Positions 1-64,000 of a DNA stretch of 64,000 nucleotides are shown piece after piece. The notes beneath the pieces are model-generated. The model was not told the origin of the DNA. It saw only the letters and a list, made by a program, of their open reading frames with translations, and searched no databases. This DNA is from Bdellovibrio bacteriovorus W (GTDB lineage: Bacteria; Bdellovibrionota; Bdellovibrionia; Bdellovibrionales; Bdellovibrionaceae), in NCBI GenBank assembly GCA_000525675.1, contig CP002190.1, positions 2,542,001 through 2,606,000 on the forward strand. Direction: 5' to 3'. Position numbers and translations under genes: made by a program. How positions within the stretch are numbered: position 1 is the stretch's first letter; the number at the start of each line of letters is the position of its first letter.

Positions 1-200
1 GAGAAGGCTTGCATCGCCGAGTTTTGAGAGTCATTGATCACAATGCTGGATGTTGCCACATAGGGCACCTTCACAGCATAGTAAGCGGCACAGACTCCAA
101 AGATTCCTACCAGAAAAAGTAAGAACATGCGCCAATGAGAAATATAAAGTCTGATAATTTCGCCAACACTTAATTCTGGCTCGATATGCTGATTGCCCAT
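1..200 (-). CDS. Wzz-like chain-length determinant protein, N-terminal part (cut by window edge)
   Basis: This gene starts with ATG at 200 and runs off the left edge of the window, so only about 66 residues are visible. A good ribosome binding site (AAGAGGGG) sits 5-6 nt upstream. The product begins with a short cytoplasmic stretch containing the ELSVGEIIR motif, then a transmembrane helix (about residues 23-42), then a periplasmic part reading VPYVATSSIVIND. This is the layout of the Wzz/GumC polysaccharide co-polymerase N-terminal domain, which sets chain length of surface polysaccharide in the inner membrane. It is the third gene of a minus-strand set after an SLBB export protein and an O-antigen-ligase-like protein, which supports the call. 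Confidence 0.7.
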   Translation of the reverse strand, partial: MGNQHIEPELSVGEIIRLYISHWRMFLLFLVGIFGVCAAYYAVKVPYVATSSIVINDSQNSAMQAF

Positions 201-368
201 ATAGACCCCTCTTGAAAAACTGCGATTCAAAATGGTGAATTGAATAGCCCTTGTTTTCCCACTTTCTGAAGTCTTTGGCTCGTGTTTATTCCGCAATAAA
301 TATTGCATGCGTGAAACCTACACGCAGGAAATGATTTGTTCGTTGAAAACTCGCAGGACACAGCGAAT

Positions 369-1676
369 TTATTTTGCCGTGACATCTCTTTCTTGAGGAG
401 GCTCGTAGGTCCAACTGACTGAAGCTGCTGCTACAAAACCAAAAACTAACCAGTACAACCTGTCTGCCATTCCACCCAAAGATAGATGGATATGGTAAAT
501 AATCAGAATGGGGATATGGGCGCATAGATAAATTGCAACTTGTCGTTTAAAAAGGTCCGGAGACTTTAAAGCCTTAAGCCCTCCAATAGTCATAAGCACT
601 AAAGCAATGACTCCCATAAATAACAGAGGCCAACCACCAATCACCCCGGCGGAGATTAAAATATTGTGGGGATCTTTCATGGCATTGTAACTAGTGACAC
701 TGACTTCTTCGCCAGCGGCAAACTTTGATGCCAAACCATGACCAAGCCACTGTGACTCTCTAAACATCTGCGCTCCACGCTCCACTTCCTCCCAACGAGA
801 AGCAACTCCATCTTGAGCTTCACGTCCTCCAAGGGCGGCCTTTCCCATAGCGACAGATCTAACAAAGTCATAGGCCTTTAAGCCAAACAACATGGTAAAG
901 GAAAGTGACAACGTAATAAAAGCAAACTTAAAGAGACGCCCTTGATTGGTTTTAGTTCTATGCAAAATCATTGTGAGAATAAATGCTGCGACGGCGGCTG
1001 CGGCTGATGAGCGAGTGCCTGTCAAAATGATTGCAAAAAAACTTGCCCCAATGATAAGTGCATTCCAAAGACGCTCTGTGCGACTCTTGGAATCTATAAA
1101 AGTTGTCAGAGAAAAAATAAAGGCCACAGTGGCACAAGTCACCATGTGAGGGATGTGTTTAAACACACCAATAAAACGCCCTCCTTTAAACGCGGCACCT
1201 TTAGAAAAGAAAAGCATCGCTAAGGAAATTAACACCAACACACCGGCCCAGCGTTGGATAAACTTGACGAAGCTTTTCGCATCCCATGCACTCGGAATAA
1301 CTAAACCACAAATTAAAACCATAAAAACAGACGTCACCAAGGCGGCAAGATCCATTAAGCGCGACTCGCCTCTATAGACATAGTTCATCTGTAAAAATGT
1401 TTGCGCCACTAAAAGAAGAATCAGTAGCAAACAAAAAAGCTTATAAAAACCACTGAGATGATTTCGATTCTTCATCCTCATCCACAGAAATAATAAAGGC
1501 ACTCCTGTTAAAAAACTTAAGACCACATTCAAATAGGGATGCATCCCCGCCTGAAAAAGAACGAACGAAAACGAGCGCGGCACTGGTAAGAAACCTGCCA
1601 GCGAAACCTTGGATATAAATACCAAAGAGACAAATGCCTTTATTAAAAAAACAATGCGCCCGTCTAACTTTCGCAT
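369..1676 (-). CDS. O-antigen ligase / Wzy-like polymerase family membrane protein
   Basis: 435 residues with about ten hydrophobic helices spread over the whole length. The central TGTRSS motif (near residue 220) and a later periplasmic-loop segment DPHNILISAGVIGG are typical of the Wzy_C/O-antigen ligase family, which joins or polymerises lipid-linked glycans on the periplasmic face of the inner membrane. The gene lies 10 nt downstream of the SLBB export gene and upstream of a Wzz-like gene, so a role in capsule, exopolysaccharide or O-antigen assembly fits. Whether it acts as ligase or polymerase cannot be told from sequence alone. Confidence 0.75.
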   Translation of the reverse strand: MRKLDGRIVFLIKAFVSLVFISKVSLAGFLPVPRSFSFVLFQAGMHPYLNVVLSFLTGVPLLFLWMRMKNRNHLSGFYKLFCLLLILLLVAQTFLQMNYVYRGESRLMDLAALVTSVFMVLICGLVIPSAWDAKSFVKFIQRWAGVLVLISLAMLFFSKGAAFKGGRFIGVFKHIPHMVTCATVAFIFSLTTFIDSKSRTERLWNALIIGASFFAIILTGTRSSAAAAVAAFILTMILHRTKTNQGRLFKFAFITLSLSFTMLFGLKAYDFVRSVAMGKAALGGREAQDGVASRWEEVERGAQMFRESQWLGHGLASKFAAGEEVSVTSYNAMKDPHNILISAGVIGGWPLLFMGVIALVLMTIGGLKALKSPDLFKRQVAIYLCAHIPILIIYHIHLSLGGMADRLYWLVFGFVAAASVSWTYEPPQERDVTAK

Positions 1677-1686
1677 GCTCTAGCCA

Positions 1687-2256
1687 CTACTTGTCCGTAT
1701 TCTTATCGATAAGAACAGCTGTAAGTACGATTCCTAATACGACGGATGCAATTGTTATGTTTCGTGAGGCCTCCGAACTTATCCACGGAGTTCGTGGCGG
1801 TACATATATAAAGTCGTCCTGCTGAAGCTTTAAGTTTTTGGCGCCACCATACTTAATAATCTTCTCAGCATTGATCTCATAGGCTCCTTGGTATTCATTG
1901 ATAGCTTTTGAGTTCAAATCCGCCCAAGCTTTAGGCTCCGTCTTTCTCACAAGAACCTCAGAAAGATCTCCCCCGTTAGTTGTTCCCCCTGCCAGCGTGA
2001 TGAGTTTCAACAAGTCGGTATTTGTAGGAATATAGTAGATCCCCGGCTTATTCACTGCCCCTAGAAGTTGCACTGTTATTAATGATTCTTTCTGGGAGGA
2101 CCTAAAGATGTATTCTGATGATTGCTGAGGCGGATGGATGTCATTAAGAAGTCCATACTCCTGAGCGTAGGCAGAGTTTACGCAAGTGAGAGTTACAACG
2201 TTTGCCATGATGAACCTTAAAATCTTCTGCAAAGGCATTCTTCCTCCTATAAGCAA
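1687..2256 (-). CDS. SLBB-domain polysaccharide export protein (small Wza-like)
   Basis: About 189 residues. It has a hydrophobic export signal ending near residue 31 (NSAYAQ), then an SLBB-type beta-grasp domain with VQLLGAVNKPGIYYIP, LKLITLAGGTT and the closing DDFIYVPPRT (about residues 61-155), and a single C-terminal helix followed by DKNTDK. The family forms or lines the outer-membrane export channel for polysaccharides. This protein is short for Wza (about 370 aa) and lacks an obvious lipobox, so it may be a partner subunit rather than the full channel. The ATG at about 2238 (MPLQKILRF), preceded by the AGGAGG of the upstream leader, is the likelier start. First gene of the polysaccharide set in this window. 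Confidence 0.75.
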   Translation of the reverse strand: MLIGGRMPLQKILRFIMANVVTLTCVNSAYAQEYGLLNDIHPPQQSSEYIFRSSQKESLITVQLLGAVNKPGIYYIPTNTDLLKLITLAGGTTNGGDLSEVLVRKTEPKAWADLNSKAINEYQGAYEINAEKIIKYGGAKNLKLQQDDFIYVPPRTPWISSEASRNITIASVVLGIVLTAVLIDKNTDK

Positions 2257-2331
2257 AGCACACTGGACCTAAATCGAGAGGAATGTCAGTCCGACAAATT
2301 TCGATGACTTGACTTCCGTCTGTGTCGCACA

Positions 2332-3351
2332 ATGGATACTATGACGACGACTACAGTTCCTGAACACGAAAAGCTTTTTGATGAAATTTGTAACAAACTA
2401 AACGAACTTGGCAATGCTCAAGGCGAAGAGGTTGTCACAGAACAACCCAAGTATGAGAAAATGCAAGTTCAGATGAAGAAGTTTCACTCTGAATTACAAG
2501 GTAGTCAGGAAGAACTCAGAGAGAAAATCAAATCTCTTGAGAATGTTTCTTACGGACCTGAAACGTTGGATGCTCAGTTGAAGCAACTCGTAGATCAACT
2601 GTCGGCTGAAAGAGCTAACAATACAAAATTGAGTGCAGACCTAGCGCGTTCTCTCGAACTGAGCCTGCAGCTTCAACTTGAAATCCAAGGTCTTAAAGCG
2701 CGCGCTATGCAAATGCAAAGCGAAGAGAAGAAATACAGCCAAGCACTCTTCGATAAGAACCGCGCTTTGCAGCGTGATTTGGAATTGAATCTAGCCCTTA
2801 AAGACGAAACAGCGATGGAGTTAGCTAAAGCTAAAAGTGCTTTCGCTAAAGAACATGAACACTGGGTTGAGCAAAAAAATCAGTTTGAACTTTATATTCA
2901 ATCTTTAAAAGACGAGAAGCAAAGTCTTGAAGGACAAATTGAAGAACTCAAAACTGAAGTTCAGGCTCGTGATGAAGAGATTGTTTCTTTGAACGAAGAA
3001 ATCGAGAAGATATCTACATCATTCAGTGAAGTAGAGGCCTCGGCTCAACAACAGAACGAAGTTCTTAAAAATCTAATGTCTGTTGCTGAAACAAAAATTA
3101 TTGAGATGAAGTTGGCTCTGGATAAGAAGGCTTTAGAAGCTCAAGACTACTACAGCCATCTTCAGCAGGCTCTGCCTCAATTGAACGTTTTAAAGCAAGA
3201 AAACGGCGCTCTGAAAGAGTATGTAGCCAAACTAAACTACTACCACCAACAAGCGCAGCAAGCTCAAAACGCTGTGGCGCAAATGGCTCAAGCCGCGGCA
3301 GCGCAAGTTCAAACGACGCCAGCGATCAACGGCCCTGTTGGTAACGCCTAA
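2332..3351 (+). CDS. Long coiled-coil protein, function unknown
   Basis: 339 residues with no signal peptide and no membrane helix. From about residue 45 to 290 it is almost continuous heptad-rich coiled coil, high in Glu, Lys, Leu and Gln. The tail is Ala/Gln-rich (QQAQQAQNAVAQMAQAAAA). I recognise no enzyme family. No ribosome binding site precedes either possible start (ATG 2332 or ATG 2341), so translation may be leaderless or weak. It faces away from the polysaccharide genes and ends just before a bidirectional terminator. A structural or scaffold role is only a guess. Confidence 0.8.
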   Translation: MDTMTTTTVPEHEKLFDEICNKLNELGNAQGEEVVTEQPKYEKMQVQMKKFHSELQGSQEELREKIKSLENVSYGPETLDAQLKQLVDQLSAERANNTKLSADLARSLELSLQLQLEIQGLKARAMQMQSEEKKYSQALFDKNRALQRDLELNLALKDETAMELAKAKSAFAKEHEHWVEQKNQFELYIQSLKDEKQSLEGQIEELKTEVQARDEEIVSLNEEIEKISTSFSEVEASAQQQNEVLKNLMSVAETKIIEMKLALDKKALEAQDYYSHLQQALPQLNVLKQENGALKEYVAKLNYYHQQAQQAQNAVAQMAQAAAAQVQTTPAINGPVGNA

Positions 3352-3368
3352 AGAGATCTATAAAACGC

Positions 3369-3401
3369 AAAAAGCCCCTTCAAATCGAAGGGGCTTTTTT
3401 T
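3369..3401. terminator. Bidirectional intrinsic terminator
   Basis: Stem AAGCCCCTTC / GAAGGGGCTT with a short loop, A-run on the left and T-run on the right. It lies between the convergent coiled-coil gene and the 3D-domain lipoprotein gene and can serve both. Confidence 0.9.
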
Positions 3402-3415
3402 GTCTAAATTTCTAA

Positions 3416-4315
3416 TTATTTAATTTCCATATTCACAACATTTTCAGGCAGTAGCGGATAAGCTCTTTCGTTTAAAACCTTCTTCGCCGTTCTTCCACTG
3501 ATACGGAAGTAAGGAATATTGGTTTTTACGTTTCCAAGTCCCACTTTCTTAAATGGGTTTTGAGAGTCATACCAGCTCATATAGCCAGAGAAGAAATCAA
3601 AACGACCACGTCCCTTAATCGCTCTTCCCTGATCGCGAATCACAAAGTAACCATCGTGCTTTGATCCATCAGGTAGTTCCAAACCCACGATGGATGGAAT
3701 ATAAATCACTTCGCCAGGTTTGTAGATTGCAAGATCCGCCGCCAATGTATAGAAAGGATCTAGGCAAGAACTCTTCACGCCATAACCGAATGGACATTTC
3801 TCTTCGTCCACTTCAAAGTAGCGCTCCTGTCCATTAAACTTACCAATAATATTATAAGTATGAAGTTTTCCGTCCTGAATAATTCCACAAGAACCCTGAA
3901 GCGAACACGCACTCATCGTTTTTGAACAGATCTCTAAAAGCTTTTTTCCACCAGCTCCATAAAGAGTTCTTTTTTGATCCTTAGAACATCCATTAGTGTC
4001 TTCATTGATAACTGCAAAATAATAAACCGTAGGTTTTAGAACACCTGGGCCATCCATTTCACTCTTAGGAGGAGGGGTAAATACAATCTCACCCTGTTCT
4101 TCAATAACATCTTCTTCACTTACCTTTTCCTCACTCGCCTCATCAGCATAACTATAAGAGAAAGCTTCGCGAGTAGAAAGAGCCTCTTGCGATTCAACAG
4201 AAGAGTCCACCCAAGATGCAGCTTGGAAACCAGAGTTATTAAGATCCGCGCATCCGACTAGTCCTAGCAGACTGGATATAAATAAAATGGATTTCAAATT
4301 ATTTCGGCAATTCAT
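3416..4315 (-). CDS. 3D-domain (MltA/YabE-type) lipoprotein
   Basis: 299 residues from ATG 4315. I prefer this start over the TTG at 4330 because GAAAGGGACG, which would be inside the longer form, is a good ribosome binding site. The N-terminus is a lipoprotein signal with lipobox LVGC (about residues 19-22), followed by an acidic Ser/Glu linker. The C-terminal part carries the three-Asp '3D' barrel: TLAADLAIYKPGEVIYIP, a central segment with GYFVIRDQGRAIKGRGRFD and FFSG. This fold occurs in lytic transglycosylase MltA and in resuscitation-factor-like proteins, so peptidoglycan cleavage or binding at the envelope is plausible. Four Cys in the middle region suggest disulphides. Confidence 0.75.
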   Translation of the reverse strand: MNCRNNLKSILFISSLLGLVGCADLNNSGFQAASWVDSSVESQEALSTREAFSYSYADEASEEKVSEEDVIEEQGEIVFTPPPKSEMDGPGVLKPTVYYFAVINEDTNGCSKDQKRTLYGAGGKKLLEICSKTMSACSLQGSCGIIQDGKLHTYNIIGKFNGQERYFEVDEEKCPFGYGVKSSCLDPFYTLAADLAIYKPGEVIYIPSIVGLELPDGSKHDGYFVIRDQGRAIKGRGRFDFFSGYMSWYDSQNPFKKVGLGNVKTNIPYFRISGRTAKKVLNERAYPLLPENVVNMEIK

Positions 4316-4511
4316 CTTCGTCCCTTTCAAATGAACTCAAGGCCTAAATTACCAAAAAATCATAGAAGTGCTCTTAGTTTCGGAATGCATGAAAAGATGA
4401 AATTTTGAGTGCCGAAGATTGGCGCTCCTAAGGATAATTTCAAGGGCAAAGCCAGCTATAAACCGCTTAAATTTGAGCCTAAGCAAAAGCGACAAGAATT
4501 GTCCCTTCCCT

Positions 4512-5615
4512 TTACTTCTTTCCTACCGCGTGAAATTTAAAAAAGAGGAACATATTCTTTTCCTTTTTTGAAAAGTTATTGTCACTGGCTATCACTAAAA
4601 TACGATGCTTCTGCCCCTTGACCGGCAGCCAAGCCATGGCCTCGTAGTTCTGCTTTTTCTGATCAGCATTCAAACTCGTCAATTTACTGAGATCTGCAAT
4701 CAAGGTTTTCTTAACCGGCTGATACTTTGCTTTTTTAAGACTCTCCAAAGTGGCCACATCAGTGGCTCCTTCGATTTCCGCTAGATATAAAGAGGATCTA
4801 TAGGAAAGACCTTGCGCAGAAAAGTTAAGCCCTCTCTCAAGAATTAGGATTTTCCCAGGTTCATAAAAAAGAATCTCAGAGACTCCTCGGAAAATTTCCT
4901 TACCGTCCTCGTCTGACGAATGAGCATCTAAGAGATAGACGTATTCACGCCCCACCTCGTAGGCATCCTTGTTTTTTTTCCAGTAAGCCAGGCGCAAGGG
5001 CTGAGCGCGGTCCTCGTTATCGAAATCAGTATCTTGATAAAGAGATCTCTCCGGTATCGTGAAAAAGTTCAAACAGTCAGACTCGCAGGTAAGCCCCTCG
5101 AAACCCGCATTATTTAAAATGCCCCGTGTTTGCATCCCTGTGCTTTCAGGGACAAAACGCTTCGGCAATTCAACCTCACTCAACCATTGCCCCTCTTTAT
5201 TAACCACAAAAATGCGGGGACTCTGTCGGGGCTTTAAGTTGTTATCCCCTTCACTAGACACGATAAAAGAATCTGCCCCTGCAGAGATCGCCTCTAAATC
5301 CAAACTTGCCGAAGCAAACTGTTTTTGACTCTGATCTTTTAGTACAACTTGTTGGATATTTTCTAAAGAATACTTACCGGATTTTTCTTTCACATCCATC
5401 GAGTAAATGCGATAGGGCCCCTTCACTCCTCGATCATCAGAAACTGCCCATAACTTTTTATCTAAAACAGTTAGTCCCGAAACTCCTCCAAAACTTGTTG
5501 ATTGCACCTTGAAAGAATAGGGAATTTCAAAAGAGTTTAAAAACTCAAGACTATAAGCGAAAGATGAACTTGCAAAAAAATAGATAACTAAAAAATAGAG
5601 AGCCCTGTGTGCCAT
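4512..5615 (-). CDS. Secreted esterase-like phytase-family beta-propeller protein
   Basis: 367 residues with a clear signal peptide (residues 1-20, ending SSSFAYS). The body matches the 'phytase-like / esterase-like activity of phytase' pattern: FGGVSGLTVLDKKLWAVSDDRG near the N-terminus, the conserved NAGFEGLTC segment in the middle, then EILFYEPGKILILERG and YEAMAWLP near the end. These proteins are six-bladed propellers exported to the periplasm; their true substrate is often unknown. The gene stands alone on the minus strand. Function beyond family membership is inference. Confidence 0.75.
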   Translation of the reverse strand: MAHRALYFLVIYFFASSSFAYSLEFLNSFEIPYSFKVQSTSFGGVSGLTVLDKKLWAVSDDRGVKGPYRIYSMDVKEKSGKYSLENIQQVVLKDQSQKQFASASLDLEAISAGADSFIVSSEGDNNLKPRQSPRIFVVNKEGQWLSEVELPKRFVPESTGMQTRGILNNAGFEGLTCESDCLNFFTIPERSLYQDTDFDNEDRAQPLRLAYWKKNKDAYEVGREYVYLLDAHSSDEDGKEIFRGVSEILFYEPGKILILERGLNFSAQGLSYRSSLYLAEIEGATDVATLESLKKAKYQPVKKTLIADLSKLTSLNADQKKQNYEAMAWLPVKGQKHRILVIASDNNFSKKEKNMFLFFKFHAVGKK

Positions 5616-5727
5616 GAAAAAAACTATAACATTGCAGGGCTTTAGAGTGCGATGAAAGAAATCATCATATCTAAGAGTCAGGACCTGAGTTTTAATACTT
5701 CAGGCCCTCTTAAAGTCTAAAAAGAAA

Positions 5728-6768
5728 CTAACTTCTCCAGCGAAGTTCTGTGGCTTTTACTGGGTTCACAAATTCTCGCTTCTGCTCTTGTGCCTCATGG
5801 AACTCAGTCTTTAAAGAGTAGTACCATTTAGCTTGAGTATCGGCATCCTTGATCAGCATTAAGCTAGGATCGTATTTCAAGCCATCTTGTTGCTTCGTCA
5901 CCGCATCCATATCCTGTCCCAAGAAGTTCTTAGAAAAGATATGAAGAGCCGGTTTCAAAAGGCTCAACCAAGGGATGTCCCAGTAAGCAAGCTGCGTAAC
6001 ACGCGTGTTCACTTCATCCACTGGAGTCAGAGCTGTTACAGAATAAAAATTTCTCTTACCCACTTGAATATGTTCAACACGAATGCACGGAAGAGAGAAC
6101 GTAATCTCTGTCGTCGGTGCTCCGCCTAGAATCTTATAGGCTTTAGAGTTTTTAGAGGGAGTGTGGCGCACCATCTGAAAACCATAATCTACCGGAGCAA
6201 AATTCTTCTTTTTCTCCAGCATTGTTTTTTCAGAGCGCCAGAACCAGCTCTTATGCACATAGGGTCCATGTGCAGGGTCCATCAAACCAATCACAGCATG
6301 ATCGACATGACATGGAAAATTCACCACATAGGTTAGATTTGGCTTCACTTCAGAATCAAACGCCTGCAAGCGAGGAATCTTAGGCGCACTTTCAGGCTCG
6401 GCGTTTTTATCTCCTACAAAAATCCAAATCAGTCCTTGGGACTCATAGACTGGATAACTGCGAACTTTAATTTTATTCGGATTTAAATCTTGTCCTGGGC
6501 ATAGAGAAGGAATTTCTGTGCACATGCCAGAGCCATCAAATTTCCAACCGTGATAAGGACACTCAATAGTGTCATTAACCATGCGACCATAGCTAAGAGG
6601 AATTCCACGATGAGGGCAGATATCACGAATGGCCTTTGCAACCCCTTGAGTATCACGGAAGAATACAACCGGTTCGCCAAGAATTTTGCGACTCAAGGCC
6701 TTACCAGCTTTTAGTTCTTGTGAAGGCAATCCCACATACCAAACGTTCTTAAGAAATCCACTATACAT
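5728..6768 (-). CDS. Rieske [2Fe-2S] non-haem iron oxygenase, alpha-subunit type
   Basis: 346 residues. The N-terminal Rieske domain shows both cluster ligand pairs, CPHRG (about residue 46) and CPYHGW (about residue 66). The catalytic part holds the mononuclear iron motif with D and two His (VDHAVIGLMDPAHGPYVH, about residues 156-173). The fold is that of ring-hydroxylating or sterol-type Rieske oxygenases (about 340-350 aa), soluble or membrane-peripheral, needing a separate reductase not seen here. The stop of this gene and folD are only about 14 nt apart on the same strand, so co-transcription downstream of folD is likely. The substrate cannot be deduced. Confidence 0.85.
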   Translation of the reverse strand: MYSGFLKNVWYVGLPSQELKAGKALSRKILGEPVVFFRDTQGVAKAIRDICPHRGIPLSYGRMVNDTIECPYHGWKFDGSGMCTEIPSLCPGQDLNPNKIKVRSYPVYESQGLIWIFVGDKNAEPESAPKIPRLQAFDSEVKPNLTYVVNFPCHVDHAVIGLMDPAHGPYVHKSWFWRSEKTMLEKKKNFAPVDYGFQMVRHTPSKNSKAYKILGGAPTTEITFSLPCIRVEHIQVGKRNFYSVTALTPVDEVNTRVTQLAYWDIPWLSLLKPALHIFSKNFLGQDMDAVTKQQDGLKYDPSLMLIKDADTQAKWYYSLKTEFHEAQEQKREFVNPVKATELRWRS

Positions 6769-6782
6769 CAGTAACGTCCTAA

Positions 6783-7637
6783 CTATTTCAGATTTGCCCG
6801 TAACATAGCTAAATGGCAGGTATTCTTCAAGAGACTTGCAATAGTCATTGGGCCCACACCGCCAGGGACTGGGGTCGCTGCTTGGGCCCAGCCCTCTAGC
6901 TCCTCAAAGCGCACATCTCCGCAAAGTTTTTTCGAAGAATCTCTATGAATACCGACGTCTACAACGACGGCGCCTTTTTTAAAGTCATCTTTACCAAATA
7001 AACGCGCTTTTCCTGCGGCGACCACAACAATATCGGACTCCTGAAGAACGCTGCGAATATTTTGAGTTTTAGAGTGACACACTGTCACCGTCGCATTCGC
7101 TCGGGTCATGAGCTGCGCCATGGGTTTTCCGACGATATTGCTTCTTCCCACAACAGCAACGCGCTTGCCTTCAACTTTGATATTGTAGTTTTCTAAGATC
7201 GCCATAACTCCCTCTGGAGTGCATGGGCGAACAAGATCTTTCCCTGCAAAGAAGTATCCTAATGAAAGATAAGTTAAACCGTCTGCATCCTTTTCTGGAG
7301 CCACCGTTTTTAATACTTCAAATGAGGAGATATGAGAAGGGAGAGGGAATTGAACCAAAATTCCATCAACACCGTCGTCTGCATTGAGCTTCTTAATAAG
7401 GGATAAAACCTCTTCCTGCGAGGTTTCTGCTGGTAGCTCATAAATTCCAGAGGTCATACCAATGGATTCACAGGCCTTTTTCTTATTACGAACATAGACA
7501 TGACTGGCTTCATCATCTCCGACTATGACCACTGACAAATGGGGAGAGCGTCCTTTTTGAGCAGCAAATCTCTCAACTATCGGAATTAAATCTGATTTCA
7601 CCTTCTTGGCGACCTCTGTACCATTCAAGACGAGCAT
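6783..7637 (-). CDS. folD: Bifunctional methylenetetrahydrofolate dehydrogenase / methenyltetrahydrofolate cyclohydrolase
   Basis: 284 residues from ATG 7637, chosen because a strong AAGGAGG lies 6 nt upstream; the open frame continues to 7670 but has no such signal. FolD interconverts one-carbon forms of folate with NADP in the cytosol. Family signatures are clear: YVRNKKKACESIGM (substrate and catalytic Lys region), DGILVQFPLP, EKDADGLT, PCTPEGVM, and the NADP-binding VVGRSNIVGKPMAQL and GVGPMTIASLL near the C-terminus. Length is normal for the family. The following gene in the operon is a Rieske oxygenase. Confidence 0.97.
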   Translation of the reverse strand: MLVLNGTEVAKKVKSDLIPIVERFAAQKGRSPHLSVVIVGDDEASHVYVRNKKKACESIGMTSGIYELPAETSQEEVLSLIKKLNADDGVDGILVQFPLPSHISSFEVLKTVAPEKDADGLTYLSLGYFFAGKDLVRPCTPEGVMAILENYNIKVEGKRVAVVGRSNIVGKPMAQLMTRANATVTVCHSKTQNIRSVLQESDIVVVAAGKARLFGKDDFKKGAVVVDVGIHRDSSKKLCGDVRFEELEGWAQAATPVPGGVGPMTIASLLKNTCHLAMLRANLK

Positions 7638-7867
7638 CAGGGACCTCCTTACTTGCAAATCAAATTTCACTTATTAAATAAATAATTTCAATGGTTTATT
7701 CCACAATGCGAGGCTTCTGAACACGATCTTGATAATCACTAGAAAAGCTTCAAAAAATCCACGTCTCTACCTTATAACACCGTTTAATTTCATCTGAGCA
7801 TTTTATCCTTGCTACGAGACTCCGCTCTGGGGTACAAACCCTTTAAAACACTAGGGGATTTTCAGAA

Positions 7868-8137
7868 ATGGCTGATAAAGTAAAACTCTCAAAAGACGGC
7901 AGTTCCATCGACTTCGTTCAGTCGGACAGCCTTCCTACATCTCTTAAAAAATTTAGACAAAGCCCTGAAATCGAAGGTTTCTACCGCTTTATCTACGAGA
8001 ACGACCTACAAAAAGAAACTTTTGAAATCCTAGATAAGATCATTCGTGATCGTAAATCGAAAAAAGCAGATGCTAAAAAAGAAGCCGCTGCAGCTGCCAA
8101 AGAAGAAAAGTCAGCAAAGAAAGCCCGCAAAAAATAA
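7868..8137 (+). CDS. Small conserved-looking protein with Lys/Ala-rich tail
   Basis: 89 residues. Residues 1-60 look folded (DKVKLSKDGSSIDFV, IEGFYRFIYENDLQKETFEILDKI), and residues 61-89 are a highly charged Lys/Ala/Glu tail ending KKARKK. No signal peptide or membrane segment. The basic tail suggests nucleic-acid or ribosome contact, which is inference. It is a monocistronic unit closed by a strong terminator. Confidence 0.75.
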   Translation: MADKVKLSKDGSSIDFVQSDSLPTSLKKFRQSPEIEGFYRFIYENDLQKETFEILDKIIRDRKSKKADAKKEAAAAAKEEKSAKKARKK

Positions 8138-8164
8138 TCTATTCTCAAAGCTGGAACTCAATAT

Positions 8165-8197
8165 AAAAAGCCCTATCTGTAAAAAGAAGGGCTTTTT
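8165..8197 (+). terminator. Intrinsic terminator
   Basis: AAAAAGCCCT ... AGGGCTTTTT hairpin followed by T-run, just after the 89-aa gene. Confidence 0.85.
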
Positions 8198-8284
8198 CGT
8201 TTCTCGGACACTCTCTCCAATCTAACAAGAGCTCTCCCTGTCCATCTCTCTTGCTAATCAGAAACTCCAAACCAAGGAGTTTTC

Positions 8285-8560
8285 ATGCAACCTCAAAAGA
8301 TTATCAAAAATAAAAAAGGCCAAGGCCTCATTGAGTACCTAGTTATCGTTGCCATTGTCGCCATCGGAAGTATGGCCGTTGTTAAGGTGGTCGGCGCAAA
8401 TGTCAGTGCAAAATTCGGCAATATCGCCAATGTTCTTGGAGGTAAAGCAGCTAGCACAAATATCACTACCCATGAAGTCACAGAGTCCATGACGAAAAAG
8501 AAAGACTTCGCAAATTTTTTTGATGGAGCTTCCAACCCCTCTAAAAAAAATGACCGCTAA
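8285..8560 (+). CDS. Flp-type (type IVb) pilin
   Basis: 91 residues. It has the class III prepilin N-terminus: a basic leader (KIIKNKKGQG) cut before LIEYLVIVAIV, with the conserved Glu at +3 of the hydrophobic stretch. Flp pilins polymerise into thin pili used in adhesion and, in Bdellovibrio, possibly in predation. AAGGAG precedes the start by 6 nt. The next gene starts inside this one (ATG 8550), so the two are translationally coupled. First gene of the pilus cluster 8285-11027. At 91 aa it is slightly longer than usual Flp pilins (50-80 aa), with a charged tail. Confidence 0.85.
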   Translation: MQPQKIIKNKKGQGLIEYLVIVAIVAIGSMAVVKVVGANVSAKFGNIANVLGGKAASTNITTHEVTESMTKKKDFANFFDGASNPSKKNDR

Positions 8561-8876
8561 AGGCCAAAGCACTATCGAAGCTGCCTTGGCTCTTCCACTT
8601 GTCGTCGTTCTCATTATGACTCTGACGACAATTTGCTACAGGGCCAGCGTCTATTTCTGGGCAGAGCATCAGCTTCACGAGGCCATTCTCTGTCTTGATA
8701 GTAGCTCTGAACGGGCGTGCGAAAACGACTTCTCACCCAGAATCAAAAAACTTTTACTCTTTAAAGAAGATCTAACAATCAGTCTGCGCAAGTCTCACAA
8801 CTATTCAACGGGTGAGTTGCAAATAAAATTAAAACCTCTGATCTATATCAAACAACGACGCTATGAAAAAAAATGA
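8550..8876 (+). CDS. TadE-like pseudopilin
   Basis: 108 residues from ATG 8550, which overlaps the pilin stop by 11 nt. The leader MTAKGQSTIEAALALPLVVV is the TadE-type signature: short basic leader, Gly/Gln before the cut and Glu at +5 of the hydrophobic helix. Two Cys (CLDSS, ACEND) follow in the periplasmic part. TadE-like minor pseudopilins are processed by the prepilin peptidase and needed for Flp pilus assembly. The last residues overlap the start of the next gene (8863). Confidence 0.75.
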   Translation: MTAKGQSTIEAALALPLVVVLIMTLTTICYRASVYFWAEHQLHEAILCLDSSSERACENDFSPRIKKLLLFKEDLTISLRKSHNYSTGELQIKLKPLIYIKQRRYEKK

Positions 8877-9579
8877 TAAAGGATTCATTCTAATATCACT
8901 ACTAACGGTTCTCCCCGTCTTGCTCGCTCTCGTTTTAGCTACTCTTTCGATGATCGACGTTCTAAAAAAAGACCTGGAGGTTAAGTATATCTGCCGCACA
9001 GAGCTTCTAGCTGCACAGAAAGAAAATGAGAAAAATATTCTCAGCCTTCTTAAACTCAATAGACGCGCCGAAAGCCTCAAGCAAAAGAAGACCGCTGCTG
9101 AAAGAGCTTTGTTTTTAGCCAAGGCACGCTTAGACCCCTTAGGAATAGCTGCTAGCAAAGCCCTACTTGCCTTTATCCACTCACAACAACTAGCTCTTGC
9201 AGCTGAACAAAAGGCTTTGATTGCAATAGCTAATCAAAGCATTCAGCTTCGCCAGAGAAACCTCGAAAGCAAAATTCGCTCTATCTTTAAAAGTAGTTCT
9301 CAGGCCTCGATGTCCTATCGCCTCACATCTCTCAGATCTTCTAAAACACTTTTAGCAGTTCGTCCGGTGAAAGCGGACATTGCTCCGAGCTATGAGAGAG
9401 TTCCTAATTTTTCTAAGGCTCAAAGCATGGAACTCCACTGGCAGTATGAACAAAGTCCCCACCGAGTCTTTTCAAATTTCTTAAAATACTCAGGGTCCAA
9501 TGAATACATCTGTATCGCTACACTAAAAAAATCGAGGGATCAATGGATCGCAAAAATTCACAAGGGCAAATATTTATAG
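8863..9579 (+). CDS. Pilus-locus protein with pseudopilin-like N-terminus
   Basis: 238 residues. The N-terminus KKNDKGFILISLLTVLPVLL resembles a prepilin leader with Gly-Phe at the cleavage point followed by one hydrophobic helix, but lacks the usual Glu at +5. The remainder is Lys/Arg/Leu-rich and probably helical, with one Cys near the N-terminus and one near the end. Overlapping starts and stops on both sides (14 nt with the TadE-like gene, 37 nt with the next) place it firmly in the pilus operon. A TadG-like or minor-pilin role is inferred from position only. Confidence 0.65.
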   Translation: MKKNDKGFILISLLTVLPVLLALVLATLSMIDVLKKDLEVKYICRTELLAAQKENEKNILSLLKLNRRAESLKQKKTAAERALFLAKARLDPLGIAASKALLAFIHSQQLALAAEQKALIAIANQSIQLRQRNLESKIRSIFKSSSQASMSYRLTSLRSSKTLLAVRPVKADIAPSYERVPNFSKAQSMELHWQYEQSPHRVFSNFLKYSGSNEYICIATLKKSRDQWIAKIHKGKYL

Positions 9580-9692
9580 AGCTCTGCCTAGTTCTGGCTG
9601 CCGTGCTCCTGATCACCTTCATGGGAGCACAGAGCTTTAAGGATATCTCAACAGACACTGGTAAATTTCAAATGACGACGAGGTCGAAATGA
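9543..9692 (+). CDS. Very short pseudopilin-like protein (49 aa)
   Basis: 49 codons starting at ATG 9543 inside the end of the previous gene and ending with an ATGA overlap into the next gene (9689). The product reads as a basic leader NSQGQ, then IFIELCLVLAAVLLITFMG, i.e. a TadE/Flp-type leader with Glu at +4 of a single hydrophobic helix, and a short tail. Translational coupling on both sides and the prepilin-like leader argue that it is a real minor pilin. It is short enough to be missed by automatic gene calling. Confidence 0.65.
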   Translation: MDRKNSQGQIFIELCLVLAAVLLITFMGAQSFKDISTDTGKFQMTTRSK

Positions 9693-10165
9693 AGAAGTAT
9701 TTAAAAATTATTAAAGAAAATCAGATGATCCTAGGCTTTGCTGTTTTGGGCCTTCTCTCGCTCCTATTTAGTTTGCGTGAACCTGCGCAAGAGGCAAATA
9801 CCGAGGGTGTCTATGAGTCAGTAGACACTTTTATTCCCAAAGGCTTTGTCCTGATTCCCATTGAGTTGCAAAACGCTGATTCCCTCTCATCCATCGTAGG
9901 ACAGATGGGTGGAGTTGTAGATCTTTACACTGTTCGCTCTGAAGGACATAAAGGGGGACTAAAAATAGGAACGCGCTTGAAAATTCTCAAAGCCCCTCTA
10001 AATCCCCAGCAATACGCTGTCTTAGTACCAGAGCTCGAAAGCTCTAAGGTGCTGGCCTTTGCTGGCCCCTTTATGGCTGTGATTCAAAACCCCGACGAAA
10101 AAGGCTCTGAACTCACCTCTCATCAGAATCGTGCCCCGAAAGTGCAAATTCACTATAGCAATTAA
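9689..10165 (+). CDS. Flp pilus-locus membrane-anchored protein (weakly CpaB/RcpC-like)
   Basis: 158 residues with one N-terminal transmembrane helix (MILGFAVLGLLSLLFSL, about residues 13-29) and a periplasmic part that contains VDTFIPKGFVLIPIELQNAD, similar in pattern to the SAF-type domain of CpaB/RcpC. CpaB proteins are about 250-300 aa, so this would be a short version. Position in a pilus operon with a 4-nt overlap to the preceding pseudopilin gene supports an assembly role. The family assignment is tentative. Confidence 0.55.
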   Translation: MKKYLKIIKENQMILGFAVLGLLSLLFSLREPAQEANTEGVYESVDTFIPKGFVLIPIELQNADSLSSIVGQMGGVVDLYTVRSEGHKGGLKIGTRLKILKAPLNPQQYAVLVPELESSKVLAFAGPFMAVIQNPDEKGSELTSHQNRAPKVQIHYSN

Positions 10166-10175
10166 GGAACTCGCC

Positions 10176-11027
10176 ATGAAAAAAATGATCTCATACTTAA
10201 TTTCTTTCTCTTTTATTTTATCTCCTCTAGCTAACGCGGCTGTGGTTATTAAAAACAAAGAGGTTTCGTCGCAAGAGTTTAAAAACTTTTTAGAAAAGAA
10301 TCCTCAAGCTATTTCAGTGAGCCGGTACTATTTTGAAAAGTGGTTTCAGGAAATGAAAAATCGCCAATCCATTTTTGAAATAGCCAGTTTATCTGAAGCG
10401 GACTTTGCGACACAGGCTTCTGAAATTGAATCGCAAAGAAGACTTTATCCGTTGTCGCCCGATGAAATGCGCTTCGTGAACTCTCTTGCTGAAAAAAATC
10501 TCGACAAGCCTGAAGCGCAAATGCTGTACTGCCTGAGCTCCCCCTTCAATCCCACTGAAGCAAGTCGTATTCCGTGCAGTGAAAAAATCATCCATTTAAA
10601 AGCCTTACAAAAAGCCTTCCCAGAGGTTCAATCTTTTATGATTGAAGGCTTTTTGATAAACGATGAGCGACCTTTTAAAGTTGCACAGAATCAATCCTAT
10701 AACTGGATTCTTCTATCCGATGCCCACAACCCTATTCAATTCTTTGGCACCTACGAGAATCTTCTCCAACAACGCTTTGAATGGTCTCCCATTATTACAG
10801 GAAGTTGCGATCGTTTTACAATTCATAGCCCCGATTCACTTTTAAGAATTTCGGCGCAAGTTTACTTTTCGTCTGAGTGTCTGCGAGAAACGCAAAAATC
10901 CAATGCTGAAATAAGTTTTGAAAAGGAATCTCGCACCGCTATTTGGGTCACTGGCGCTATTGTTCTCGGGGCCATTGCTTACTCTTTAAAAGATAAGCGA
11001 GTCTCCATTGACGTTCTTAGATTTTAA
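10176..11027 (+). CDS. Exported protein of the pilus cluster, function unknown
   Basis: 283 residues from ATG 10176, preceded by AAGGAACTCGCC; the frame is open further upstream but that extension lacks a binding site and a signal. A signal peptide covers residues 1-21 (ending PLANAAV). Four Cys occur in the middle and late parts (CLSSP, PCSEK, SCDRF, SECLR), consistent with periplasmic disulphides. One hydrophobic helix lies near the C-terminus (IWVTGAIVLGAIAYSL). No family recognised. It is the last gene of the first pilus block and overlaps the convergent amidohydrolase gene by 11 nt at the 3' end. Confidence 0.7.
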   Translation: MKKMISYLISFSFILSPLANAAVVIKNKEVSSQEFKNFLEKNPQAISVSRYYFEKWFQEMKNRQSIFEIASLSEADFATQASEIESQRRLYPLSPDEMRFVNSLAEKNLDKPEAQMLYCLSSPFNPTEASRIPCSEKIIHLKALQKAFPEVQSFMIEGFLINDERPFKVAQNQSYNWILLSDAHNPIQFFGTYENLLQQRFEWSPIITGSCDRFTIHSPDSLLRISAQVYFSSECLRETQKSNAEISFEKESRTAIWVTGAIVLGAIAYSLKDKRVSIDVLRF

Positions 11028-12276
11028 TTTCTTTCCCGCAGAAGACAATTTCCTTAACTTCTCTATTTTCAAAAACAGTGAACGAGTCCGCGAAAGAAAC
11101 ATCAGGATGAGAGTGATATTTTCCAATATCATCATTGAGTTTACGAATACCTTCTTTTGCGCTCATTTCTAAAGCATCAAAATTACTCCAAAAGGAGCTG
11201 GCTTCGATAGGACTATCGCAACCAAAAAAAGTAGGGATCTTGGCGACTCTTAAGGCTTCCATGGGGAATGCGTACTTATAAAGATCGCCAATTTTTTCTT
11301 GCAACCACGCTCTATCACTCAGCCAATGACAGGGCTGCATATAACAAGTTACGTGCAATGGTTTCATCATTTGAATTGTCTCTGGGCGTAGAATTTGTGC
11401 GTGCTCAAGATTCAAGCGACCGACAGCACCCTTCGCAGAAACCTCGCGTGCCACAGAGACAACTTCATGCGCTGCCTGATCTCCAATGACATGCACGGAA
11501 AATTCTAAACCTTTTTGCCACGTCTCTACGATGACTGTGGCTAGATCTTCACGACTCCAAAGCCTCATCCCTTGATTGCCGTTGGCGATATTTCTATAGG
11601 GATGCGAGAGCAGAGCAGTTTCTGAACCCAGCGTTCCGTCATAAAAAAGCTTGATGCCTTTCAAACGCAGCGTTGCTGTTTCTTGCTTTTTTGATTCACA
11701 GGCATTTTCTAACACACTGTGAAAATCAGAAATCTCGTGGGTGGTGTAGTTCTGCTCAATCGCGACTGTTAATTCTTCTGCCAAAGACATCATGTGAAGT
11801 CTTTGCCAAAGATCTTTCGTGCACGACATATCTCGAACATGTGTAAATCCAGCCTTATTATAGACGGAACAAGCTTTTAAAATATGAAGCCTTTGCTGAT
11901 CAGAGGTGTACGCAGGCAGAGAGTCCCAAGCCTTCAAATGCTCAGTCTCAATAAGCACGCCGGATTCTGATTCAATCCCTAGCTTTTCTAAAGCCAAACT
12001 ATTGAGCCAGCTACTGTGGCCGTCCTTACGCATGAAAAACACAGGCGCATCCGGAAAGTATTTATCTAAAACTTTTTTATGAATAGAAAAACTAAGAACG
12101 TCTTTATCCCAACCAAAACCCAAAATCCAATCTGAGCGAAAGCTGGCCGATGTCACCTGGAGATTTTGCAGATCATTTTCAGAACGAATCCCATGAAGCG
12201 ATAAACCAGATGAGAACTCACCCGTTGCTATAAAATGCGTATGACTATCGTAAAGACGAGGGATTTTTAAATGCAT
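11017..12276 (-). CDS. Amidohydrolase family protein (YtcJ-like, metal-dependent)
   Basis: 419 residues, no signal peptide. Metal-ligand motifs of the amidohydrolase superfamily appear in order: HTHF (about residue 12), the Lys region LKGIKLFYDGTLGSE, HVIGDQA, LEHAQIL and GCDSPIEA near the C-terminus. Most similar in layout to the YtcJ/amidohydro_3 group, though at 419 aa it is shorter than the typical 520-570 aa and starts almost directly at the HxH strand, so the N-terminal beta-sandwich is reduced. Substrate unknown. Its Shine-Dalgarno (GAGGG) sits in the arm of a 9-bp hairpin directly before the ATG. Confidence 0.8.
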   Translation of the reverse strand: MHLKIPRLYDSHTHFIATGEFSSGLSLHGIRSENDLQNLQVTSASFRSDWILGFGWDKDVLSFSIHKKVLDKYFPDAPVFFMRKDGHSSWLNSLALEKLGIESESGVLIETEHLKAWDSLPAYTSDQQRLHILKACSVYNKAGFTHVRDMSCTKDLWQRLHMMSLAEELTVAIEQNYTTHEISDFHSVLENACESKKQETATLRLKGIKLFYDGTLGSETALLSHPYRNIANGNQGMRLWSREDLATVIVETWQKGLEFSVHVIGDQAAHEVVSVAREVSAKGAVGRLNLEHAQILRPETIQMMKPLHVTCYMQPCHWLSDRAWLQEKIGDLYKYAFPMEALRVAKIPTFFGCDSPIEASSFWSNFDALEMSAKEGIRKLNDDIGKYHSHPDVSFADSFTVFENREVKEIVFCGKEIKI

Positions 12277-12303
12277 AAGGCCCTCATCTTATCAGAGGGC
12301 CTT
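12277..12303 (-). promoter_or_regulatory. Hairpin overlapping the amidohydrolase ribosome binding site
   Basis: Perfect 9-bp stem, arms 12277-12285 and 12295-12303 (AAGGCCCTC / GAGGGCCTT), loop 9 nt. On the minus strand it follows the Met-rich gene and ends right at the ATG of the amidohydrolase (12276). It may act as a weak terminator without a proper T-run or as a structure hiding the GAGGG binding site. Confidence 0.6.
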
Positions 12304-12333
12304 ATCTTTATATAGTTGAAATTAGTTTTTTAC

Positions 12334-13212
12334 TTATCGAGCAGAAGGAATTGGAGCAGTTCCTGTTCCTGTAGCTGAACCTACTGGCAAGCTATTCATA
12401 CCGCCGCCTGGCAATGGTGTAATTCCATTATTGTTAGGATATCCAATGTATCCGCCGCCGCCGATACCGCCGCCAATAGAACCACCAATAGAGCCACCTA
12501 AGTAACTAGTGCCACCGAACTGCACTTGTTGGATTTTGTAAACCAAAGAGTAAAGCTCTTGTTGTAAACCTGCCACAACTTGTTGGCGTTGCATTTGCTG
12601 CTGCATGTAGCTCTGCTGTTGTTGCATATAGGATTGATATTGCTGCATTTGCATTTGCATCATTTGCTGTTGCATCTGCATTGCACCTAATCCGCCATCC
12701 ATTGAGCCCATCATTGGCATACCCATCATGCCACCCATTGCTCCACCAGCCATCATACCCATTGGCATACCCATCATACCGCCACCCATCATGTTGCCCA
12801 TAGGCATTCCCATGACACCACCGATACCGCCACCAATCATCGCACCCATAGGCATACCCATCATATTACCCATTGGCATGCCCATCATTCCGCCGCCCAT
12901 CATGCTACCCATTGGCATACCCATCATACCGCCACCCATCATGCTACCCATAGGCATTCCCATGACACCGCCGATACCGCCACCAATCATCGCCCCCATA
13001 GGCATACCCATCATATTACCCATTGGCATGCCCATCATTCCGCCGCCCATCATGCTACCCATTGGCATACCCATCATACCGCCGCCCATCATGTTGCCCA
13101 TAGGCATTCCCATGACACCGCCGATACCGCCACCAATCATCGCACCCATAGGCATACCCATCATATTACCCATAGGCATACCCATCATGCCGCCCATCAT
13201 CGGGTAGCCCAT
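12334..13212 (-). CDS. Met/Gly-rich repeat part of a frameshifted exported protein (3' part)
   Basis: This is the downstream half of a gene whose upstream half is 13166-14428. The open frame extends to 13353, but only residues from about 13212 onward read as sensible protein. It contains arrays of MMGMPMGN/S/A modules separated by GGG and MIGGGIGGV, then a Met/Gln-rich stretch (about 60 residues with QMQQQMMQMQ and YMQQQ), a short folded-looking segment AGLQQELYSLVYKIQQVQ and a Gly-rich tail ending APIPSAR. Removing one G from the GGG at about 13207-13209 joins it in frame to the upstream half, giving one protein of about 697 aa. No known function; low-complexity surface or matrix protein is a guess. 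Confidence 0.6.
   Translation of the reverse strand: MGYPMMGGMMGMPMGNMMGMPMGAMIGGGIGGVMGMPMGNMMGGGMMGMPMGSMMGGGMMGMPMGNMMGMPMGAMIGGGIGGVMGMPMGSMMGGGMMGMPMGSMMGGGMMGMPMGNMMGMPMGAMIGGGIGGVMGMPMGNMMGGGMMGMPMGMMAGGAMGGMMGMPMMGSMDGGLGAMQMQQQMMQMQMQQYQSYMQQQQSYMQQQMQRQQVVAGLQQELYSLVYKIQQVQFGGTSYLGGSIGGSIGGGIGGGGYIGYPNNNGITPLPGGGMNSLPVGSATGTGTAPIPSAR
12790..13190 (-). repeat. 150-bp tandem repeat array coding for 50-residue Met/Gly units
   Basis: The coding sequence repeats with a 150-bp period. For example, near-identical blocks begin at about 12838, 12988 and 13138, each starting CATCGC(A/C)CCCATAGGCAT on the plus strand. Copies differ at only a few positions. Inside each unit there is a shorter sub-period based on GGCATACCCAT. 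Such arrays change length easily by slippage or recombination. Confidence 0.85.
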
Positions 13213-14428
13213 AGCCACCCGGGTATGGTCCGCCCATTCCCCAAGGTCCGGCCATACCCCAAGGCCCCATTCCCGGCATGTAAATGCCGCCACCGATACC
13301 GCCCATGCCCATGCCGCCCATCGCATACGGGTTACCCCACATGCCTGAACCATTCATACCACCGTAAGGGCCCATCATTCCGTATGCGCCGCCATTTTGA
13401 CCGGCACAACCGAAGCCACCAGCTCCAATGCCGCCACCTACGGCGCCGTAAATTCCACTACCACCACCAATTGCTTGCCCAATGCCTTGAGCTAAGAATG
13501 GAAATCCGTATCCCCATGCTGGGTAAGGATCTGTTGGCCAGCCAATATTAGCATTGGCTTGAGTTGCCATTTTATTTGTCTGATAGCCCATGTATGTTGC
13601 TGCCAAACCAAGACCGATGTTTCCAACAACAGAGCCCCAATCAGTTTCTGGTTTTTGATACGTATAACCTGAACCTTGAACCATACAGTCGATACAGATT
13701 CCGCCCTCTGACTGCGAACGCTGTCTTTCACGCTGTTCATCAGCATAATTGGCTTTAGCATCTGAGATATCATCTTTTGCATTACGAATAAGGTTTTCTA
13801 AAGATTCAATTTCACGTTGAAGTTTATTGGCTTGAATATGTGCTTTACGATAATCAACAAGACCCTTTTTACAATCTTGGGCTGTTGCACGTCCTTTTTC
13901 AGGCTGGCGGAAACGAGCCCCATCACACACTGTTCCTGAAACCGACCCTGCTTTGTTGCTATCACAAAGAACTGCCCACTCGCTCACGGTGAATGCACGA
14001 ACATCACGTGACGCTGGCGCCTGAACAGAGGTGTTGCCAATCTCTGCTTGGACGATGGGTTCATCCTGTTGCCCCAAACCTCGATATTCTTTACAGCTCA
14101 CATTGTTTTCGATGTGATCAAATACCAACTCTGAGAATTCATCTGAAACCACTTGCTCAACATTTTTACGAGCACGGTCCATCGTATTATTAACGAGTCT
14201 TTTCTTTTCAGATTTTTTTGTACGTAATTGCTTTTCAGCTTCACGAATATTTTCCTGAGCTTCTTTGATTTCATCAAGGTAGCTAGAAGAACCGGCCGCA
14301 GAACCATAGTTATAAGGGCAAGACTGCATCCCACCGTACATCCCAGTTCCCCACATCTGTGCGTTTGCACCGAATGAAAAACCTGTGATTAAACTTAGTG
14401 GAGCTACTATGCGCATCCAAAACTTCAT
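13166..14428 (-). CDS. Exported coiled-coil and Gly-rich protein, N-terminal part of the frameshifted Met-rich protein
   Basis: 420 residues as read, but the last 13 (LPDDGRHDGYAYG) are out-of-frame translation of the repeat region. An AGGAG lies upstream of ATG 14428. Signal peptide ends near residue 23 (FGANAQ). Residues about 50-85 and 190-240 are charged helices likely to form coiled coil. Two Cys pairs are visible (SCKEY/LCDSN, CIDCM). From about residue 265 on it becomes Gly/Met/Tyr/Trp-rich (GPWGMAGPWGMGG). The +1 shift at the GGG around 13207-13209 cuts it off before the repeat array. It may be a genuine lesion or a sequencing error. Confidence 0.7.
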   Translation of the reverse strand: MKFWMRIVAPLSLITGFSFGANAQMWGTGMYGGMQSCPYNYGSAAGSSSYLDEIKEAQENIREAEKQLRTKKSEKKRLVNNTMDRARKNVEQVVSDEFSELVFDHIENNVSCKEYRGLGQQDEPIVQAEIGNTSVQAPASRDVRAFTVSEWAVLCDSNKAGSVSGTVCDGARFRQPEKGRATAQDCKKGLVDYRKAHIQANKLQREIESLENLIRNAKDDISDAKANYADEQRERQRSQSEGGICIDCMVQGSGYTYQKPETDWGSVVGNIGLGLAATYMGYQTNKMATQANANIGWPTDPYPAWGYGFPFLAQGIGQAIGGGSGIYGAVGGGIGAGGFGCAGQNGGAYGMMGPYGGMNGSGMWGNPYAMGGMGMGGIGGGIYMPGMGPWGMAGPWGMGGPYPGGYGLPDDGRHDGYAYG

Positions 14429-14533
14429 ATACGATCTCCTGAAAAGGATAAAAACTTTTACGTCTCTCTCATCGTCAGGAAGTGATACAGACTTGACTCA
14501 TTTCTGAGCAAAAGCCTGAACTTAGAAAAATAT

Positions 14534-14556
14534 CTAGACCGGAGTCTAGGTATAAT
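14534..14556 (+). promoter_or_regulatory. Promoter -10 with adjoining perfect inverted repeat
   Basis: TATAAT at 14551-14556 is preceded by a perfect 6-bp palindromic pair CTAGAC-CGGA-GTCTAG (14534-14549), covering the space where the -35/-10 spacer lies. No good TTGACA is visible at the normal distance, which fits an activator- or repressor-controlled promoter for the receiver-kinase gene downstream. Confidence 0.5.
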
Positions 14557-14638
14557 GCTGGCCCATCATCATCCATGACAATGCTTAAGAGCATAAAATA
14601 CTTTGCAACGCTCTACTTCAAATCCTACACTACAATAT

Positions 14639-15757
14639 ATGACGAAGCACACAATTCTTTGTGTAGATGATGAAATTGATAACGTAGATGCCCTAGAGCG
14701 CCTTTTCCGCAAGAAGTATTCTGTACTAAAGGCGACCTCAGGTGCTGATGCACTCGCACTGCTCGACAAACATCCAGGGCCAATTTCACTCATCATCACG
14801 GATCAGCGAATGCCTGAAATGACAGGTGTCGAATTCTTAGAGAAAACTCTGGAGTCTCATCCTGAGACAATTCGAATTCTGTTAACAGGGTACACTGATC
14901 TTGAATCAGTTATCATGGCTGTGAACAAAGGACAGATTTTCAGGTACATCACAAAACCTTGGGACCCCGTAGATCTGAATAATACTGTTGAACACGCCAT
15001 CGAGCGTTTTGCTCTGGGGCAAGAATTAAAACAAAAAAACAACGAGCTTGCTCAGGCGCTTGAAGATTTAAAGAGTTTGGACCAAGCCAAATCTAACTTC
15101 ATGATTTTGATTAATCACGAACTTAAAACACCACTGACTTCTATTTTAAGTTTTGCAGCTCTCCTCAAAGAATCTTCCCTCTCTGATGAAGATACGTTGA
15201 TGGTGAATCGTATCAACAAAAGTGCGGAGCGATTAAAATCCCTGATCGATGACGTTCTTCTAATCGTCAGGGCAGAAACAAATCAACTCAAGCTCGATCT
15301 TCAAGAGATATCTATCGAGAATCTTGAAAATGAACTTTTGCCTGAACATCAAAGACTGGCGACAAATAAAAACATCACATTCGCCGCGGACTATGCTCCG
15401 GTTACAGTAAAAGCCGACTCTCGATTGATCAAACAAGTTTGCTCTCGTCTCTTACATAATGCTGTTAAATTTTGTGAGGATGGAACGACGATTGAGATTA
15501 AAACAAAGGTCTCTGGAAATTACTTGCAGATTCATTTCAAAAACAGAGGCCCACAAATTCCTACCAAGGTTATTCAGAAAATAACTGAACCCTTCTATAT
15601 TGATGAAGATGTTATGCATCACTCAACGGGAACGGGCTTGGGTCTTAGTATTTGCCAAGCCATTTTAAAAACTCACTCATCATCTTTAGATTTCTTAAAT
15701 ACAGATGAAGGAGTTAAAGTGGGTTTTGAGCTTCCCCTTGCCCGTCCGGTTTCTTAG
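14639..15757 (+). CDS. Receiver-histidine kinase with response regulator domain at the N-terminus
   Basis: 372 residues from ATG 14639 (an upstream TTG at 14603 is less likely; neither has a strong binding site). Residues about 4-120 are a receiver domain: CVDDE acidic pocket, phospho-acceptor Asp in IITDQRMPEMTG, LLTGY and the Lys in YITKPWD. A short coiled coil follows, then HisKA with INHELKTPLTS (His about residue 158) and HATPase_c with LLHNAVKFC and GTGLGLSICQA. No membrane helix, so it is cytosolic. The receiver-first order suggests that it takes phosphate from another kinase or is controlled by one. It sits between the two halves of the Tad pilus locus and might regulate it. Confidence 0.9.
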   Translation: MTKHTILCVDDEIDNVDALERLFRKKYSVLKATSGADALALLDKHPGPISLIITDQRMPEMTGVEFLEKTLESHPETIRILLTGYTDLESVIMAVNKGQIFRYITKPWDPVDLNNTVEHAIERFALGQELKQKNNELAQALEDLKSLDQAKSNFMILINHELKTPLTSILSFAALLKESSLSDEDTLMVNRINKSAERLKSLIDDVLLIVRAETNQLKLDLQEISIENLENELLPEHQRLATNKNITFAADYAPVTVKADSRLIKQVCSRLLHNAVKFCEDGTTIEIKTKVSGNYLQIHFKNRGPQIPTKVIQKITEPFYIDEDVMHHSTGTGLGLSICQAILKTHSSSLDFLNTDEGVKVGFELPLARPVS

Positions 15758-15797
15758 ATGTCCGAACGTCGAAGTTAAAGATTCTAAAATCCTTTTG

Positions 15798-15832
15798 TAA
15801 TTAGGCCGAAGCTTTTTGCTTAGGTCTAATTA
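15798..15832 (+). promoter_or_regulatory. Stem-loop covering the start of the secretin gene
   Basis: Arms TAATTAGGCC (15798-15807) and GGTCTAATTA (15823-15832) pair with one G-U, and the inner AAGC/GCTT extends the stem around a T5 loop. The right arm contains the only Shine-Dalgarno-like bases (TTAGG) and the A of the secretin ATG at 15832. Confidence 0.55.
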
Positions 15833-17136
15833 TGAAAACACTTATCTTTCTTTTTTCTACTTTCCTTTCAAATATTGCATTTTCTCAATCCCTGATTATG
15901 TCCCTCGGAGACACCCGTGCACTCCCCTTAACTGCCACTAACGTTTGGGTGCAAAATCGCGAAATCATCAAAGCTGAAGCCTCTTTGAATGATTTGAAAA
16001 TCACCGCCCTGTCCTTGGGAAGAACGACCCTAAAAATCGGCAAGCAACATTTTGTTATACAGGTTATTCACCCCTCTCAAGAAAGCTCCCTCAAGGAACT
16101 CTCTCAAACCACTGAAAAAATGGTCGGACTTCATGTTGAAGTTGCTCAAGGCAATGTACAGGTTCGAGGAACTCTTTATCGTTTTAAAGATTGGCAAGAA
16201 ATCTCAAAAATTGCCGAGAAAAACAAATTCACCTTCCGAATGAAAGCAGAGCTTATCGGCGCAGCAAAAAGTGAAGCGCAGAATTACTTTGAAGCAAAAC
16301 TTAAAGAGGCTCACCTACCGCCACAAAAAGTTATTTTTTCTTCAGGAGCAGAGGTCAGAGTAAATACGGAGGCCCTTCTATTTTCAAAGTATCAAGAGAT
16401 CTTCGAACCTTTCGGCGTACAAATCTTGAAGGATGAAACCCATCTAGATATTCAGCCCACCGTGAAAGTAGAAATCACCGTTGCGGAAGTTCGCAAAAGT
16501 GCCGCCCTTAGCTACGGTATGAAGTGGCCACAAAGCTATCGAGCCAATGTCCTTGGGGATGGCCAAAGTGAGATTGAAAAGCTTGCCTTTGAAGCTACCG
16601 CATTTGAAAGTCAGGGCTTAGGAAAAATCTTAGCCAGTCCTAACATTCTATGCAAAAGCGGCAAAGAAGCCGAGTTTTTAGCTGGTGGCGAGTTTCCAAT
16701 AAAAATCGTGCAATACCGCAATCAAGATGTTCTCTGGAAACGCTATGGTATCCTTTTGAAAGTACGACCCTTGGCAGATACATCTGGAAGAATCAGTCTA
16801 TCGATTGATACCGAAATCACAACACTCGATGAAGCTAGGACAGTTGATAATATTCCGGGGCTTCTAACCAACAAAGTCTCAAGCCACTTTGATATTACCA
16901 AACCACAAACAATTGCACTTTCGGGTCTATTGAAAAACGACAATGGAAAAAACTCTGACGGTGTTCCTTGGCTCGGGCGCTTACCGATCTTAGGTCCTCT
17001 ATTTGCGAGCAAGGCGTTTCGTAATAATGAAACTGAATTAGTTATTTTCGTACGCCCTTCTATTTACGAAGAACGCCGCGATAGCGAGTTTCAAGAAGCA
17101 TCTCCTCAACACCTTTCTCATAAAGGGCTTAACTAA
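15832..17136 (+). CDS. Flp/Tad pilus secretin (CpaC/RcpA family)
   Basis: 434 residues. Signal peptide residues 1-18 (ending NIAFSQS). An N-terminal pilus-formation domain follows (SLGDTRALPL, then GRTTLKIGKQ), a BON-like segment with VQGNVQVRGTLYRF pattern, and the secretin core in the second half: VEITVAEVRKS, GKILASPNILCKSGKEAEFLAGGEFPI style core, and the hallmark VPWLGRLPILGPLF near residue 380. Secretins form the outer-membrane gate for the pilus. It overlaps the ATPase gene by one nucleotide (TAATG). A Cys in the usually Cys-free core (LASPNILCKSG) is unusual. Confidence 0.9.
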   Translation: MKTLIFLFSTFLSNIAFSQSLIMSLGDTRALPLTATNVWVQNREIIKAEASLNDLKITALSLGRTTLKIGKQHFVIQVIHPSQESSLKELSQTTEKMVGLHVEVAQGNVQVRGTLYRFKDWQEISKIAEKNKFTFRMKAELIGAAKSEAQNYFEAKLKEAHLPPQKVIFSSGAEVRVNTEALLFSKYQEIFEPFGVQILKDETHLDIQPTVKVEITVAEVRKSAALSYGMKWPQSYRANVLGDGQSEIEKLAFEATAFESQGLGKILASPNILCKSGKEAEFLAGGEFPIKIVQYRNQDVLWKRYGILLKVRPLADTSGRISLSIDTEITTLDEARTVDNIPGLLTNKVSSHFDITKPQTIALSGLLKNDNGKNSDGVPWLGRLPILGPLFASKAFRNNETELVIFVRPSIYEERRDSEFQEASPQHLSHKGLN

Positions 17137-18239
17137 TGTCGCCACAAAAAGTATTTTTAGAAATTGAAGATAAGATTAAGAAGATTCCCTTCAATGAATT
17201 TCTCATGTCCGATGATGATGAACAAAGTCACCGCGAAAAAGCGATCTCGCAGTTAATTCTAACAAATATAGAGGTTCACCCTCCAGAGGTAAAACAACGT
17301 CTGCATGATGAATTCTATGGCTTTGGCCCCTTAGAATCTCTGATGCGCGACCCTTCTATCAATGAAATCATCGTCAATAACGAATCCACAATATGGTTTG
17401 AAAAAAATGGCCAACTGCAATTAGCCGATGATCTTTTTTATTCATTAGTTTCCTATCGCAATATTATTGAGCGCATCTCGCAGAAGGCCAACACGCACCT
17501 TACAACTGAGCATCCGCGTGCAGAGGGGCATTTTGGTAATTTTCGTATCACTTTGATTGGCCCTTCATTAACAGGTGGAAAAGTCTATGTCAGTTTACGC
17601 CAACATCCGAATTCCACTTGGAGCTTAGATAAACTCTTAGAGCGTCAATGGTGCAACGTCGAACAAGCTGAAGTTCTAAAGGACATCATCGCAAAACATA
17701 AAAACTTTCTGATCGTAGGCGCAACAAGTGCTGGGAAGACTTCTGTCACCAACGCCCTTCTTGGCTTAATGAAACCTGAAGAACGATCCGTCATTATTGA
17801 AGATACCAGCGAACTTGCCCTCCCCAATCAGGCGAGTATCAAACTCTTAACTCGCTTTGACCCACAGGGCATTCTGCCCGAGGTTCGCCAAGAAGATCTT
17901 TTAAAAAGTACCCTGCGCCTAAGACCTGATCGAATTATTATGGGAGAAGTTAGGGGCTCTGAGGCCAAAGACTTTCTCATGGCGCTTGCGACTGGACACG
18001 GCGGGAGCTTTGGAACCTTGCACGCGCAAGACCCAGCCCAAGCTTTGATTCGACTTGAAATGCTCATTCAAATGGGTGCTCCTCAATGGAGTCTTATTGC
18101 CATTCGTCGTCTTATTCATATGTCTTTAAATTATATAATTGTTGCCGGTCGCAATCGGGACAACCAACGAATCCTCAAGGGAGTATTTAGAATATGCTCC
18201 CTTGAAGAAAATGGATTTTTAATTGAACAAGTCTGTTAG
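17136..18239 (+). CDS. tadA: Flp/Tad pilus assembly ATPase (CpaF/TadA family)
   Basis: 367 residues, cytosolic hexameric motor that drives Flp pilus assembly. N-terminal domain with FGPLESLMRDPSINEIIVNN, arginine region HLTTEHPRAEGHF, Walker A GATSAGKTS (about residue 192), Asp box IIEDTSELALP, Walker B RPDRIIMGEVRG and the His box GSFGTLHA. The Walker A has Ala-Thr-Ser-Ala in place of the usual Thr-Gly-Ser, a conservative variant. At 367 aa it lacks the long N-terminal region of CpaF (about 450-500 aa). Translationally coupled to the secretin. TadB/TadC platform genes and a prepilin peptidase are not in this window. Confidence 0.92.
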   Translation: MSPQKVFLEIEDKIKKIPFNEFLMSDDDEQSHREKAISQLILTNIEVHPPEVKQRLHDEFYGFGPLESLMRDPSINEIIVNNESTIWFEKNGQLQLADDLFYSLVSYRNIIERISQKANTHLTTEHPRAEGHFGNFRITLIGPSLTGGKVYVSLRQHPNSTWSLDKLLERQWCNVEQAEVLKDIIAKHKNFLIVGATSAGKTSVTNALLGLMKPEERSVIIEDTSELALPNQASIKLLTRFDPQGILPEVRQEDLLKSTLRLRPDRIIMGEVRGSEAKDFLMALATGHGGSFGTLHAQDPAQALIRLEMLIQMGAPQWSLIAIRRLIHMSLNYIIVAGRNRDNQRILKGVFRICSLEENGFLIEQVC

Positions 18240-18659
18240 CTATTCTTGAACTGGTTTTAGAGAGGGGCGAAGTTCCGGTTCAACAAGAAAGAGACTTGGG
18301 GCATTTTGCTGTGTCGAAGTAGCCATCTCTTCAGATTTGGCCGCTTCCCCAGGCTGCTTATGGAGATCTACTTTGGCGAAGAATCGATTATTAAGCTCCT
18401 CGATCACTTTCGCTTTTTTTCCTTCAGCTGTGTTCGTGTAAGTTGTCGGAGCACTCATCGGTGGAGGCATGGGTTCGAAGAACTCTCCGCCTTGACGAAT
18501 ACTTTCAATTTCCTTACTAAGAGTCAGACGATCCCCTAGTGAGTTTCGTCCATCCGGCCTCCCCATACTTGGGGCCCCTGGGCGCGCGGGTTGAGATGCC
18601 GAAACGTCCGCAAAGCGAGTGCGCGCACTGGGTGGTAAAATTCCACTGATCTTATCCAT
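18240..18659 (-). CDS. Small proline-rich protein, function unknown
   Basis: 139 residues from ATG 18659, chosen because GGAGGTGT lies about 6 nt upstream. No signal peptide or membrane helix. The first half is Pro/Ser/Arg-rich and probably disordered (PPSARTRF, ARPGAPSMGRPDGRN, FEPMPPPMSAPTT); a short amphipathic helix follows (AKVIEELNNRFFAKVDL). Its stop directly abuts the tadA stop, so the two genes are convergent with no room for a terminator. No family recognised. Confidence 0.65.
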   Translation of the reverse strand: MDKISGILPPSARTRFADVSASQPARPGAPSMGRPDGRNSLGDRLTLSKEIESIRQGGEFFEPMPPPMSAPTTYTNTAEGKKAKVIEELNNRFFAKVDLHKQPGEAAKSEEMATSTQQNAPSLFLVEPELRPSLKPVQE

Positions 18660-18776
18660 GTCACACCTCCGTGTGTTCTCTTGAAGCTTCATCCATGAAA
18701 CTCCATACAAGGCGTATCGGATTGAGATGTATTAACTTGAGACTTTTTTTACGCCGAAGCTTAGTTCTTATGCAAA

Positions 18777-19559
18777 CTAGCCTTTAGCCTCGGGCCACTT
18801 AAGCAAAACCCACGGGCTGATTGGATAACCCATCAAGCGTTCACAGCTTTGTTTGATTTCGGGGACATCCACCCCGCCCCAGAAAGTACGGCCGATCAGA
18901 AAACTCTGGGAAAACTCCATCCATCCTGGGAATTTACCAACGGCGATAGGGGCTAACTCGTTGATCGCCTCCCATGCCTGATCCGCCGTGAAATAACCTG
19001 CCATAAAATAAAGACGAACAACATGGATATAACGAGCCATGTCCCAACCGAGGATCCCTTCTCGTCCTAAATATTTATGCGTGCTCTGAATCCACTGCGC
19101 GAGTTTGTAAAGATCCTCATCGCTCATTTGGATGTCTTGAGGGTTCTCAAAATCAAAAACAAAAATTTGCTTAAATTTTTCAAGACTTGCAGAATCTATT
19201 TTCCCAGAAGCCGGCAAAGCTGAACGTAAGACGTTAAACTTCGTACGATGTCCTTGCTCGCGAATTTCTTTAAGGGCCGCTCTTGCGCTCAAACTATCGC
19301 GTACATTCCAATGAAGATCTAAGATCTCCAGAGTCTCAGATTGAAGTTCTTCTTCAAAACCCATGTTCAGGGAAAAGAAAAATGTCCCTACTTCTTTTAG
19401 TGCGGCCTGAACCTCTTCTTGGTTCTGCTCAGGGTCATGAAGGCTTTCCGCATCGATGCGTTGTAGCAACTCATCTAGAATATGGTTTTCCTCAACGAAG
19501 GCTGCCCCCAAGCTCATCAAAAACTTCTCTATATCATTGCTCGCGATTGTTTTTTGCAT
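18777..19559 (-). CDS. DUF1266-type protein
   Basis: 260 residues, no signal peptide. The C-terminal half shows the DUF1266 pattern: GWDMARYIHVVRLYFMAGYF, then AWEAINELA, a Trp-containing helix GWMEFSQSFLIGRTFWGG. DUF1266 is an uncharacterised, mostly helical domain seen alone or with other stress-type domains. The N-terminal half is acidic and helical. Divergent from the DUF4097-like gene at 19650, with about 90 nt between. Confidence 0.7.
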   Translation of the reverse strand: MQKTIASNDIEKFLMSLGAAFVEENHILDELLQRIDAESLHDPEQNQEEVQAALKEVGTFFFSLNMGFEEELQSETLEILDLHWNVRDSLSARAALKEIREQGHRTKFNVLRSALPASGKIDSASLEKFKQIFVFDFENPQDIQMSDEDLYKLAQWIQSTHKYLGREGILGWDMARYIHVVRLYFMAGYFTADQAWEAINELAPIAVGKFPGWMEFSQSFLIGRTFWGGVDVPEIKQSCERLMGYPISPWVLLKWPEAKG

Positions 19560-19649
19560 GAAGACCCTTTTCCAGCGTTTCAGTTTCTTTTCGATGGTCT
19601 TGATGATAGTTTGTTATTGGAATTTCTCAACTATAAAGGGCACAGGACA

Positions 19650-20297
19650 ATGTTAAAAAAAGTCATTTTAGGGCTGGCAGCTTTGTTTTTTATTTTCATT
19701 GGCGGCCTCATCCTTCTTATGAGTTATGCCTTTAATAATCCAGATAGAATTTTCGATGCCCTGACAAGCGTCACCGATCGCGTAATGCAGGGACAACCTT
19801 ACGAAGAAAACGGAGAGTTCTTTCTTCAAGGAATTGAAACACTCAATATCCAATCACGTAGTGTGCCTGTTAAAATCTTCAATCACACGGGAAATACAAT
19901 GAAGATCAAACTTCAAGGCAAAGTTCCTCGTTTTGATAAAGGGCCTTTTATTGCAGAAAACCTTTTGAACTCTAGCTTAGCCTTACAAATCCAAGAACCT
20001 CTGGCCAGCAACTGGATGAATTTAAATATCAATGGTGAAGAGTATAGCGCTAGTACCGACTCTGAACTGACTGCTTCGATATATATTCCTGAGTCCTACG
20101 CTGGTAAATTAGAAATCGGGACAGCTTCTGCGAGTATCGATATGACGATTGGTGAAAGTAAAATCTATGAGATTGAAATTCAAACGAAGTCAGGTGAAAT
20201 CAAAAATGATTACGCCCCTTCGGCACCAACGGCTGATGCGAAAGTCTCTCCTGTGGTTTTAAAATCCATCAGCGGAAACATATCTGTTCATAACTAA
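19650..20297 (+). CDS. Membrane-anchored beta-repeat protein (DUF4097-like)
   Basis: 215 residues from ATG 19650 (AGGA upstream); the longer open frame to 19482 runs through the divergent gene and is not believable. One N-terminal transmembrane helix (residues about 3-26, VILGLAALFFIFIGGLILLM), then a periplasmic beta-rich part with alternating strands such as LNIQSRSVPVKIFNH, LEIGTASASIDMTIG and IQTKSGEIKNDY. The pattern of short beta turns resembles DUF4097 putative adhesin domains. Family call is moderate. Confidence 0.6.
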   Translation: MLKKVILGLAALFFIFIGGLILLMSYAFNNPDRIFDALTSVTDRVMQGQPYEENGEFFLQGIETLNIQSRSVPVKIFNHTGNTMKIKLQGKVPRFDKGPFIAENLLNSSLALQIQEPLASNWMNLNINGEEYSASTDSELTASIYIPESYAGKLEIGTASASIDMTIGESKIYEIEIQTKSGEIKNDYAPSAPTADAKVSPVVLKSISGNISVHN

Positions 20298-20341
20298 AAT
20301 TTATTCTAAAATTTTGCATTAAATATTTAAATGAGGGCACC

Positions 20342-21523
20342 TTGGAAATTCGTTTTAATCCCACTTTGTTTTATCTCATTATTAAAATTCTTTTTATCTC
20401 GATACTTTTTGTTCTTCTTTGGAAGGCCATCACATTCCTTCGGGGAAAGTTTGAATCGTGGTTCAAAGGCAAGCTCGATTCAAAACTTACAAAGCTCACC
20501 CAAAAAAACTTTCTAAATATCGACCCTGTGGTCATTCGCCACAGTCTAATGGCGACAATCAAGGCCTGCGTGTTTTTTCTTCGCGCTTGCTTGATATATT
20601 TATTTGGGACTTCTTTACTTCTATCGATTCCTTATACTCAAACTTGGTCTGAACAAATCATTGAGTATATTCTCTCCCCCTTACGCTGGCTGGGAGCCGG
20701 AGTTATCTCCATTGTACCGAATATTTTCTTTATCTCTGTCATCGCTTTCGTGACTCACTATCTTCTGAAAGTCGTTAAGGTCTTCTTCACTTCAGTCAAG
20801 GAAGGGCGAATTCAGCTTCAGGGATTTCATACAGATTGGGCAGACTCTACTTATCACATTATTCGAGTATTAGTTTTTGTTTTCGCAGCCGTCATCTGTT
20901 TCCCCTATATTCCGGGCTCTGACTCTCCGGCATTCAAAGGCCTTTCGGTTTTCTTAGGGGTTTTAGTTTCTCTTGGTTCATCTTCTGCCATTAGCAATAT
21001 GATGTCTGGCCTAGTAATAACCTACATGCGTCCTTTCAGAGTTGGTGACCGCGTTCAAATCGTCAACGTTGTCGGAGACATTGTTGAGAAGAATCTACTT
21101 GTGACTCGCGTACGTACAGCCCGTAACGTGGACGTGACGGTGCCTAACTCTATGATTCTCTCAAACCACATTACGAATTATAGCTTTCAAGCAGAAGGCA
21201 AGGGAGTGATTATGATTGCTACCGTTACCATCGGTTACGATGTCCCTTGGCAAAAAGTCCATCAAGCTCTTTTAGAAGCCGCTAAGAACACAGAGTTCAT
21301 TATCGATTCGCCAAAGTCTTTCGTTCTTCAGACAGCTCTTAATGATTTCCACGTTTCCTATGAACTCAATGCTTGGACAAAAAATCCACAAAAGATGGGC
21401 GCCATTAACTCAGATTTGAACAAGAATATCTTAGATGCTTGTGCACGACACGGAATCGAAATCATGTCGCCGCACTTTGTAGCCAATCGCGATGGATCTA
21501 ACAAAGTACTTCCAATTGAATAA
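20342..21523 (+). CDS. MscS-family mechanosensitive channel
   Basis: 393 residues using a TTG start at 20342 with GAGGGCAC just upstream; no ATG fits. Four or so hydrophobic helices cover residues 8-230. The pore helix and beta domain show the MscS pattern: SSSAISNMMSGLVITYMRPF, VGDRVQI, then VTVPNSMILSNHITNYS. C-terminal alpha/beta domain to the end. MscS channels open on membrane tension and protect against osmotic downshock. A bidirectional terminator follows immediately. Confidence 0.88.
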   Translation: MEIRFNPTLFYLIIKILFISILFVLLWKAITFLRGKFESWFKGKLDSKLTKLTQKNFLNIDPVVIRHSLMATIKACVFFLRACLIYLFGTSLLLSIPYTQTWSEQIIEYILSPLRWLGAGVISIVPNIFFISVIAFVTHYLLKVVKVFFTSVKEGRIQLQGFHTDWADSTYHIIRVLVFVFAAVICFPYIPGSDSPAFKGLSVFLGVLVSLGSSSAISNMMSGLVITYMRPFRVGDRVQIVNVVGDIVEKNLLVTRVRTARNVDVTVPNSMILSNHITNYSFQAEGKGVIMIATVTIGYDVPWQKVHQALLEAAKNTEFIIDSPKSFVLQTALNDFHVSYELNAWTKNPQKMGAINSDLNKNILDACARHGIEIMSPHFVANRDGSNKVLPIE

Positions 21524-21527
21524 AAAA

Positions 21528-21560
21528 AAAGCCCCAACCTGAATGAGTTGGGGCTTTTTT
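21528..21560. terminator. Bidirectional intrinsic terminator
   Basis: AGCCCCAAC / GTTGGGGCT stem with A9 on the left and T9 on the right, between convergent mscS-like and aspS genes. Confidence 0.92.
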
Positions 21561-21580
21561 TTTGCTTTCGATTTGTTTTC

Positions 21581-23392
21581 TTAAGCTTTCGTTTCTTCTA
21601 AATTGCGTTCAGCCTGTGGGCTTAAACGAATTCCAACTTCGACAAGTTGATCACGGCTTACTTCACTTGGACACTCAGCCATAATATCAGAAGCCTTTGC
21701 TGTTTTCGGGAAGGCAATCACTTCACGGATTGCATCCGTTCCGCAAAGAAGCATAACTAGACGATCTAAACCCCAAGCAATCCCACCATGTGGAGGAGCT
21801 CCATAGCTAAGAGCATCTAGCAAGAATCCAAATTTTGCTTCTTGCTCTTCTTTACCCATGCCTAAAAGTTTAAACATGGCCTGCTGAAGTTCAGAGCGAT
21901 AGATACGAATACTTCCGCCACCCATTTCATAACCGTTACATACAAGGTCATAGGCTTTTGCAAGCATCTGTCCGTAAGAGCCTTCTTTGCCTTCGATTAG
22001 ATCTTGAACAAACTCATCCTTCGGAGATGTGAACGGATGATGACGAGAAACCCAACGCTTTTCTTCTGGAGAATATTCAAATGCTGGGAAGTCCACAACC
22101 CATAGGAAATGATCCTTCGTTGTATCAATCAACCCTAGTTCTTTGCCAAGGTGCAAACGCAAAGCTGATAATGAAGCACACGCCACATCAAAATCATCGG
22201 CAACAACAAGAACGCAATCTCCCGCTTTACCACCTGCTTTAGCGAAAATTTCTGCAAGCTTTTCTGGAGTGAAGAACTTAGATACAGGAGAAACAAATGA
22301 ACCATCTGCTTCATTCTTAATCCACACAAGTCCTTTGGCTCCACCGCGTTTAGCAATATCTGTCAATTTATCAAACTGCCCACGGGTAAAAGCTCCCCCC
22401 TTAGGCACAGCAAGACCTCTGACGATTCCAGAGCGAGCAATGACGTCGTCAAATACTTTAAAACCACTGTTTGTAACAACAGAGGCTAAGTCTTGAATCT
22501 CCATCGCAAAGCGCGTGTCTGGCTTATCACTGCCAAAGCGATCCATCGCCTCTTGGAAAGACATTCTAGGAACTGCGCCAATATCGACACCTTTGATTTC
22601 TTTCCAAATCATGCGCAACATTTCTTCATTCAGTTGCATGATATCTTCCTGATCAATGAAAGACATCTCCATATCGATCTGAGAAAACTCAGGTTGACGG
22701 TCTGCACGTAAGTCTTCATCACGGAAGCAACGAGCAATCTGGAAATAACGATCGTAACCAGAAACCATCAACAATTGTTTTAAGATTTGTGGTGACTGAG
22801 GAAGGGCATAGAAAGTTCCTTGGTTCACACGTGATGGAACTAAATAGTCACGCGCGCCCTCTGGAGTAGACTTAAATAGAATTGGTGTCTCGACTTCAAG
22901 GAAGCCCTTTTCAGAAAGGAAACGACGAACCAATTGAGTTACTTTATGACGAGTCACTAAGTTGTACGTCAAACGTGGAGAGCGCAGATCTAAGTAACGA
23001 TGTTTCAAACGCAAAGTTTCATTAACGTTTTGATCATCGACTTGGAAAGGAGGCACCGCAGACTCGTTAAGAATTTCGCAGCGAAGCGCTTCGATCTCAA
23101 TTTCACCTGTGGACATTTTTGCGTTCTTCATACCTTCAGGGCGAGCACGAACCACACCCTCAACAGCCAATACAAATTCTCCACGAAGATTTTTTGCAGC
23201 GGATGTCTCTGCGTTATTAGGATCTAAAACTACCTGTACTTTACCTTCACGATCTCTGAGATCAATAAAGACAAGACTTCCGTGGTCGCGACGAACGTCC
23301 ACCCATCCCATAAGGACAACTTTTTGTCCCGCTTGGGCCAATCCTAATTTACCGCAATAATGTGTTCTCTTAAGGTCTTTTACAAACTTCAT
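21581..23392 (-). CDS. aspS: Aspartyl-tRNA synthetase
   Basis: 603 residues, standard length for the bacterial type with the inserted GAD domain. N-terminal OB-fold anticodon domain (GWVDVRRDHGSLVFIDLRD). Class II core motifs: motif 1 region in FLEVETPIL, motif 2 with FRDEDLRADRQPEFSQID, and motif 3 GAPPHGGIAWGLDRLVML near the C-terminus. It charges tRNA(Asp) in the cytosol. Whether it also charges tRNA(Asn) cannot be told by eye. AGGGTGAT precedes the ATG. Confidence 0.98.
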   Translation of the reverse strand: MKFVKDLKRTHYCGKLGLAQAGQKVVLMGWVDVRRDHGSLVFIDLRDREGKVQVVLDPNNAETSAAKNLRGEFVLAVEGVVRARPEGMKNAKMSTGEIEIEALRCEILNESAVPPFQVDDQNVNETLRLKHRYLDLRSPRLTYNLVTRHKVTQLVRRFLSEKGFLEVETPILFKSTPEGARDYLVPSRVNQGTFYALPQSPQILKQLLMVSGYDRYFQIARCFRDEDLRADRQPEFSQIDMEMSFIDQEDIMQLNEEMLRMIWKEIKGVDIGAVPRMSFQEAMDRFGSDKPDTRFAMEIQDLASVVTNSGFKVFDDVIARSGIVRGLAVPKGGAFTRGQFDKLTDIAKRGGAKGLVWIKNEADGSFVSPVSKFFTPEKLAEIFAKAGGKAGDCVLVVADDFDVACASLSALRLHLGKELGLIDTTKDHFLWVVDFPAFEYSPEEKRWVSRHHPFTSPKDEFVQDLIEGKEGSYGQMLAKAYDLVCNGYEMGGGSIRIYRSELQQAMFKLLGMGKEEQEAKFGFLLDALSYGAPPHGGIAWGLDRLVMLLCGTDAIREVIAFPKTAKASDIMAECPSEVSRDQLVEVGIRLSPQAERNLEETKA

Positions 23393-23579
23393 ATAATCAC
23401 CCTATCTATGACGCACAGATTTACATATTGTCCTCTTACAGTCAAAAAACATATTCGTAAGACTTCGTCTTTAAGACGGCTGGTCGTAGCTAATACTCTT
23501 CAAATTACCGCTGAAATATTTTATAGTGAGAGAGTCTTTTTTAGAAACTGAACGGTACATGTCGTCGAAAAGAGGAGCC

Positions 23580-23885
23580 ATGCCAAAATTCACAATTGAT
23601 CATCAAAGTAAACACAACCCTGAAGAAGCCTACGAAAAGATCAAAGAGTTTCTTGAAAATGATCAGGACATTCGACGCTTCGATCCAAAACTGCAATGTT
23701 CCTTCAACGATGGCTCCAAAAAGGCGTCTATGAAAGGTTCTCAGTTTAAAGCGGATATGGAAGTTCTCTCTTCTGGAGATGGCTGTAAGGTTTCTGTCAC
23801 AGTGGATCTGCCATTGATGCTGACGCCTTTTAAGGGTAAAGTGCAGGACACTCTTCAAAGGAAGCTAACTAAGTATCTTGGATAG
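23580..23885 (+). CDS. Polyhydroxyalkanoic-acid-system family small protein
   Basis: 101 residues from ATG 23580, supported by GAGGAG 3 nt upstream; the frame is open to 23526 without a signal. The pattern PKFTIDHQSKHNPEEAYEK, a middle beta segment KASMKGSQFKADMEV and VDLPLMLTPFKGKV near the end match the PHA_gran_rgn/polyhydroxyalkanoic acid system family, a small START-like fold of unclear role. It is 5 nt from the sigma-factor gene and presumably co-transcribed. Confidence 0.65.
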   Translation: MPKFTIDHQSKHNPEEAYEKIKEFLENDQDIRRFDPKLQCSFNDGSKKASMKGSQFKADMEVLSSGDGCKVSVTVDLPLMLTPFKGKVQDTLQRKLTKYLG

Positions 23886-23890
23886 GACAA

Positions 23891-25009
23891 ATGGCTAAGA
23901 CCAAGAAAAGCACTCCCGCATCTGGTTCTGAGAAGAAGACAAAAAAATCTCCCTCAGAGTCGCCGACAAAATCAAAAAAAAGGGCTGCCACAGCAGAACC
24001 CTCTAAATCTGTCGTGGCCGAAATCGTGGATGACGATTCTTATGAAAGCCATGAAGACTCCGATTCTGATATTGAAACCAATCGCGTAGAGGTTATCGAA
24101 GCCCCCTACGCCGCCGATGATGAATTTGAAGAGCCCACAATTGAGAGGGCTCTATCGATTCCATCGGAAGCTAAAACACTCGCAACAACCGATCCTCTTA
24201 CTTTGTATTTAAGTGAAATCAGTAGATATCGTGTTTTGACTCGCGAAGAAGAGATGGATCTTGCCAAAAAATACATTGAAACCAAGGACCCAGAGATTGC
24301 CGAAACCCTGGTAAAATCAAATCTGCGCTTCGTTGTTAAAGTCGCGGCAGAATACTCTAAATTTGGCTCTAAAATGATCGACCTTATCCAAGAAGGAAAC
24401 GTCGGCTTGATGCATGCGGTGAGAGAGTTTAATCCCTATAAAGGGGCGCGCCTTATCACCTACGCCGTATGGTGGATTCGTGGATACATTCAAGAGTATC
24501 TAATGCGTCAGTACTCTTTGGTGCGCATAGGAACGACCCAAAACCAAAGAAAACTTTTCTATCAATTACAAAAAGAGAAAGATGCACTCGATGCTATGGG
24601 TATTGAGCCCAACTTAACTCTTATCAGCAGTCGACTTGGAATTCCAGAAAACGAAGTTCGCGATATGGCGATGAGAATGTCTGGAAGAGATCTGAGTTTA
24701 GATCGTCCCGTGAATGATGAATCCGGCGCAAGCTTTGGTGAAATGCAAAGTAACGAGGACGCCTCTGACCTTGAAGACCAGCTTGGCAAGGCACAAGAAC
24801 TAAGTCTTCTAAAAACCGCCATTGAAGAACTTCGCCCTGAACTCTCTGAAAGAGAACTTATCATCTTAGATGAAAGAATTCTAAGCGACGCCCCACTCAC
24901 TCTCCAAGAAATCGGAGAAAAACACGGAATCACACGCGAAGCTGTTCGCCAAATGGAAGTCCGCGTGATGAAGAAGATCCGTAATAAACTCGAAGAGAAA
25001 CATAGCTAA
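23891..25009 (+). CDS. rpoH: RpoH-like (sigma-32 type) RNA polymerase sigma factor with charged N-terminal extension
   Basis: 372 residues. Residues 1-95 are a disordered, first Lys/Ser/Pro-rich then Asp/Glu-rich extension not present in E. coli RpoH (284 aa). The sigma-70 core follows: region 1.2 DPLTLYLSEISRY, region 2 with LRFVVKVAAEY, IDLIQEGNVGLMHAV and TYAVWWIRGYIQEYL, an RpoH-box-like QRKLFYQLQKEKD, and region 4 helix-turn-helix TLQEIGEKHGITREAVRQME. Heat-shock sigma identity rests mainly on the QRKLF box and on the short spacer; a group 3/RpoD-related sigma is the alternative. Followed by two structured non-coding elements. Confidence 0.75.
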   Translation: MAKTKKSTPASGSEKKTKKSPSESPTKSKKRAATAEPSKSVVAEIVDDDSYESHEDSDSDIETNRVEVIEAPYAADDEFEEPTIERALSIPSEAKTLATTDPLTLYLSEISRYRVLTREEEMDLAKKYIETKDPEIAETLVKSNLRFVVKVAAEYSKFGSKMIDLIQEGNVGLMHAVREFNPYKGARLITYAVWWIRGYIQEYLMRQYSLVRIGTTQNQRKLFYQLQKEKDALDAMGIEPNLTLISSRLGIPENEVRDMAMRMSGRDLSLDRPVNDESGASFGEMQSNEDASDLEDQLGKAQELSLLKTAIEELRPELSERELIILDERILSDAPLTLQEIGEKHGITREAVRQMEVRVMKKIRNKLEEKHS

Positions 25010-25025
25010 CTAAGAAAGACCGCCC

Positions 25026-25149
25026 GCAAGAGGGAAGTTCCCCTATGAAAGGGACGCCCTCCATGGCTCAACCGGCTGTCTTGACCGCCTTCAGCGGTCG
25101 CGGGCATCGTGCCCGCCGGAGCCCTTGCATAGGGGAACTTCCCTCTCGC
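25026..25149. ncRNA. Large imperfect hairpin element after rpoH
   Basis: A perfect 19-bp inverted repeat (25029-25047 with 25128-25146, AGAGGGAAGTTCCCCTATG and its complement) encloses two further perfect hairpins: GACCGC/GCGGTC at 25083-25099 and GCGGGCA/TGCCCGC at 25100-25116. No open frame explains it. It may be a structured RNA, a transcript-end element for rpoH, or a mobile repeat. Strand cannot be decided. Confidence 0.6.
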
Positions 25150-25324
25150 AGGCTCATTCTTATTTCGACATACTTTCTTTTTTTTCAGCTTACAAAGCCA
25201 AATCATCCAGTGAAAGAGCTATGGCACTAGCACCGCTAACTAATGGGTGTTCAACACAAGAATTTGCGATGGGGCCAGAGTAAGTTCATGGTCGAAAGTC
25301 GCCTGTCTCCATGGGAGCTTCTCT

Positions 25325-25480
25325 CGCTCTTAACCAGAAAAGCTAAGAACGGTCAAAAAGGTTCAAATGCAAGGCGGAGGGTTTCGATTGAAGCGGAGGC
25401 GTACTTCAAGTACGTCGCAGCGAAAAGCGAGGCCCGACAACGAAGCAGTTGGGCCTTTTTCACCGTTCTGGGTTAAGCGA
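25325..25480. ncRNA. Structured element with long-range pairing directly after fliA
   Basis: Outer arms AGAACGGTCAAAAAGG (25346-25361) and CCTTTTTCACCGTTCT (25454-25469) pair with a single mismatch. A further arm, CTTAACC (25331 area), pairs with GGTTAAG (25471-25477), which overlaps the fliA stop codon. Inside are AGGCCC/GGGCCT (25430-25456) and a CGTACTT/AAGTACG hairpin (about 25399-25414). On the minus strand this is the immediate 3' region of fliA. It resembles, from memory, structured intergenic repeats seen after genes in other proteobacteria; I cannot name the family with certainty. Confidence 0.6.
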
Positions 25481-26258
25481 TTTCTAGTTCGCCTGCGCCA
25501 ATAGTAGATGATAATTTTACGCGAAGTCTTGTCACTGCTTGAGCATGCAACTGAGAAACGCGGGATTCTGTGACACGAAGAACTTGACCGATTTCTTTTA
25601 GGTTGAGGTCTTCATAGTAGTAAAGGGAAAGTACCAGGCGTTGTCTCTCTGGCAATTCTTCGATAGCTTGAGCTACAACTTCTTTGATATTCTTTACATT
25701 TAATTGATTGAATGGACTGTTCGTGCGTGAACCTTCCAAAATATCCATGATGGATTTTTTGTCGGTATTGCTAAACGTCGTTGCTTGGTCAATCGGTAGA
25801 AGACTGACTGGGCGAACTTGATTTACTAGATCATGGAATTCATCAATAGACACGTTCAAGGCTTTAGCAACTTCTTCATCTGTTGGTGAGCGACCTAGAT
25901 CGGCTTCCAATTGAATCATCGTTTTATCAAGAAGTTTTGCCTTATCGCGAATTGAGCGAGGCACCCAGTCTTGGGCACGAAGTTCGTCAAGGATCGCTCC
26001 ACGAACACGGAACTCAGCGTAGGTTTTAAACTTATTATCGCGGCTGGAATCGTATTTCTCGATCGCATCCATCAAGCCAATAACACCTGCAGAGATCAAA
26101 TCGTCTAACTCAATATTCGAAGGTAAGCGCACAGCAATTTTTTGCGCAATGAACTTAATCAATGGTGCATATTCTCGAATGAGTTCATCTTTTTGATTAG
26201 CAGCAATTTTCTTGGGCTCTTCTTTATACTTCTTCAACAATGCCGCGTTTTTCGCCAT
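25473..26258 (-). CDS. fliA: Flagellar sigma factor sigma-28 (FliA)
   Basis: 261 residues from ATG 26258, preceded by GAGGGAAATT; the frame is open to a GTG at 26327 that overlaps flhG but has no better signal. Sigma region 2 reads EYAPLIKFIAQKIAVRLP, ELDDLISAGVIGLMDAIEKYD, TYAEFRVRGAILDELRAQDW, which is characteristic of FliA/WhiG. Region 3 SPTDEEVAKALNVS and region 4 LPERQRLVLSLYYYEDLNLKEIG style helix-turn-helix follow. It directs RNA polymerase to late flagellar genes. Last gene of the flagellar operon that starts at fliL. Confidence 0.95.
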   Translation of the reverse strand: MAKNAALLKKYKEEPKKIAANQKDELIREYAPLIKFIAQKIAVRLPSNIELDDLISAGVIGLMDAIEKYDSSRDNKFKTYAEFRVRGAILDELRAQDWVPRSIRDKAKLLDKTMIQLEADLGRSPTDEEVAKALNVSIDEFHDLVNQVRPVSLLPIDQATTFSNTDKKSIMDILEGSRTNSPFNQLNVKNIKEVVAQAIEELPERQRLVLSLYYYEDLNLKEIGQVLRVTESRVSQLHAQAVTRLRVKLSSTIGAGELEIA

Positions 26259-26317
26259 AATTTCCCTCACGAAGTCTATGTTAGCAAACAGGTCCTTGAG
26301 CTGAAAGTCCAATTCTT

Positions 26318-27148
26318 CTAGGCACACCCAACGACTTGGTCCCAGAACATCTGCATTCCACCTGTTGTTTCAATCCATTGAGTGTTTCTATCCATTTGTG
26401 CACTTATTTTACGCAAAGCTTGCGAAGAAAGGGCTCCGATTTCGTGTCTCACAACGAGACGCTGCATCTGATTGGCTTTCTTCAGAACTGGATCTTGAGG
26501 AATTGTGCCCCAGTAATCCAAACCTACGACAAGGAAGCGATTCACAACATCGTTGAAACGCTTATAAAGAGCTAATCCCTCTTCTTCGTCCTTCACCATA
26601 TTGCAGATGATCGAGAAGTGATTCACTTTGTAGTTGCTATGTAAAACCTTAATAAGCGCATAAGCATCTGCAAAACTTGCAGGATCTGGCGTGATAACTA
26701 CAGAAACTGTTTGAGCCGCAGAATTTAAAAATAAAACGTTATCCGCAATTCCAGGAGCTGTATCAATCAGAAGATAGTCAAAACCGTGAGGCAAACTCCC
26801 CACGGCTTCCATCATCGCACGGCGCTCGAAGTGGTTCATATTATTGAACTCAAGAACTCCACTTCCGCCAGGAATCAAAAAGACATTTTTAGAAACTTCT
26901 AAGAGGATATCATTCATCTCTTTGCGACCTGCTAAGATGTCATGAATATTTCCTTGGCTGCGAATTCCAAAAAGAATATCCACGTTCGCAAGTCCCAAAT
27001 CCCCATCTAGGATTAGAACTTTCTTTCCCTGCTGAGCAAGGCAAAGTGCCAAGTTAGAAACAACCGTCGTTTTACCGACGCCACCTTTTCCTGACGTGAT
27101 GCTGATCGTGCGCGTTCTTTGTAAAGAAAAAGAATTCATTCGACTCAT
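26318..27148 (-). CDS. flhG: Flagellar number regulator FlhG (MinD-like ATPase)
   Basis: 276 residues. Deviant Walker A SGKGGVGKTT at residues 19-28, switch regions LDGDLGLANVD and LLIDTAPGI, and a C-terminal amphipathic helix. FlhG controls number and placement of flagella together with FlhF. The N-terminus (MSRMNSFSLQRTRT) does not show the usual DQAxxLR motif that activates FlhF. Its start overlaps the flhF stop by 4 nt. Confidence 0.95.
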   Translation of the reverse strand: MSRMNSFSLQRTRTISITSGKGGVGKTTVVSNLALCLAQQGKKVLILDGDLGLANVDILFGIRSQGNIHDILAGRKEMNDILLEVSKNVFLIPGGSGVLEFNNMNHFERRAMMEAVGSLPHGFDYLLIDTAPGIADNVLFLNSAAQTVSVVITPDPASFADAYALIKVLHSNYKVNHFSIICNMVKDEEEGLALYKRFNDVVNRFLVVGLDYWGTIPQDPVLKKANQMQRLVVRHEIGALSSQALRKISAQMDRNTQWIETTGGMQMFWDQVVGCA

Positions 27149-28629
27149 ACCGCTTCCGAATCTAATTGTTTATTCACTTTAGTAATCTTGAAAATCAAAT
27201 CCAAAAGACGCTCTTTAGAGGCGTATTCAAAGTCTTCTGGCACTCGTGGACCAATCCCGAATGAATGAAGAGGAATATCGAATCTCTTCATAAAATTATA
27301 GATCGTACCGTGCTGAGTGGACTCATCTAAGCTAGTGAAGATCACATCTTTGTAGCCGACAACCGAGTAGCGTCGACCAAGCTCTGTCGCATCACAATCT
27401 TTTGTGTTTGTAGAAAGAGTTAAATGCACCTGTGGATTTAAAACTGCAGGTGGCAATAGAGATTTCAACATATGAATCTCGTCGTTGTTTTTAAGGCTTA
27501 AGCCCGCAAAATCAACAAGCACGCAGTCTACGTTTTGCAGATAGCGCATTAAGTTCGTCCAATCATTTTGGGAACGAATCACAGAAAATGGAACGTTCAA
27601 AATCTGCGCATAGATCTTCATTTGCTCAGCAGCACCTACTTTAAAGGTATCTGTAGTAAATAAAGCGATTTTCTTACCTTCACGCACCACCATTTGGCTG
27701 GCCATTTTAATAAGCGAAGAAGTTTTACCACTTCCTGAAGGCCCTACAAAACAGTGGATCTTTCCGGCGTTTGGATTTTTTGCAATTAGAGTTGTATCCA
27801 AAACATAGCGAGCCACCCACGCTTCAACGAGGGCCTTGTTCTTAAGCTTTAGTACTGGCAAAGAATCTTGAGCTACTGTCAGAATCTCAGCCGCGATTTC
27901 TTTTGAAATTCCTGAGGAAGTTAGCTTTTCAAAAACAAAACTAAGATCGTAATTAATGCCATAGTCTGCTCCTGGGTGAGCTCCCACAAAGGACTGAGGC
28001 ATTTGTTGAAAATGACTGATCACCTGTTTCAAACTGGCAATTTCATTTTTCAGAGCCATGATCTCGGCATTTTCCATAGCTACCGGCGCTGGCGTTGCGG
28101 CCTTTGCTGGAGCAGATTTTTTAGGTTCCGCTGGAGCTGGCATTTCGCCTTTTAAAATCAAATCTTGTTCTTTAAAGGCGTTTAAGGCTCTGCGCGGATT
28201 GGCGCGAAGCTTTTCTTCAACAACTTGTTTTTGGCGATTCATTTCGCCTTCATCTTCGATATCAATATATCTTCTTTGCGTAATTCCGTTAGAAGAGCTA
28301 TTTGCCGCCGCCGCTGCGCGAGCCTGATGCTGAGGCTGTGGCGCTGTGTGCTTTTGGATCATTTTATTGATTAGCTCTTTTTGTTGGCGAGCCGAAATAC
28401 GATTGAAAACCTCGCGGTCTTCATCGCGAAGCTTAGATTCTGCAAATTTCTTTTTTTGCAAAGTTTCTTCTGAAACGGCAGCCGTGATTTCCACACTGCC
28501 TTCCCCAACAAGTCCATAACTGCGATGATTGTCTCTAGCAGACAAAATAATCGCATCTGGACCGAGTTGGCTTTTCACCATCTCAAGAGCCTCTTTCATT
28601 GTACGGGCTTCAAACTTCTTAACCTGCAT
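27145..28629 (-). CDS. flhF: Flagellar placement GTPase FlhF
   Basis: 494 residues. N-terminal B domain begins MQVKKFEARTMKEALEMVK, typical of FlhF. A long disordered middle (residues about 85-190) is Ala/Pro/Lys-rich. The NG domain has P-loop GPSGSGKTSSL (about residue 305), TTDTFKVGAAEQMKIYAQIL, a G3 segment VLVDFAGLS where DTAG is usual, and a G4 segment FTSLDES where TKLDE is usual. It overlaps both flhA (11 nt) and flhG (4 nt). The G3/G4 deviations are noted in the findings. Confidence 0.95.
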   Translation of the reverse strand: MQVKKFEARTMKEALEMVKSQLGPDAIILSARDNHRSYGLVGEGSVEITAAVSEETLQKKKFAESKLRDEDREVFNRISARQQKELINKMIQKHTAPQPQHQARAAAAANSSSNGITQRRYIDIEDEGEMNRQKQVVEEKLRANPRRALNAFKEQDLILKGEMPAPAEPKKSAPAKAATPAPVAMENAEIMALKNEIASLKQVISHFQQMPQSFVGAHPGADYGINYDLSFVFEKLTSSGISKEIAAEILTVAQDSLPVLKLKNKALVEAWVARYVLDTTLIAKNPNAGKIHCFVGPSGSGKTSSLIKMASQMVVREGKKIALFTTDTFKVGAAEQMKIYAQILNVPFSVIRSQNDWTNLMRYLQNVDCVLVDFAGLSLKNNDEIHMLKSLLPPAVLNPQVHLTLSTNTKDCDATELGRRYSVVGYKDVIFTSLDESTQHGTIYNFMKRFDIPLHSFGIGPRVPEDFEYASKERLLDLIFKITKVNKQLDSEAV

Positions 28630-30718
28630 GGCTTAGCTCCACGAGTGCTACAGATTGAACATCAGCATCAGATGACAATTCATTGTGAGATAAAACAACT
28701 AACTGAGGGATGAATCGTGACGTCAACTTATGGATGTGACGGCGCGAAGTTGGACTTGTTAACAGAATTGGCTGACTTGCCACCTCTGGGTGTCCCTCTA
28801 CGGTCCTTGCAATTTCATTAATCAATGCATGTGCAGTGCTTGGGTCCATAACTAATTGAACCCCTTGCTCAGTTTGCAGAAGTGAATTTGCAATCAGTTC
28901 TTCAATATGCGGATGCAAAGTCATCACAGGAATGTTGCCCTGATCTGTTGTGTATTTTGCAGTGATTCCACGAGCTAAGTTTCTGCGAACTTGCTCTGTT
29001 AGAACTTCGATATCCTTATGGCGAGGAGCTTCGTCCGCTAATGTTTCAAAGATCGTTAAGAGATCACGGATAGAAACCTGTTCACGCAGAAGATTTTGCA
29101 TAACTCGGACCACGGACCCCAACGGCAATAGATCTGGGATAAGCTCTTCAACAACTTTAGGGTGAGACTTTTTAAAGTTTTCAATAAGTGAAGCGGCTTC
29201 CTGACGTCCCAATAGCTCATGAGCATGGGTGCGAATGATCTCTGTTAGATGTGTTGCCATCACTGTTGGTAGATCTACAACTGTGTAACCTGCAAACTCC
29301 GCATCATCTTTACGGCTTGGAGAAATCCAAAGAGCATCCAATCCGAATGCTGGCTCTTTTGTAGGAATACCTTCAATGCGTTCTGCCACGTTGCCAGGGT
29401 CCATCGCCAACATGGAATCAGGGCGAAGGACTCCCCCGCCCACGCGATTGCCTTTAATCATCAGACGATACTCACCTGGAGCTAGCTGCAAGTTGTCGCG
29501 GATATGAATACTTGGAACTAAAATACCTAAATCCAAGGCAAACTGCTTACGGATGCTAGTGATTCGCTCAATCAAATCACCACTTTGATCAGATTCAACA
29601 ACACTGATAAGTCCGTAACCAACTTCCAACTCGACAAGATCCAGTGGCAACATCGTTTCGATGCTTTCTTTCTTTGGAGCAGAAAGAGCTGCCGCCTCTT
29701 GCTTGCGTTCTTGTTCAGCTTTTTCAACACGAAGCTTTTGAATCAACCAAGAAGTTCCGCAAAGAAGTGAACCCATTAGAAGGAATGGAAGAGTTGGCAA
29801 TCCTGGTACTAGCCCTAGGAAAACAAGAACCCCACCTGCGATCATCACAGCGCGTGGTTTTACGAATAGTTGTCCAGTGACTTCTTGGCCGACGTCTTTT
29901 TCAGAGTTTGAAGTACGAGTAACGATAATACCGGCAGCTGTTGAAATCACAAGTGCAGGGATTTGGCTCAGTAGACCATCCCCGATTGTTAACATCGTGT
30001 AGTATTTAGCAGCCGTGCTTACATCAAGACCTTTTTGAATAACACCAATTGCTAAACCACCCAGAATATTGATGATCGTAATGATGATACCAGCAATAGC
30101 ATCTCCACGAACGAATTTCGAGGCACCATCCATGGCCCCGTAAAAATCTGCTTCGCCTTCGATTTGTCTTCTACGTTTACGAGCTTCCGCCTCAGTAATG
30201 TGACCAGCGTTTAACTCCGCATCGATCGACATCTGCTTACCTGGCATCGCATCCAACGTGAAACGTGCTGCAACCTCAGCCACACGTCCCGAACCCTTAG
30301 TGATAACCATGAAGTTGATAATCATCAAAATCACGAACATCACAAAACCGATGACATAGTTTCCACCAACAACGAAGTTTGCAAAGGAAGCAATTACATC
30401 CCCTGCCGCTTTTTCTCCTTCATGTCCGTGAGTCAGAATTAAACGTGTTGTTGCAACGTTCAGGGACAATCTAAAAAGAGTCGTCATTAGAAGTAATGAC
30501 GGGAACGATGTGAAATCAAGAGCTCTATCTGTATAAAGACTGACAAGAAGAATCAAAACACTGATCGCTAGAGAAAACGTCAAAGAGATATCGAGCATCA
30601 TTGGAGGCAATGGAATAATCATTACCGCCAAAATAGCCAAAAGACCGAATGCAATTAGCAAATCGGTATTCTTGCTGACTTTCTCAAAACGTTTTAAGAA
30701 CTGAAACAACTGCTCCAT
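28619..30718 (-). CDS. flhA: Flagellar export gate protein FlhA
   Basis: 699 residues. The first half has about eight membrane helices and the FHIPEP signature region (FASFANFVVGGNYVIGFVMF style, AEVAARFTLDAMPGKQMSID, EAEARKRRRQIEGEADFYGAMDGASKF). The second half is the cytosolic platform that docks chaperone-substrate complexes. Length is normal. It overlaps flhF by 11 nt and flhB by 1 nt. Confidence 0.98.
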   Translation of the reverse strand: MEQLFQFLKRFEKVSKNTDLLIAFGLLAILAVMIIPLPPMMLDISLTFSLAISVLILLVSLYTDRALDFTSFPSLLLMTTLFRLSLNVATTRLILTHGHEGEKAAGDVIASFANFVVGGNYVIGFVMFVILMIINFMVITKGSGRVAEVAARFTLDAMPGKQMSIDAELNAGHITEAEARKRRRQIEGEADFYGAMDGASKFVRGDAIAGIIITIINILGGLAIGVIQKGLDVSTAAKYYTMLTIGDGLLSQIPALVISTAAGIIVTRTSNSEKDVGQEVTGQLFVKPRAVMIAGGVLVFLGLVPGLPTLPFLLMGSLLCGTSWLIQKLRVEKAEQERKQEAAALSAPKKESIETMLPLDLVELEVGYGLISVVESDQSGDLIERITSIRKQFALDLGILVPSIHIRDNLQLAPGEYRLMIKGNRVGGGVLRPDSMLAMDPGNVAERIEGIPTKEPAFGLDALWISPSRKDDAEFAGYTVVDLPTVMATHLTEIIRTHAHELLGRQEAASLIENFKKSHPKVVEELIPDLLPLGSVVRVMQNLLREQVSIRDLLTIFETLADEAPRHKDIEVLTEQVRRNLARGITAKYTTDQGNIPVMTLHPHIEELIANSLLQTEQGVQLVMDPSTAHALINEIARTVEGHPEVASQPILLTSPTSRRHIHKLTSRFIPQLVVLSHNELSSDADVQSVALVELSHAG

Positions 30719-31785
30719 TAAATTCTTCTCTTCCTACGTAAACGATAGACATATGAAAGAACCTCAGCGACAGCGACAAACAATTCGCGAGGGATAACCT
30801 GTCCGATTTTCAATGTTTTAAAGATCGTGCGTGCCAAAGGCTTATTTTCTACAACTGGAATATTGTTCTCGCGTGCGATCTCTTTAATTTTCTCTGCAAT
30901 AAGATCTGCTCCCATAGCCACAACTTGCGGAGCCGGAAGATTGTCAGAGTATTTCAAAACCACAGCGATATGAGTTGGATTAGTGATGACCACGTCTGCC
31001 TTTGGAATTTCAGACATCATGCGCTTGCTGGCCATTTCTCTTTGAATACGGCGAATGCGCGACTTGATCATCGGATCACCCTCGCGCTGCTTGTGTTCTT
31101 CTTTGACCTCTTGCTTGGTCATCATCATTTTCTTTTCAAGATCCCAGCGTTGATAGAAATAGTCTGCGGCTGCGATCACAAGCATCACCGCGCCCACACC
31201 GCCAAGAAGCTTTGCGATCACGGTACCTAAGTACATCAAGGTTTGCTCTAAAGAGAAAGTCAGCATGTAAGGAACTTGTTTTACTTCGCCTCTTAGAAGG
31301 AAGTACAAAACCATTCCGATTGCACCCATTTTTAGGATCGACTTCAACGCCTCAACAACAGCGCGAAGACTGAATACGCGTTTGAATCCTTCTGCTGGAT
31401 TTAGTTTTTCAAATTTAGGTTCAAGAGCGTCTTCGACTTGAAGAAAACCCACTTGCATAATCGATGATGCGGCACCAATCACTCCGGCCATACCTAAAAC
31501 AGGGGCCATCAAGATCAAGGCTTTGCTGCTGCAATAAGTAAGCGCTTCGGTGAAGTTTCCCTCACGCACTAGAACGACCATGTTGTTGCCGAATGAATAG
31601 TTGAATACTTCGAAAAGATTCTTAAAGAAGAAACGACCCAGAGCATACACGCAGCCCGCCGCAGCCAATAGCATAAATGCAGAGGCCAGCTCCTTCGTGT
31701 GGGCAACGTTTCCTTTTTTGCGATACTCTTCCCGTTTCGCATCCGTTGCCTGTTCTGTTTTTTCGCCGTTTTCGTCAGCAGCCAC
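30718..31785 (-). CDS. flhB: Flagellar export switch protein FlhB
   Basis: 355 residues. Charged N-terminus (ENGEKTEQATDAKREEYRKK), four membrane helices (residues about 30-210), long cytosolic linker helix, and the self-cleavage site NPTH in VVITNPTHIAVVLKY (about residue 268). It switches export from rod/hook to filament proteins. It lies 29 nt after fliR with its own binding site. Confidence 0.97.
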   Translation of the reverse strand: MAADENGEKTEQATDAKREEYRKKGNVAHTKELASAFMLLAAAGCVYALGRFFFKNLFEVFNYSFGNNMVVLVREGNFTEALTYCSSKALILMAPVLGMAGVIGAASSIMQVGFLQVEDALEPKFEKLNPAEGFKRVFSLRAVVEALKSILKMGAIGMVLYFLLRGEVKQVPYMLTFSLEQTLMYLGTVIAKLLGGVGAVMLVIAAADYFYQRWDLEKKMMMTKQEVKEEHKQREGDPMIKSRIRRIQREMASKRMMSEIPKADVVITNPTHIAVVLKYSDNLPAPQVVAMGADLIAEKIKEIARENNIPVVENKPLARTIFKTLKIGQVIPRELFVAVAEVLSYVYRLRRKRRI

Positions 31786-31814
31786 TTCGTTCCTTCCTAG
31801 AACTCAAAAGCTAT

Positions 31815-32594
31815 CTACAAAGCCTTCATGACCGAGAACAACTTCTCGGCCGTCAGGTTTATCAAACCCGTCATCTCGATTGCCAGTAGCGGCAAGCAAA
31901 GAAAAACCACAGTCATTCCTAGCATAATTGTAACAGGCATACTGGTAACTAGAACATTGATTTGAGGAACAGCTCGACCTAAAATCCCCATCGCAATGTT
32001 TGCTAGTAAAATAGTCACCAACACTGGCGCGCACATCTTAATCGCCATCATGATAATTTCTTGCCCGTACAATGCCATTTCTGCAAATGGCCCAAAATTA
32101 AAAGAAAGAACGCTGACAGGAACCAGCTCGTAACTCTGAGCAATTCCATTGATCAACATGTGATGCCCATTGATCGCCAAGAACACCAAAGTGCCAATCG
32201 TTGTGTAGAACTGATCGATCGTATTTCCGTTTGTTCCCAAAAGAGGATTGTAAAGTTGAGAGGCGCTTAAGCCCACGGACATAGAAACCAAATCCCCTGT
32301 CATTGAGACAGTGAAAAAGAACAATCGGGTTAAAAACCCTAGACTTAAGCCTACCGCCAACTCGCGGATAGCTAACATGATGATTTCATTAGAGATCAAG
32401 TCGTAATTGACGTTGCCAACCTTCACGACTGGGAACAAAAGAACCGTCAGAACGACGGAAAGTAGAACCTTCACAGGAGACGTGATCGTCGGTGAGCCAA
32501 AGATCGCTGATGATAATACAAAAGCGATCATGCGCAGAAAAATCAGCGCAAAAAGTAAGATCTGAGCATCGGTGGCATTGCTCCAATCAAGCAC
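31815..32594 (-). CDS. fliR: Flagellar export channel protein FliR
   Basis: 259 residues, six hydrophobic helices over the full length, with the family-typical MIAFVLSSAIFGSPTI near the N-terminus, the LAVGLSLGFLTRLFF segment and a VTILLANIAMGILGRAVPQINV helix near the end. Part of the FliPQR export channel in the inner membrane; three nucleotides after fliQ. Confidence 0.95.
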   Translation of the reverse strand: MLDWSNATDAQILLFALIFLRMIAFVLSSAIFGSPTITSPVKVLLSVVLTVLLFPVVKVGNVNYDLISNEIIMLAIRELAVGLSLGFLTRLFFFTVSMTGDLVSMSVGLSASQLYNPLLGTNGNTIDQFYTTIGTLVFLAINGHHMLINGIAQSYELVPVSVLSFNFGPFAEMALYGQEIIMMAIKMCAPVLVTILLANIAMGILGRAVPQINVLVTSMPVTIMLGMTVVFLCLPLLAIEMTGLINLTAEKLFSVMKAL

Positions 32595-32597
32595 TCT

Positions 32598-32870
32598 TTA
32601 TTCCCTCACCATCACTGAAATATTCTCAAATAAGTTCACTGTGTAATTACTTAAAACGTCCATCATCCACGGCCCTGCTAAAGCAAAAACCAAAGCCACA
32701 ATGATCATTTTTGGAATGAACGTCAGTGTCGCCTCATTGATTTGAGTCAGCGCTTGAAAAATACTCACTGCCAAACCCACAACCAATGTGCTCAGCAAGA
32801 GCGGAGCCGCTAACATTGCCGTCGTATAGAGTGCATCTTGGCCTAATTTTATTACGAGTTCTTCTGTCAT
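32598..32870 (-). CDS. fliQ: Flagellar export channel protein FliQ
   Basis: 90 residues with two membrane helices; typical sequence VGLAVSIFQALTQINEATLTF between them. Forms the export channel with FliP and FliR. Size matches the family exactly. Confidence 0.95.
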   Translation of the reverse strand: MTEELVIKLGQDALYTTAMLAAPLLLSTLVVGLAVSIFQALTQINEATLTFIPKMIIVALVFALAGPWMMDVLSNYTVNLFENISVMVRE

Positions 32871-32878
32871 TTTTTACC

Positions 32879-33631
32879 TCAACCGAAACTCTTGACCATA
32901 GAGCCAATAATTAATCCCCAACCATCCACAAGAACAAAAAGCATGATCTTAAACGGCAGAGAAATCACAATCGGAGGGAGCATCATCATACCCATTGCCA
33001 TCAAAACGCTGGCAGCAACGATATCAATAACTAGAAACGGTAGAAAAATAATGAAACCAATCTGAAATGCTGTTTTTAATTCAGAAACTACAAACGCTGG
33101 AACTAATACCATTGTCGGCACATCCGCGCGTGTCTTCGGCTTGTCCACCTTGGCAAGCTTCACAAAAAGAGCTAAGTCAGAATCACGCGTTTGGTTGAAC
33201 ATGAATTTTCTAAGAGGAGCCAGCGTTTTTTCAATCGCTGCATCTTGAGAAATTGTTCCTGCCAAATAAGGCTGAATGCCATTGGTATTCATTTCATTAA
33301 ACGCCGGCTGCATCACAAAAAACGTAAGAAATAAAGAAAGTCCTACGATCAATTGATTCGGTGGCATCTGTTGAACACCCATCGCCTGTCTTAAGAAAGA
33401 CATCACAATGATGATGCGAGTAAAACCCGTCATCATAATCAAAATTGCCGGTGCTAACGTTAACACCGTCATAATGAGAATTAACTTAATCGCACTGACA
33501 ACCTCATTCGGATTGTCTGTGGATTTAAATCCTAAATTTACAGTTGGCAAAGTCACCTGCGCCCAAGCAGAGGTGCTTACTAAAACCAAAAGTGGAATGA
33601 GTAAGAAGAATAAATAACGATTGTTCCTCAC
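32879..33631 (-). CDS. fliP: Flagellar export channel protein FliP
   Basis: 250 residues with a cleavable signal (residues 1-24, ending TSAWAQ), then LTLAPAILIMMTGFTRIIIV, SFLRQAMGVQQMPPNQLIVG and, in the last third, IGFIIFLPFLVIDIVAASVL. These are the FliP signatures. It overlaps fliO by 4 nt. Confidence 0.97.
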   Translation of the reverse strand: MRNNRYLFFLLIPLLVLVSTSAWAQVTLPTVNLGFKSTDNPNEVVSAIKLILIMTVLTLAPAILIMMTGFTRIIIVMSFLRQAMGVQQMPPNQLIVGLSLFLTFFVMQPAFNEMNTNGIQPYLAGTISQDAAIEKTLAPLRKFMFNQTRDSDLALFVKLAKVDKPKTRADVPTMVLVPAFVVSELKTAFQIGFIIFLPFLVIDIVAASVLMAMGMMMLPPIVISLPFKIMLFVLVDGWGLIIGSMVKSFG

Positions 33632-34278
33632 TGGATAGACCTCATTCCTTTCAGTCTTTTTGAAACAATATCTTTAATTCCTGAGATAGAAAAATCGTCG
33701 TCTTCCGAGTTGCCAAGCCCTTGAACAGAGCTTGTTTCTTGAACCGTATCGTCTTCAAAGTCTGCTTGAGTACGAGTTCCTTTTAAAACTTTACCAAAGT
33801 TTTCCGGCGTCTCTTCTGGAACTTCATCATCAAGTAACGATAACGACTTGATCATAGAAATATTATGATCTGTCACTCCGATAAGAATGGATTCTCCGGC
33901 AACTCGCACAATCGCAAGGCTCTTTTTAGGGCCCAGATAGTGCTGCTGAAGAACTTTAATTTGCATCTGATGTTTTGCAGCTTCGGGAACTTTATATTTT
34001 CTCAAGAAAACATAAGCCCCAGCACCCACAAGGCCAAGAATAGAAACCGTAAAAAGAATTCTAAAAAGACCGCCACCTTCAGACGCGGCCTTTTTGCCGT
34101 TATCTAAATTTAAAAGGATCTCAGACTCTTTTTCTAGAGCTGAGTTCTTTTCAGTCGCAGTTAGAACTTCAGTTTCTGCCTCTGCTTTACCTTCAGCCGC
34201 CATTGCCAGAGGCAAGTGACCACCGATTAAACCTACAAATGCTAGAGACATAAGAATTCTTTTCACAATAGACCCCAT
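33628..34278 (-). CDS. fliO: Flagellar biosynthesis protein FliO
   Basis: 216 residues. An N-terminal hydrophobic signal (residues about 7-28), a periplasmic Glu-rich stretch, one membrane helix (ILFTVSILGLVGAGAYVFL) and a cytosolic FliO core with KVLQQHYLGPKKSLAIVRVAGESILIGVTDHNI, given here in parts: LGPKKSLAIVRV, ESILIGVTDHN. The C-terminal tail is acidic and longer than usual. FliO assists FliP assembly. Confidence 0.88.
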   Translation of the reverse strand: MGSIVKRILMSLAFVGLIGGHLPLAMAAEGKAEAETEVLTATEKNSALEKESEILLNLDNGKKAASEGGGLFRILFTVSILGLVGAGAYVFLRKYKVPEAAKHQMQIKVLQQHYLGPKKSLAIVRVAGESILIGVTDHNISMIKSLSLLDDEVPEETPENFGKVLKGTRTQADFEDDTVQETSSVQGLGNSEDDDFSISGIKDIVSKRLKGMRSIQ

Positions 34279-34280
34279 CC

Positions 34281-34643
34281 TTAGCGCAATTGTTCTACAC
34301 GTTCAGCCGGAGAGATAATATCTGTTAATCTCACGCCAAACTTCTCATTCACGACAACCGCTTCACCGCGCGCAATGAGTTTATCGTTTACGTAAACTTC
34401 CATTGGCTCGCCCGCGAGCTTGTTCAACTCTATGACACTTCCTTGGGTCAAATTGAGTAATTCACTGACCGGCATTTTTGTTCTGCCCAATTCCACAGAA
34501 ACTTTCAGCGGAATATCCAGAATAAGATTCAGGTTTCGATCATTCTGAGAACTGCTTGCGGCAGGGGCTTTTTTAACCTCTTGATTTTGCGCAGCTTCTT
34601 CCATCAACTGATCTGCCAGATTATCTAAATTATCGTCACCCAT
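34281..34643 (-). CDS. fliN: Flagellar motor switch protein FliN
   Basis: 120 residues. Acidic N-terminal tail, then the SpoA/FliN domain: ILDIPLKVSVELGRTKMPV, LNLTQGSVIELNKLAGEP and VYVNDKLIARGEAVVVNEKF, FGVRLTDIISPAERV. It forms the C-ring of the motor together with FliM and follows fliM by 12 nt. Confidence 0.96.
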   Translation of the reverse strand: MGDDNLDNLADQLMEEAAQNQEVKKAPAASSSQNDRNLNLILDIPLKVSVELGRTKMPVSELLNLTQGSVIELNKLAGEPMEVYVNDKLIARGEAVVVNEKFGVRLTDIISPAERVEQLR

Positions 34644-34655
34644 TGTGATTCTCCC

Positions 34656-35657
34656 CTACTTTTGAACTGGCCGAGTTACTTGCACTGCCACAGTTCCGTG
34701 ATGAATGCCGTAGTAGCCTTTAAATTTTTTCACACCTTCAACCTGAACATCGAACTCGCCAGATGCATCTTGATCCAATGGAATGACATCTCCCACCTTC
34801 AAGCTCATCATGTCTTTCAGTTTGATTTCAGTTTCGCCAAGATTCACTTTGATCTCCATATCTGTTTCAAGAAGTTGCTCTTGAATAATAGAAGTCCAAA
34901 GTTTCTTGTCTGTTTGATCGGACTCCACTTGGAATCCCGTAGATAACTTTTGTTTGATTGGTTCAATAGTTGCGTAAGGAATAACAATTGAAATCGTTCC
35001 TGTCGCATTTTCCAATTCAACGTCAAATGTAGATGCAATAACAACGTCTGTCGGAGGAACAATCCCCACGAACTGTGGATTCACTTCCGTACGAACAAAA
35101 GAACATCCAATCTTTTCGATGGATGCCCATGCCATTTCCAGATCGTTAATGCCTAAGCCTACAACCTTTTGCACAATCGAAAGCTCAATCGGAGTAAAGT
35201 CTTTCCCGTCAATTTTTGTATATGGACGATCAGCTCCACCAAAGAAACTATCTACAAGAGCGTAAGCAAGTTTGCTCTCGATCACAAACAAAGCAGAACC
35301 CCTTAGATTTCCAAATCTAAGAACGCTCATACAAGTAGGCATCGGAAGAGTATTAATAAACTCTCCGAACTTCAAAAACTCAGTTGAAGTTAATGTGATA
35401 GAAGCAATCTTTCTTAATGCAGATGATAAAGAGACACGGAAAGATCTCATGAATTTTTCATAGATAACTTCCAACTGCGGAAGTCTTCCACGAATAATAC
35501 GATCTTGGCTGGTAAGGTCGTAAATAACGACTTTACGTTCATCCACTTTTCCAGAGTTAGTGGCTTCAGCTTTAGAAGGCTCAGCGGTACCGACATCTCC
35601 ATCAGAGACGGCAGCTAGTAACGCATCAACTTCACTTTGTGAAAGTACCTGATTCAT
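34656..35657 (-). CDS. fliM: Flagellar motor switch protein FliM
   Basis: 333 residues. N-terminal CheY-P binding peptide LSQSEVDALLAAV, middle domain with YEKFMRSFRVSLSSALRK, LPMPTCMSVLRFGNLRGSAL and DSFFGGADRPY, C-terminal SpoA domain (VNLGETEIKLKDMMSLKVGD). Intact CheY motif implies chemotactic control of motor direction. Confidence 0.98.
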   Translation of the reverse strand: MNQVLSQSEVDALLAAVSDGDVGTAEPSKAEATNSGKVDERKVVIYDLTSQDRIIRGRLPQLEVIYEKFMRSFRVSLSSALRKIASITLTSTEFLKFGEFINTLPMPTCMSVLRFGNLRGSALFVIESKLAYALVDSFFGGADRPYTKIDGKDFTPIELSIVQKVVGLGINDLEMAWASIEKIGCSFVRTEVNPQFVGIVPPTDVVIASTFDVELENATGTISIVIPYATIEPIKQKLSTGFQVESDQTDKKLWTSIIQEQLLETDMEIKVNLGETEIKLKDMMSLKVGDVIPLDQDASGEFDVQVEGVKKFKGYYGIHHGTVAVQVTRPVQK

Positions 35658-35666
35658 GGCCCTACC

Positions 35667-36197
35667 TTAGTTATAGATAAACTCTGTGAAGAACACGTTT
35701 GAAATCTTCCCCTGTACTAGGAAAGAATTAATAGTGTCCTTAATTTCATTTCTTAAGTTGTCTTTACCTTCACGAGTAGAGACTTCTTCGTAAGTTTTTG
35801 CGGATAAAAGAATAATAATGATGTCGCGAACTTGAGCTTTGCGCTTTTCGATTTCTTCAAGCACATGGTTGCCCTTTACTTCGAGCTCCATGTTTACTTT
35901 AGCAACCTTACGACCTTTAGAGCCCGCTAGATTGACGATGAAAGTTTCAAGAGGGATGACTTTGCCAATAACCTCTTTTTCTTCCGTTGCTTCGCGATGC
36001 TGGGCTCCAGCTTCACCTTTAATGACTTGTTCGATACGAGGCTCTGCGGCTTCTTTCTGCTTACCTTGGTAAAGCATATATCCCACACCCATCACTACGA
36101 TCATATTGATCACTACAAGAGCGATTAAGAGTATAGGCTTTTGTCCTGATCCTGATGGCGCTGATGCTTCTGCCATGACTGCTTTTTCTTCTGCCAC
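35667..36197 (-). CDS. fliL: Flagellar basal-body protein FliL
   Basis: 176 residues from GTG 36197, chosen because GGAGGA is 6 nt upstream; the next ATG (36176) has none. One membrane helix (PILLIALVVINMIVVMGVGYM) and a periplasmic stomatin-like FliL domain (TFIVNLAGSKGRKVAKVNME, LRNEIKDTINSFL, FTEFIYN). FliL steadies stators around the motor. First gene of the flagellar operon fliLMNOPQR-flhBAFG-fliA. Confidence 0.93.
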   Translation of the reverse strand: MAEEKAVMAEASAPSGSGQKPILLIALVVINMIVVMGVGYMLYQGKQKEAAEPRIEQVIKGEAGAQHREATEEKEVIGKVIPLETFIVNLAGSKGRKVAKVNMELEVKGNHVLEEIEKRKAQVRDIIIILLSAKTYEEVSTREGKDNLRNEIKDTINSFLVQGKISNVFFTEFIYN

Positions 36198-36250
36198 TTT
36201 TCATCCTCCATGATGAAACCAAACCACAGAGTGGTCCCCATGAAATTCTA

Positions 36251-36268
36251 AAGCAACAGCAGTGCCAA
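36251..36268 (-). promoter_or_regulatory. Sigma-54 (-24/-12) promoter of the flagellar operon
   Basis: Read on the minus strand the site is TTGGCACTGCTGTTGCTT: TGGCAC at -24 and TTGC at -12 with exactly 10 nt between the invariant GG (36265-36266) and GC (36253-36254). The predicted start near 36241 leaves a leader of about 45 nt before the fliL GTG. Confidence 0.85.
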
Positions 36269-36455
36269 CCAGACCTTGGTCTTCGTCCTATGGCTGTTCA
36301 ACAACACATTCGTTTTGAGGCATTTTTTGCCGCAGAGGCAATTGTTTCCATGTCCCTATTTTCATGACGGGAGTCAAAGTTTTGGCGTGAACATTTGACT
36401 CTTTTAACGAAACATCCCGGCTTATCGCTCCTATAATAACTTCAAGGAGGCAACT

Positions 36456-36737
36456 ATGAATAAAGATATTTTCGAAGGTAAGCTGAAGGAAATCTCTGGA
36501 GAAATCAAAAAAAAATGGGGCGAGATCACGGATGACGAGATCGTGCGCACCAAAGGAAATGCGCAAGCCTTGAGTGGTCTAGTGCAACAGAAAATGGGAC
36601 TTTCTAAAGACGAAGCTTCCCGCCAAGTCGACAGTTTTATGACTTCTATGGAAGAAAAATACGGTCGCAGTAAGTCTTCATTGGGCGACAAAGTGAATGA
36701 AAAAATCGAGAAAGCAAAAGATCGCCTTTCTCATTAA
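36456..36737 (+). CDS. CsbD-like stress-response protein
   Basis: 93 residues, hydrophilic and helical. The opening NKDIFEGKLKEISGEIKKKWG is the CsbD signature, followed by TDDEIVRTKG, also typical. The second half is an extra charged helix ending KIEKAKDRLSH. CsbD proteins are small general-stress proteins of unknown biochemistry. AAGGAGG precedes the ATG and a TATAAT lies at 36432-36437 without an obvious -35, as for stress promoters. Confidence 0.8.
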   Translation: MNKDIFEGKLKEISGEIKKKWGEITDDEIVRTKGNAQALSGLVQQKMGLSKDEASRQVDSFMTSMEEKYGRSKSSLGDKVNEKIEKAKDRLSH

Positions 36738-36760
36738 TAGCTTTCATTACGACTTTCATC

Positions 36761-36785
36761 GAGGCCCTTACAGGGGCCTCTTCTT
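36761..36785 (+). terminator. Intrinsic terminator after csbD-like gene
   Basis: GAGGCCC-TTACA-GGGGCCTC stem followed by TTCTTC. Confidence 0.65.
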
Positions 36786-36821
36786 CAAATAAACTCAACC
36801 CATCAAGTAACGAGGTTCAAA

Positions 36822-37124
36822 ATGGAATTTAATAAAGAAATGCTTTCTCAAAAATCGACTGAAATTATGTCGGCTCTCAAAAATCAATTTCCTAACTTAA
36901 ATCTCTCTGAACAAGAGGTTCGCACGGCCCTAAAGAATCCCGATGAACTTATCGAGCTTGTTTGCTCACGCACGGGTATGCAAAGAGAACAAGTGGAAGA
37001 AAAATTTCATAAAGTGCTTTCTTCTGTAGGAGTAGACTCTGAAAAAGCAAAAGGCTTTATGGCAAAAATGGGCTCTAAAGTTGAAAATAAATTTGATCAA
37101 ATTAAGGATAAGTTTAATCACTAG
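36822..37124 (+). CDS. Small helical protein, distant relative of the neighbouring CsbD-like protein
   Basis: 100 residues, hydrophilic, no signal. The C-terminal GSKVENKFDQIKDKFNH is built like the tail of the preceding CsbD-like protein (GDKVNEKIEKAKDRLSH), suggesting a common origin of the tail. The middle contains one Cys. GAGG precedes the start. Probably also a stress protein; not assigned to a family. Confidence 0.7.
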   Translation: MEFNKEMLSQKSTEIMSALKNQFPNLNLSEQEVRTALKNPDELIELVCSRTGMQREQVEEKFHKVLSSVGVDSEKAKGFMAKMGSKVENKFDQIKDKFNH

Positions 37125-37147
37125 TCCCCACTCACTTTGATTGAAGC

Positions 37148-37166
37148 AGGCGGACCAAGTCCGCCT
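37148..37166. terminator. Hairpin, possible terminator
   Basis: AGGCGGAC-CAA-GTCCGCCT; the T-run is weak. Lies between the 100-aa gene and the convergent phosphatase. Confidence 0.5.
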
Positions 37167-37252
37167 CACTTCAATCTCACCTCGGCGACTTCTATTCTGA
37201 AAATTTCTTTAGAATAGGATGTTCTTGAGATACGAAAAATTCTGACAAAAAA

Positions 37253-38104
37253 TTACTCAGTATGCTCTTTTAAAAAAGGTGCAATATTTTTCTGCATCTC
37301 TTTTACCAGAGCGGCGCTGCCAGCGATGATGGAATTCTTATAAGGATTGTATTCTTCTCCTCGATAAGTTTCAGTCACGCCACCGGCTTCTTCTACAAGT
37401 AAAATTCCAGCGGCGGCATCCCACGGCTGAATATTTCTTTCCCAGTATCCGTCAAATACGCCACGAGCGACTTGTGCTAAGTCGTAAGCTGCGGCTCCAG
37501 GTCGACGAACTCCTCGACACTTACGAACCATGTCACTGAAAATATCTAACTGCTCTGAGATAACGTGTTCATGTTCAGCAACAAATCCAGTCGCTAAAAA
37601 TGCTTCAGAGAGATCGTTCTGACGACTGATGCTAAGGCGGCGCCCATTCACAAAGGCTCCTTGTCCACGAATCGCCGTGTAGGTTTCATGCAACATCGGC
37701 ACATCAATCACTGCCAATTGGATTTTACCATTGATCTCTAAACCCAAACTGATGCAGAAAATCGGAAAACGATGAATGTAATTCGTGGTCCCATCCAGTG
37801 GATCCAAGATCCAGCGCCCTTCTGGGCCCGCCGGCGAAACCTCGACTTTCGCCCCAGGATCATGACTAGCAGCGAAAGTTTCTTCTCCCAAGAAATCGAT
37901 ATTTGGAAAATTTTTCTTAAGATAGGCTGAAATCACACGTTCGGACTCTTTATCAGCCTCGCTGACTAAACCGGCGTGTAGCTTCTCTTCGATATGCTCT
38001 AAGTTACCGAAATAATTAAGAAGCACCTCACGCCCTAAGCTCACGGCTTTGATGGCATGACCTAAGACCTGCTTCCAATCTGTTGAATTTGTGAGAGATT
38101 CCAT
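37253..38104 (-). CDS. suhB: Inositol monophosphatase family protein
   Basis: 283 residues. Metal-site motifs: FLGEE (about residue 75), WILDPLDGTTNYIH (about residue 97-110) and WDAAAGILLVEEAGG (about residue 228). In bacteria the family dephosphorylates inositol-1-phosphate and related sugars; the SuhB member also aids rRNA transcription and ribosome maturation. SuhB identity is likely but not certain. Confidence 0.85.
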   Translation of the reverse strand: MESLTNSTDWKQVLGHAIKAVSLGREVLLNYFGNLEHIEEKLHAGLVSEADKESERVISAYLKKNFPNIDFLGEETFAASHDPGAKVEVSPAGPEGRWILDPLDGTTNYIHRFPIFCISLGLEINGKIQLAVIDVPMLHETYTAIRGQGAFVNGRRLSISRQNDLSEAFLATGFVAEHEHVISEQLDIFSDMVRKCRGVRRPGAAAYDLAQVARGVFDGYWERNIQPWDAAAGILLVEEAGGVTETYRGEEYNPYKNSIIAGSAALVKEMQKNIAPFLKEHTE

Positions 38105-38266
38105 GAAAATCCTTGCGCTTAAATCACTGGTTATTGACCCATTCCGCGACTTAAAGCTAACATGACAGAAGGGCCAAAGGAAGGGCCTTAAACCGAGAGC
38201 TGCCTTTGAACAACTAACAAAAGCAGGAGACTCTAAAGAGTTTAAACAATTATGAGGATTGAAAAA

Positions 38267-38989
38267 ATGAGTTCTAAAACAGATTCTGCCGTTAAGTTAG
38301 CAATAGTATTTTTTATTTCTTTGCTTTCATTCTCTATTGGAACTTTCGTTGGCAAAAAGTATAGCGATAACCAATACCAACTTTCTGCGCTTGAGCCTCA
38401 AAAATCTCCGGTTAGCACTTCGTCTTCTGAGCGCAATGTGGCTTCTGTTGAAACTGAAAAATCCGGTGCGATGACGGATGAAGAGATTGCAAAGTTAGCT
38501 GAAGAGTTTGTGGCAGAAGACACTGTTCCTGCTTTAGAATCAGCTGCCAATGAAGCGGATCTAGAAAATCCAGTTCACAAGGGTGATAAGCACTCTCCAG
38601 TTACAAGCAACGAAGAAGCTTCTTCAGCTGCACGTAACGTGGCATCTGGAAAAACTCCATCTCAAGTAGTTCCAACGCCAAAGCCAACAGTGAACGGTGA
38701 AGGCCGTGTTCCTACGTCACTTCCAAAAGACGTTGCTCAATATGCTGTTGGTAAATTCACAGTTCAATTAGCTTCTTATGCTGATGAAGACGAGGCTATC
38801 CGCATGGCCACTGACCTTAAGAGCAAAGGCTACACAGCTTTCTACGTTCCTGCGAATGTGAAAGGTAAGACTTGGTACCGTGTGAGTGTTGGTCAGTTCA
38901 CGACTCAGAAGGAAGCGCAAAACTACCGTGCAGACTTCATGAACAAAACAAAAATCGACTCCGCGATCGTACAAAAAATCAGCGAGTAA
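38267..38989 (+). CDS. SPOR-domain membrane protein
   Basis: 240 residues from ATG 38267 (GAGGA 9 nt upstream) rather than ATG 38252. One N-terminal membrane helix (LAIVFFISLLSFSIGTFVG), a long acidic, Ser/Ala-rich periplasmic linker, and a C-terminal SPOR domain (FTVQLASYADEDEAIRMATD, WYRVSVGQFTTQKEAQNY). SPOR domains bind denuded glycan strands of septal peptidoglycan, so a role in cell division or filament septation is likely (inference). Confidence 0.88.
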   Translation: MSSKTDSAVKLAIVFFISLLSFSIGTFVGKKYSDNQYQLSALEPQKSPVSTSSSERNVASVETEKSGAMTDEEIAKLAEEFVAEDTVPALESAANEADLENPVHKGDKHSPVTSNEEASSAARNVASGKTPSQVVPTPKPTVNGEGRVPTSLPKDVAQYAVGKFTVQLASYADEDEAIRMATDLKSKGYTAFYVPANVKGKTWYRVSVGQFTTQKEAQNYRADFMNKTKIDSAIVQKISE

Positions 38990-39010
38990 TTTAGAAAACA
39001 ACTTAAAATT

Positions 39011-39048
39011 AAAAAGCCCCTTCAGATGTTGAAGGGGCTTTTTTTTGC
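39011..39048 (+). terminator. Intrinsic terminator
   Basis: AAAAAGCCCCTTCA ... TTGAAGGGGCTTTTTTTT, serving the SPOR gene and perhaps the convergent esterase gene. Confidence 0.92.
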
Positions 39049-39070
39049 TCTTTATTTTTTAGTAATTAAA

Positions 39071-40057
39071 TCAGTCTAAATATTCTCGGTAAACGAAACT
39101 CTTCGCGGTTTCGCCTTTCATATCTTTCATCAAAGAATTTTGCGGTTTGCTGAGGAACGTATGCTGGGTCGAGTCCGCAATCCAAGTGCTGACATTGCCA
39201 TAGTCTTTAGCAATCTCTTGAATTCCATCTCTTCCTAAAACCAGACGGCGATGGCTGTCCGGCACGATATTGCCAAAAACCAAAGACATCACCATATCTT
39301 TGGTAGACTGCAAGATTCCAATCTTCCACTGAGCATATCCTGTGAAAACAGGTCCCATCTTCGGCGCTAGAAATCCATCATTAAAATCCACATCTAAACC
39401 AATCGATGCAAAACTTTTAGCAAAATCATTTTTCATGGGCGCTGGAAACTTCTGCCAAAAGGTAGATCCAAAATGCAACCCTGGGGAATCTGAGATTAAA
39501 GTGCGACGAGTGCTTGCAGACAAATACTGATCCAAGGTTTTTGCATGCACCAGTGCGCCAATAGCCCCAGCGGAAGCCCCTCCCACGGTGATGTCTTCCA
39601 CTCCTTGCCACTGGAGAAGATTTTGCTCTGTTAAAAACTTAAAGGCCCGCAGAATGTTGGCAAATCCTCTATGGTGAACTTTTACACCTTTTCTATATTG
39701 GGTTTCGTGATTGGCGGAGTACACATCTCCTGTGCAATAAGGAAGATAAACTTTGGTCGCACTTCTCCAAGGATTCTCGACTACATTCTCGGTAAGGACG
39801 CTGGCCGCAGGTTCCCCTTTTAGGGGAACAAGACTTGTTAGAGGTGTTGAACCGTGGCAAGTGGAATCATTCCAGCAGGCTCCTCCTCCCATAAACTCAA
39901 TCACTAATTGTTCTGCATTGCCTTCATCCATAAATATAGAATACGGCTCACCGTTGCCACAGACAGCATTGGGAATGTTAATTTTTTTCCAGCCCTGTGC
40001 CTGCGCCGTCAGTGCTGAAGACAATGTGATGATTAGAATAATTACTTTATTGATCAT
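39071..40057 (-). CDS. Secreted pectinacetylesterase-like hydrolase
   Basis: 328 residues with signal peptide (ending LTAQAQG, about residue 20). The family hallmarks are seen: FMGGGACWNDSTC (oxyanion region, about residue 54), VGGASAGAIGALVHA with the nucleophile Ser (about residue 159), and the C-terminal DSTQHTFL holding Asp and His. Pectinacetylesterase/Notum family enzymes remove acyl groups from polysaccharide or protein lipids; here the target is unknown. Standalone gene. Confidence 0.8.
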   Translation of the reverse strand: MINKVIILIITLSSALTAQAQGWKKINIPNAVCGNGEPYSIFMDEGNAEQLVIEFMGGGACWNDSTCHGSTPLTSLVPLKGEPAASVLTENVVENPWRSATKVYLPYCTGDVYSANHETQYRKGVKVHHRGFANILRAFKFLTEQNLLQWQGVEDITVGGASAGAIGALVHAKTLDQYLSASTRRTLISDSPGLHFGSTFWQKFPAPMKNDFAKSFASIGLDVDFNDGFLAPKMGPVFTGYAQWKIGILQSTKDMVMSLVFGNIVPDSHRRLVLGRDGIQEIAKDYGNVSTWIADSTQHTFLSKPQNSLMKDMKGETAKSFVYREYLD

Positions 40058-40181
40058 GTCTCTATGGTCGCTAAGCTCTAGAGATTTGCAAAGATGTTCT
40101 TTGAAACAACGACCTCTGTCGAGAGTTTTATTTTGAAAAGCAAACCATATTTAAACTCTAAAAATGAAATTTTAAAACACA

Positions 40182-40760
40182 CTAAAACTTAAATCCAATG
40201 CCCAAGCGCAGAACAAGGACCCAGAGTGGATTGGGATTATATTCTGAGGAAAAAAGACTTCTCCCCTCAGCGGCCGCAGAAACCAGCCAGGTATCGCTTA
40301 AAGAAACAGCATAAAGAGCCCCGACTGAAAGCCCTGTTAATGGTTTCTGCTTTCCAAGATCACTCCGCGTGACAGAGTTAAATGTAGAATCCACGTGATC
40401 TTGCTGGAAACCTGCTCCCATGCCCACATGAAAGCGCAAATCGAAACTCCGATTCAAGTACTGATAGAAGCTATAGTTCCCCCAGAACTGAATCTCTTCG
40501 TGTTTGCGATATATGGAAGAAGTGCTATTGCCGGACTCCTCAGAAAACTGAGAATACTCTAAGGCCATTCCAAATTTTTTATAAAAATAAGCTAATTGAA
40601 AGTTATTAGGATTGCGGTCGGTGTATTCTTCGTTGCTATCTTTTTCATAACGAATTTCTTTATTAGCGGGAAAGAGAAGAAGCAGATTCGAAGTTTTAGC
40701 AAAACTCACGGTCGAAGAAAAAATAACAAGACAACCCAAAAACAGGCTTACAACCTTCAT
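40182..40760 (-). CDS. Outer-membrane beta-barrel-like protein
   Basis: 192 residues, signal peptide ending VSFAKT (about residue 21). The rest alternates polar and hydrophobic residues in short strands (FQLAYFYKKFGMALEYSQ, FDLRFHVGMGAGFQ, WVLVLRLGIGFKF) and ends with Phe, the usual signal for outer-membrane insertion. The start overlaps the stop of the upstream gluzincin gene by one nucleotide (TAATG), so the two are coupled. Confidence 0.7.
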   Translation of the reverse strand: MKVVSLFLGCLVIFSSTVSFAKTSNLLLLFPANKEIRYEKDSNEEYTDRNPNNFQLAYFYKKFGMALEYSQFSEESGNSTSSIYRKHEEIQFWGNYSFYQYLNRSFDLRFHVGMGAGFQQDHVDSTFNSVTRSDLGKQKPLTGLSVGALYAVSLSDTWLVSAAAEGRSLFSSEYNPNPLWVLVLRLGIGFKF

Positions 40761-42112
40761 TATTGAGCCTCAGCCTCTGAATGGGTCTTTGAAAGAGACT
40801 CTGCTAGAGTCTTTGCAACTTTCTGAATCTTCAGAGAAGTTTCACCTTCACATCTATATTGAGATTCATCAGATCTTTCTAAAGAATTATTTAAAACCTT
40901 CACTAAGTAAGAACATTCCTCTGACTGAAGATCTACGATCTTTTCAGAAAGCGCGACCAAAGCGTCTAGTGGAGAGTAAAGTTCCGTTGAAACATCCAAC
41001 TCAAAGGCTTTCTTTAAGGACGGAAATATATCAATAATGGCCTGAGCCACTTCTTGACGCGCTTTTTGATTTTCTAGATTGCGAGACTCTGCATAGATAT
41101 CGGTAAATGTTTTTAAGACACGCGAAAATCTTGTCGCTAGCTGATAAGCGTACCCAACCGCATAGTCCTTAAAGACTTTGTTATCGCCAGTTACAAAAAA
41201 GCCCAAAAGAGAGTTCTTGATTTCTTCGCTTGTTGGAACCGTCAAATAGTGACTTGCAAATCCAGACTTGAGCGAGCGATTACCTTTTTCTTTTGGCAGC
41301 GATTGCGCGATAAAATCGGGATCGCCCGTGTACATCCAACCCCAAAAATCAGCTAGGCCCTCATTCATCGCGCGAGATAGAGTGTAGTAATAATAGTAGT
41401 TAATCTCTTCGAGCTGATAGGTCTGTCTTTTTGACTGAATCTGTAAAGCTTGTCTTTCGCGAGTTTTGGTTTCCGGCTTTAGAATCTTCTCAAGCTCAAC
41501 ACTGTGAACGTTTCCTTTGTAAGGAGAGTCTTTCATCACAAGCTTATAGAATAATGAGTGGAAATGTTCGTGGGCTAGAATCCCGCCATTGACTGCAATG
41601 GGAAGATTCTTTTGATTGTAGGGAACAAAGAGCATCGAGTCCGTAACACCATCATAGAAAGCATTGTTATGTGAGCCGCCGCGAATATTAACCGCAACCC
41701 CCACAGCCCTTGGCCATTGGTTAACACCCTCAAGACCGAATTCTTTATCTAAATGCGCAAGCCTTTGCATGTGGGCGTATATTGTGACCATCTGTTGAGT
41801 CATTTCATTTCCAGGAATGAATTCACCCTGACGATTTTCGATGAATCGAGATTTCGGCTGCACACCTTCAAGCTTATTATTCACGATGCGAGGGCTTAGA
41901 TAGAACTTGGCGTACTTTCCTTCAAAGACTTTGGTGTCAGTGACGCCTTCTAAAAGCGGCGTCTGCAAACCATAAGAGCCGGACTGATCAAACATCGGCG
42001 CCAGAACACGGATTCCACCCGCTGTCCCCGCTTCATCATCAGATGGAGCACAGCCAAAGCCCATGCTTCCACAAACGATTGCCGCAATGATCCTTCCGAA
42101 AACTCGCTTCAC
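40760..42112 (-). CDS. Gluzincin-type metallopeptidase-like lipoprotein
   Basis: 450 residues. Signal with lipobox GFGC (about residue 18-21). The zinc motif HEHFH lies at LAHEHFHSLF (about residue 185) and a downstream NEGLADFWGW (about residue 251) supplies the third ligand Glu as in gluzincins. The rest is helical. An exported surface or periplasmic protease tethered by lipid is a reasonable reading; no closer family recognised. Coupled by TAATG to a small beta-barrel gene. Confidence 0.7.
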   Translation of the reverse strand: MKRVFGRIIAAIVCGSMGFGCAPSDDEAGTAGGIRVLAPMFDQSGSYGLQTPLLEGVTDTKVFEGKYAKFYLSPRIVNNKLEGVQPKSRFIENRQGEFIPGNEMTQQMVTIYAHMQRLAHLDKEFGLEGVNQWPRAVGVAVNIRGGSHNNAFYDGVTDSMLFVPYNQKNLPIAVNGGILAHEHFHSLFYKLVMKDSPYKGNVHSVELEKILKPETKTRERQALQIQSKRQTYQLEEINYYYYYTLSRAMNEGLADFWGWMYTGDPDFIAQSLPKEKGNRSLKSGFASHYLTVPTSEEIKNSLLGFFVTGDNKVFKDYAVGYAYQLATRFSRVLKTFTDIYAESRNLENQKARQEVAQAIIDIFPSLKKAFELDVSTELYSPLDALVALSEKIVDLQSEECSYLVKVLNNSLERSDESQYRCEGETSLKIQKVAKTLAESLSKTHSEAEAQ

Positions 42113-42287
42113 AAAATCCTCTTCTGGAACTATAACTTGAGTCAGTTCCGAGCTCGTTAATACGTCGCGTTATTAAAGTACCGGCAAATTGAAAAAAACT
42201 CAATGAAAACTTAGAGATAGACAAACTTTGTCAGTCTCACTAAAAGTTCGACAGCCAAGTGCTTGGTCGGTCTTACTGGGGGTCCCC

Positions 42288-44573
42288 ATGGATATACTTG
42301 AATTTGTTACTAAAAATCTGAATCCAGCACAAAAAGAGGCGGTTGAGACGACTCAGGGACCTTTACTTATTCTTGCCGGCGCAGGCTCTGGGAAGACTCG
42401 AGTCCTTACCCATCGCATGGCCAACATCATCGGCCAAGGCATTGCCTCCCCAGATGAGATCCTCTGTGTGACCTTTACCAATAAGGCCGCCAAAGAGATG
42501 GAGCACCGAATTTACAAAGTTTTATCCGATATGGGAGTGATGGTTCACTCACCTCTTTGGATCAATACCTTCCATAGCTTCTGCGTGCGTATTCTTCGCC
42601 AACACATCACTCTTTTAGACTATAAACCGTTCTTTGGAATTTATGATGCCTCGGATTCTTTAAGCCAGATTAAAAAAGTTATGACGGCTTTGAATATCAA
42701 CGACAAGATGTATCCAGCGAAGAACTTCCAAAGCCGCATCAGTCAGGCCAAAATGTTAGGTCTGACTCCAGAGGGCTTAGAGAAAAACTCTCGCCGTTTA
42801 TTGGATTCAAAAACTGTCGAAGTTTATAAGGCCTATGAAGTTGAAATGAGAAAAGCCAACTCTTTGGACTTCGATGATCTTCTTATGAAGACCTATGATC
42901 TTTTCAGAATGTATCCCGACGTCTTAGAGATGTATCAGAAGAAGTTTCAATACATCATGGTGGATGAGTATCAAGACACGAACCACATTCAATATCTTCT
43001 AGTGCAAATGCTTGCCAAAGCTCATCGCAATCTTTGTGTCGTCGGTGATGAGGATCAGTCGATCTATAGCTGGCGTGGAGCTGACATTAAAAACATTTTG
43101 GATTTTGAAAAAGATTTTAAAGAAGCCAAAGTGATTAAGCTTGAAGAGAACTACCGTTCAACGGGAAATATTGTAACAGCTGCAACTTCAGTTATTAAAA
43201 ACAATACCGAACGCAAAGATAAAACGCTTTTCACGTCCAACGACAAAGGGGACTTGATCCGCGTGCGCGAAGAAAAGAACGAATATGATGAAGCGCGCTT
43301 TGTTGCAAAAACCATTCAGACGATGATGAATGAGGGCGAAGGCAGTTATAACGACTACGCCATCTTCTATCGCACGAATGCGCAATCGCGAGTTCTTGAG
43401 GAACAACTGCGCACCCTTTCCATCCCCTATCGTCTAGTCGGTGGCGTGCGCTTCTATGAGCGCATGGAAATTAAAGACATGATTTCTTATATGAAGCTTT
43501 CGATCAATCCAGCGGATGATATTGCTTTAAAGAGAATCATTAACGTCCCAGCTCGTGGTATCGGAAAAACCACCATTGAAAAAATCGAAGAGTTTGCGGC
43601 ACAGAACTTCCTGACGATGTTCGATGCGGCTAAGCTAGCTTGTGATCAAAGAATTTTCAATGCTGGAACAACGGGAAAGATTCGCCGCTTTTTAGACCTG
43701 ATGGAAGAGCTTCAAGGTCAGGCTCAGTCCTTTAGCATTGTGGATTTCTATCACATCGTTCTTGATCGAACAGATTACTTAACCGCTCTGAAAAAAGACG
43801 AATCCCCAGAGGCTGTTGCGCGCATTGAAAACTTAGAAGAATTAGACAATGCCATTGCTCAGTTTGCAAAGGAACGCGGAGATGAAGCAACTCTCATTAG
43901 CTATCTTGAAGAGATGGCCTTGGTGAGCGACGTGGATTCTTTGAATCAAGAACAAAACTCTGTGACCATGATGACATTACATATTTCTAAGGGCCTTGAA
44001 TACCCGTACGTATTTGTTGTCGGCATGGAAGAAAATCTTTTCCCAAGCAGTCGCACCGTTGATGCCGATGGCGACGAGGACGTTGAAGAAGAGCGCCGTT
44101 TAGCTTATGTGGGAATGACTCGTGCTCGTCAAAAACTATGGCTCACCTATACGAAAATGAGAAGAGTGTGGGGACAGGAACAGTTCAACCCACCTTCGCG
44201 ATTCATCAAAGAGATTCCTCAAGAACTGATTGAGTTTAAATCAGGCGCTGAAGGCTCGCGATTTGTTTCTCGCTTTGCATCGTCCGGTTACCAATCTGGA
44301 TCTCAAGATTCTGGATCTTATGGAAGTCGTGGGTATGGAAAATCATCTTCTTCAGACTTTGATGATTACTCTCAAGACTTCCCTGACTACGACGAGGCTC
44401 CAGCAGGAGGAGCTTCTTACAGCAAAGGAATGCGTGTTAGACATCCAACCTTCGGTGCAGGAACGATCTATGCGACAGAAGGGACCGGTGAAAATCTGAA
44501 AGTCAGCGTTATGTTCACTGACAACACTGTCAAAAAATTCGTCGTCAAATACGCTCGATTGGAGAGGATTTAA
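42288..44573 (+). CDS. pcrA: UvrD/PcrA-type DNA helicase
   Basis: 761 residues from ATG 42288 with GGGGGT upstream. SF1A helicase motifs are complete: Q-motif LNPAQKEAV, Walker A LILAGAGSGKTRVL, TFTNKAAKEME, INTFHSFCVRIL, DEYQDTN (Walker B), VVGDEDQSIYSWRGAD, LEENYRST, LTLHISKGLEYPYVF-like segment MTLHISKGLEYP and LAYVGMTRAR. The C-terminus ends with a Ser/Gly/Asp linker and the tudor-like VRHPTFGAGTIYATEG, which in PcrA contacts RNA polymerase. Functions in repair and conflict resolution. Confidence 0.96.
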   Translation: MDILEFVTKNLNPAQKEAVETTQGPLLILAGAGSGKTRVLTHRMANIIGQGIASPDEILCVTFTNKAAKEMEHRIYKVLSDMGVMVHSPLWINTFHSFCVRILRQHITLLDYKPFFGIYDASDSLSQIKKVMTALNINDKMYPAKNFQSRISQAKMLGLTPEGLEKNSRRLLDSKTVEVYKAYEVEMRKANSLDFDDLLMKTYDLFRMYPDVLEMYQKKFQYIMVDEYQDTNHIQYLLVQMLAKAHRNLCVVGDEDQSIYSWRGADIKNILDFEKDFKEAKVIKLEENYRSTGNIVTAATSVIKNNTERKDKTLFTSNDKGDLIRVREEKNEYDEARFVAKTIQTMMNEGEGSYNDYAIFYRTNAQSRVLEEQLRTLSIPYRLVGGVRFYERMEIKDMISYMKLSINPADDIALKRIINVPARGIGKTTIEKIEEFAAQNFLTMFDAAKLACDQRIFNAGTTGKIRRFLDLMEELQGQAQSFSIVDFYHIVLDRTDYLTALKKDESPEAVARIENLEELDNAIAQFAKERGDEATLISYLEEMALVSDVDSLNQEQNSVTMMTLHISKGLEYPYVFVVGMEENLFPSSRTVDADGDEDVEEERRLAYVGMTRARQKLWLTYTKMRRVWGQEQFNPPSRFIKEIPQELIEFKSGAEGSRFVSRFASSGYQSGSQDSGSYGSRGYGKSSSSDFDDYSQDFPDYDEAPAGGASYSKGMRVRHPTFGAGTIYATEGTGENLKVSVMFTDNTVKKFVVKYARLERI

Positions 44574-44594
44574 AGCAAATTGATTTTCTCTGGG

Positions 44595-44622
44595 GATTCC
44601 TCATCATAAGGGATGAGGAATC
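44595..44622 (+). promoter_or_regulatory. Perfect 11-bp hairpin in the leader of the small barrel protein gene
   Basis: GATTCCTCATC (44595-44605), 6-nt loop, GATGAGGAATC (44612-44622), then TAAAAAAGGAG and the ATG at 44640. There is no T-run on the plus strand, so it is more likely a 5' leader structure than a terminator for pcrA. Confidence 0.5.
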
Positions 44623-44639
44623 TAAAAAAGGAGTGAATC

Positions 44640-45173
44640 ATGTCAAAACTTAAGGCTCTTATTCTGGCAACCTTATTTTCTGTAGGTTTTGCCGCTCAAG
44701 CCGAAACCCCTCGGCACGAAGTCACCACCAATTTAACTCGCGGGATTTTTTATTCTGGAAAAGACTGTAAAGACTGCTCTGCGGGATCGCTCTTCGATTT
44801 AGGGGGCGCTTATAACTGGGGCTGGAAAAACAATGTCCAATTCGGTGTGGAAGGACGCCTACAGTACCTTTCTAAAGAGTTCTCTGTCACATCTGACAGT
44901 GCTACTTTGATTGATGCATTGGCTGTGGGTACCTACAATATTTCTGACGACTTTGCGAACTCTATCTATGCCAAGCTAGGACTTGGTATCTTTGCCGTAA
45001 GAAACGATGCTGGGGATAACTATGAAAATAAATTTGGTTTATTTGTCGGTATCGGGAAGCGCTTCTATATGATGAACAATCTTTCTTATATGCCTGAGAT
45101 TCGCCTCATTAAAAAGGGCGATCTAGATATGGGCGTCCAAGTCGATCTCATTAACTTTTCGTTTTATTGGTAA
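44640..45173 (+). CDS. Small outer-membrane beta-barrel-like protein
   Basis: 177 residues, signal peptide ending FAAQAE (about residue 21). Beta-strand pattern with many aromatic girdle residues (NVQFGVEGRLQYLSKEF, SIYAKLGLGIFAV, NKFGLFVGIGKRFYM) and a C-terminal FSFYW. A CKDC motif lies near residue 40. Probably an 8-strand barrel of the OmpW/OmpA-like size class. AAAGGAG precedes the start. Confidence 0.75.
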   Translation: MSKLKALILATLFSVGFAAQAETPRHEVTTNLTRGIFYSGKDCKDCSAGSLFDLGGAYNWGWKNNVQFGVEGRLQYLSKEFSVTSDSATLIDALAVGTYNISDDFANSIYAKLGLGIFAVRNDAGDNYENKFGLFVGIGKRFYMMNNLSYMPEIRLIKKGDLDMGVQVDLINFSFYW

Positions 45174-45182
45174 TTCACCTAA

Positions 45183-45206
45183 AAGCCGGCCCCCATACCG
45201 GCTCTT
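45183..45206 (+). terminator. Intrinsic terminator
   Basis: AGCCGG-CCCCCAT-ACCGGCT followed by CTTTCT, just after the barrel protein gene. Confidence 0.65.
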
Positions 45207-45281
45207 TCTATTTGAGTTGCATCTATTCGCCAAGAATGAAAACAAATTGCATTCCTTTTCGGAACGTTGTTAGATTTTTAT

Positions 45282-45746
45282 ATGAAAACAACATTAGCGA
45301 CTCTTATTTTTTCTTTACTCTTTAGTTCTATTTCATTCGCTGCCGCACCCATCGGTTTTAGCCCTATCACAGCGCAAAAGCTGACTGAGGAGTCTGTGAA
45401 GTTTACCTACTCTTCTATGGATGGCGAAATTGTTCTTGAATGCGCCCACGTCTTTGACAAACCAGATCTTTGGGACTGGGATGTATGGTGCGGTAAAGGT
45501 ACCAACATGCTCCGCCAGTTCCGCGTCCATCTTTTGATTCGCCCTTGGGTAAACACTGAGAAGCAAAAAACAGCTTTCGAAGTTCTTTACTGGGTGATTG
45601 ACAGAGATACCAACCCGCGTAAGTTCTCTTCGACTTCAAGCTGGACGATTTTAAACACACTCACTAGCTTAGAGACGATGAGCTTCAGCCAAGGTGTTGA
45701 GAACGACTATGCGTTCTTGCAAGTGGAATTTACACCGAAACGATAG
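45282..45746 (+). CDS. Secreted small protein, unknown function
   Basis: 154 residues from ATG 45282 (the ORF start at 45267 lacks the signal context). Signal peptide ends ISFAAA (about residue 20). Two Cys (LECAHVF, VWCGKG) are placed to form one disulphide, and several Trp residues are close together (LWDWDVWCG). Beta-rich appearance. No family recognised. Confidence 0.7.
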   Translation: MKTTLATLIFSLLFSSISFAAAPIGFSPITAQKLTEESVKFTYSSMDGEIVLECAHVFDKPDLWDWDVWCGKGTNMLRQFRVHLLIRPWVNTEKQKTAFEVLYWVIDRDTNPRKFSSTSSWTILNTLTSLETMSFSQGVENDYAFLQVEFTPKR

Positions 45747-45755
45747 AACTAAAAA

Positions 45756-45788
45756 AAAAAGAGAGGCCACGTGGCCTCTCTTTTCTTT
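45756..45788 (+). terminator. Intrinsic terminator
   Basis: AGAGAGGCCACGTGGCCTCTCT with A-run before and TTTTCTTTTT after. Confidence 0.9.
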
Positions 45789-46184
45789 TTGTTTCGATAA
45801 ACCTTTCAAAAATTTAATACATCATCTAATTTTTCCCATCGCTCATCTATATCTGAAAATCTCGTCGTTCTATCCGAATGGGAAGGGAATATCCGCCCTC
45901 TCTCCCTTAAATCCCTCCTCTTTCGATTTAACAATATCTCTTCCCTCGCGCACCCTGCCTGCCCCACCACCCGTAATTCATCGTCGGCGGCGAAGAGAAA
46001 AATTTATCAGTATCTAGAAAACAAAAAAAGATTGCGTATAACCCTTCCAAGTAAATAGACATCAGTATGTAATAACATTTCTGTTTATTTATTGGTCAGT
46101 TCATATAACTTTTTTACTTAGACCATAGTAGCTGTGTTCTTGTTTATAAAAGGCTTATAACCATTAGTACGTTTAGGAGATGAT
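45789..46184 (+). other. Non-coding stretch before the collagen-like lipoprotein gene
   Basis: No gene is supported here. The first 170 nt are pyrimidine-rich on the plus strand. It then holds the ~65-bp element 45977-46041 that recurs at 51807-51875, and a 140-nt AT-rich leader ending in TTAGGAGATGAT before ATG 46185. Confidence 0.6.
45977..46041 (+). repeat. Copy 1 of a shared upstream element
   Basis: Contains the exact 27-nt core 45995-46021 (from GAGAAAAATT to CTAGAAAA) also present at 51828-51854. Similarity extends left through ATCGTCG and right to CGTATAA. Both copies lie upstream of clusters of secreted-protein genes and may be promoters (CGTATAA as -10) or traces of a duplication. 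Confidence 0.75.
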
Positions 46185-47264
46185 ATGAAACCACATTCAA
46201 AGTTAGGAATATCTATAGCCGCTCTATTTATTATTGGCTGTCAGGCGCATAATTCCAGCACTCCGAAACAACCAACCTCTGCCCCGCTTGAACAAAGTGT
46301 TAAGAACAGAAAAGGCGTGATTGGACAAGTGAGTAAGGTAAAGGAACTCTTACCCGACCTTGCAAACTACGTCGAATTTAAGAAAAATCTTAATGCAAGA
46401 TTGATCACCTTTAAAGTACCGGCAGAGTTATATACTGCTGAACTGAAAGTTCAATATTCCCTGAATGCGAAAGGTGTTCACCCACAATATATCCCTCTTT
46501 CAACCGATTCAGCTATTTTCCAAGATGGTTATTACAGCATCAGCGCCATAGTCCACCCCTGGGTTAAAGACTTCAGAGTCAAAGAGTTGAATCTTAAGGC
46601 TTACTCTGAAGATGAATTGATCTTTGAAATGGAAGAGAATTTGATTCCTGATATCGTTCTGAAGGAAGACTTCGGCAAAGGCAAAAAATATTACACCCTA
46701 AGCGATCTTGGCTTAGATTCAGGAACTCATAAAATAGACATCTTCATGATGGAGCAGCTCACGGCATTAAGAACAAATGGTGCCTCAATAAACTTAGAAA
46801 TCAATCGTGCTTACTTTGATAGAGTGGACTTAGAGACCTTCTCGCAAGAAGAGGTTGATTCGACGCCGGTGGGCTTCCTAGGGAAAAATGGCGGTGATAT
46901 TAGAATCTCAGCACAATACGCGAAAGGCCTTCTTAAGGTCTATTTAAGAGGAAAAAACGGCGGTGAAGGCATCCCCGCAGAGACTCAACTAGAAGTTGGC
47001 GATAATGGCAAAGACGGAAAAGTTGGGCGAAGTTCACAACGGTGTAAATCAATGGGCAGTAATTTAGATATTCCACCTGATTGCTATGATATCTGCGTGG
47101 AAAGCCCTATTCACTCTGAGGATGGCAAAATGGGGCCGAAGGGGCATCCTGCCAACCCAGGCTTCCGTGGTGGAGATTCCGGAAAACTAACTCTTTATAT
47201 TGAAAATGATTTAGACCTTACCGTGGATATTTGGAGTGACCCCCGATTTATTGGACACGGTTAA
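46185..47264 (+). pseudogene. Collagen-like lipoprotein gene, 5' part interrupted by IS element
   Basis: The ATG has AGGAG 7 nt upstream. The true coding part is 46185-47231 (349 codons); the last codons to 47264 are read through the insertion-sequence end. The product has a lipoprotein signal with lipobox IIGC (about residue 19), a beta-rich N-terminal half, and from about residue 230 on Gly-rich collagen-type runs (LGKNGGD, RGKNGGEG, GDNGKDGKVG, GKMGPKGHPANPGFRGGDSG). Joined to the 3' part (48517-48744) by deleting the IS and one TATT it gives a continuous 424-aa protein. Confidence 0.8.
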
Positions 47265-48013
47265 AGGTTCACGGACTCCTTGTACTCGACTGGGCTCTTC
47301 ATGCCAAGCGCTGAGTGCGGAGCAACGTGGTTATAATCGGCAAACCATTCCGGCAGTAGTTTAAGAACAGTCTCGGCACTATCGCAGTCAGCTTGGTAAA
47401 CATAATCTCTTTTAATTGTTTTAACGAACGCTTCAGCCATTCCATTCGACTCTGGACTGTAGGCCCGAGTGTAGCAACACTGTAAGTTTAAATGTCGCGC
47501 TAAAGTTTTTACAGACTTCGCACGATAAATAGAACCGCGATCTGAAAGCCATTGAACTTCCCGAGGAGCGCGAAGAGAAGCTCCGAATCTTTTCTCGACA
47601 GCTTTGACCATTAGCTCTTCAATATCATCCGCAGACAATGGCTCTGCTCTTGCGACATAAGCAAAAGCTTCACGATCACAACAGTCCAATGCAAATGCCA
47701 CGAATACTTTGTCACCGTTAAAGCAACGGATCTCCATTCCATCGGAGCACCAACGAATATTCGGGAACATAGTCATTATAACACCTGTGTGTTCGCGCTT
47801 TTGATCTGGCATTGCTTGAGGCAGGGATAGACCATTCATCTGAATGATCCTCTGAACCCGCTTGCGATTGATCTTATTGCGCCCTTCATTGCTTCGCTTT
47901 CGATTCACCATGGTTGTCACTCGCCGATAACCGTAGGTTGGTCTGATGGCGATAACAGCTTTAATCTCTTCTAAAATAATTTGATCTTCTGGTTTTTGAT
48001 AATAGCGGGCCAC
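47261..48013 (-). CDS. IS3-family transposase OrfB (integrase core)
   Basis: 250 residues from GTG 48013 as an independent start, but the same frame is open further upstream through SRSSLYYEP to the frameshift point near 48147-48155, so the real product is an OrfAB fusion. DDE catalytic residues: Asp in WCSDGMEI, Asp in WLSDRGSIY, Glu in NGMAEAFVKTI. YGYRRVTTMV is the usual OrfB N-terminal part. Ends SALGMKSPVEY as in IS3 transposases. Confidence 0.92.
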   Translation of the reverse strand: MARYYQKPEDQIILEEIKAVIAIRPTYGYRRVTTMVNRKRSNEGRNKINRKRVQRIIQMNGLSLPQAMPDQKREHTGVIMTMFPNIRWCSDGMEIRCFNGDKVFVAFALDCCDREAFAYVARAEPLSADDIEELMVKAVEKRFGASLRAPREVQWLSDRGSIYRAKSVKTLARHLNLQCCYTRAYSPESNGMAEAFVKTIKRDYVYQADCDSAETVLKLLPEWFADYNHVAPHSALGMKSPVEYKESVNL

Positions 48014-48087
48014 TCCAGCTTCCTCCTGTAGAACTGGTTCATAGTAAAGTGAACTTCGACTGATCTCGAAGACTTCGGCTATTTGGG

Positions 48088-48465
48088 TTACTTCATACCG
48101 ATTAAGCGCTTTGACTTCTTTGGCGGTTGAAGTGCTTTTAATAGAGCTTTTTTTTGAACGATCTCAAGGCCATCTTTTAAGATGTCGTTCTTGATAGCAA
48201 GATCACCAACCTTGGCTTTAAGGGTTTGGTTCTCTGTCTTGAGCTTATCGTTTTCTTCGATGAGCTTTTGAACGTACTCAAGATCTATAGTGGATTCTTC
48301 TTTTTTATGGGTCATCTGCCTCTTCCAGTTATACAGAGTGATAGCATGAACCCCGTATTTCCTGGCAAGCACTGGAATGGATATTCCTGAAGAATAATGC
48401 TCATTGATGATTAATTGCTTCTTTACCTGTGTAAAATGTTTCCGCCTATTAGACGTATTTTCCAT
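48088..48465 (-). CDS. IS3-family transposase OrfA (helix-turn-helix)
   Basis: 125 residues. Helix-turn-helix SIPVLARKYGVHAITLYNWK (about residues 29-48) and a leucine-zipper coiled coil (EENDKLKTENQTLKAK). GGGGGTC precedes the ATG. Near its end the run of eight A then G on the coding strand (48147-48155) is the place for -1 slippage into orfB. Confidence 0.92.
   Translation of the reverse strand: MENTSNRRKHFTQVKKQLIINEHYSSGISIPVLARKYGVHAITLYNWKRQMTHKKEESTIDLEYVQKLIEENDKLKTENQTLKAKVGDLAIKNDILKDGLEIVQKKALLKALQPPKKSKRLIGMK
48147..48155 (-). promoter_or_regulatory. Programmed -1 frameshift site (A8G) of the IS
   Basis: On the coding strand CAAAAAAAAG; orfA reads CAA AAA AAA GCT. A -1 slip continues in the orfB frame as KKSSIKSTSTAKEVKALNRY and on to SRSSLYYEP with no stop, the standard IS3 arrangement. 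Confidence 0.8.
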
Positions 48466-48516
48466 AAAGACCCCCTAGGGTGGGTGTCCAAATCAAAAGG
48501 GGGTCAGGAACATATT

Positions 48517-48744
48517 CTGACTTTGCCGGGCAAAGGTGGATATGCCAGTGCGCCAGGGCGCGGAGGCAAAGGTGGTTCCCCAGGGAGAATTATCGGCCAT
48601 TCCGACAAATTCACCGAAGCAGCCTGCGGCAAAGCTCAAATTGGCCAAAATGGAGCCATCGGAGAAAAAGGCGACGCTGCTGCCGATGGGACAGATGGCC
48701 TTTCCGAAGAATCAATCGTGACTATTAAAAATAGAAAACAGTAG
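48517..48744 (+). pseudogene. Collagen-like lipoprotein gene, 3' part
   Basis: 75 codons plus stop. Product LTLPGKGGYASAPGRGGKGG onward, with more Gly-X-Y units (GQNGAIGEKGD) and one Cys; ends KNRKQ. It lacks its own start: the open frame upstream runs into the IS. It continues the frame of 46185-47231 exactly. Stop lies 9 nt before the next gene, so the original gene was probably first in an operon with it. Confidence 0.8.
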
Positions 48745-48753
48745 AGGCGAATC

Positions 48754-51525
48754 ATGAATTCAAAAATTGTTTTAAATGTTTTAGTCGCTTCTTTACTTGC
48801 AGGCTGTGGATCTAATTCCAATGATAGTGTTGATAACAATGTTAATATCGATACTAAGTCGGATCTTAGCAATACTAATTCCATAGAGCCTCAGTCTTTG
48901 AAACAGCTTCAAAAATTAATCGAATCAGAAACCCCCAATATTCCTTTGGCAGAAATGCTCTCTTTAAATTTAATTAATAAAGATCCAGAGGGAGCTAGGT
49001 TATATCGAAGAACTTTGGCAACAAAAGCGGATTCTTTTAATTCAAAATTGGCTATTGATTCTTGGCTAGATCTAAAAAAGAAGATGCTCATCGGGTACTC
49101 TGTTATTTTAAATGATGAAGCCTTTCTAGAGCAGACTTTGAATTTTAACTCATCGCAAATGATGAACCAGCCACTATCCAATAAACTTTATTCGCAGATT
49201 TCTGGGGCTATAAGGTCTGCAGCATTACAAAGAGTCCTCCTTGCTTACGATCAACAAATTGCCACAGACGGCAAATCTTTAGCTATGGATGCGATTCAAA
49301 GAATTCAAAAGCATCAGCCAGCTATTATTAAGGAAATCGATCAAGTCCGAGGCACCGTTGTCCCAGCAAATAAGCAAATTGAAAAGATTGTTTTCTATTT
49401 AAAGAAAGCAGATCATCTTTTTGCTCATTACCAAATTCAAGAATCAGATCAAGAAAAAATAATCGTTTATACTGCCATCGCGGGTGTTCTGGCTCAGCAC
49501 TTACAAAATTACCCAACGGTGAAGTCAATTTTGGGAACAGTTTCGGAAGTCAAAAATGTTGCAGATAAAGTAACTCGCATCGTGACTCTTGCAGGTGCTT
49601 TAGAAAAGCATAGCAAAGAAATGTACGAAACAACGATTGACCTAACTAAGTCAGCGCAAGCTGTTTTAGAAAAAACTTCCGGAATGATGACCGGCTTAGA
49701 TAGTAAAGTCCTATATATTTCTGAAGACGCTAGAAAAAAAGCTCGCCTGATCGTCAACGAAGCCGTAAATGGTCGACTGCCACAAGAGCCGACGGAGGCT
49801 GAGGCTGCTGAACTTCAAAAAATAGGCTTTTTCCAAAAGAAACGAGAGATCGATCACGATATCAAAAGTTTTATTACACATGCCGACAAAGCTGCTCGCT
49901 CATTAGACAATATTTTAAATGTTGCTGAAGGAATTACCAATGTACTTGGGGTTCGTCTGAGCGATGACGTTAAAAATGCAATCAATGTAGCTCGCAACGT
50001 CAGTAATGGCGTTCAAGTTGTTAGCTCTGTAGTTAATGCCTTTCAAAGTGGTGGGTTCGTTGGTGCACTAGGTGCTTTCTCTGGTGGAGGACCAGCGATG
50101 ATGGCGATCTCTGCATTCGGAGGAATGGGCGGTGATGCAGCTATACAAGGTGAACTCAGAATGATCCAAGAAAGCTTGGCTGAGATCAAAGAAATGCAGA
50201 AGGAAATCATTGCAAATCAAAAAGTCATGATGACGATGATTAAAGATTTGGCTTTGATGTTAGAAGACTATCATTGGGAACAAATGAGGGCTCTAACAGA
50301 TATTAGAGCAGACGTACTAGCACTCAATAGCTCTATTCGTGCCGTTGAGGAAAAGGAATTTTACGGTTGCCAATCTATGGCTTCCTTTCCATTTGGAAGT
50401 CGAAGCCCAAATAACAGTATAATGACTATCAGAGAGTCGAATATCGACAATATTAAGCAAGTCATTAAAGACTACATTGGAAATTCACAGAATCTAAAAA
50501 CCTTTTTAAAAAATATCTCTTCAGAGAATTTCTCAGACTGCCAGAAGGAACTTGGCAATGCATTTGTAAATTGGGACAGCAGCAAGTTTGACCGCACAAC
50601 ATGGTATGGTACTGAAGACTCAGAAGGATTGGATATTCGCTCTGGAGTTAAAATATCTCATAAGTACTTTCAGCCAGCGTTAGAGGTTCTTTCTATCGCC
50701 GCATTTCAAAAGGACAAACAGACTATCAATGAGAATGCTTTGTACTTGCCAGCGCTCACTGTCGGTTCTTTAAAAAGCTTTAAAGACTTTCATTTGTATA
50801 AAAAAGGAAATTCGCCAACTTCAAAGCTACGCAAGTTAACGGCGACCGATAAGCTAGAAAAATATGTTTCAGCGCTTTTGATCCTTCATCCATTTTTAAC
50901 CTTAGATTATCCAGTTTGGGAGCGCTCTACTGAGGATATTTTGGAAGCAGCTAGAAGCTATGAAACCCATGAACGCACGAAACAGCTGTTGAATAATGCT
51001 CTGGAAAAAGTAAAGACCTCTATTGCTCAGGAAGCTATTCTTGTGGGTGAGCCTCTTTTACCTTTCTTAAGTCGTAATTGGTCTGATATTGCGAAAGAAA
51101 ATACGACTTGTAAGGATGACGAAGAAAGATACTGTTTTGTACGTATCAATAACCTGATGGCACAGAATCTCTTGATGTACGTATTAAAGGAAAGAGTTGG
51201 CTTTGAAAGAAATTCTTTTGCAGCAGAGGGAACCTACGAGCGACTCGTGAAGGACCCCGCTAAACTTGCAGAACTGCTCGGTGTAGATGCCTCTCGATTA
51301 AAAGAAGATGGGGGAAGATTGCTTCTTTCATTGAGTTCGGATGGTCAACTTGCGGTTCAACTCCCAAGTCAGAAAGAGTTTACAGAAGGACGAATTATTT
51401 ATACTCAAACGATGATTCGCATGATTCGCTTGGCAGATCGCTTAACAGAGGAGTTGTTAAAGACCTCTCCAACTATTTATACAAAAGATGCACGGGACAG
51501 CCTGCTAATGAGTTTCTATCTTTAA
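48754..51525 (+). CDS. Large helical lipoprotein of unknown function (923 aa)
   Basis: Lipoprotein signal with lipobox LAGC (about residue 18), then a Ser/Asn/Asp spacer. Most of the protein is helical. Residues about 421-461 are a Gly/Ala-rich, moderately hydrophobic segment (NAFQSGGFVGALGAF, GGGPAMMAISAFGGMGG) with a long coiled-coil helix directly after it (IQESLAEIKEMQKEIIANQK). Three or four Cys in the second half may form disulphides. The build (helices flanking a glycine-rich hydrophobic piece) resembles helical pore-forming proteins, but this is a pattern impression only. AGAGGCG precedes the ATG. The upstream partner gene is disrupted by the IS, which may reduce its expression. Confidence 0.75.
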   Translation: MNSKIVLNVLVASLLAGCGSNSNDSVDNNVNIDTKSDLSNTNSIEPQSLKQLQKLIESETPNIPLAEMLSLNLINKDPEGARLYRRTLATKADSFNSKLAIDSWLDLKKKMLIGYSVILNDEAFLEQTLNFNSSQMMNQPLSNKLYSQISGAIRSAALQRVLLAYDQQIATDGKSLAMDAIQRIQKHQPAIIKEIDQVRGTVVPANKQIEKIVFYLKKADHLFAHYQIQESDQEKIIVYTAIAGVLAQHLQNYPTVKSILGTVSEVKNVADKVTRIVTLAGALEKHSKEMYETTIDLTKSAQAVLEKTSGMMTGLDSKVLYISEDARKKARLIVNEAVNGRLPQEPTEAEAAELQKIGFFQKKREIDHDIKSFITHADKAARSLDNILNVAEGITNVLGVRLSDDVKNAINVARNVSNGVQVVSSVVNAFQSGGFVGALGAFSGGGPAMMAISAFGGMGGDAAIQGELRMIQESLAEIKEMQKEIIANQKVMMTMIKDLALMLEDYHWEQMRALTDIRADVLALNSSIRAVEEKEFYGCQSMASFPFGSRSPNNSIMTIRESNIDNIKQVIKDYIGNSQNLKTFLKNISSENFSDCQKELGNAFVNWDSSKFDRTTWYGTEDSEGLDIRSGVKISHKYFQPALEVLSIAAFQKDKQTINENALYLPALTVGSLKSFKDFHLYKKGNSPTSKLRKLTATDKLEKYVSALLILHPFLTLDYPVWERSTEDILEAARSYETHERTKQLLNNALEKVKTSIAQEAILVGEPLLPFLSRNWSDIAKENTTCKDDEERYCFVRINNLMAQNLLMYVLKERVGFERNSFAAEGTYERLVKDPAKLAELLGVDASRLKEDGGRLLLSLSSDGQLAVQLPSQKEFTEGRIIYTQTMIRMIRLADRLTEELLKTSPTIYTKDARDSLLMSFYL

Positions 51526-51599
51526 GAAAAAGCTGAATGTTCAATAAGACTTTATAGATTGAGAGAGGAAGTGGGGCTAAAGAAGCACCCCTCTCCCTC

Positions 51600-51788
51600 T
51601 TGGTCACAATGTCATGGGTAACAAATGATGAAGGGTTCGTTAAAAATCCAAGAGTTACCGATTCGACTGTAAAAGATACGGCCCTAGAAAAATGCCTTAT
51701 CTCAAAACTTCAAAATATGCGCTTTAAGCCATATGATGAAGACGTACGCGTGAAAAACAGTTTCACTCTAACAATCAAAGGCAATTAA
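51600..51788 (+). pseudogene. Orphan C-terminal fragment of an AgmX/PglI (TonB-like) protein
   Basis: 62 codons with only TTG 51600 or ATG 51609 as possible start and no binding site close to it. The peptide VTMSWVTNDEGFVKNPRVTD, then LEKCLISKLQNMRF, closely follows the C-terminal domain of AgmX/GltJ/PglI proteins, which normally is the end of a 400-600 aa protein. Here the rest is missing, so this is most likely a gene remnant. Confidence 0.55.
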
Positions 51789-51804
51789 CCTGAAAAGATC
51801 TTAC

Positions 51805-51832
51805 TTCTCATCGTCGCCGCTGACGATGAGAA
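51805..51832 (+). terminator. Hairpin after the AgmX fragment, possible terminator
   Basis: TTCTCATCGTC-GCCGCT-GACGATGAGAA; the plus strand continues AAAATTTAT rather than a T-run, so termination efficiency is uncertain. Confidence 0.4.
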
Positions 51833-51875
51833 AAATTTATCAGTATCTAGAAAATAAAAAATAACTTTCGTATAA
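51807..51875 (+). repeat. Copy 2 of the shared upstream element
   Basis: Exact 27-nt core at 51828-51854 shared with 45995-46021. In this copy the left part is a perfect hairpin; in copy 1 it is degenerate. Ends with CGTATAA at 51869-51875. Confidence 0.75.
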
Positions 51876-52014
51876 GTCCCTCACTGAAATAGCTCGTGCA
51901 TTCATGTGTTCTTTTTGAAGGCATGGAAGATCGTCTGCTTTTTCTGAAAAAAGGGGGTATGGCAGCCCCAACAAAGAATGTTAGGGGATTGCTAATGCAT
52001 AACGATCAGTGCCC

Positions 52015-52030
52015 ATATATATATATATAT
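52015..52030. repeat. (AT)8 dinucleotide run
   Basis: Eight AT units in the leader region of the 52186 operon; such runs can vary in length and alter promoter spacing. Confidence 0.85.
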
Positions 52031-52185
52031 AGCCTCAAATAGCGTCTTTCCTAATTGCCACAAAATGTCTCACTGCCTTGTATATAAACGGTTTTTTGAT
52101 TTATCAGTAAACACAGGCCTATTTCATATAGGCAGATGTTTTGCACTTAAAATGATGAGTTGAGTTTCGACGCCTTTACGGAGGG

Positions 52186-53373
52186 ATGATGAAAATCGGA
52201 AAGAACCTGAGCATTGCATTTATTCTAGTAAATCTAGGAATGCCTATGCAAGCACCAGCCCAAACATCTGGAACCATTGAGGATGCATTACCAAAGCTAA
52301 AGGAGCTCGCCACCCCCCTATCCCAAGCTCAACTCGAATTCTATATCAATCCTATTTTGAGACTCTTAGAAAATGAGTGTCAGCGTCCTATCCCAGATGA
52401 GCATAAAGACAATCAAAGGGATGCCTGCGTTCTTTTACCCGCCTGGGCCCATTTGGAAAGTCTAATGACGGTACTTAAAGATCCAAATTCCTCTCCAATC
52501 CAGTTCTCTCATACAGTGACGAATCCTCACTTAGACCAAGTCGTCGCTGGAGCATGGAAGAAAAATATATTTGCTCGCTCTATGAAGGGAGTCTCTTACT
52601 CCGCAGTTCCATTTGCAGCAGAGGTCATCATAACTAAATTGATCGTCCAAAAATCCTTGGCAGCTTATTCAAGATGGTCTGTTTTTATGTCCAAAGACCC
52701 AGATAATGCAGCAAAGACTTATATCGTACCTAAACTTATCCAGTCACTAGAAGGCCGCTCTCTATTAGGAGGTCTTTTTGAACGATACCAGCAGCATAAA
52801 TGTTCTGTCCAACAGGTCATGGCTAGTCCTGGAAGCAGTCTTTGTCAAATTGAGAAACTACGTCTTGCGGCGGTTATCAATACACTCTACAAGAGCAGTC
52901 AAAACGACATCGCCGAATTCATGCGAGTCATTTCGCTTGTTGAAGAAGAGGGCAATAACAATAAAACTCGACAATTGGCTTTTTTGAGTCCTTTAAATGA
53001 TTCCCTTAAAGCCATCAAGAGTAGCTCTGACTCTTCAGCACTGATGTGGTCTCAACTAAAAAATGGAAGTTCCTCGTGGAAAAGTCGCCTCGAATCGCAG
53101 CTAAAAGATGTCACAGCCTATCAAATCTCTTTAAATGATACAGACCATGTGTCTGCATACATTATCGTCTCTTCTTTGTTGGCGCTAAAGGATCTCGAGG
53201 ATCTTTATCTACAGTTTGAAAGTCTTACGAATATCGCAGAGGACGTCCTTCCAAGAATTTCCTCTCACCCTGATATTTTAAATTTAAATTCCATTTCAAT
53301 AAAAGAAATTTCATCAATGAACCGACGATTTTTCGAATTCTTAGACGATGCCTCTGAAGGAGAACTAGAATGA
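52186..53373 (+). CDS. Secreted protein A of the accessory operon, unknown
   Basis: 395 residues, or 394 from ATG 52189. GGAGGG is immediately upstream. Signal peptide ends APAQTS (about residue 27). The body is mainly helical with four Cys clustered in two places (ENECQRP, DACVLL, HKCSVQ, SLCQIE) suggesting disulphides outside the cytosol. No family recognised. It overlaps the next gene by 4 nt (ATGA). Confidence 0.7.
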   Translation: MMKIGKNLSIAFILVNLGMPMQAPAQTSGTIEDALPKLKELATPLSQAQLEFYINPILRLLENECQRPIPDEHKDNQRDACVLLPAWAHLESLMTVLKDPNSSPIQFSHTVTNPHLDQVVAGAWKKNIFARSMKGVSYSAVPFAAEVIITKLIVQKSLAAYSRWSVFMSKDPDNAAKTYIVPKLIQSLEGRSLLGGLFERYQQHKCSVQQVMASPGSSLCQIEKLRLAAVINTLYKSSQNDIAEFMRVISLVEEEGNNNKTRQLAFLSPLNDSLKAIKSSSDSSALMWSQLKNGSSSWKSRLESQLKDVTAYQISLNDTDHVSAYIIVSSLLALKDLEDLYLQFESLTNIAEDVLPRISSHPDILNLNSISIKEISSMNRRFFEFLDDASEGELE

Positions 53374-54290
53374 AATTTTCCACCAAACAATATCTGACAG
53401 CTCTTGGATTTTCCATGACCACCCTTTTAGGCTGTGGAGAGAGTGGCAAGAATCCTTCGCCTAAAGTGCAAGCAAAATCCAGTATCGACTATGACATAAA
53501 AGTAGATGAGATCTTTTCAATTACGGCAGGAAAAGGAGAAATAACGTTTTCCCGCCTATCAGTTTGTTCTAAAACCGAACTTGAGTGCCAGCCGGTGATA
53601 TTGGTTTTTGATATCCATGGTAATCTGGTATCAACATTCAAAGCCGCAGATACTGATCACGTTCATATTTCCTCAATTGACGAAAATAAATTTCTAGATC
53701 GTGCTAAGAACTCTGAGATTCAACCAGAAAAAGAGTATCTCGATTTTGCCGCTATTCAAAAAAACTTTTATGAATTCAACCGTCAGGCCTTATCTCGCTG
53801 CCGATCCTCGCAAGGTTGGGAGCTAATGAATGCGGTAAATGAAACGACTAGAAATGTTTTATATATTCATTTCGGCGTAAAGAATTTAGAGAATCAGAAT
53901 ACAATGTTTCGGCTAGATACGACCAATGGGCTTATCGAGGTCGTAGAAAACAGAGATGGGTTAAAGCTTTTCAGTTCAGAGTATCCAGTTTTTGTTGTGA
54001 ATGCACGAGATCAATATGGAACTATACGCCAAGATAATAGCCTCATGTATTTCTATGATTACCATGAAAAGTGTACTCAAAAATATAAATTTTTAGATCT
54101 TTCATATTCGGAATTCAACGAAGGAAATGATGAGAGGGTAAGTTTTCTTGTTGATCATGAATTTCAACGAGAAAATAGGGCCTATAAATCTTTAGATCCA
54201 TTATTCCCCGCTATCAGGTACTCAGAAACATTTTTGGCATCCAGACTCAAAAGAGTCAAATTTGATCAAAATCTATTCCAAAAGAAATAA
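53370..54290 (+). CDS. Lipoprotein B of the accessory operon, unknown
   Basis: 306 residues. Lipoprotein signal with lipobox TLLGC (about residue 22). The first half has beta-type strands (IFSITAGKGEITFSRLSV, QPVILVFDIHGNLVSTF), the second half contains many Tyr/Phe and acidic residues. Four Cys beyond the lipobox. Translationally coupled to gene A. No family recognised. Confidence 0.7.
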   Translation: MKFSTKQYLTALGFSMTTLLGCGESGKNPSPKVQAKSSIDYDIKVDEIFSITAGKGEITFSRLSVCSKTELECQPVILVFDIHGNLVSTFKAADTDHVHISSIDENKFLDRAKNSEIQPEKEYLDFAAIQKNFYEFNRQALSRCRSSQGWELMNAVNETTRNVLYIHFGVKNLENQNTMFRLDTTNGLIEVVENRDGLKLFSSEYPVFVVNARDQYGTIRQDNSLMYFYDYHEKCTQKYKFLDLSYSEFNEGNDERVSFLVDHEFQRENRAYKSLDPLFPAIRYSETFLASRLKRVKFDQNLFQKK

Positions 54291-54300
54291 AGGACTGCTT

Positions 54301-56061
54301 ATGAAAAACATCATCCCTTTACTATTCCTGCTGATCTCGTCCCATGCCCATGCCCTCACTACCGTATCCGCAGACTTCAGCGGAAGCATCCAAGTTGAGC
54401 TTATGAATGAAGAGCACTTTCGTCATAGCTTGGATTGCTATAGAGATGGCAAGGGCAAACAGACGCATTTAATTGGAACCAAAACACTTATTTTAGAAGG
54501 CGGACATAAACGAGGGAACCTAGGTGTTCATAAATGGAGTTCTTCCATAACCTCACCATTTCCCAGAAAAATTCGTGATGTTGTACTAACTACAAGTTTA
54601 AAAAATGATGGCATAAATGACAAAATTGAAATCAAGCTGGAAGATATCTATGGCTTCTCAGATGCCCAATACAAATCAAGCAGTTGCGAACATATGGATG
54701 GATTGGCTCGTCCTTTTCAAGCGCAAATCGAAGGTCGGGTAAGAATCCACTACACGGTTCCAGAAAATGTTTGGGCTCTTCGCATTGAACGTCAAGGGCA
54801 AGGACTTCTCCACAATATGAATATGAAATCCATCGAAGGGGTACTCAATGCTGGTTATGACAAGACGATTTCATCATCGGAAATCTTTTGGGTAAAACCT
54901 GGAAGTCAAATCACTCAGGAGATTTCATTTCCAACAATAGCTCCGGGAAATAACAATCTAGGCAGTGCTGAGATTTCTTTCAAGCCAGTGGCCGCAGTGA
55001 TGTCTCAGGTAAACTCAGCAAAAGATAATATTTCATATCTTAAGACATATTCCTTGGAAAGCTCACAAGATAGCAATCTTCGAAAATCTGAAAAGAAATC
55101 CATAGATTTTATTGAGTCGGCAATGAGCATTCTATTATACCCCGCTCAGTTTTCATCGATCTTAGAGAAACTTCCCACTCAAGACCTCATTAATTTATCA
55201 AATGATCTCTTCACAACTGCGAATGAAATATATCCATCTGCCCACTTAGGCCTTCCACTTAAAACAGCGGCAGCCTTAGCCTCCTATGAAGTTTCGATGA
55301 AGTTGCTAAATGATCTCAGCGCTTATTGCGACATAGTGGATGTTCATTTGCCATTCAAGAATAAAAATATCCAAGTCTTTGGCCTTCGCGCCGCAGGATT
55401 CTGGTTAACTAGAGGACTCTCAAGCCTGAAAAACTACCGTTTTACTGAATATCAGGCATTTGTTGATCAATTGGTAGCCCTTGAGTTTGCTGGTACAACT
55501 TATGCCGATGTTAATAATGACCCAAAAACAATGAAGCAGATTCAAGATGCTTATGATTTTTTAACGGAAACCATTGATGTGGGTGGTTCTCCATTCAAAA
55601 TAGCTCTTAAGGATGTTCAAAGAACTCTTAAAAAATTCGGATCCATAAGCTCTAGTAATGAGGACACAGAGCACTTGATTAGCTCCCTGAAAGAAATGGA
55701 TAAACTAGAATCAAAGTTTGTACGAAGTTTTTTCGAAAGCCTAGATTCATTTACTGAAAAGTCTCCAAACGTGGTGCAAGGAAAGATTTTCGATCAGCAA
55801 CTCAACCACATTAGGAAAATGCAAAACCTCCTGAGCAATGATATGAGCCGAACCATCCGCCTGCTTTCTATTGAAGGAAATGAGGACTCCAACTCTGTTA
55901 TGAATGTTATGCTCGGTCTACTCTCCCACCAAGTGGCTATTTTTGAAAAGCCTCTTAACGACGTTCCTTATTTCGAAAATATTCGTAGAGAATACTTCAC
56001 GAACAAGGATCGCATGAAAACAATTAAAAAAGTTCAGAACTGCGTACTGGGCGGTATGTAG
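54301..56061 (+). CDS. Secreted protein C of the accessory operon, unknown
   Basis: 586 residues from ATG 54301 (AAAGGACTGCTT upstream; the open frame starts at 54262 without one). Signal peptide ends SHAHAL (about residue 18). Residues about 20-240 are beta-rich (VSADFSGSIQVELMN, VRIHYTVPENVWALRIE), the rest helical. One Cys pair in the first part (LDCYRDG, SSCEHMD). No family recognised. Stop overlaps the next start by 1 nt (TAGTG). Confidence 0.7.
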   Translation: MKNIIPLLFLLISSHAHALTTVSADFSGSIQVELMNEEHFRHSLDCYRDGKGKQTHLIGTKTLILEGGHKRGNLGVHKWSSSITSPFPRKIRDVVLTTSLKNDGINDKIEIKLEDIYGFSDAQYKSSSCEHMDGLARPFQAQIEGRVRIHYTVPENVWALRIERQGQGLLHNMNMKSIEGVLNAGYDKTISSSEIFWVKPGSQITQEISFPTIAPGNNNLGSAEISFKPVAAVMSQVNSAKDNISYLKTYSLESSQDSNLRKSEKKSIDFIESAMSILLYPAQFSSILEKLPTQDLINLSNDLFTTANEIYPSAHLGLPLKTAAALASYEVSMKLLNDLSAYCDIVDVHLPFKNKNIQVFGLRAAGFWLTRGLSSLKNYRFTEYQAFVDQLVALEFAGTTYADVNNDPKTMKQIQDAYDFLTETIDVGGSPFKIALKDVQRTLKKFGSISSSNEDTEHLISSLKEMDKLESKFVRSFFESLDSFTEKSPNVVQGKIFDQQLNHIRKMQNLLSNDMSRTIRLLSIEGNEDSNSVMNVMLGLLSHQVAIFEKPLNDVPYFENIRREYFTNKDRMKTIKKVQNCVLGGM

Positions 56062-57749
56062 TGAAAAAGATTATTCATTGTAGCTTGAGTGTCATTATCA
56101 CTTTATCCTCTTTAGGTGCCCATGCCAACGATCCTCGAGAGCAAGCAAGGGCTCAGATTGCAAAGACCAAAGAACAAGCACAGACTTATGCGTCTGATCT
56201 TGTCAGCGCCGATTTTTCTGAAGCTCTTTTAGATGTCATGGCCGAGGCACTAAGAGCGGGAAGTCCAGGTGATGCCTTTCAGGTTTACATGAATGACATT
56301 GCAAGTATGGAGGAACGCGTTCTCGGCATTCTCGATAGAGTTCAGCAAAAGAGCCAAAACATTTCTAGTGAAACTCTTTTAGCACTCTGGGAAGAACATA
56401 AGAACGCCGTCAGAAAGCGTTTTGAAATATCTTATCAAGTACAGAATCAAATTTATGAACAAAGTCTTTTCATTAGTGCTGCTGAAAATGCCTTGAGTCG
56501 ATTTAAAAACGTCTGTGAAACGGGACGTTCCCAAAAAGGTATCAAATTCTACAATCAACTGATTCCAAATCTCCCACCTATTCATAGTGAGATCAATCTG
56601 CAGTTCAATGTCGGTGAGCAAGGAGGTCTTAGCCGAATCAGCTCGCAAAGCTCCTCCTCAAGTGGAAATGATAAAGACAGTCAGGTTATTAGCACATCCC
56701 TTAATACAGCGGCAGGACTTAGTACATCCATCGCAGCTGCAGGTGGTGCTGGTCAATTAGTAGCGGCTTGTACAATGGCAGCCCCCTACCTAGTCGCGGC
56801 CGCTGTAGTTTACAGTGTGGTAGCAAGTGCGATTGCCGCAGATGAACAGCGTCGAGCTCAGGACCGTATTGCTGAAGCCAATGTTATGATGTTTCGAGAT
56901 TCTGCAAGCGACGGTGACGTAGCGATGTATTATCGAGAAACTTGCCAAACATTACGTCCCCTTATTACTAGCCTGCAGCAAAAGCTGCAAATGATCAAAA
57001 GAGACGATAACGAACGTTTACTTACTATTCAGGCTGCATCTGCTCTAAGAGTCGAGATCGAGGCTTTTGAAAATGCCAGTGCAATTCAAGAACAAAATAT
57101 GAAATATCTCCGACTTTATCAGGCCACCCGCGCCGATATATGCAAACCCCGCTATGAACTGGCTGAAAATCCCACTTGTTTTAGAAACGCAACGCATATC
57201 ATTTTAGCATCAGATGACAAAGTTCAACTTCCCTTAGACGAGAAAGAAAGGTTCTCAATCATCGAGCCGATGGAAAAGTCTTTAAAGGATTTCGCGAAGT
57301 CTTACCCAAAGGAAAAACGTGCAGAATTGGTGGGCGCGAAACTAGTTCTTGCATTAGGCCCTCAGTGGAACCAAACAGCCTTGTCACTTCATCGTATGAG
57401 CTTTGAAGTTGTGGATTCTTTGATGGCTTCTTTATTCCAAAAGATTCAGATTTTATTTTCCCAATACCGCACGGACCAAAATGCATTGTGGAATAAATCA
57501 GAAGCCTCTTTGGAAGGTGAATTAAAAGCAATAAAGGCTTTCGAGGATCTTAAAACTACGCATCGCAAACTTGTTAACGACGGCATCAAAGTGATCTTTA
57601 ATCGTCACTCCAAAGAAGTTTTTCAAAACGAAGTTGCCTTACATGTACAGAAGGCCCGTAATTTTAGCGATTCATATAAACAGCACAGAGAAGTTAAATC
57701 TTTTATGACTAGTGTGGACGCATTAGCACGTTTATATAAAAATCTATAG
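56061..57749 (+). CDS. Secreted helical protein D with Ala/Gly-rich hydrophobic segment
   Basis: 562 residues, GTG start at 56061 overlapping the previous stop. Signal peptide ends LGAHAN (about residue 22). Long amphipathic helices make up nearly all of it, interrupted at residues about 214-262 by a 50-residue Ala/Gly/Val segment long enough for two membrane passes (GLSTSIAAAGGAGQLVAAC, APYLVAAAVVYSVVASAIAA). Helix-hydrophobic hairpin-helix is the plan of alpha-helical pore-forming toxins, but also of other proteins; this is inference. No family recognised. Confidence 0.7.
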   Translation: MKKIIHCSLSVIITLSSLGAHANDPREQARAQIAKTKEQAQTYASDLVSADFSEALLDVMAEALRAGSPGDAFQVYMNDIASMEERVLGILDRVQQKSQNISSETLLALWEEHKNAVRKRFEISYQVQNQIYEQSLFISAAENALSRFKNVCETGRSQKGIKFYNQLIPNLPPIHSEINLQFNVGEQGGLSRISSQSSSSSGNDKDSQVISTSLNTAAGLSTSIAAAGGAGQLVAACTMAAPYLVAAAVVYSVVASAIAADEQRRAQDRIAEANVMMFRDSASDGDVAMYYRETCQTLRPLITSLQQKLQMIKRDDNERLLTIQAASALRVEIEAFENASAIQEQNMKYLRLYQATRADICKPRYELAENPTCFRNATHIILASDDKVQLPLDEKERFSIIEPMEKSLKDFAKSYPKEKRAELVGAKLVLALGPQWNQTALSLHRMSFEVVDSLMASLFQKIQILFSQYRTDQNALWNKSEASLEGELKAIKAFEDLKTTHRKLVNDGIKVIFNRHSKEVFQNEVALHVQKARNFSDSYKQHREVKSFMTSVDALARLYKNL

Positions 57750-57757
57750 GACTGACT

Positions 57758-59962
57758 ATGAGACCCTTGAGACGAGCCCTATCTCTTTTTCTTAGCTTTA
57801 TCCTGACTGTCGGAGCGACTCCGTCTTGGGCATTTTCCAATACTGAAGCAGATGTGCGCGCTCTTCAAGAAGCTTACATAAAAGCTATGGGTAATCAACC
57901 TGGCTCCATCGAAGTCACGTCTAAGACTGTCAATGGTATAACCACCTACCATACATCTATCAATCGTTGTGATGGCAATGGTGTCTGCCAACAGGTATAC
58001 AGTAAAAGTTATCGAGAGAGCGTGGGCTTCGTTCACGTAGATGGTCAGTATTATATGGCCAAGACAATTGATGGCTATGAAAATGATAATGCTATTTCAT
58101 TACCTATTCAAATTCCAGCTTCTCCCCGACATCTTCAGCGGATTGACTATATAGCAGGCTATTCTAAATACGGCTCCAACAACAAAGATCCTGATAGCTT
58201 TGAGGGTAACCTGCAGATGCGCGTTCGCCCACCCTCTGAAATTCCGAATGAAATTAGCCAAGTTCTGCCGTCCGTTGCCGGAGCTTTTGTAAATTCCTAT
58301 CAAGATTTACAGAATGCTATCAATACCTCAAAGGCTCTTCATCAAGCCTATTTAAATAACCTCAAAGCACTTGCTTCATTTACTCAAAATCTAGAAACAA
58401 ACCGCCAAAATTTTGAAAAATCCTCTGCAACCAATGATGCGATCGCGGCTTTTAACATCGGATTTATCTCTCGCCAGGTTGACACATCCACAGCTTCAAC
58501 TGAGCAAATGAGAGATTTAGATGAGTTTGAGAGAGTGAAGGCAGACCCCTTTACTTTTAAGCAATATGACTTGACCGACTTGGCTCTTGAAGACCTTCAA
58601 AAAAGCACAAACGACGCCTTAATAAAACGGGACGTCAGAACATTAGCTAGGAACGCAGAAATAGGCCTTTCACAAAGGGAAAGTGCAAAGAGAGTTTCAT
58701 TTAAAGAAAAAAATAGAGATGTTTTCAGAAATGGAATCGTTCAAATACAGAACATCAATCCTCAGCTAGGACCTGGCCCCCTTGATAGCAGATCCTTTCA
58801 GATCAATGCACAGACTCCTGCAGGCCAAGCATTGCGCAGAGTGGGCAACCTTGCGCAGACCTACTGGTTTGAGCAAAATGGCTTTCAGGAAACAAGTACT
58901 CAGTCTAAATCAGCATACTTAGCTGCCTTGACCAACCTATCTTCTGCAGAAAATTTCTTTATAAATGGTGATTTCTATCAAGGTTACGAATCTCTTCGAG
59001 AGACAAGTAAGCTATTACAAGCGTCCATCGGGTTCACCAAAGGATTGTATCACGCTGGCAAGGACACTCTCATGGCTATCCCCATGGTGGCTGAAGCAGC
59101 AATCTCTCTAGGCAATGCTCTTGCCAGAAATCCAGGCGCAGTTGCCGACCAAGCGACGGATTTACTTCTAAGAACTCCAGAAATCGGCGCTGCCATCTTA
59201 AAAAGACTTCATGCCTATGGTGAAAAATTCTTAAACGGCGATATTGAAACTCGCGCAGAGATCACTGGTAGAGTTGCTGGGGAAATCATAATACTATTTG
59301 CAACAAGCGGATCTCTAGGCATCGCTCAAAAGTTGGGTTCTACCAGCAGAGTTGGTACACAAGCCTCACGTATATCAAGTCTTATCGAACCTTCGACGTC
59401 GCTTGGAAGCTCCATCATTCGCAAAGCAGAGCTCTTAGAACCTAAACTGACCGAAACTATTCTTGCTATTCAAAAGTCCTCTTTACCCGGCACCAGCTGG
59501 ACAGGGAGTGTCGATAGAATTCTAAATGCTTTTGATAAAATGAATAAAAGCACCTTCCCGATGAGCGCTGAAGTTCTTCCCGAAATAATAAAGCATAGAC
59601 GATTGCTTATGGATATTCGCAATGGATACAATAGAGATGTTGCAAAAATAGGAGAATATGTCAGCCAAGCAAGGGCCTCGGGAGAAAGCTTAGAGTCCAT
59701 CGCACGCAATGCACATGGAATGCGACGCTCGATTGGGGAAGTTTACAAGAATCAAACACCTGAGTTAGTGCGGCGTGAAATTTATGGGAGGAATTTATAT
59801 ATCTATGGAGATGAGCTTGGGCCCAAATTTCATGAGCTAGTAAAAAACAAACGCTTAGATAGCGATCTGAATGATGTATATGAGAGTATCATTAGATCAT
59901 CTCAGAAAACCAACAGCCCGTTAAATGAACTTTTAAATACTATAAATAGAGAATTAAATTGA
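57758..59962 (+). CDS. Secreted polymorphic-toxin-like protein E
   Basis: 734 residues. Signal peptide ends TPSWAFS (about residue 25). N-terminal beta region with a Cys pair (NRCDGNGVCQQV), helical middle, then GRVAGEIIILFATSGSLGIA at about residues 502-521, a type of hydrophobic/GxA stretch frequently seen just before toxin tips in polymorphic toxins. The last 85 residues (AHGMRRSIGEVYKNQTP at about 651, RREIYGRNLYIYGDELGPKF at about 672) recall, from memory, a recurrent toxin-tip domain with the YGD(x)LGP motif; I could not check this. The following small gene starts within its stop codon, as for immunity genes. Confidence 0.65.
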   Translation: MRPLRRALSLFLSFILTVGATPSWAFSNTEADVRALQEAYIKAMGNQPGSIEVTSKTVNGITTYHTSINRCDGNGVCQQVYSKSYRESVGFVHVDGQYYMAKTIDGYENDNAISLPIQIPASPRHLQRIDYIAGYSKYGSNNKDPDSFEGNLQMRVRPPSEIPNEISQVLPSVAGAFVNSYQDLQNAINTSKALHQAYLNNLKALASFTQNLETNRQNFEKSSATNDAIAAFNIGFISRQVDTSTASTEQMRDLDEFERVKADPFTFKQYDLTDLALEDLQKSTNDALIKRDVRTLARNAEIGLSQRESAKRVSFKEKNRDVFRNGIVQIQNINPQLGPGPLDSRSFQINAQTPAGQALRRVGNLAQTYWFEQNGFQETSTQSKSAYLAALTNLSSAENFFINGDFYQGYESLRETSKLLQASIGFTKGLYHAGKDTLMAIPMVAEAAISLGNALARNPGAVADQATDLLLRTPEIGAAILKRLHAYGEKFLNGDIETRAEITGRVAGEIIILFATSGSLGIAQKLGSTSRVGTQASRISSLIEPSTSLGSSIIRKAELLEPKLTETILAIQKSSLPGTSWTGSVDRILNAFDKMNKSTFPMSAEVLPEIIKHRRLLMDIRNGYNRDVAKIGEYVSQARASGESLESIARNAHGMRRSIGEVYKNQTPELVRREIYGRNLYIYGDELGPKFHELVKNKRLDSDLNDVYESIIRSSQKTNSPLNELLNTINRELN

Positions 59963-60306
59963 ATAAGAAATACAAAGTACTGAAATCGCATGAGCCAAGA
60001 ATGGATGGGCGACACCATCTAACCACTTGGATTCCAGATAACATCGATCGAAAACCTGGAGACTTTTCGAAACTTATGGATATCGCAGAAGAAAAATTTC
60101 TCGAAGATCTAATTGAAGTCATCGAAAACTGCCTCCTCTTAAAAAAGAGTAATCAGTCCACAGGATTTATACAAACTCTTAAACTTTACGAAACACCCGA
60201 AGGCGATCTTGTAGAAATAGCAAATGATGACTTTCAAGGAATCATGGTTGAAAGTGAAAATGCTGAAATCATCAATAAGATTTATGAACGCCTTTTAAAA
60301 ATATAA
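59959..60306 (+). CDS. Probable immunity protein for the toxin-like protein E
   Basis: 115 residues from TTG 59959, which overlaps the toxin stop by 4 nt (TTGA). No signal peptide, so cytosolic. Acidic, with a helix-rich centre (DIAEEKFLEDLIEVIENCLLL given in part) and a beta part LKLYETPEGDLVEIAND. Size, acidity and coupling directly after a polymorphic-toxin-like C-terminus are typical of immunity proteins; no family recognised and the role is inference. Confidence 0.6.
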   Translation: MNKKYKVLKSHEPRMDGRHHLTTWIPDNIDRKPGDFSKLMDIAEEKFLEDLIEVIENCLLLKKSNQSTGFIQTLKLYETPEGDLVEIANDDFQGIMVESENAEIINKIYERLLKI

Positions 60307-60391
60307 TCCATGAAGAGTATAAGTATTTCTGAGCTAAAAAAAGAACTCCCTCTATTCCCACCAATCAAAGGCCATCATTCAGGAAACTAGC

Positions 60392-60652
60392 ATGATCAAA
60401 AAATTACAATCCCCCGTAACCCTTCCCTTGTGGACATTGTTATTGCCGATAACTATCGATATCTTCGCGCAGAGTTCCACGGCGAAGATTTATGGACTAA
60501 GGCTCCTTACGATATCCGCTGTAATTTCATTCATATTAAGCCTCTCAAAAGATGGTCCAAGATGGAGTAAAATTACCGTAAAAATTGTCGCTATCGCGCT
60601 AGTACTTCTTTGGTGCTTTGGTTTTATATTTTCTATAATTAAAGGTCTTTAA
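60392..60652 (+). CDS. Small membrane protein with three hydrophobic helices
   Basis: 86 residues; hydrophobic segments at about 10-27 (TLPLWTLLLPITIDIFA), 36-52 (LLTISAVISFILSLS) and 62-82 (IVAIALVLLWCFGFIFSII). Last gene before the terminator at 60658. It may be an accessory immunity or an unrelated membrane protein. GGAAACTAGC is a poor binding site, so the start is tentative. Confidence 0.6.
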   Translation: MIKKLQSPVTLPLWTLLLPITIDIFAQSSTAKIYGLRLLTISAVISFILSLSKDGPRWSKITVKIVAIALVLLWCFGFIFSIIKGL

Positions 60653-60657
60653 AAAAT

Positions 60658-60695
60658 TAAGGCACCCGCCTAAGGGTGCCTTAATAACTTTTTCT
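60658..60695 (+). terminator. Intrinsic terminator at the end of the accessory operon
   Basis: TTAAGGCACCC-GCCTAA-GGGTGCCTTAA stem followed by TAACTTTTTCT. Confidence 0.8.
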
Positions 60696-60809
60696 GTCAT
60701 ATGTAAATTCGCGGTGAAAAATGACAAATCGAGAATATATCGGTGATGTTTATATATTTTTAATGCCAGAAGTTTTTTATGCGCTGTCGGTAATATAAGT
60801 ATGGATGAA

Positions 60810-61883
60810 TTATTTATCGCTATAGAGCCAAGTCATAGAGCCTGCCTCGATTTTTCTACTCTGTAGGAAAGACTGGGCATCTACCCATCCATCATCATTT
60901 TGCCTCTGCCACTCTTCGCCCCAAGAGTTTTGAACGCGAACCAATTCTCGGCAACTCTTCCCATCCGCTGTGCATTGTTTCTTATATCCTGTGAGCGCAA
61001 CGCTATGGTAGCCAAGGCATTTGCCATTTTCAGAGTACGGGCACATTCCATCATAAACGATCGGATAGCCTGACTTAATCACTTCTTTAATCTTTGCGAG
61101 AGCTTCAGCAGGCGTTGCCACTTTCTTTTCACCTGGAAAAGCTCCGATTTTGGGTATGGGGCGAATTCGAACGATATCTTCACATCCTAGATTATCAAAA
61201 CTTCTTCCAATAGTTGAACGGTACAAGAACTCTTCAAAGGTGTTTTGCCTAAGAGCCATTCTTATATCTTCGATATTTGCATTGGCTTGTAAGTCTTCTT
61301 GAACTGCTTTTTGAATACACTCAAGGCAAGCACTGCCTTCAGTTCTTTTATTTGCCTGATACATTTCACGCAGCCTATCCAACATAGCATCCACGGCCTT
61401 ACCATCGTCGCCATACTTATTTACTACCTGATCAAAAGGATAACAACTTTCAGCCAAAGCTACCTTAATAGAAGCTAAATTTCGAAGTGATGCAGACCCC
61501 GCTCCTTCAAATTTGATATTATTGTAGCTTTCAATATAACCGGGAGCTACTTGATCGTTATCTCTGTTCGCGAATGTCATCATCTGGATTGGTGAAATTT
61601 CCTTATTAGCAGGAACAGAACTACAATTTGGAATATTTGAATGTTTGCAATGATAATACTGAGCCACCGCTGCTGAACTATAACCTGCACAAGCCCCAAA
61701 GCCACCTTGCGATCGAACCCGCGGCAAGTTAGTTAGCGAAATGACGTCTTGTGACTGAGGATAGGATGTTCTATCAACTATTTTGAAAGCCGTCGTATAG
61801 GCAGCATGGACTAAAGTCGAACTACAAATAGTAATAACGAGAGCTAAAATAAATCTCATATGAATTAGACTAGATGATCTCAT
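60810..61883 (-). CDS. Secreted papain-like (C1 family) cysteine protease
   Basis: 357 residues; ATG 61883 or ATG 61859 (the latter starts right at the signal peptide, MRFILALVITICSS). Signal ends VHAAYT. Catalytic residues of papain fold: Cys in SQGGFGACAGYSSAA (about residue 66), His in GYHSVALTGYK, Asn in VQNSWGEEW with the usual NSWG. Many further Cys suggest disulphides outside the cytosol. No long inhibitory propeptide is visible between signal and catalytic Cys. Divergent from the HExxH protein gene at 61909, sharing a very short upstream region. Confidence 0.85.
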   Translation of the reverse strand: MRSSSLIHMRFILALVITICSSTLVHAAYTTAFKIVDRTSYPQSQDVISLTNLPRVRSQGGFGACAGYSSAAVAQYYHCKHSNIPNCSSVPANKEISPIQMMTFANRDNDQVAPGYIESYNNIKFEGAGSASLRNLASIKVALAESCYPFDQVVNKYGDDGKAVDAMLDRLREMYQANKRTEGSACLECIQKAVQEDLQANANIEDIRMALRQNTFEEFLYRSTIGRSFDNLGCEDIVRIRPIPKIGAFPGEKKVATPAEALAKIKEVIKSGYPIVYDGMCPYSENGKCLGYHSVALTGYKKQCTADGKSCRELVRVQNSWGEEWQRQNDDGWVDAQSFLQSRKIEAGSMTWLYSDK

Positions 61884-61908
61884 ATTTTGATGTCTATAAT
61901 AATAAACA

Positions 61909-63900
61909 ATGATTTATTCCAAAGGCCTGATTTTCACTTTCTTAGTCATCCTCTTTTGTCCGATTAACTATGGACATACCAAAGTGACAGATTCAAAATT
62001 AGGCAGTTTCTATTCTATCTCAAACGGTAAGGGTGCTACCTTAACTATATCCCCTTCAAATAAAACAATTATCTTACAAAAAAGAGAAGGAACTCTGATC
62101 TTTAGACAGAACCAACACATAACTTCATACTCTTTAAATTCTATTAAAAATGGTAAACAATATACGGCATCCCTAAGTACTGATTTATCTCGAAATCTAA
62201 CAACCACAAACTTCAATATTGATAACATCCCCACGCAGTACAACACTAGGTGCTTCAGCGAATCACAAATAAAGCGCCTTAACGAAGAGGTTCAAAAACT
62301 TATACGCTTTTCTAAAAACAATGATAGCTCATATGTTTCTAAAATCATTGATGATAGCTGCGAGAAGTATTTGTTACCTCAAAGAATAGCTTACCTCGAA
62401 GATGAAATTGCAAATCACTTTTCCGAAAATTCCAATCTACACAAATGCTTATCCTCTCCAAAGCTAAAAGAATCATTAGGGAAAAGCAGCGAAGTCTTCG
62501 AAGATCTTATGAAGGCGGTCAACGGATATGTTAACGACCTATCCCTTACGACAGCAAACAAGTCACCCGATTTTAAAATTCGATGTGAGTCATATAAAGA
62601 AGAGCAGAAGCATAATGCAAAATATGAAAATGGAGAGATATTTATAGCGGTCATTAATGGTAAGCTTCCAAGAACCGATTGCCAAGATTTCGACTCAATT
62701 CTTACTCACGAATACCTACATAAGGTAGGAGTAAAAGAAAATAACATCAAAGCTATCGAACGTTTCTGCTTAGAAGTCACGAATCCAGAAGTTCTTAAAA
62801 ATCCTAAATGTGCTGTTCAGTTTGCTGAAATGACATCTCAGTCCAGGGTCATACAGGAAGTCGACCATAAGGCCGAAAAAGTTATCAAAGCCGAACAAGC
62901 CAAACTAACCCCCATCGTACAAAAGGAGCTTGAGAAAGCCCCACTCAAAGAAGTCAAAGTCTCCGACGCAACTTGGTCGTCTTTAGCGAACGACCCTAAT
63001 GCCACGATTCCAACGGCTGAGAGAAATAGTATCGCAGCAACTATGAACTCTAATTTTGAAAGCATGTCAGGCTCTTTAAATAGAGCCTTAGGGGCCACGC
63101 AAACTCCGGCCCTTGCTGCAAATGAAAGCCCTGCAAGTTCTAGCTCAGGATCTTCGAGCGCCTCTTCAGAATCCACAAGCTCAGCCTCTCGCTCTCCAGC
63201 TAGTTCTTATGAGCGCGCAGAAAGAGAAACCTATTCTTCTGATAATTCTAAAAACTCAAGAGGCAGCCGCGGCTCTAAAGAATCCACAGGTCCTTCAAAC
63301 GAATTCCATACCGTCGAAGAATACATCGTGGATTCAAAAAATGCGAAGGACCCAAGAAGTTTCAATATCCCTGGCGCCCGTCAAGGTGCTAGTGCAGACA
63401 GAGGGCAAGATCAATCTGTAGCCGCAACAACCAGACAGGGAATGTCTGCCACTGCAAGCACTGGAGAAAATCCAGCCGAAGGCTCACAGGTTACAAATGC
63501 CGGCCGTGCGCGAAATTCAGAGATTGCAAGATCTGCTTCTGGTGGGGAGTTTGCGGGCGGTGATGTTTCCTCGGGAGGAACTTCAAGCCTTCCAGCCCAA
63601 GGTCCAGCTCCTGCACGCGGCTCTAATAGACGTCAACCCGCAAGCCAAGGCGGTGGTTCTAGTTCGAACACATTTAATGGCGGAAACTCTGTCTCCTCTT
63701 TGAAAGAACAAACACTGATCCGAGGTTCTGATTACGAGTCCATTACTTCTAACTATAGACGCCGCGACTTCTCAAATGAGCTCCATCAACAGGGCGTTAG
63801 TATATACGTTGAAAAACAAGGGATGTCTTTAGGGCGAAGCGATGCCAAAATTAAGTTTATTGATAATGGTGAATACCTGCGCCGTGCTGAGGGGAATTAA
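61909..63900 (+). CDS. Secreted HExxH metallopeptidase-like protein with long Ser-rich tail
   Basis: 663 residues. Signal peptide residues 1-23. Residues about 100-310 form a folded domain with several Cys and the zinc motif HEYLH in ILTHEYLHKVGVKE (about residue 268). From about 390 to 590 it is a low-complexity Ser/Ala/Gly/Gln/Asn region (SSSSGSSSASSESTSS), ending with a short conserved-looking tail (SIYVEKQGMSLGRSDAKIKF). A third zinc ligand is not obvious, so activity is uncertain. Confidence 0.7.
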   Translation: MIYSKGLIFTFLVILFCPINYGHTKVTDSKLGSFYSISNGKGATLTISPSNKTIILQKREGTLIFRQNQHITSYSLNSIKNGKQYTASLSTDLSRNLTTTNFNIDNIPTQYNTRCFSESQIKRLNEEVQKLIRFSKNNDSSYVSKIIDDSCEKYLLPQRIAYLEDEIANHFSENSNLHKCLSSPKLKESLGKSSEVFEDLMKAVNGYVNDLSLTTANKSPDFKIRCESYKEEQKHNAKYENGEIFIAVINGKLPRTDCQDFDSILTHEYLHKVGVKENNIKAIERFCLEVTNPEVLKNPKCAVQFAEMTSQSRVIQEVDHKAEKVIKAEQAKLTPIVQKELEKAPLKEVKVSDATWSSLANDPNATIPTAERNSIAATMNSNFESMSGSLNRALGATQTPALAANESPASSSSGSSSASSESTSSASRSPASSYERAERETYSSDNSKNSRGSRGSKESTGPSNEFHTVEEYIVDSKNAKDPRSFNIPGARQGASADRGQDQSVAATTRQGMSATASTGENPAEGSQVTNAGRARNSEIARSASGGEFAGGDVSSGGTSSLPAQGPAPARGSNRRQPASQGGGSSSNTFNGGNSVSSLKEQTLIRGSDYESITSNYRRRDFSNELHQQGVSIYVEKQGMSLGRSDAKIKFIDNGEYLRRAEGN

Positions 63901-63901
63901 A

Positions 63902-64000
63902 ATGAAGTCCGTGATTTTACTACTCGTTCTTTCTTCGACATTTGCTTTTGCCGTTAATAAAGATGCAAAAGTTCCCAAACTAAAATCCGGCGAAGTCGCG
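63902..64000 (+). CDS. Secreted protein, 5' part (cut by window edge)
   Basis: 33 codons visible from ATG 63902, one base after the previous stop; GAGGGG precedes it. Begins with a signal peptide (SVILLLVLSSTFAFAV) followed by NKDAKVPKLKSG. Probably co-transcribed with the HExxH gene. Confidence 0.6.
   Translation, partial: MKSVILLLVLSSTFAFAVNKDAKVPKLKSGEVA

Follow-up and report, generated by a model that had tools for sequence, protein, structure and literature searches.

The window analysed here, a 64-kb (64,000-nucleotide) stretch of the genome of Bdellovibrio bacteriovorus strain W, holds a pilus-type locus with a repeat-bearing gene in its middle. On the plus strand lie a Flp pilin gene (8285-8560), which is the positional orthologue of flp3 (bd3297; PMC5430801) by synteny and by a Flp_Fap match below cut-off, a gene for a protein with receiver, HisKA and HATPase domains (14603-15757; Pfam and synteny), a secretin gene (15832-17136; Pfam and synteny) and a gene for a CpaF/TadA-type ATPase (17136-18239; synteny). 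The last two correspond to bd3306 and bd3307 of strain HD100 (tags from PMC3818213). On the minus strand, two ORFs in different frames face the histidine kinase gene divergently, and an amidohydrolase gene (Amidohydro_3; 11017-12276; Pfam and synteny) is their conserved downstream neighbor. ORF1 (13166-14428, 420 aa) encodes a signal peptide, a Cys-rich coiled-coil head and a Gly-rich GMWGNPY...GMGPWG segment, and ORF2 (12334-13353, 339 aa as listed) carries a tandem array. The Flp3 locus (8285-11027 and 15832-18239) is interrupted by the amidohydrolase, the repeat gene and the histidine kinase.

The array spans 12756-13194 and is coded by the minus strand. Tandem Repeats Finder describes it as 2.9 copies of a 150-bp period with 96% matches, and the 50-codon unit reads MMGMPMGNMMGMPMGAMIGGGIGGVMGMPMG(N/S)MMGGGMMGMPMGSMMGGG. 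Self-identity at lag 150 was 0.96, whereas 2000 codon shuffles with composition kept averaged 0.37 and reached 0.50 at most, and at lags of 60-300 the rest of the 64-kb window never exceeded 0.42. The core motif ATGATGGGNATGCCNATGGG occurs nine times in the array against a chance expectation of 0, and was found nowhere else in the 3.0-Mb genome of strain W. The motif count and the codon shuffles rule out a chance origin, and confinement of the motif to the array within the genome rules out a mobile or genome-wide repeat. The two remaining minus-strand frames across the array contain many stops, and a plus-strand ORF with Pro/Ile repeats (12728-13207) is merely the mirror of the array and was rejected as a gene. 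The three 50-residue copies differ at 1-4 residues, 20 of the 30 differences between array units fall at third codon positions, and Met makes up 40% of the Met frame over 12790-13190. A Met/Gln-rich run comes after the array. The first-pass annotation of this sequence had reported a 150-bp tandem array, extreme Met richness, nearly identical 50-residue units and a subsequent Met/Gln-rich run, all of which these measurements bear out.

We read ORF1 and ORF2 as one gene because of the comparison with relatives, which is the sole evidence on this point. In relatives, a single ORF encodes the signal peptide, the coiled-coil head, the GMWGNPY...GMGPWG segment, the repeat tract, MQMQQQMMQMQMQQYQ and a tail, and complete copies of the gene are one ORF of ~580-740 aa. 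Strain W contains all of these segments in order, spread over two frames. At the DNA level, the ORF1-side segment ends at 13217 and the ORF2-side segment starts at 13212, and in relatives both are continuous in one frame. A one-base frame change on the minus strand at 13212-13217 thus separates ...GPWGMGGPYPG (ORF1) from MGYPMMGGMMGMPMG (ORF2). The final ~17 residues of ORF1 lie outside the ancestral frame, and the ancestral part of ORF2 starts at about residue 48 (window position 13212 downwards) and comprises the Met/Gly tract, the Gln/Met helix and a Gly-rich tail with a PIPSAR end. A programmed frameshift was ruled out, because a single frame serves in relatives, which do not share the displacement. 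The frameshift in the strain W copy had been overlooked by the first-pass annotation. Its description of the product as an exported protein is correct ancestrally, since the signal peptide is on ORF1 upstream, but not for the array frame, which lacks a signal peptide when taken alone.

The features of the encoded protein can be followed along the minus strand. A putative signal peptide, MKFWMRIVAPLSLITGFSFGANAQ (14357-14428), was read from the sequence, lacks a lipobox Cys and is conserved in orthologues. AlphaFold2 predicts two long helices in the head, most block means of pLDDT lying at 80-96: the first, with a short helix, covers residues 49-107 (14108-14284; block means mostly 84-95), and the second covers residues 183-241 (13706-13882; block means mostly 84-96, falling to ~70 at its end). 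The invariant CxxC (CIDC; 13685-13696) is one portion of a conserved cysteine set. Seven cysteines, including those of the CxxC, are invariant across 25 sequences, and an eighth is near-invariant overall and invariant among 29 full-length sequences. A hydrophobic/Gly helix, WGSVVGNIGLGLAATYMGYQTNKM (13568-13639), is supported by conserved columns and by AlphaFold2. The Gly-rich part is predicted to be unstructured, with a tract pLDDT of about 31-46. Beyond the array, sequence, an orthologue model and codon-position-3 bias point to a Gln/Met-rich C-terminal helix, MQMQQQMMQMQMQQYQ...QQELYSLVYKIQQVQ (12520-12681), which in orthologue L040 is predicted at residues 596-651 with a pLDDT of only about 50. 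The Gly-rich tail with the end PIPSAR (12337-12519) completes the protein.

A profile (A1) was built from the Cys-rich coiled-coil head of 25 sequences. It matched the strain W gene with an E value of 5.9e-170, a value to be read with the strain W sequence itself among the 25 profile rows; a single-sequence search with the strain W gene also reached all relatives. The gene is present in 24 of 24 Bdellovibrio genus genomes, and A1 matched 61 of 66 genomes of the Bdellovibrio family (52 of the 53 of good quality) and 112 of 369 genomes of the phylum, nearly all from the same order plus two from the same class. Genome G043 has one member. The first-pass annotation knew of no described family like it, and our searches agree: Pfam and NCBIfam contained no fitting model, including models of Tad components, for ORF1, ORF2 or relatives; a PDB sequence search returned nothing significant, only weak coiled-coil matches (E 0.044 and 0.058); and Foldseek gave nothing significant (best E 0.56). 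A literature search combining Bdellovibrio with 'methionine-rich' found no paper, and among the papers searched the likely locus tags bd3302-bd3305 are absent and only bd3306 appears (PMC3818213). Judged from sequence, the repeat gene belongs to an unnamed Bdellovibrionales family of Gly-rich coiled-coil proteins, found in nearly every good-quality Bdellovibrio-family genome at one conserved pilus-type locus and covered by no curated model. A shorter paralogous family, B, occurs in 18 of the 24 genus genomes and is absent from strain W. Pilus-type neighbor genes are absent from the family B loci (L060-L078), and in HD100 the family B gene (L068) immediately follows an OmpR-like response-regulator gene on the same strand.

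We give roughly even credence to the proposal that the protein is an elastic or sticky envelope scaffold, positionally tied to the flp3/secretin/CpaF machine. The sticky matrix suggested by the first-pass annotation survives here in modified form. The positional tie is consistent: within the genus the order is Flp pilin, TadE-like gene, small genes, amidohydrolase, repeat gene, divergent receiver-histidine kinase, secretin and CpaF, and this order is constant in the genus A loci as far as contigs reach. The most tightly linked partner is the kinase gene: outside the genus it adjoins the family gene in 35 of 40 loci, and CpaF is found in about 29 of 40, nearly always with the secretin. The Flp3 locus is kept order-wide although flp3 is reported to be silent in HD100 (PMC5430801).

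The main rival to the envelope scaffold, which we consider unlikely without dismissing it, makes the protein an adhesin or pilus-associated secreted substrate that exits through the neighboring secretin or decorates the Flp3 pilus, its hydrophobic tract sticking to prey or surfaces. Conservation of the locus with flp3, the TadE-like gene, the secretin and CpaF across the order would fit such a role, as would a putative signal peptide lacking a lipobox and the fast turnover of the repeats, which is typical of surface proteins. The family gene sits inside this Tad/Flp (type IVb) pilus locus, flp3 branch (bd3297-bd3307), order-wide, but it differs from Tad components in matching no Tad family model and in its strand; because the gene is opposite in strand to the pilus genes, a functional pilus link is read only from its conserved position. 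The family B loci without pilus genes, with the HD100 copy beside a response-regulator gene, also argue against this role. In HD100 under laboratory conditions, flp3 was found to be silent and could be dispensed with (PMC5430801), which speaks against an adhesin and suggests that the repeat gene, being part of the same locus, may be rarely used.

Another explanation is that the gene is decaying, with the frame change as a pseudogene mark and the array as a neutral repeat expansion. The strain W gene is indeed split by a one-base displacement, and its family B copy is missing. However, the gene is intact in the other genus genomes, where copies that do not read through stop at contig ends or N runs (L045, L062 and L047/L018). 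Downstream of the shift, comparison with five relatives gave 23-25 substitutions at codon position 3 against 9-10 and 7-9 at the other positions, a bias likewise seen upstream, and no second lesion was found in the 2.1 kb of the strain W gene. The downstream codons are still protein-constrained, which points to a recent frame change or to an error in sequencing; the sole copy in strain W is broken at this point. Absence in relatives, together with lack of expression, had been named by the first-pass annotation as a sign of a decaying gene; the comparison with relatives gave the opposite result, since every one of them carries the gene. Decay is thus improbable. When genes over about 4.5-23.5 kb of the window were compared with three syntenic relatives under one low-complexity filter, no other gene matched in two frames, which is a weak test in that the repeat gene itself went unflagged.

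The composition of the tract across relatives bears on what the methionines do. Among 72 members, the Met content of the tract lies between 1.8 and 37.4%, and it is only 2-6% at the same locus in L103, L107, L111, L121, L124 and L125. Orthologues at this locus carry repeats such as FPGGFPGG (L103), GALGGGLG (L111), NPYGINPYGG (L121) and FAGGFAGMPGMA (L112). Within the genus, MGMPM is present in 10-17 copies in several species and in none in the HD100 group, where the unit is instead MGAYPG in 8-10 copies. In a set of 28 genera with one member each, the tract averages about 37% Gly, 42% hydrophobic residues, 9% Pro and about 1.4% charged residues, and Met is inversely related to Leu/Ile/Val/Phe (rho -0.88). 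Because genera are not independent samples, the p-values of these comparisons serve as description. Met was unrelated to Gly (rho -0.06) and to Pro (rho 0.06), so the exchange is not explained by compositional closure. Total hydrophobic content varied with an SD of 0.054, compared to 0.134 under independent variation. On these sequence comparisons, methionine itself is probably not the point of the tract.

These data also weigh on copper/silver binding or trapping of oxidants by methionine at the surface, the roles that the first-pass annotation had put forward. In its M-x-M and MM spacings, the array is similar to Met motifs known to bind Cu(I). Met reaches 40% in the array span, and literature leads indicate that Met-rich tracts can be redox-sensitive. 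As a shared role, however, either function is very doubtful, because Met is replaced by other hydrophobic residues: at the same locus, some members have only 2-6% tract Met and build their repeats from Phe, Leu or Asn-Pro-Tyr, orthologues keep the architecture even at 2%, and Met ligands of the kind expected for Cu(I)/Ag(I) binding are not conserved among them. The conserved neighbors, which are pilus, two-component and amidohydrolase genes, include no copper or silver genes. In species with much Met, one of these functions could still exist as a secondary property. The bias of a single genome toward one amino acid can mislead, and here the relatives show that Met is dispensable.

A membrane-active protein whose long helix and hydrophobic helix act as in alpha-helical pore-formers is the least credible reading, and highly improbable: the sole recurring weak NCBIfam match, NF033928 (alpha-xenorhabdolysin A), had a best E of 2.7e-6 and came from 6 of 29 members, but its 26.9 bits fall far below the cut-off of 125, it covers only the coiled-coil stretch (13706-13882 and orthologues), where the resemblance to subunit A is probably coiled-coil bias, there is no Foldseek match (best E 0.56), and the Gly-rich tract is unlike alpha-helical pore-formers.

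In the proposed envelope-scaffold model, the array would be the low-complexity middle of an exported, Bdellovibrionales-specific cell-envelope protein. Behind the signal peptide comes a head that consists of a two-helix coiled coil and contains about eight conserved cysteines. It is followed by a hydrophobic/Gly helix, the long Gly/Pro/hydrophobic tract, a Gln-rich C-terminal helix and a Gly-rich tail with Arg as the last residue. The head and C-terminal helix may form oligomers held together by disulfides and coiled coils, with the uncharged tract between them acting as a flexible, self-adhering hydrophobic spacer comparable to elastin or abductin. Such an assembly would be an elastic or sticky scaffold, located within the envelope or on the cell surface. 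It would be linked to the pilus-type locus of flp3, secretin and CpaF and possibly controlled by the neighboring histidine kinase. Met would be one interchangeable hydrophobic residue, and turnover of tandem units would homogenize each lineage's own motif. An elastin/abductin-like hydrophobic Gly-rich spacer is favored because Met is exchanged independently of the Gly and Pro content. The tract is an uncharged Gly/Pro/hydrophobic low-complexity sequence predicted to be unstructured, as in elastomers, a likeness by analogy only. Conserved composition is no proof of elasticity, because low-complexity tracts can drift neutrally.

Several known systems resemble this arrangement. Abductin, the extracellular elastomer of the bivalve hinge, likewise combines a Cys-containing N-terminal part with a Gly/Met-rich tandem low-complexity chain, which is expected to be a random coil and has an elastic function (PMC13052691). 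It differs in having very little Pro and neither a coiled-coil head nor a Gln helix, and its Met is part of the consensus, whereas Met of the Bdellovibrionales family is replaced in relatives; no homology is claimed. In elastin and elastin-like polypeptides, helical, cross-linkable modules likewise flank an uncharged Gly/Pro/hydrophobic tract, but elastin is Val-Pro-Gly-rich with Lys cross-links and shares no ancestry with the family, whose elasticity is putative. Met-rich repeats are found in the insoluble extracellular shell scaffold of the pearl oyster (PMC7591529), which is likened by description, its proteins being eukaryotic and chitin- and biomineral-associated.

The C-terminus offers a concrete lead in the search for a signal that governs sorting or stability. 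A C-terminal Arg, whose codon in strain W is at 12337-12339 on the minus strand, ends 70 of 73 complete members, compared to 27 of 401 (6.7%) other long ORFs of the same loci. The tails preceding it are Gly/Pro/Thr-rich and otherwise divergent. As a guess, the Arg may be a sorting signal or may shield the nonpolar tail against periplasmic proteases.

More broadly, and with distinctly less confidence than in the scaffold itself, we tentatively suggest an order-wide elastomer-like envelope family of predatory bacteria, forming an elastic or adhesive scaffold around a dedicated Flp/secretin machine, in which selection keeps Gly and total hydrophobicity while Met, Leu, Phe and Asn-Pro-Tyr repeats swap and the C-terminal Arg acts as a signal not noticed before. 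The family amounts to a natural experiment, in which homologous copies of one scaffold have repeats based on Met, on Leu, on Phe or on Asn/Pro/Tyr; these variants separate the effect of the side chain from that of the Gly/Pro backbone in low-complexity proteins.

At 7868-8137, the window also encodes a short Lys/Ala-rich protein of 89 aa with no Pfam match, which is conserved at ~90% identity over most of the genus and is usually near the flp3 locus.
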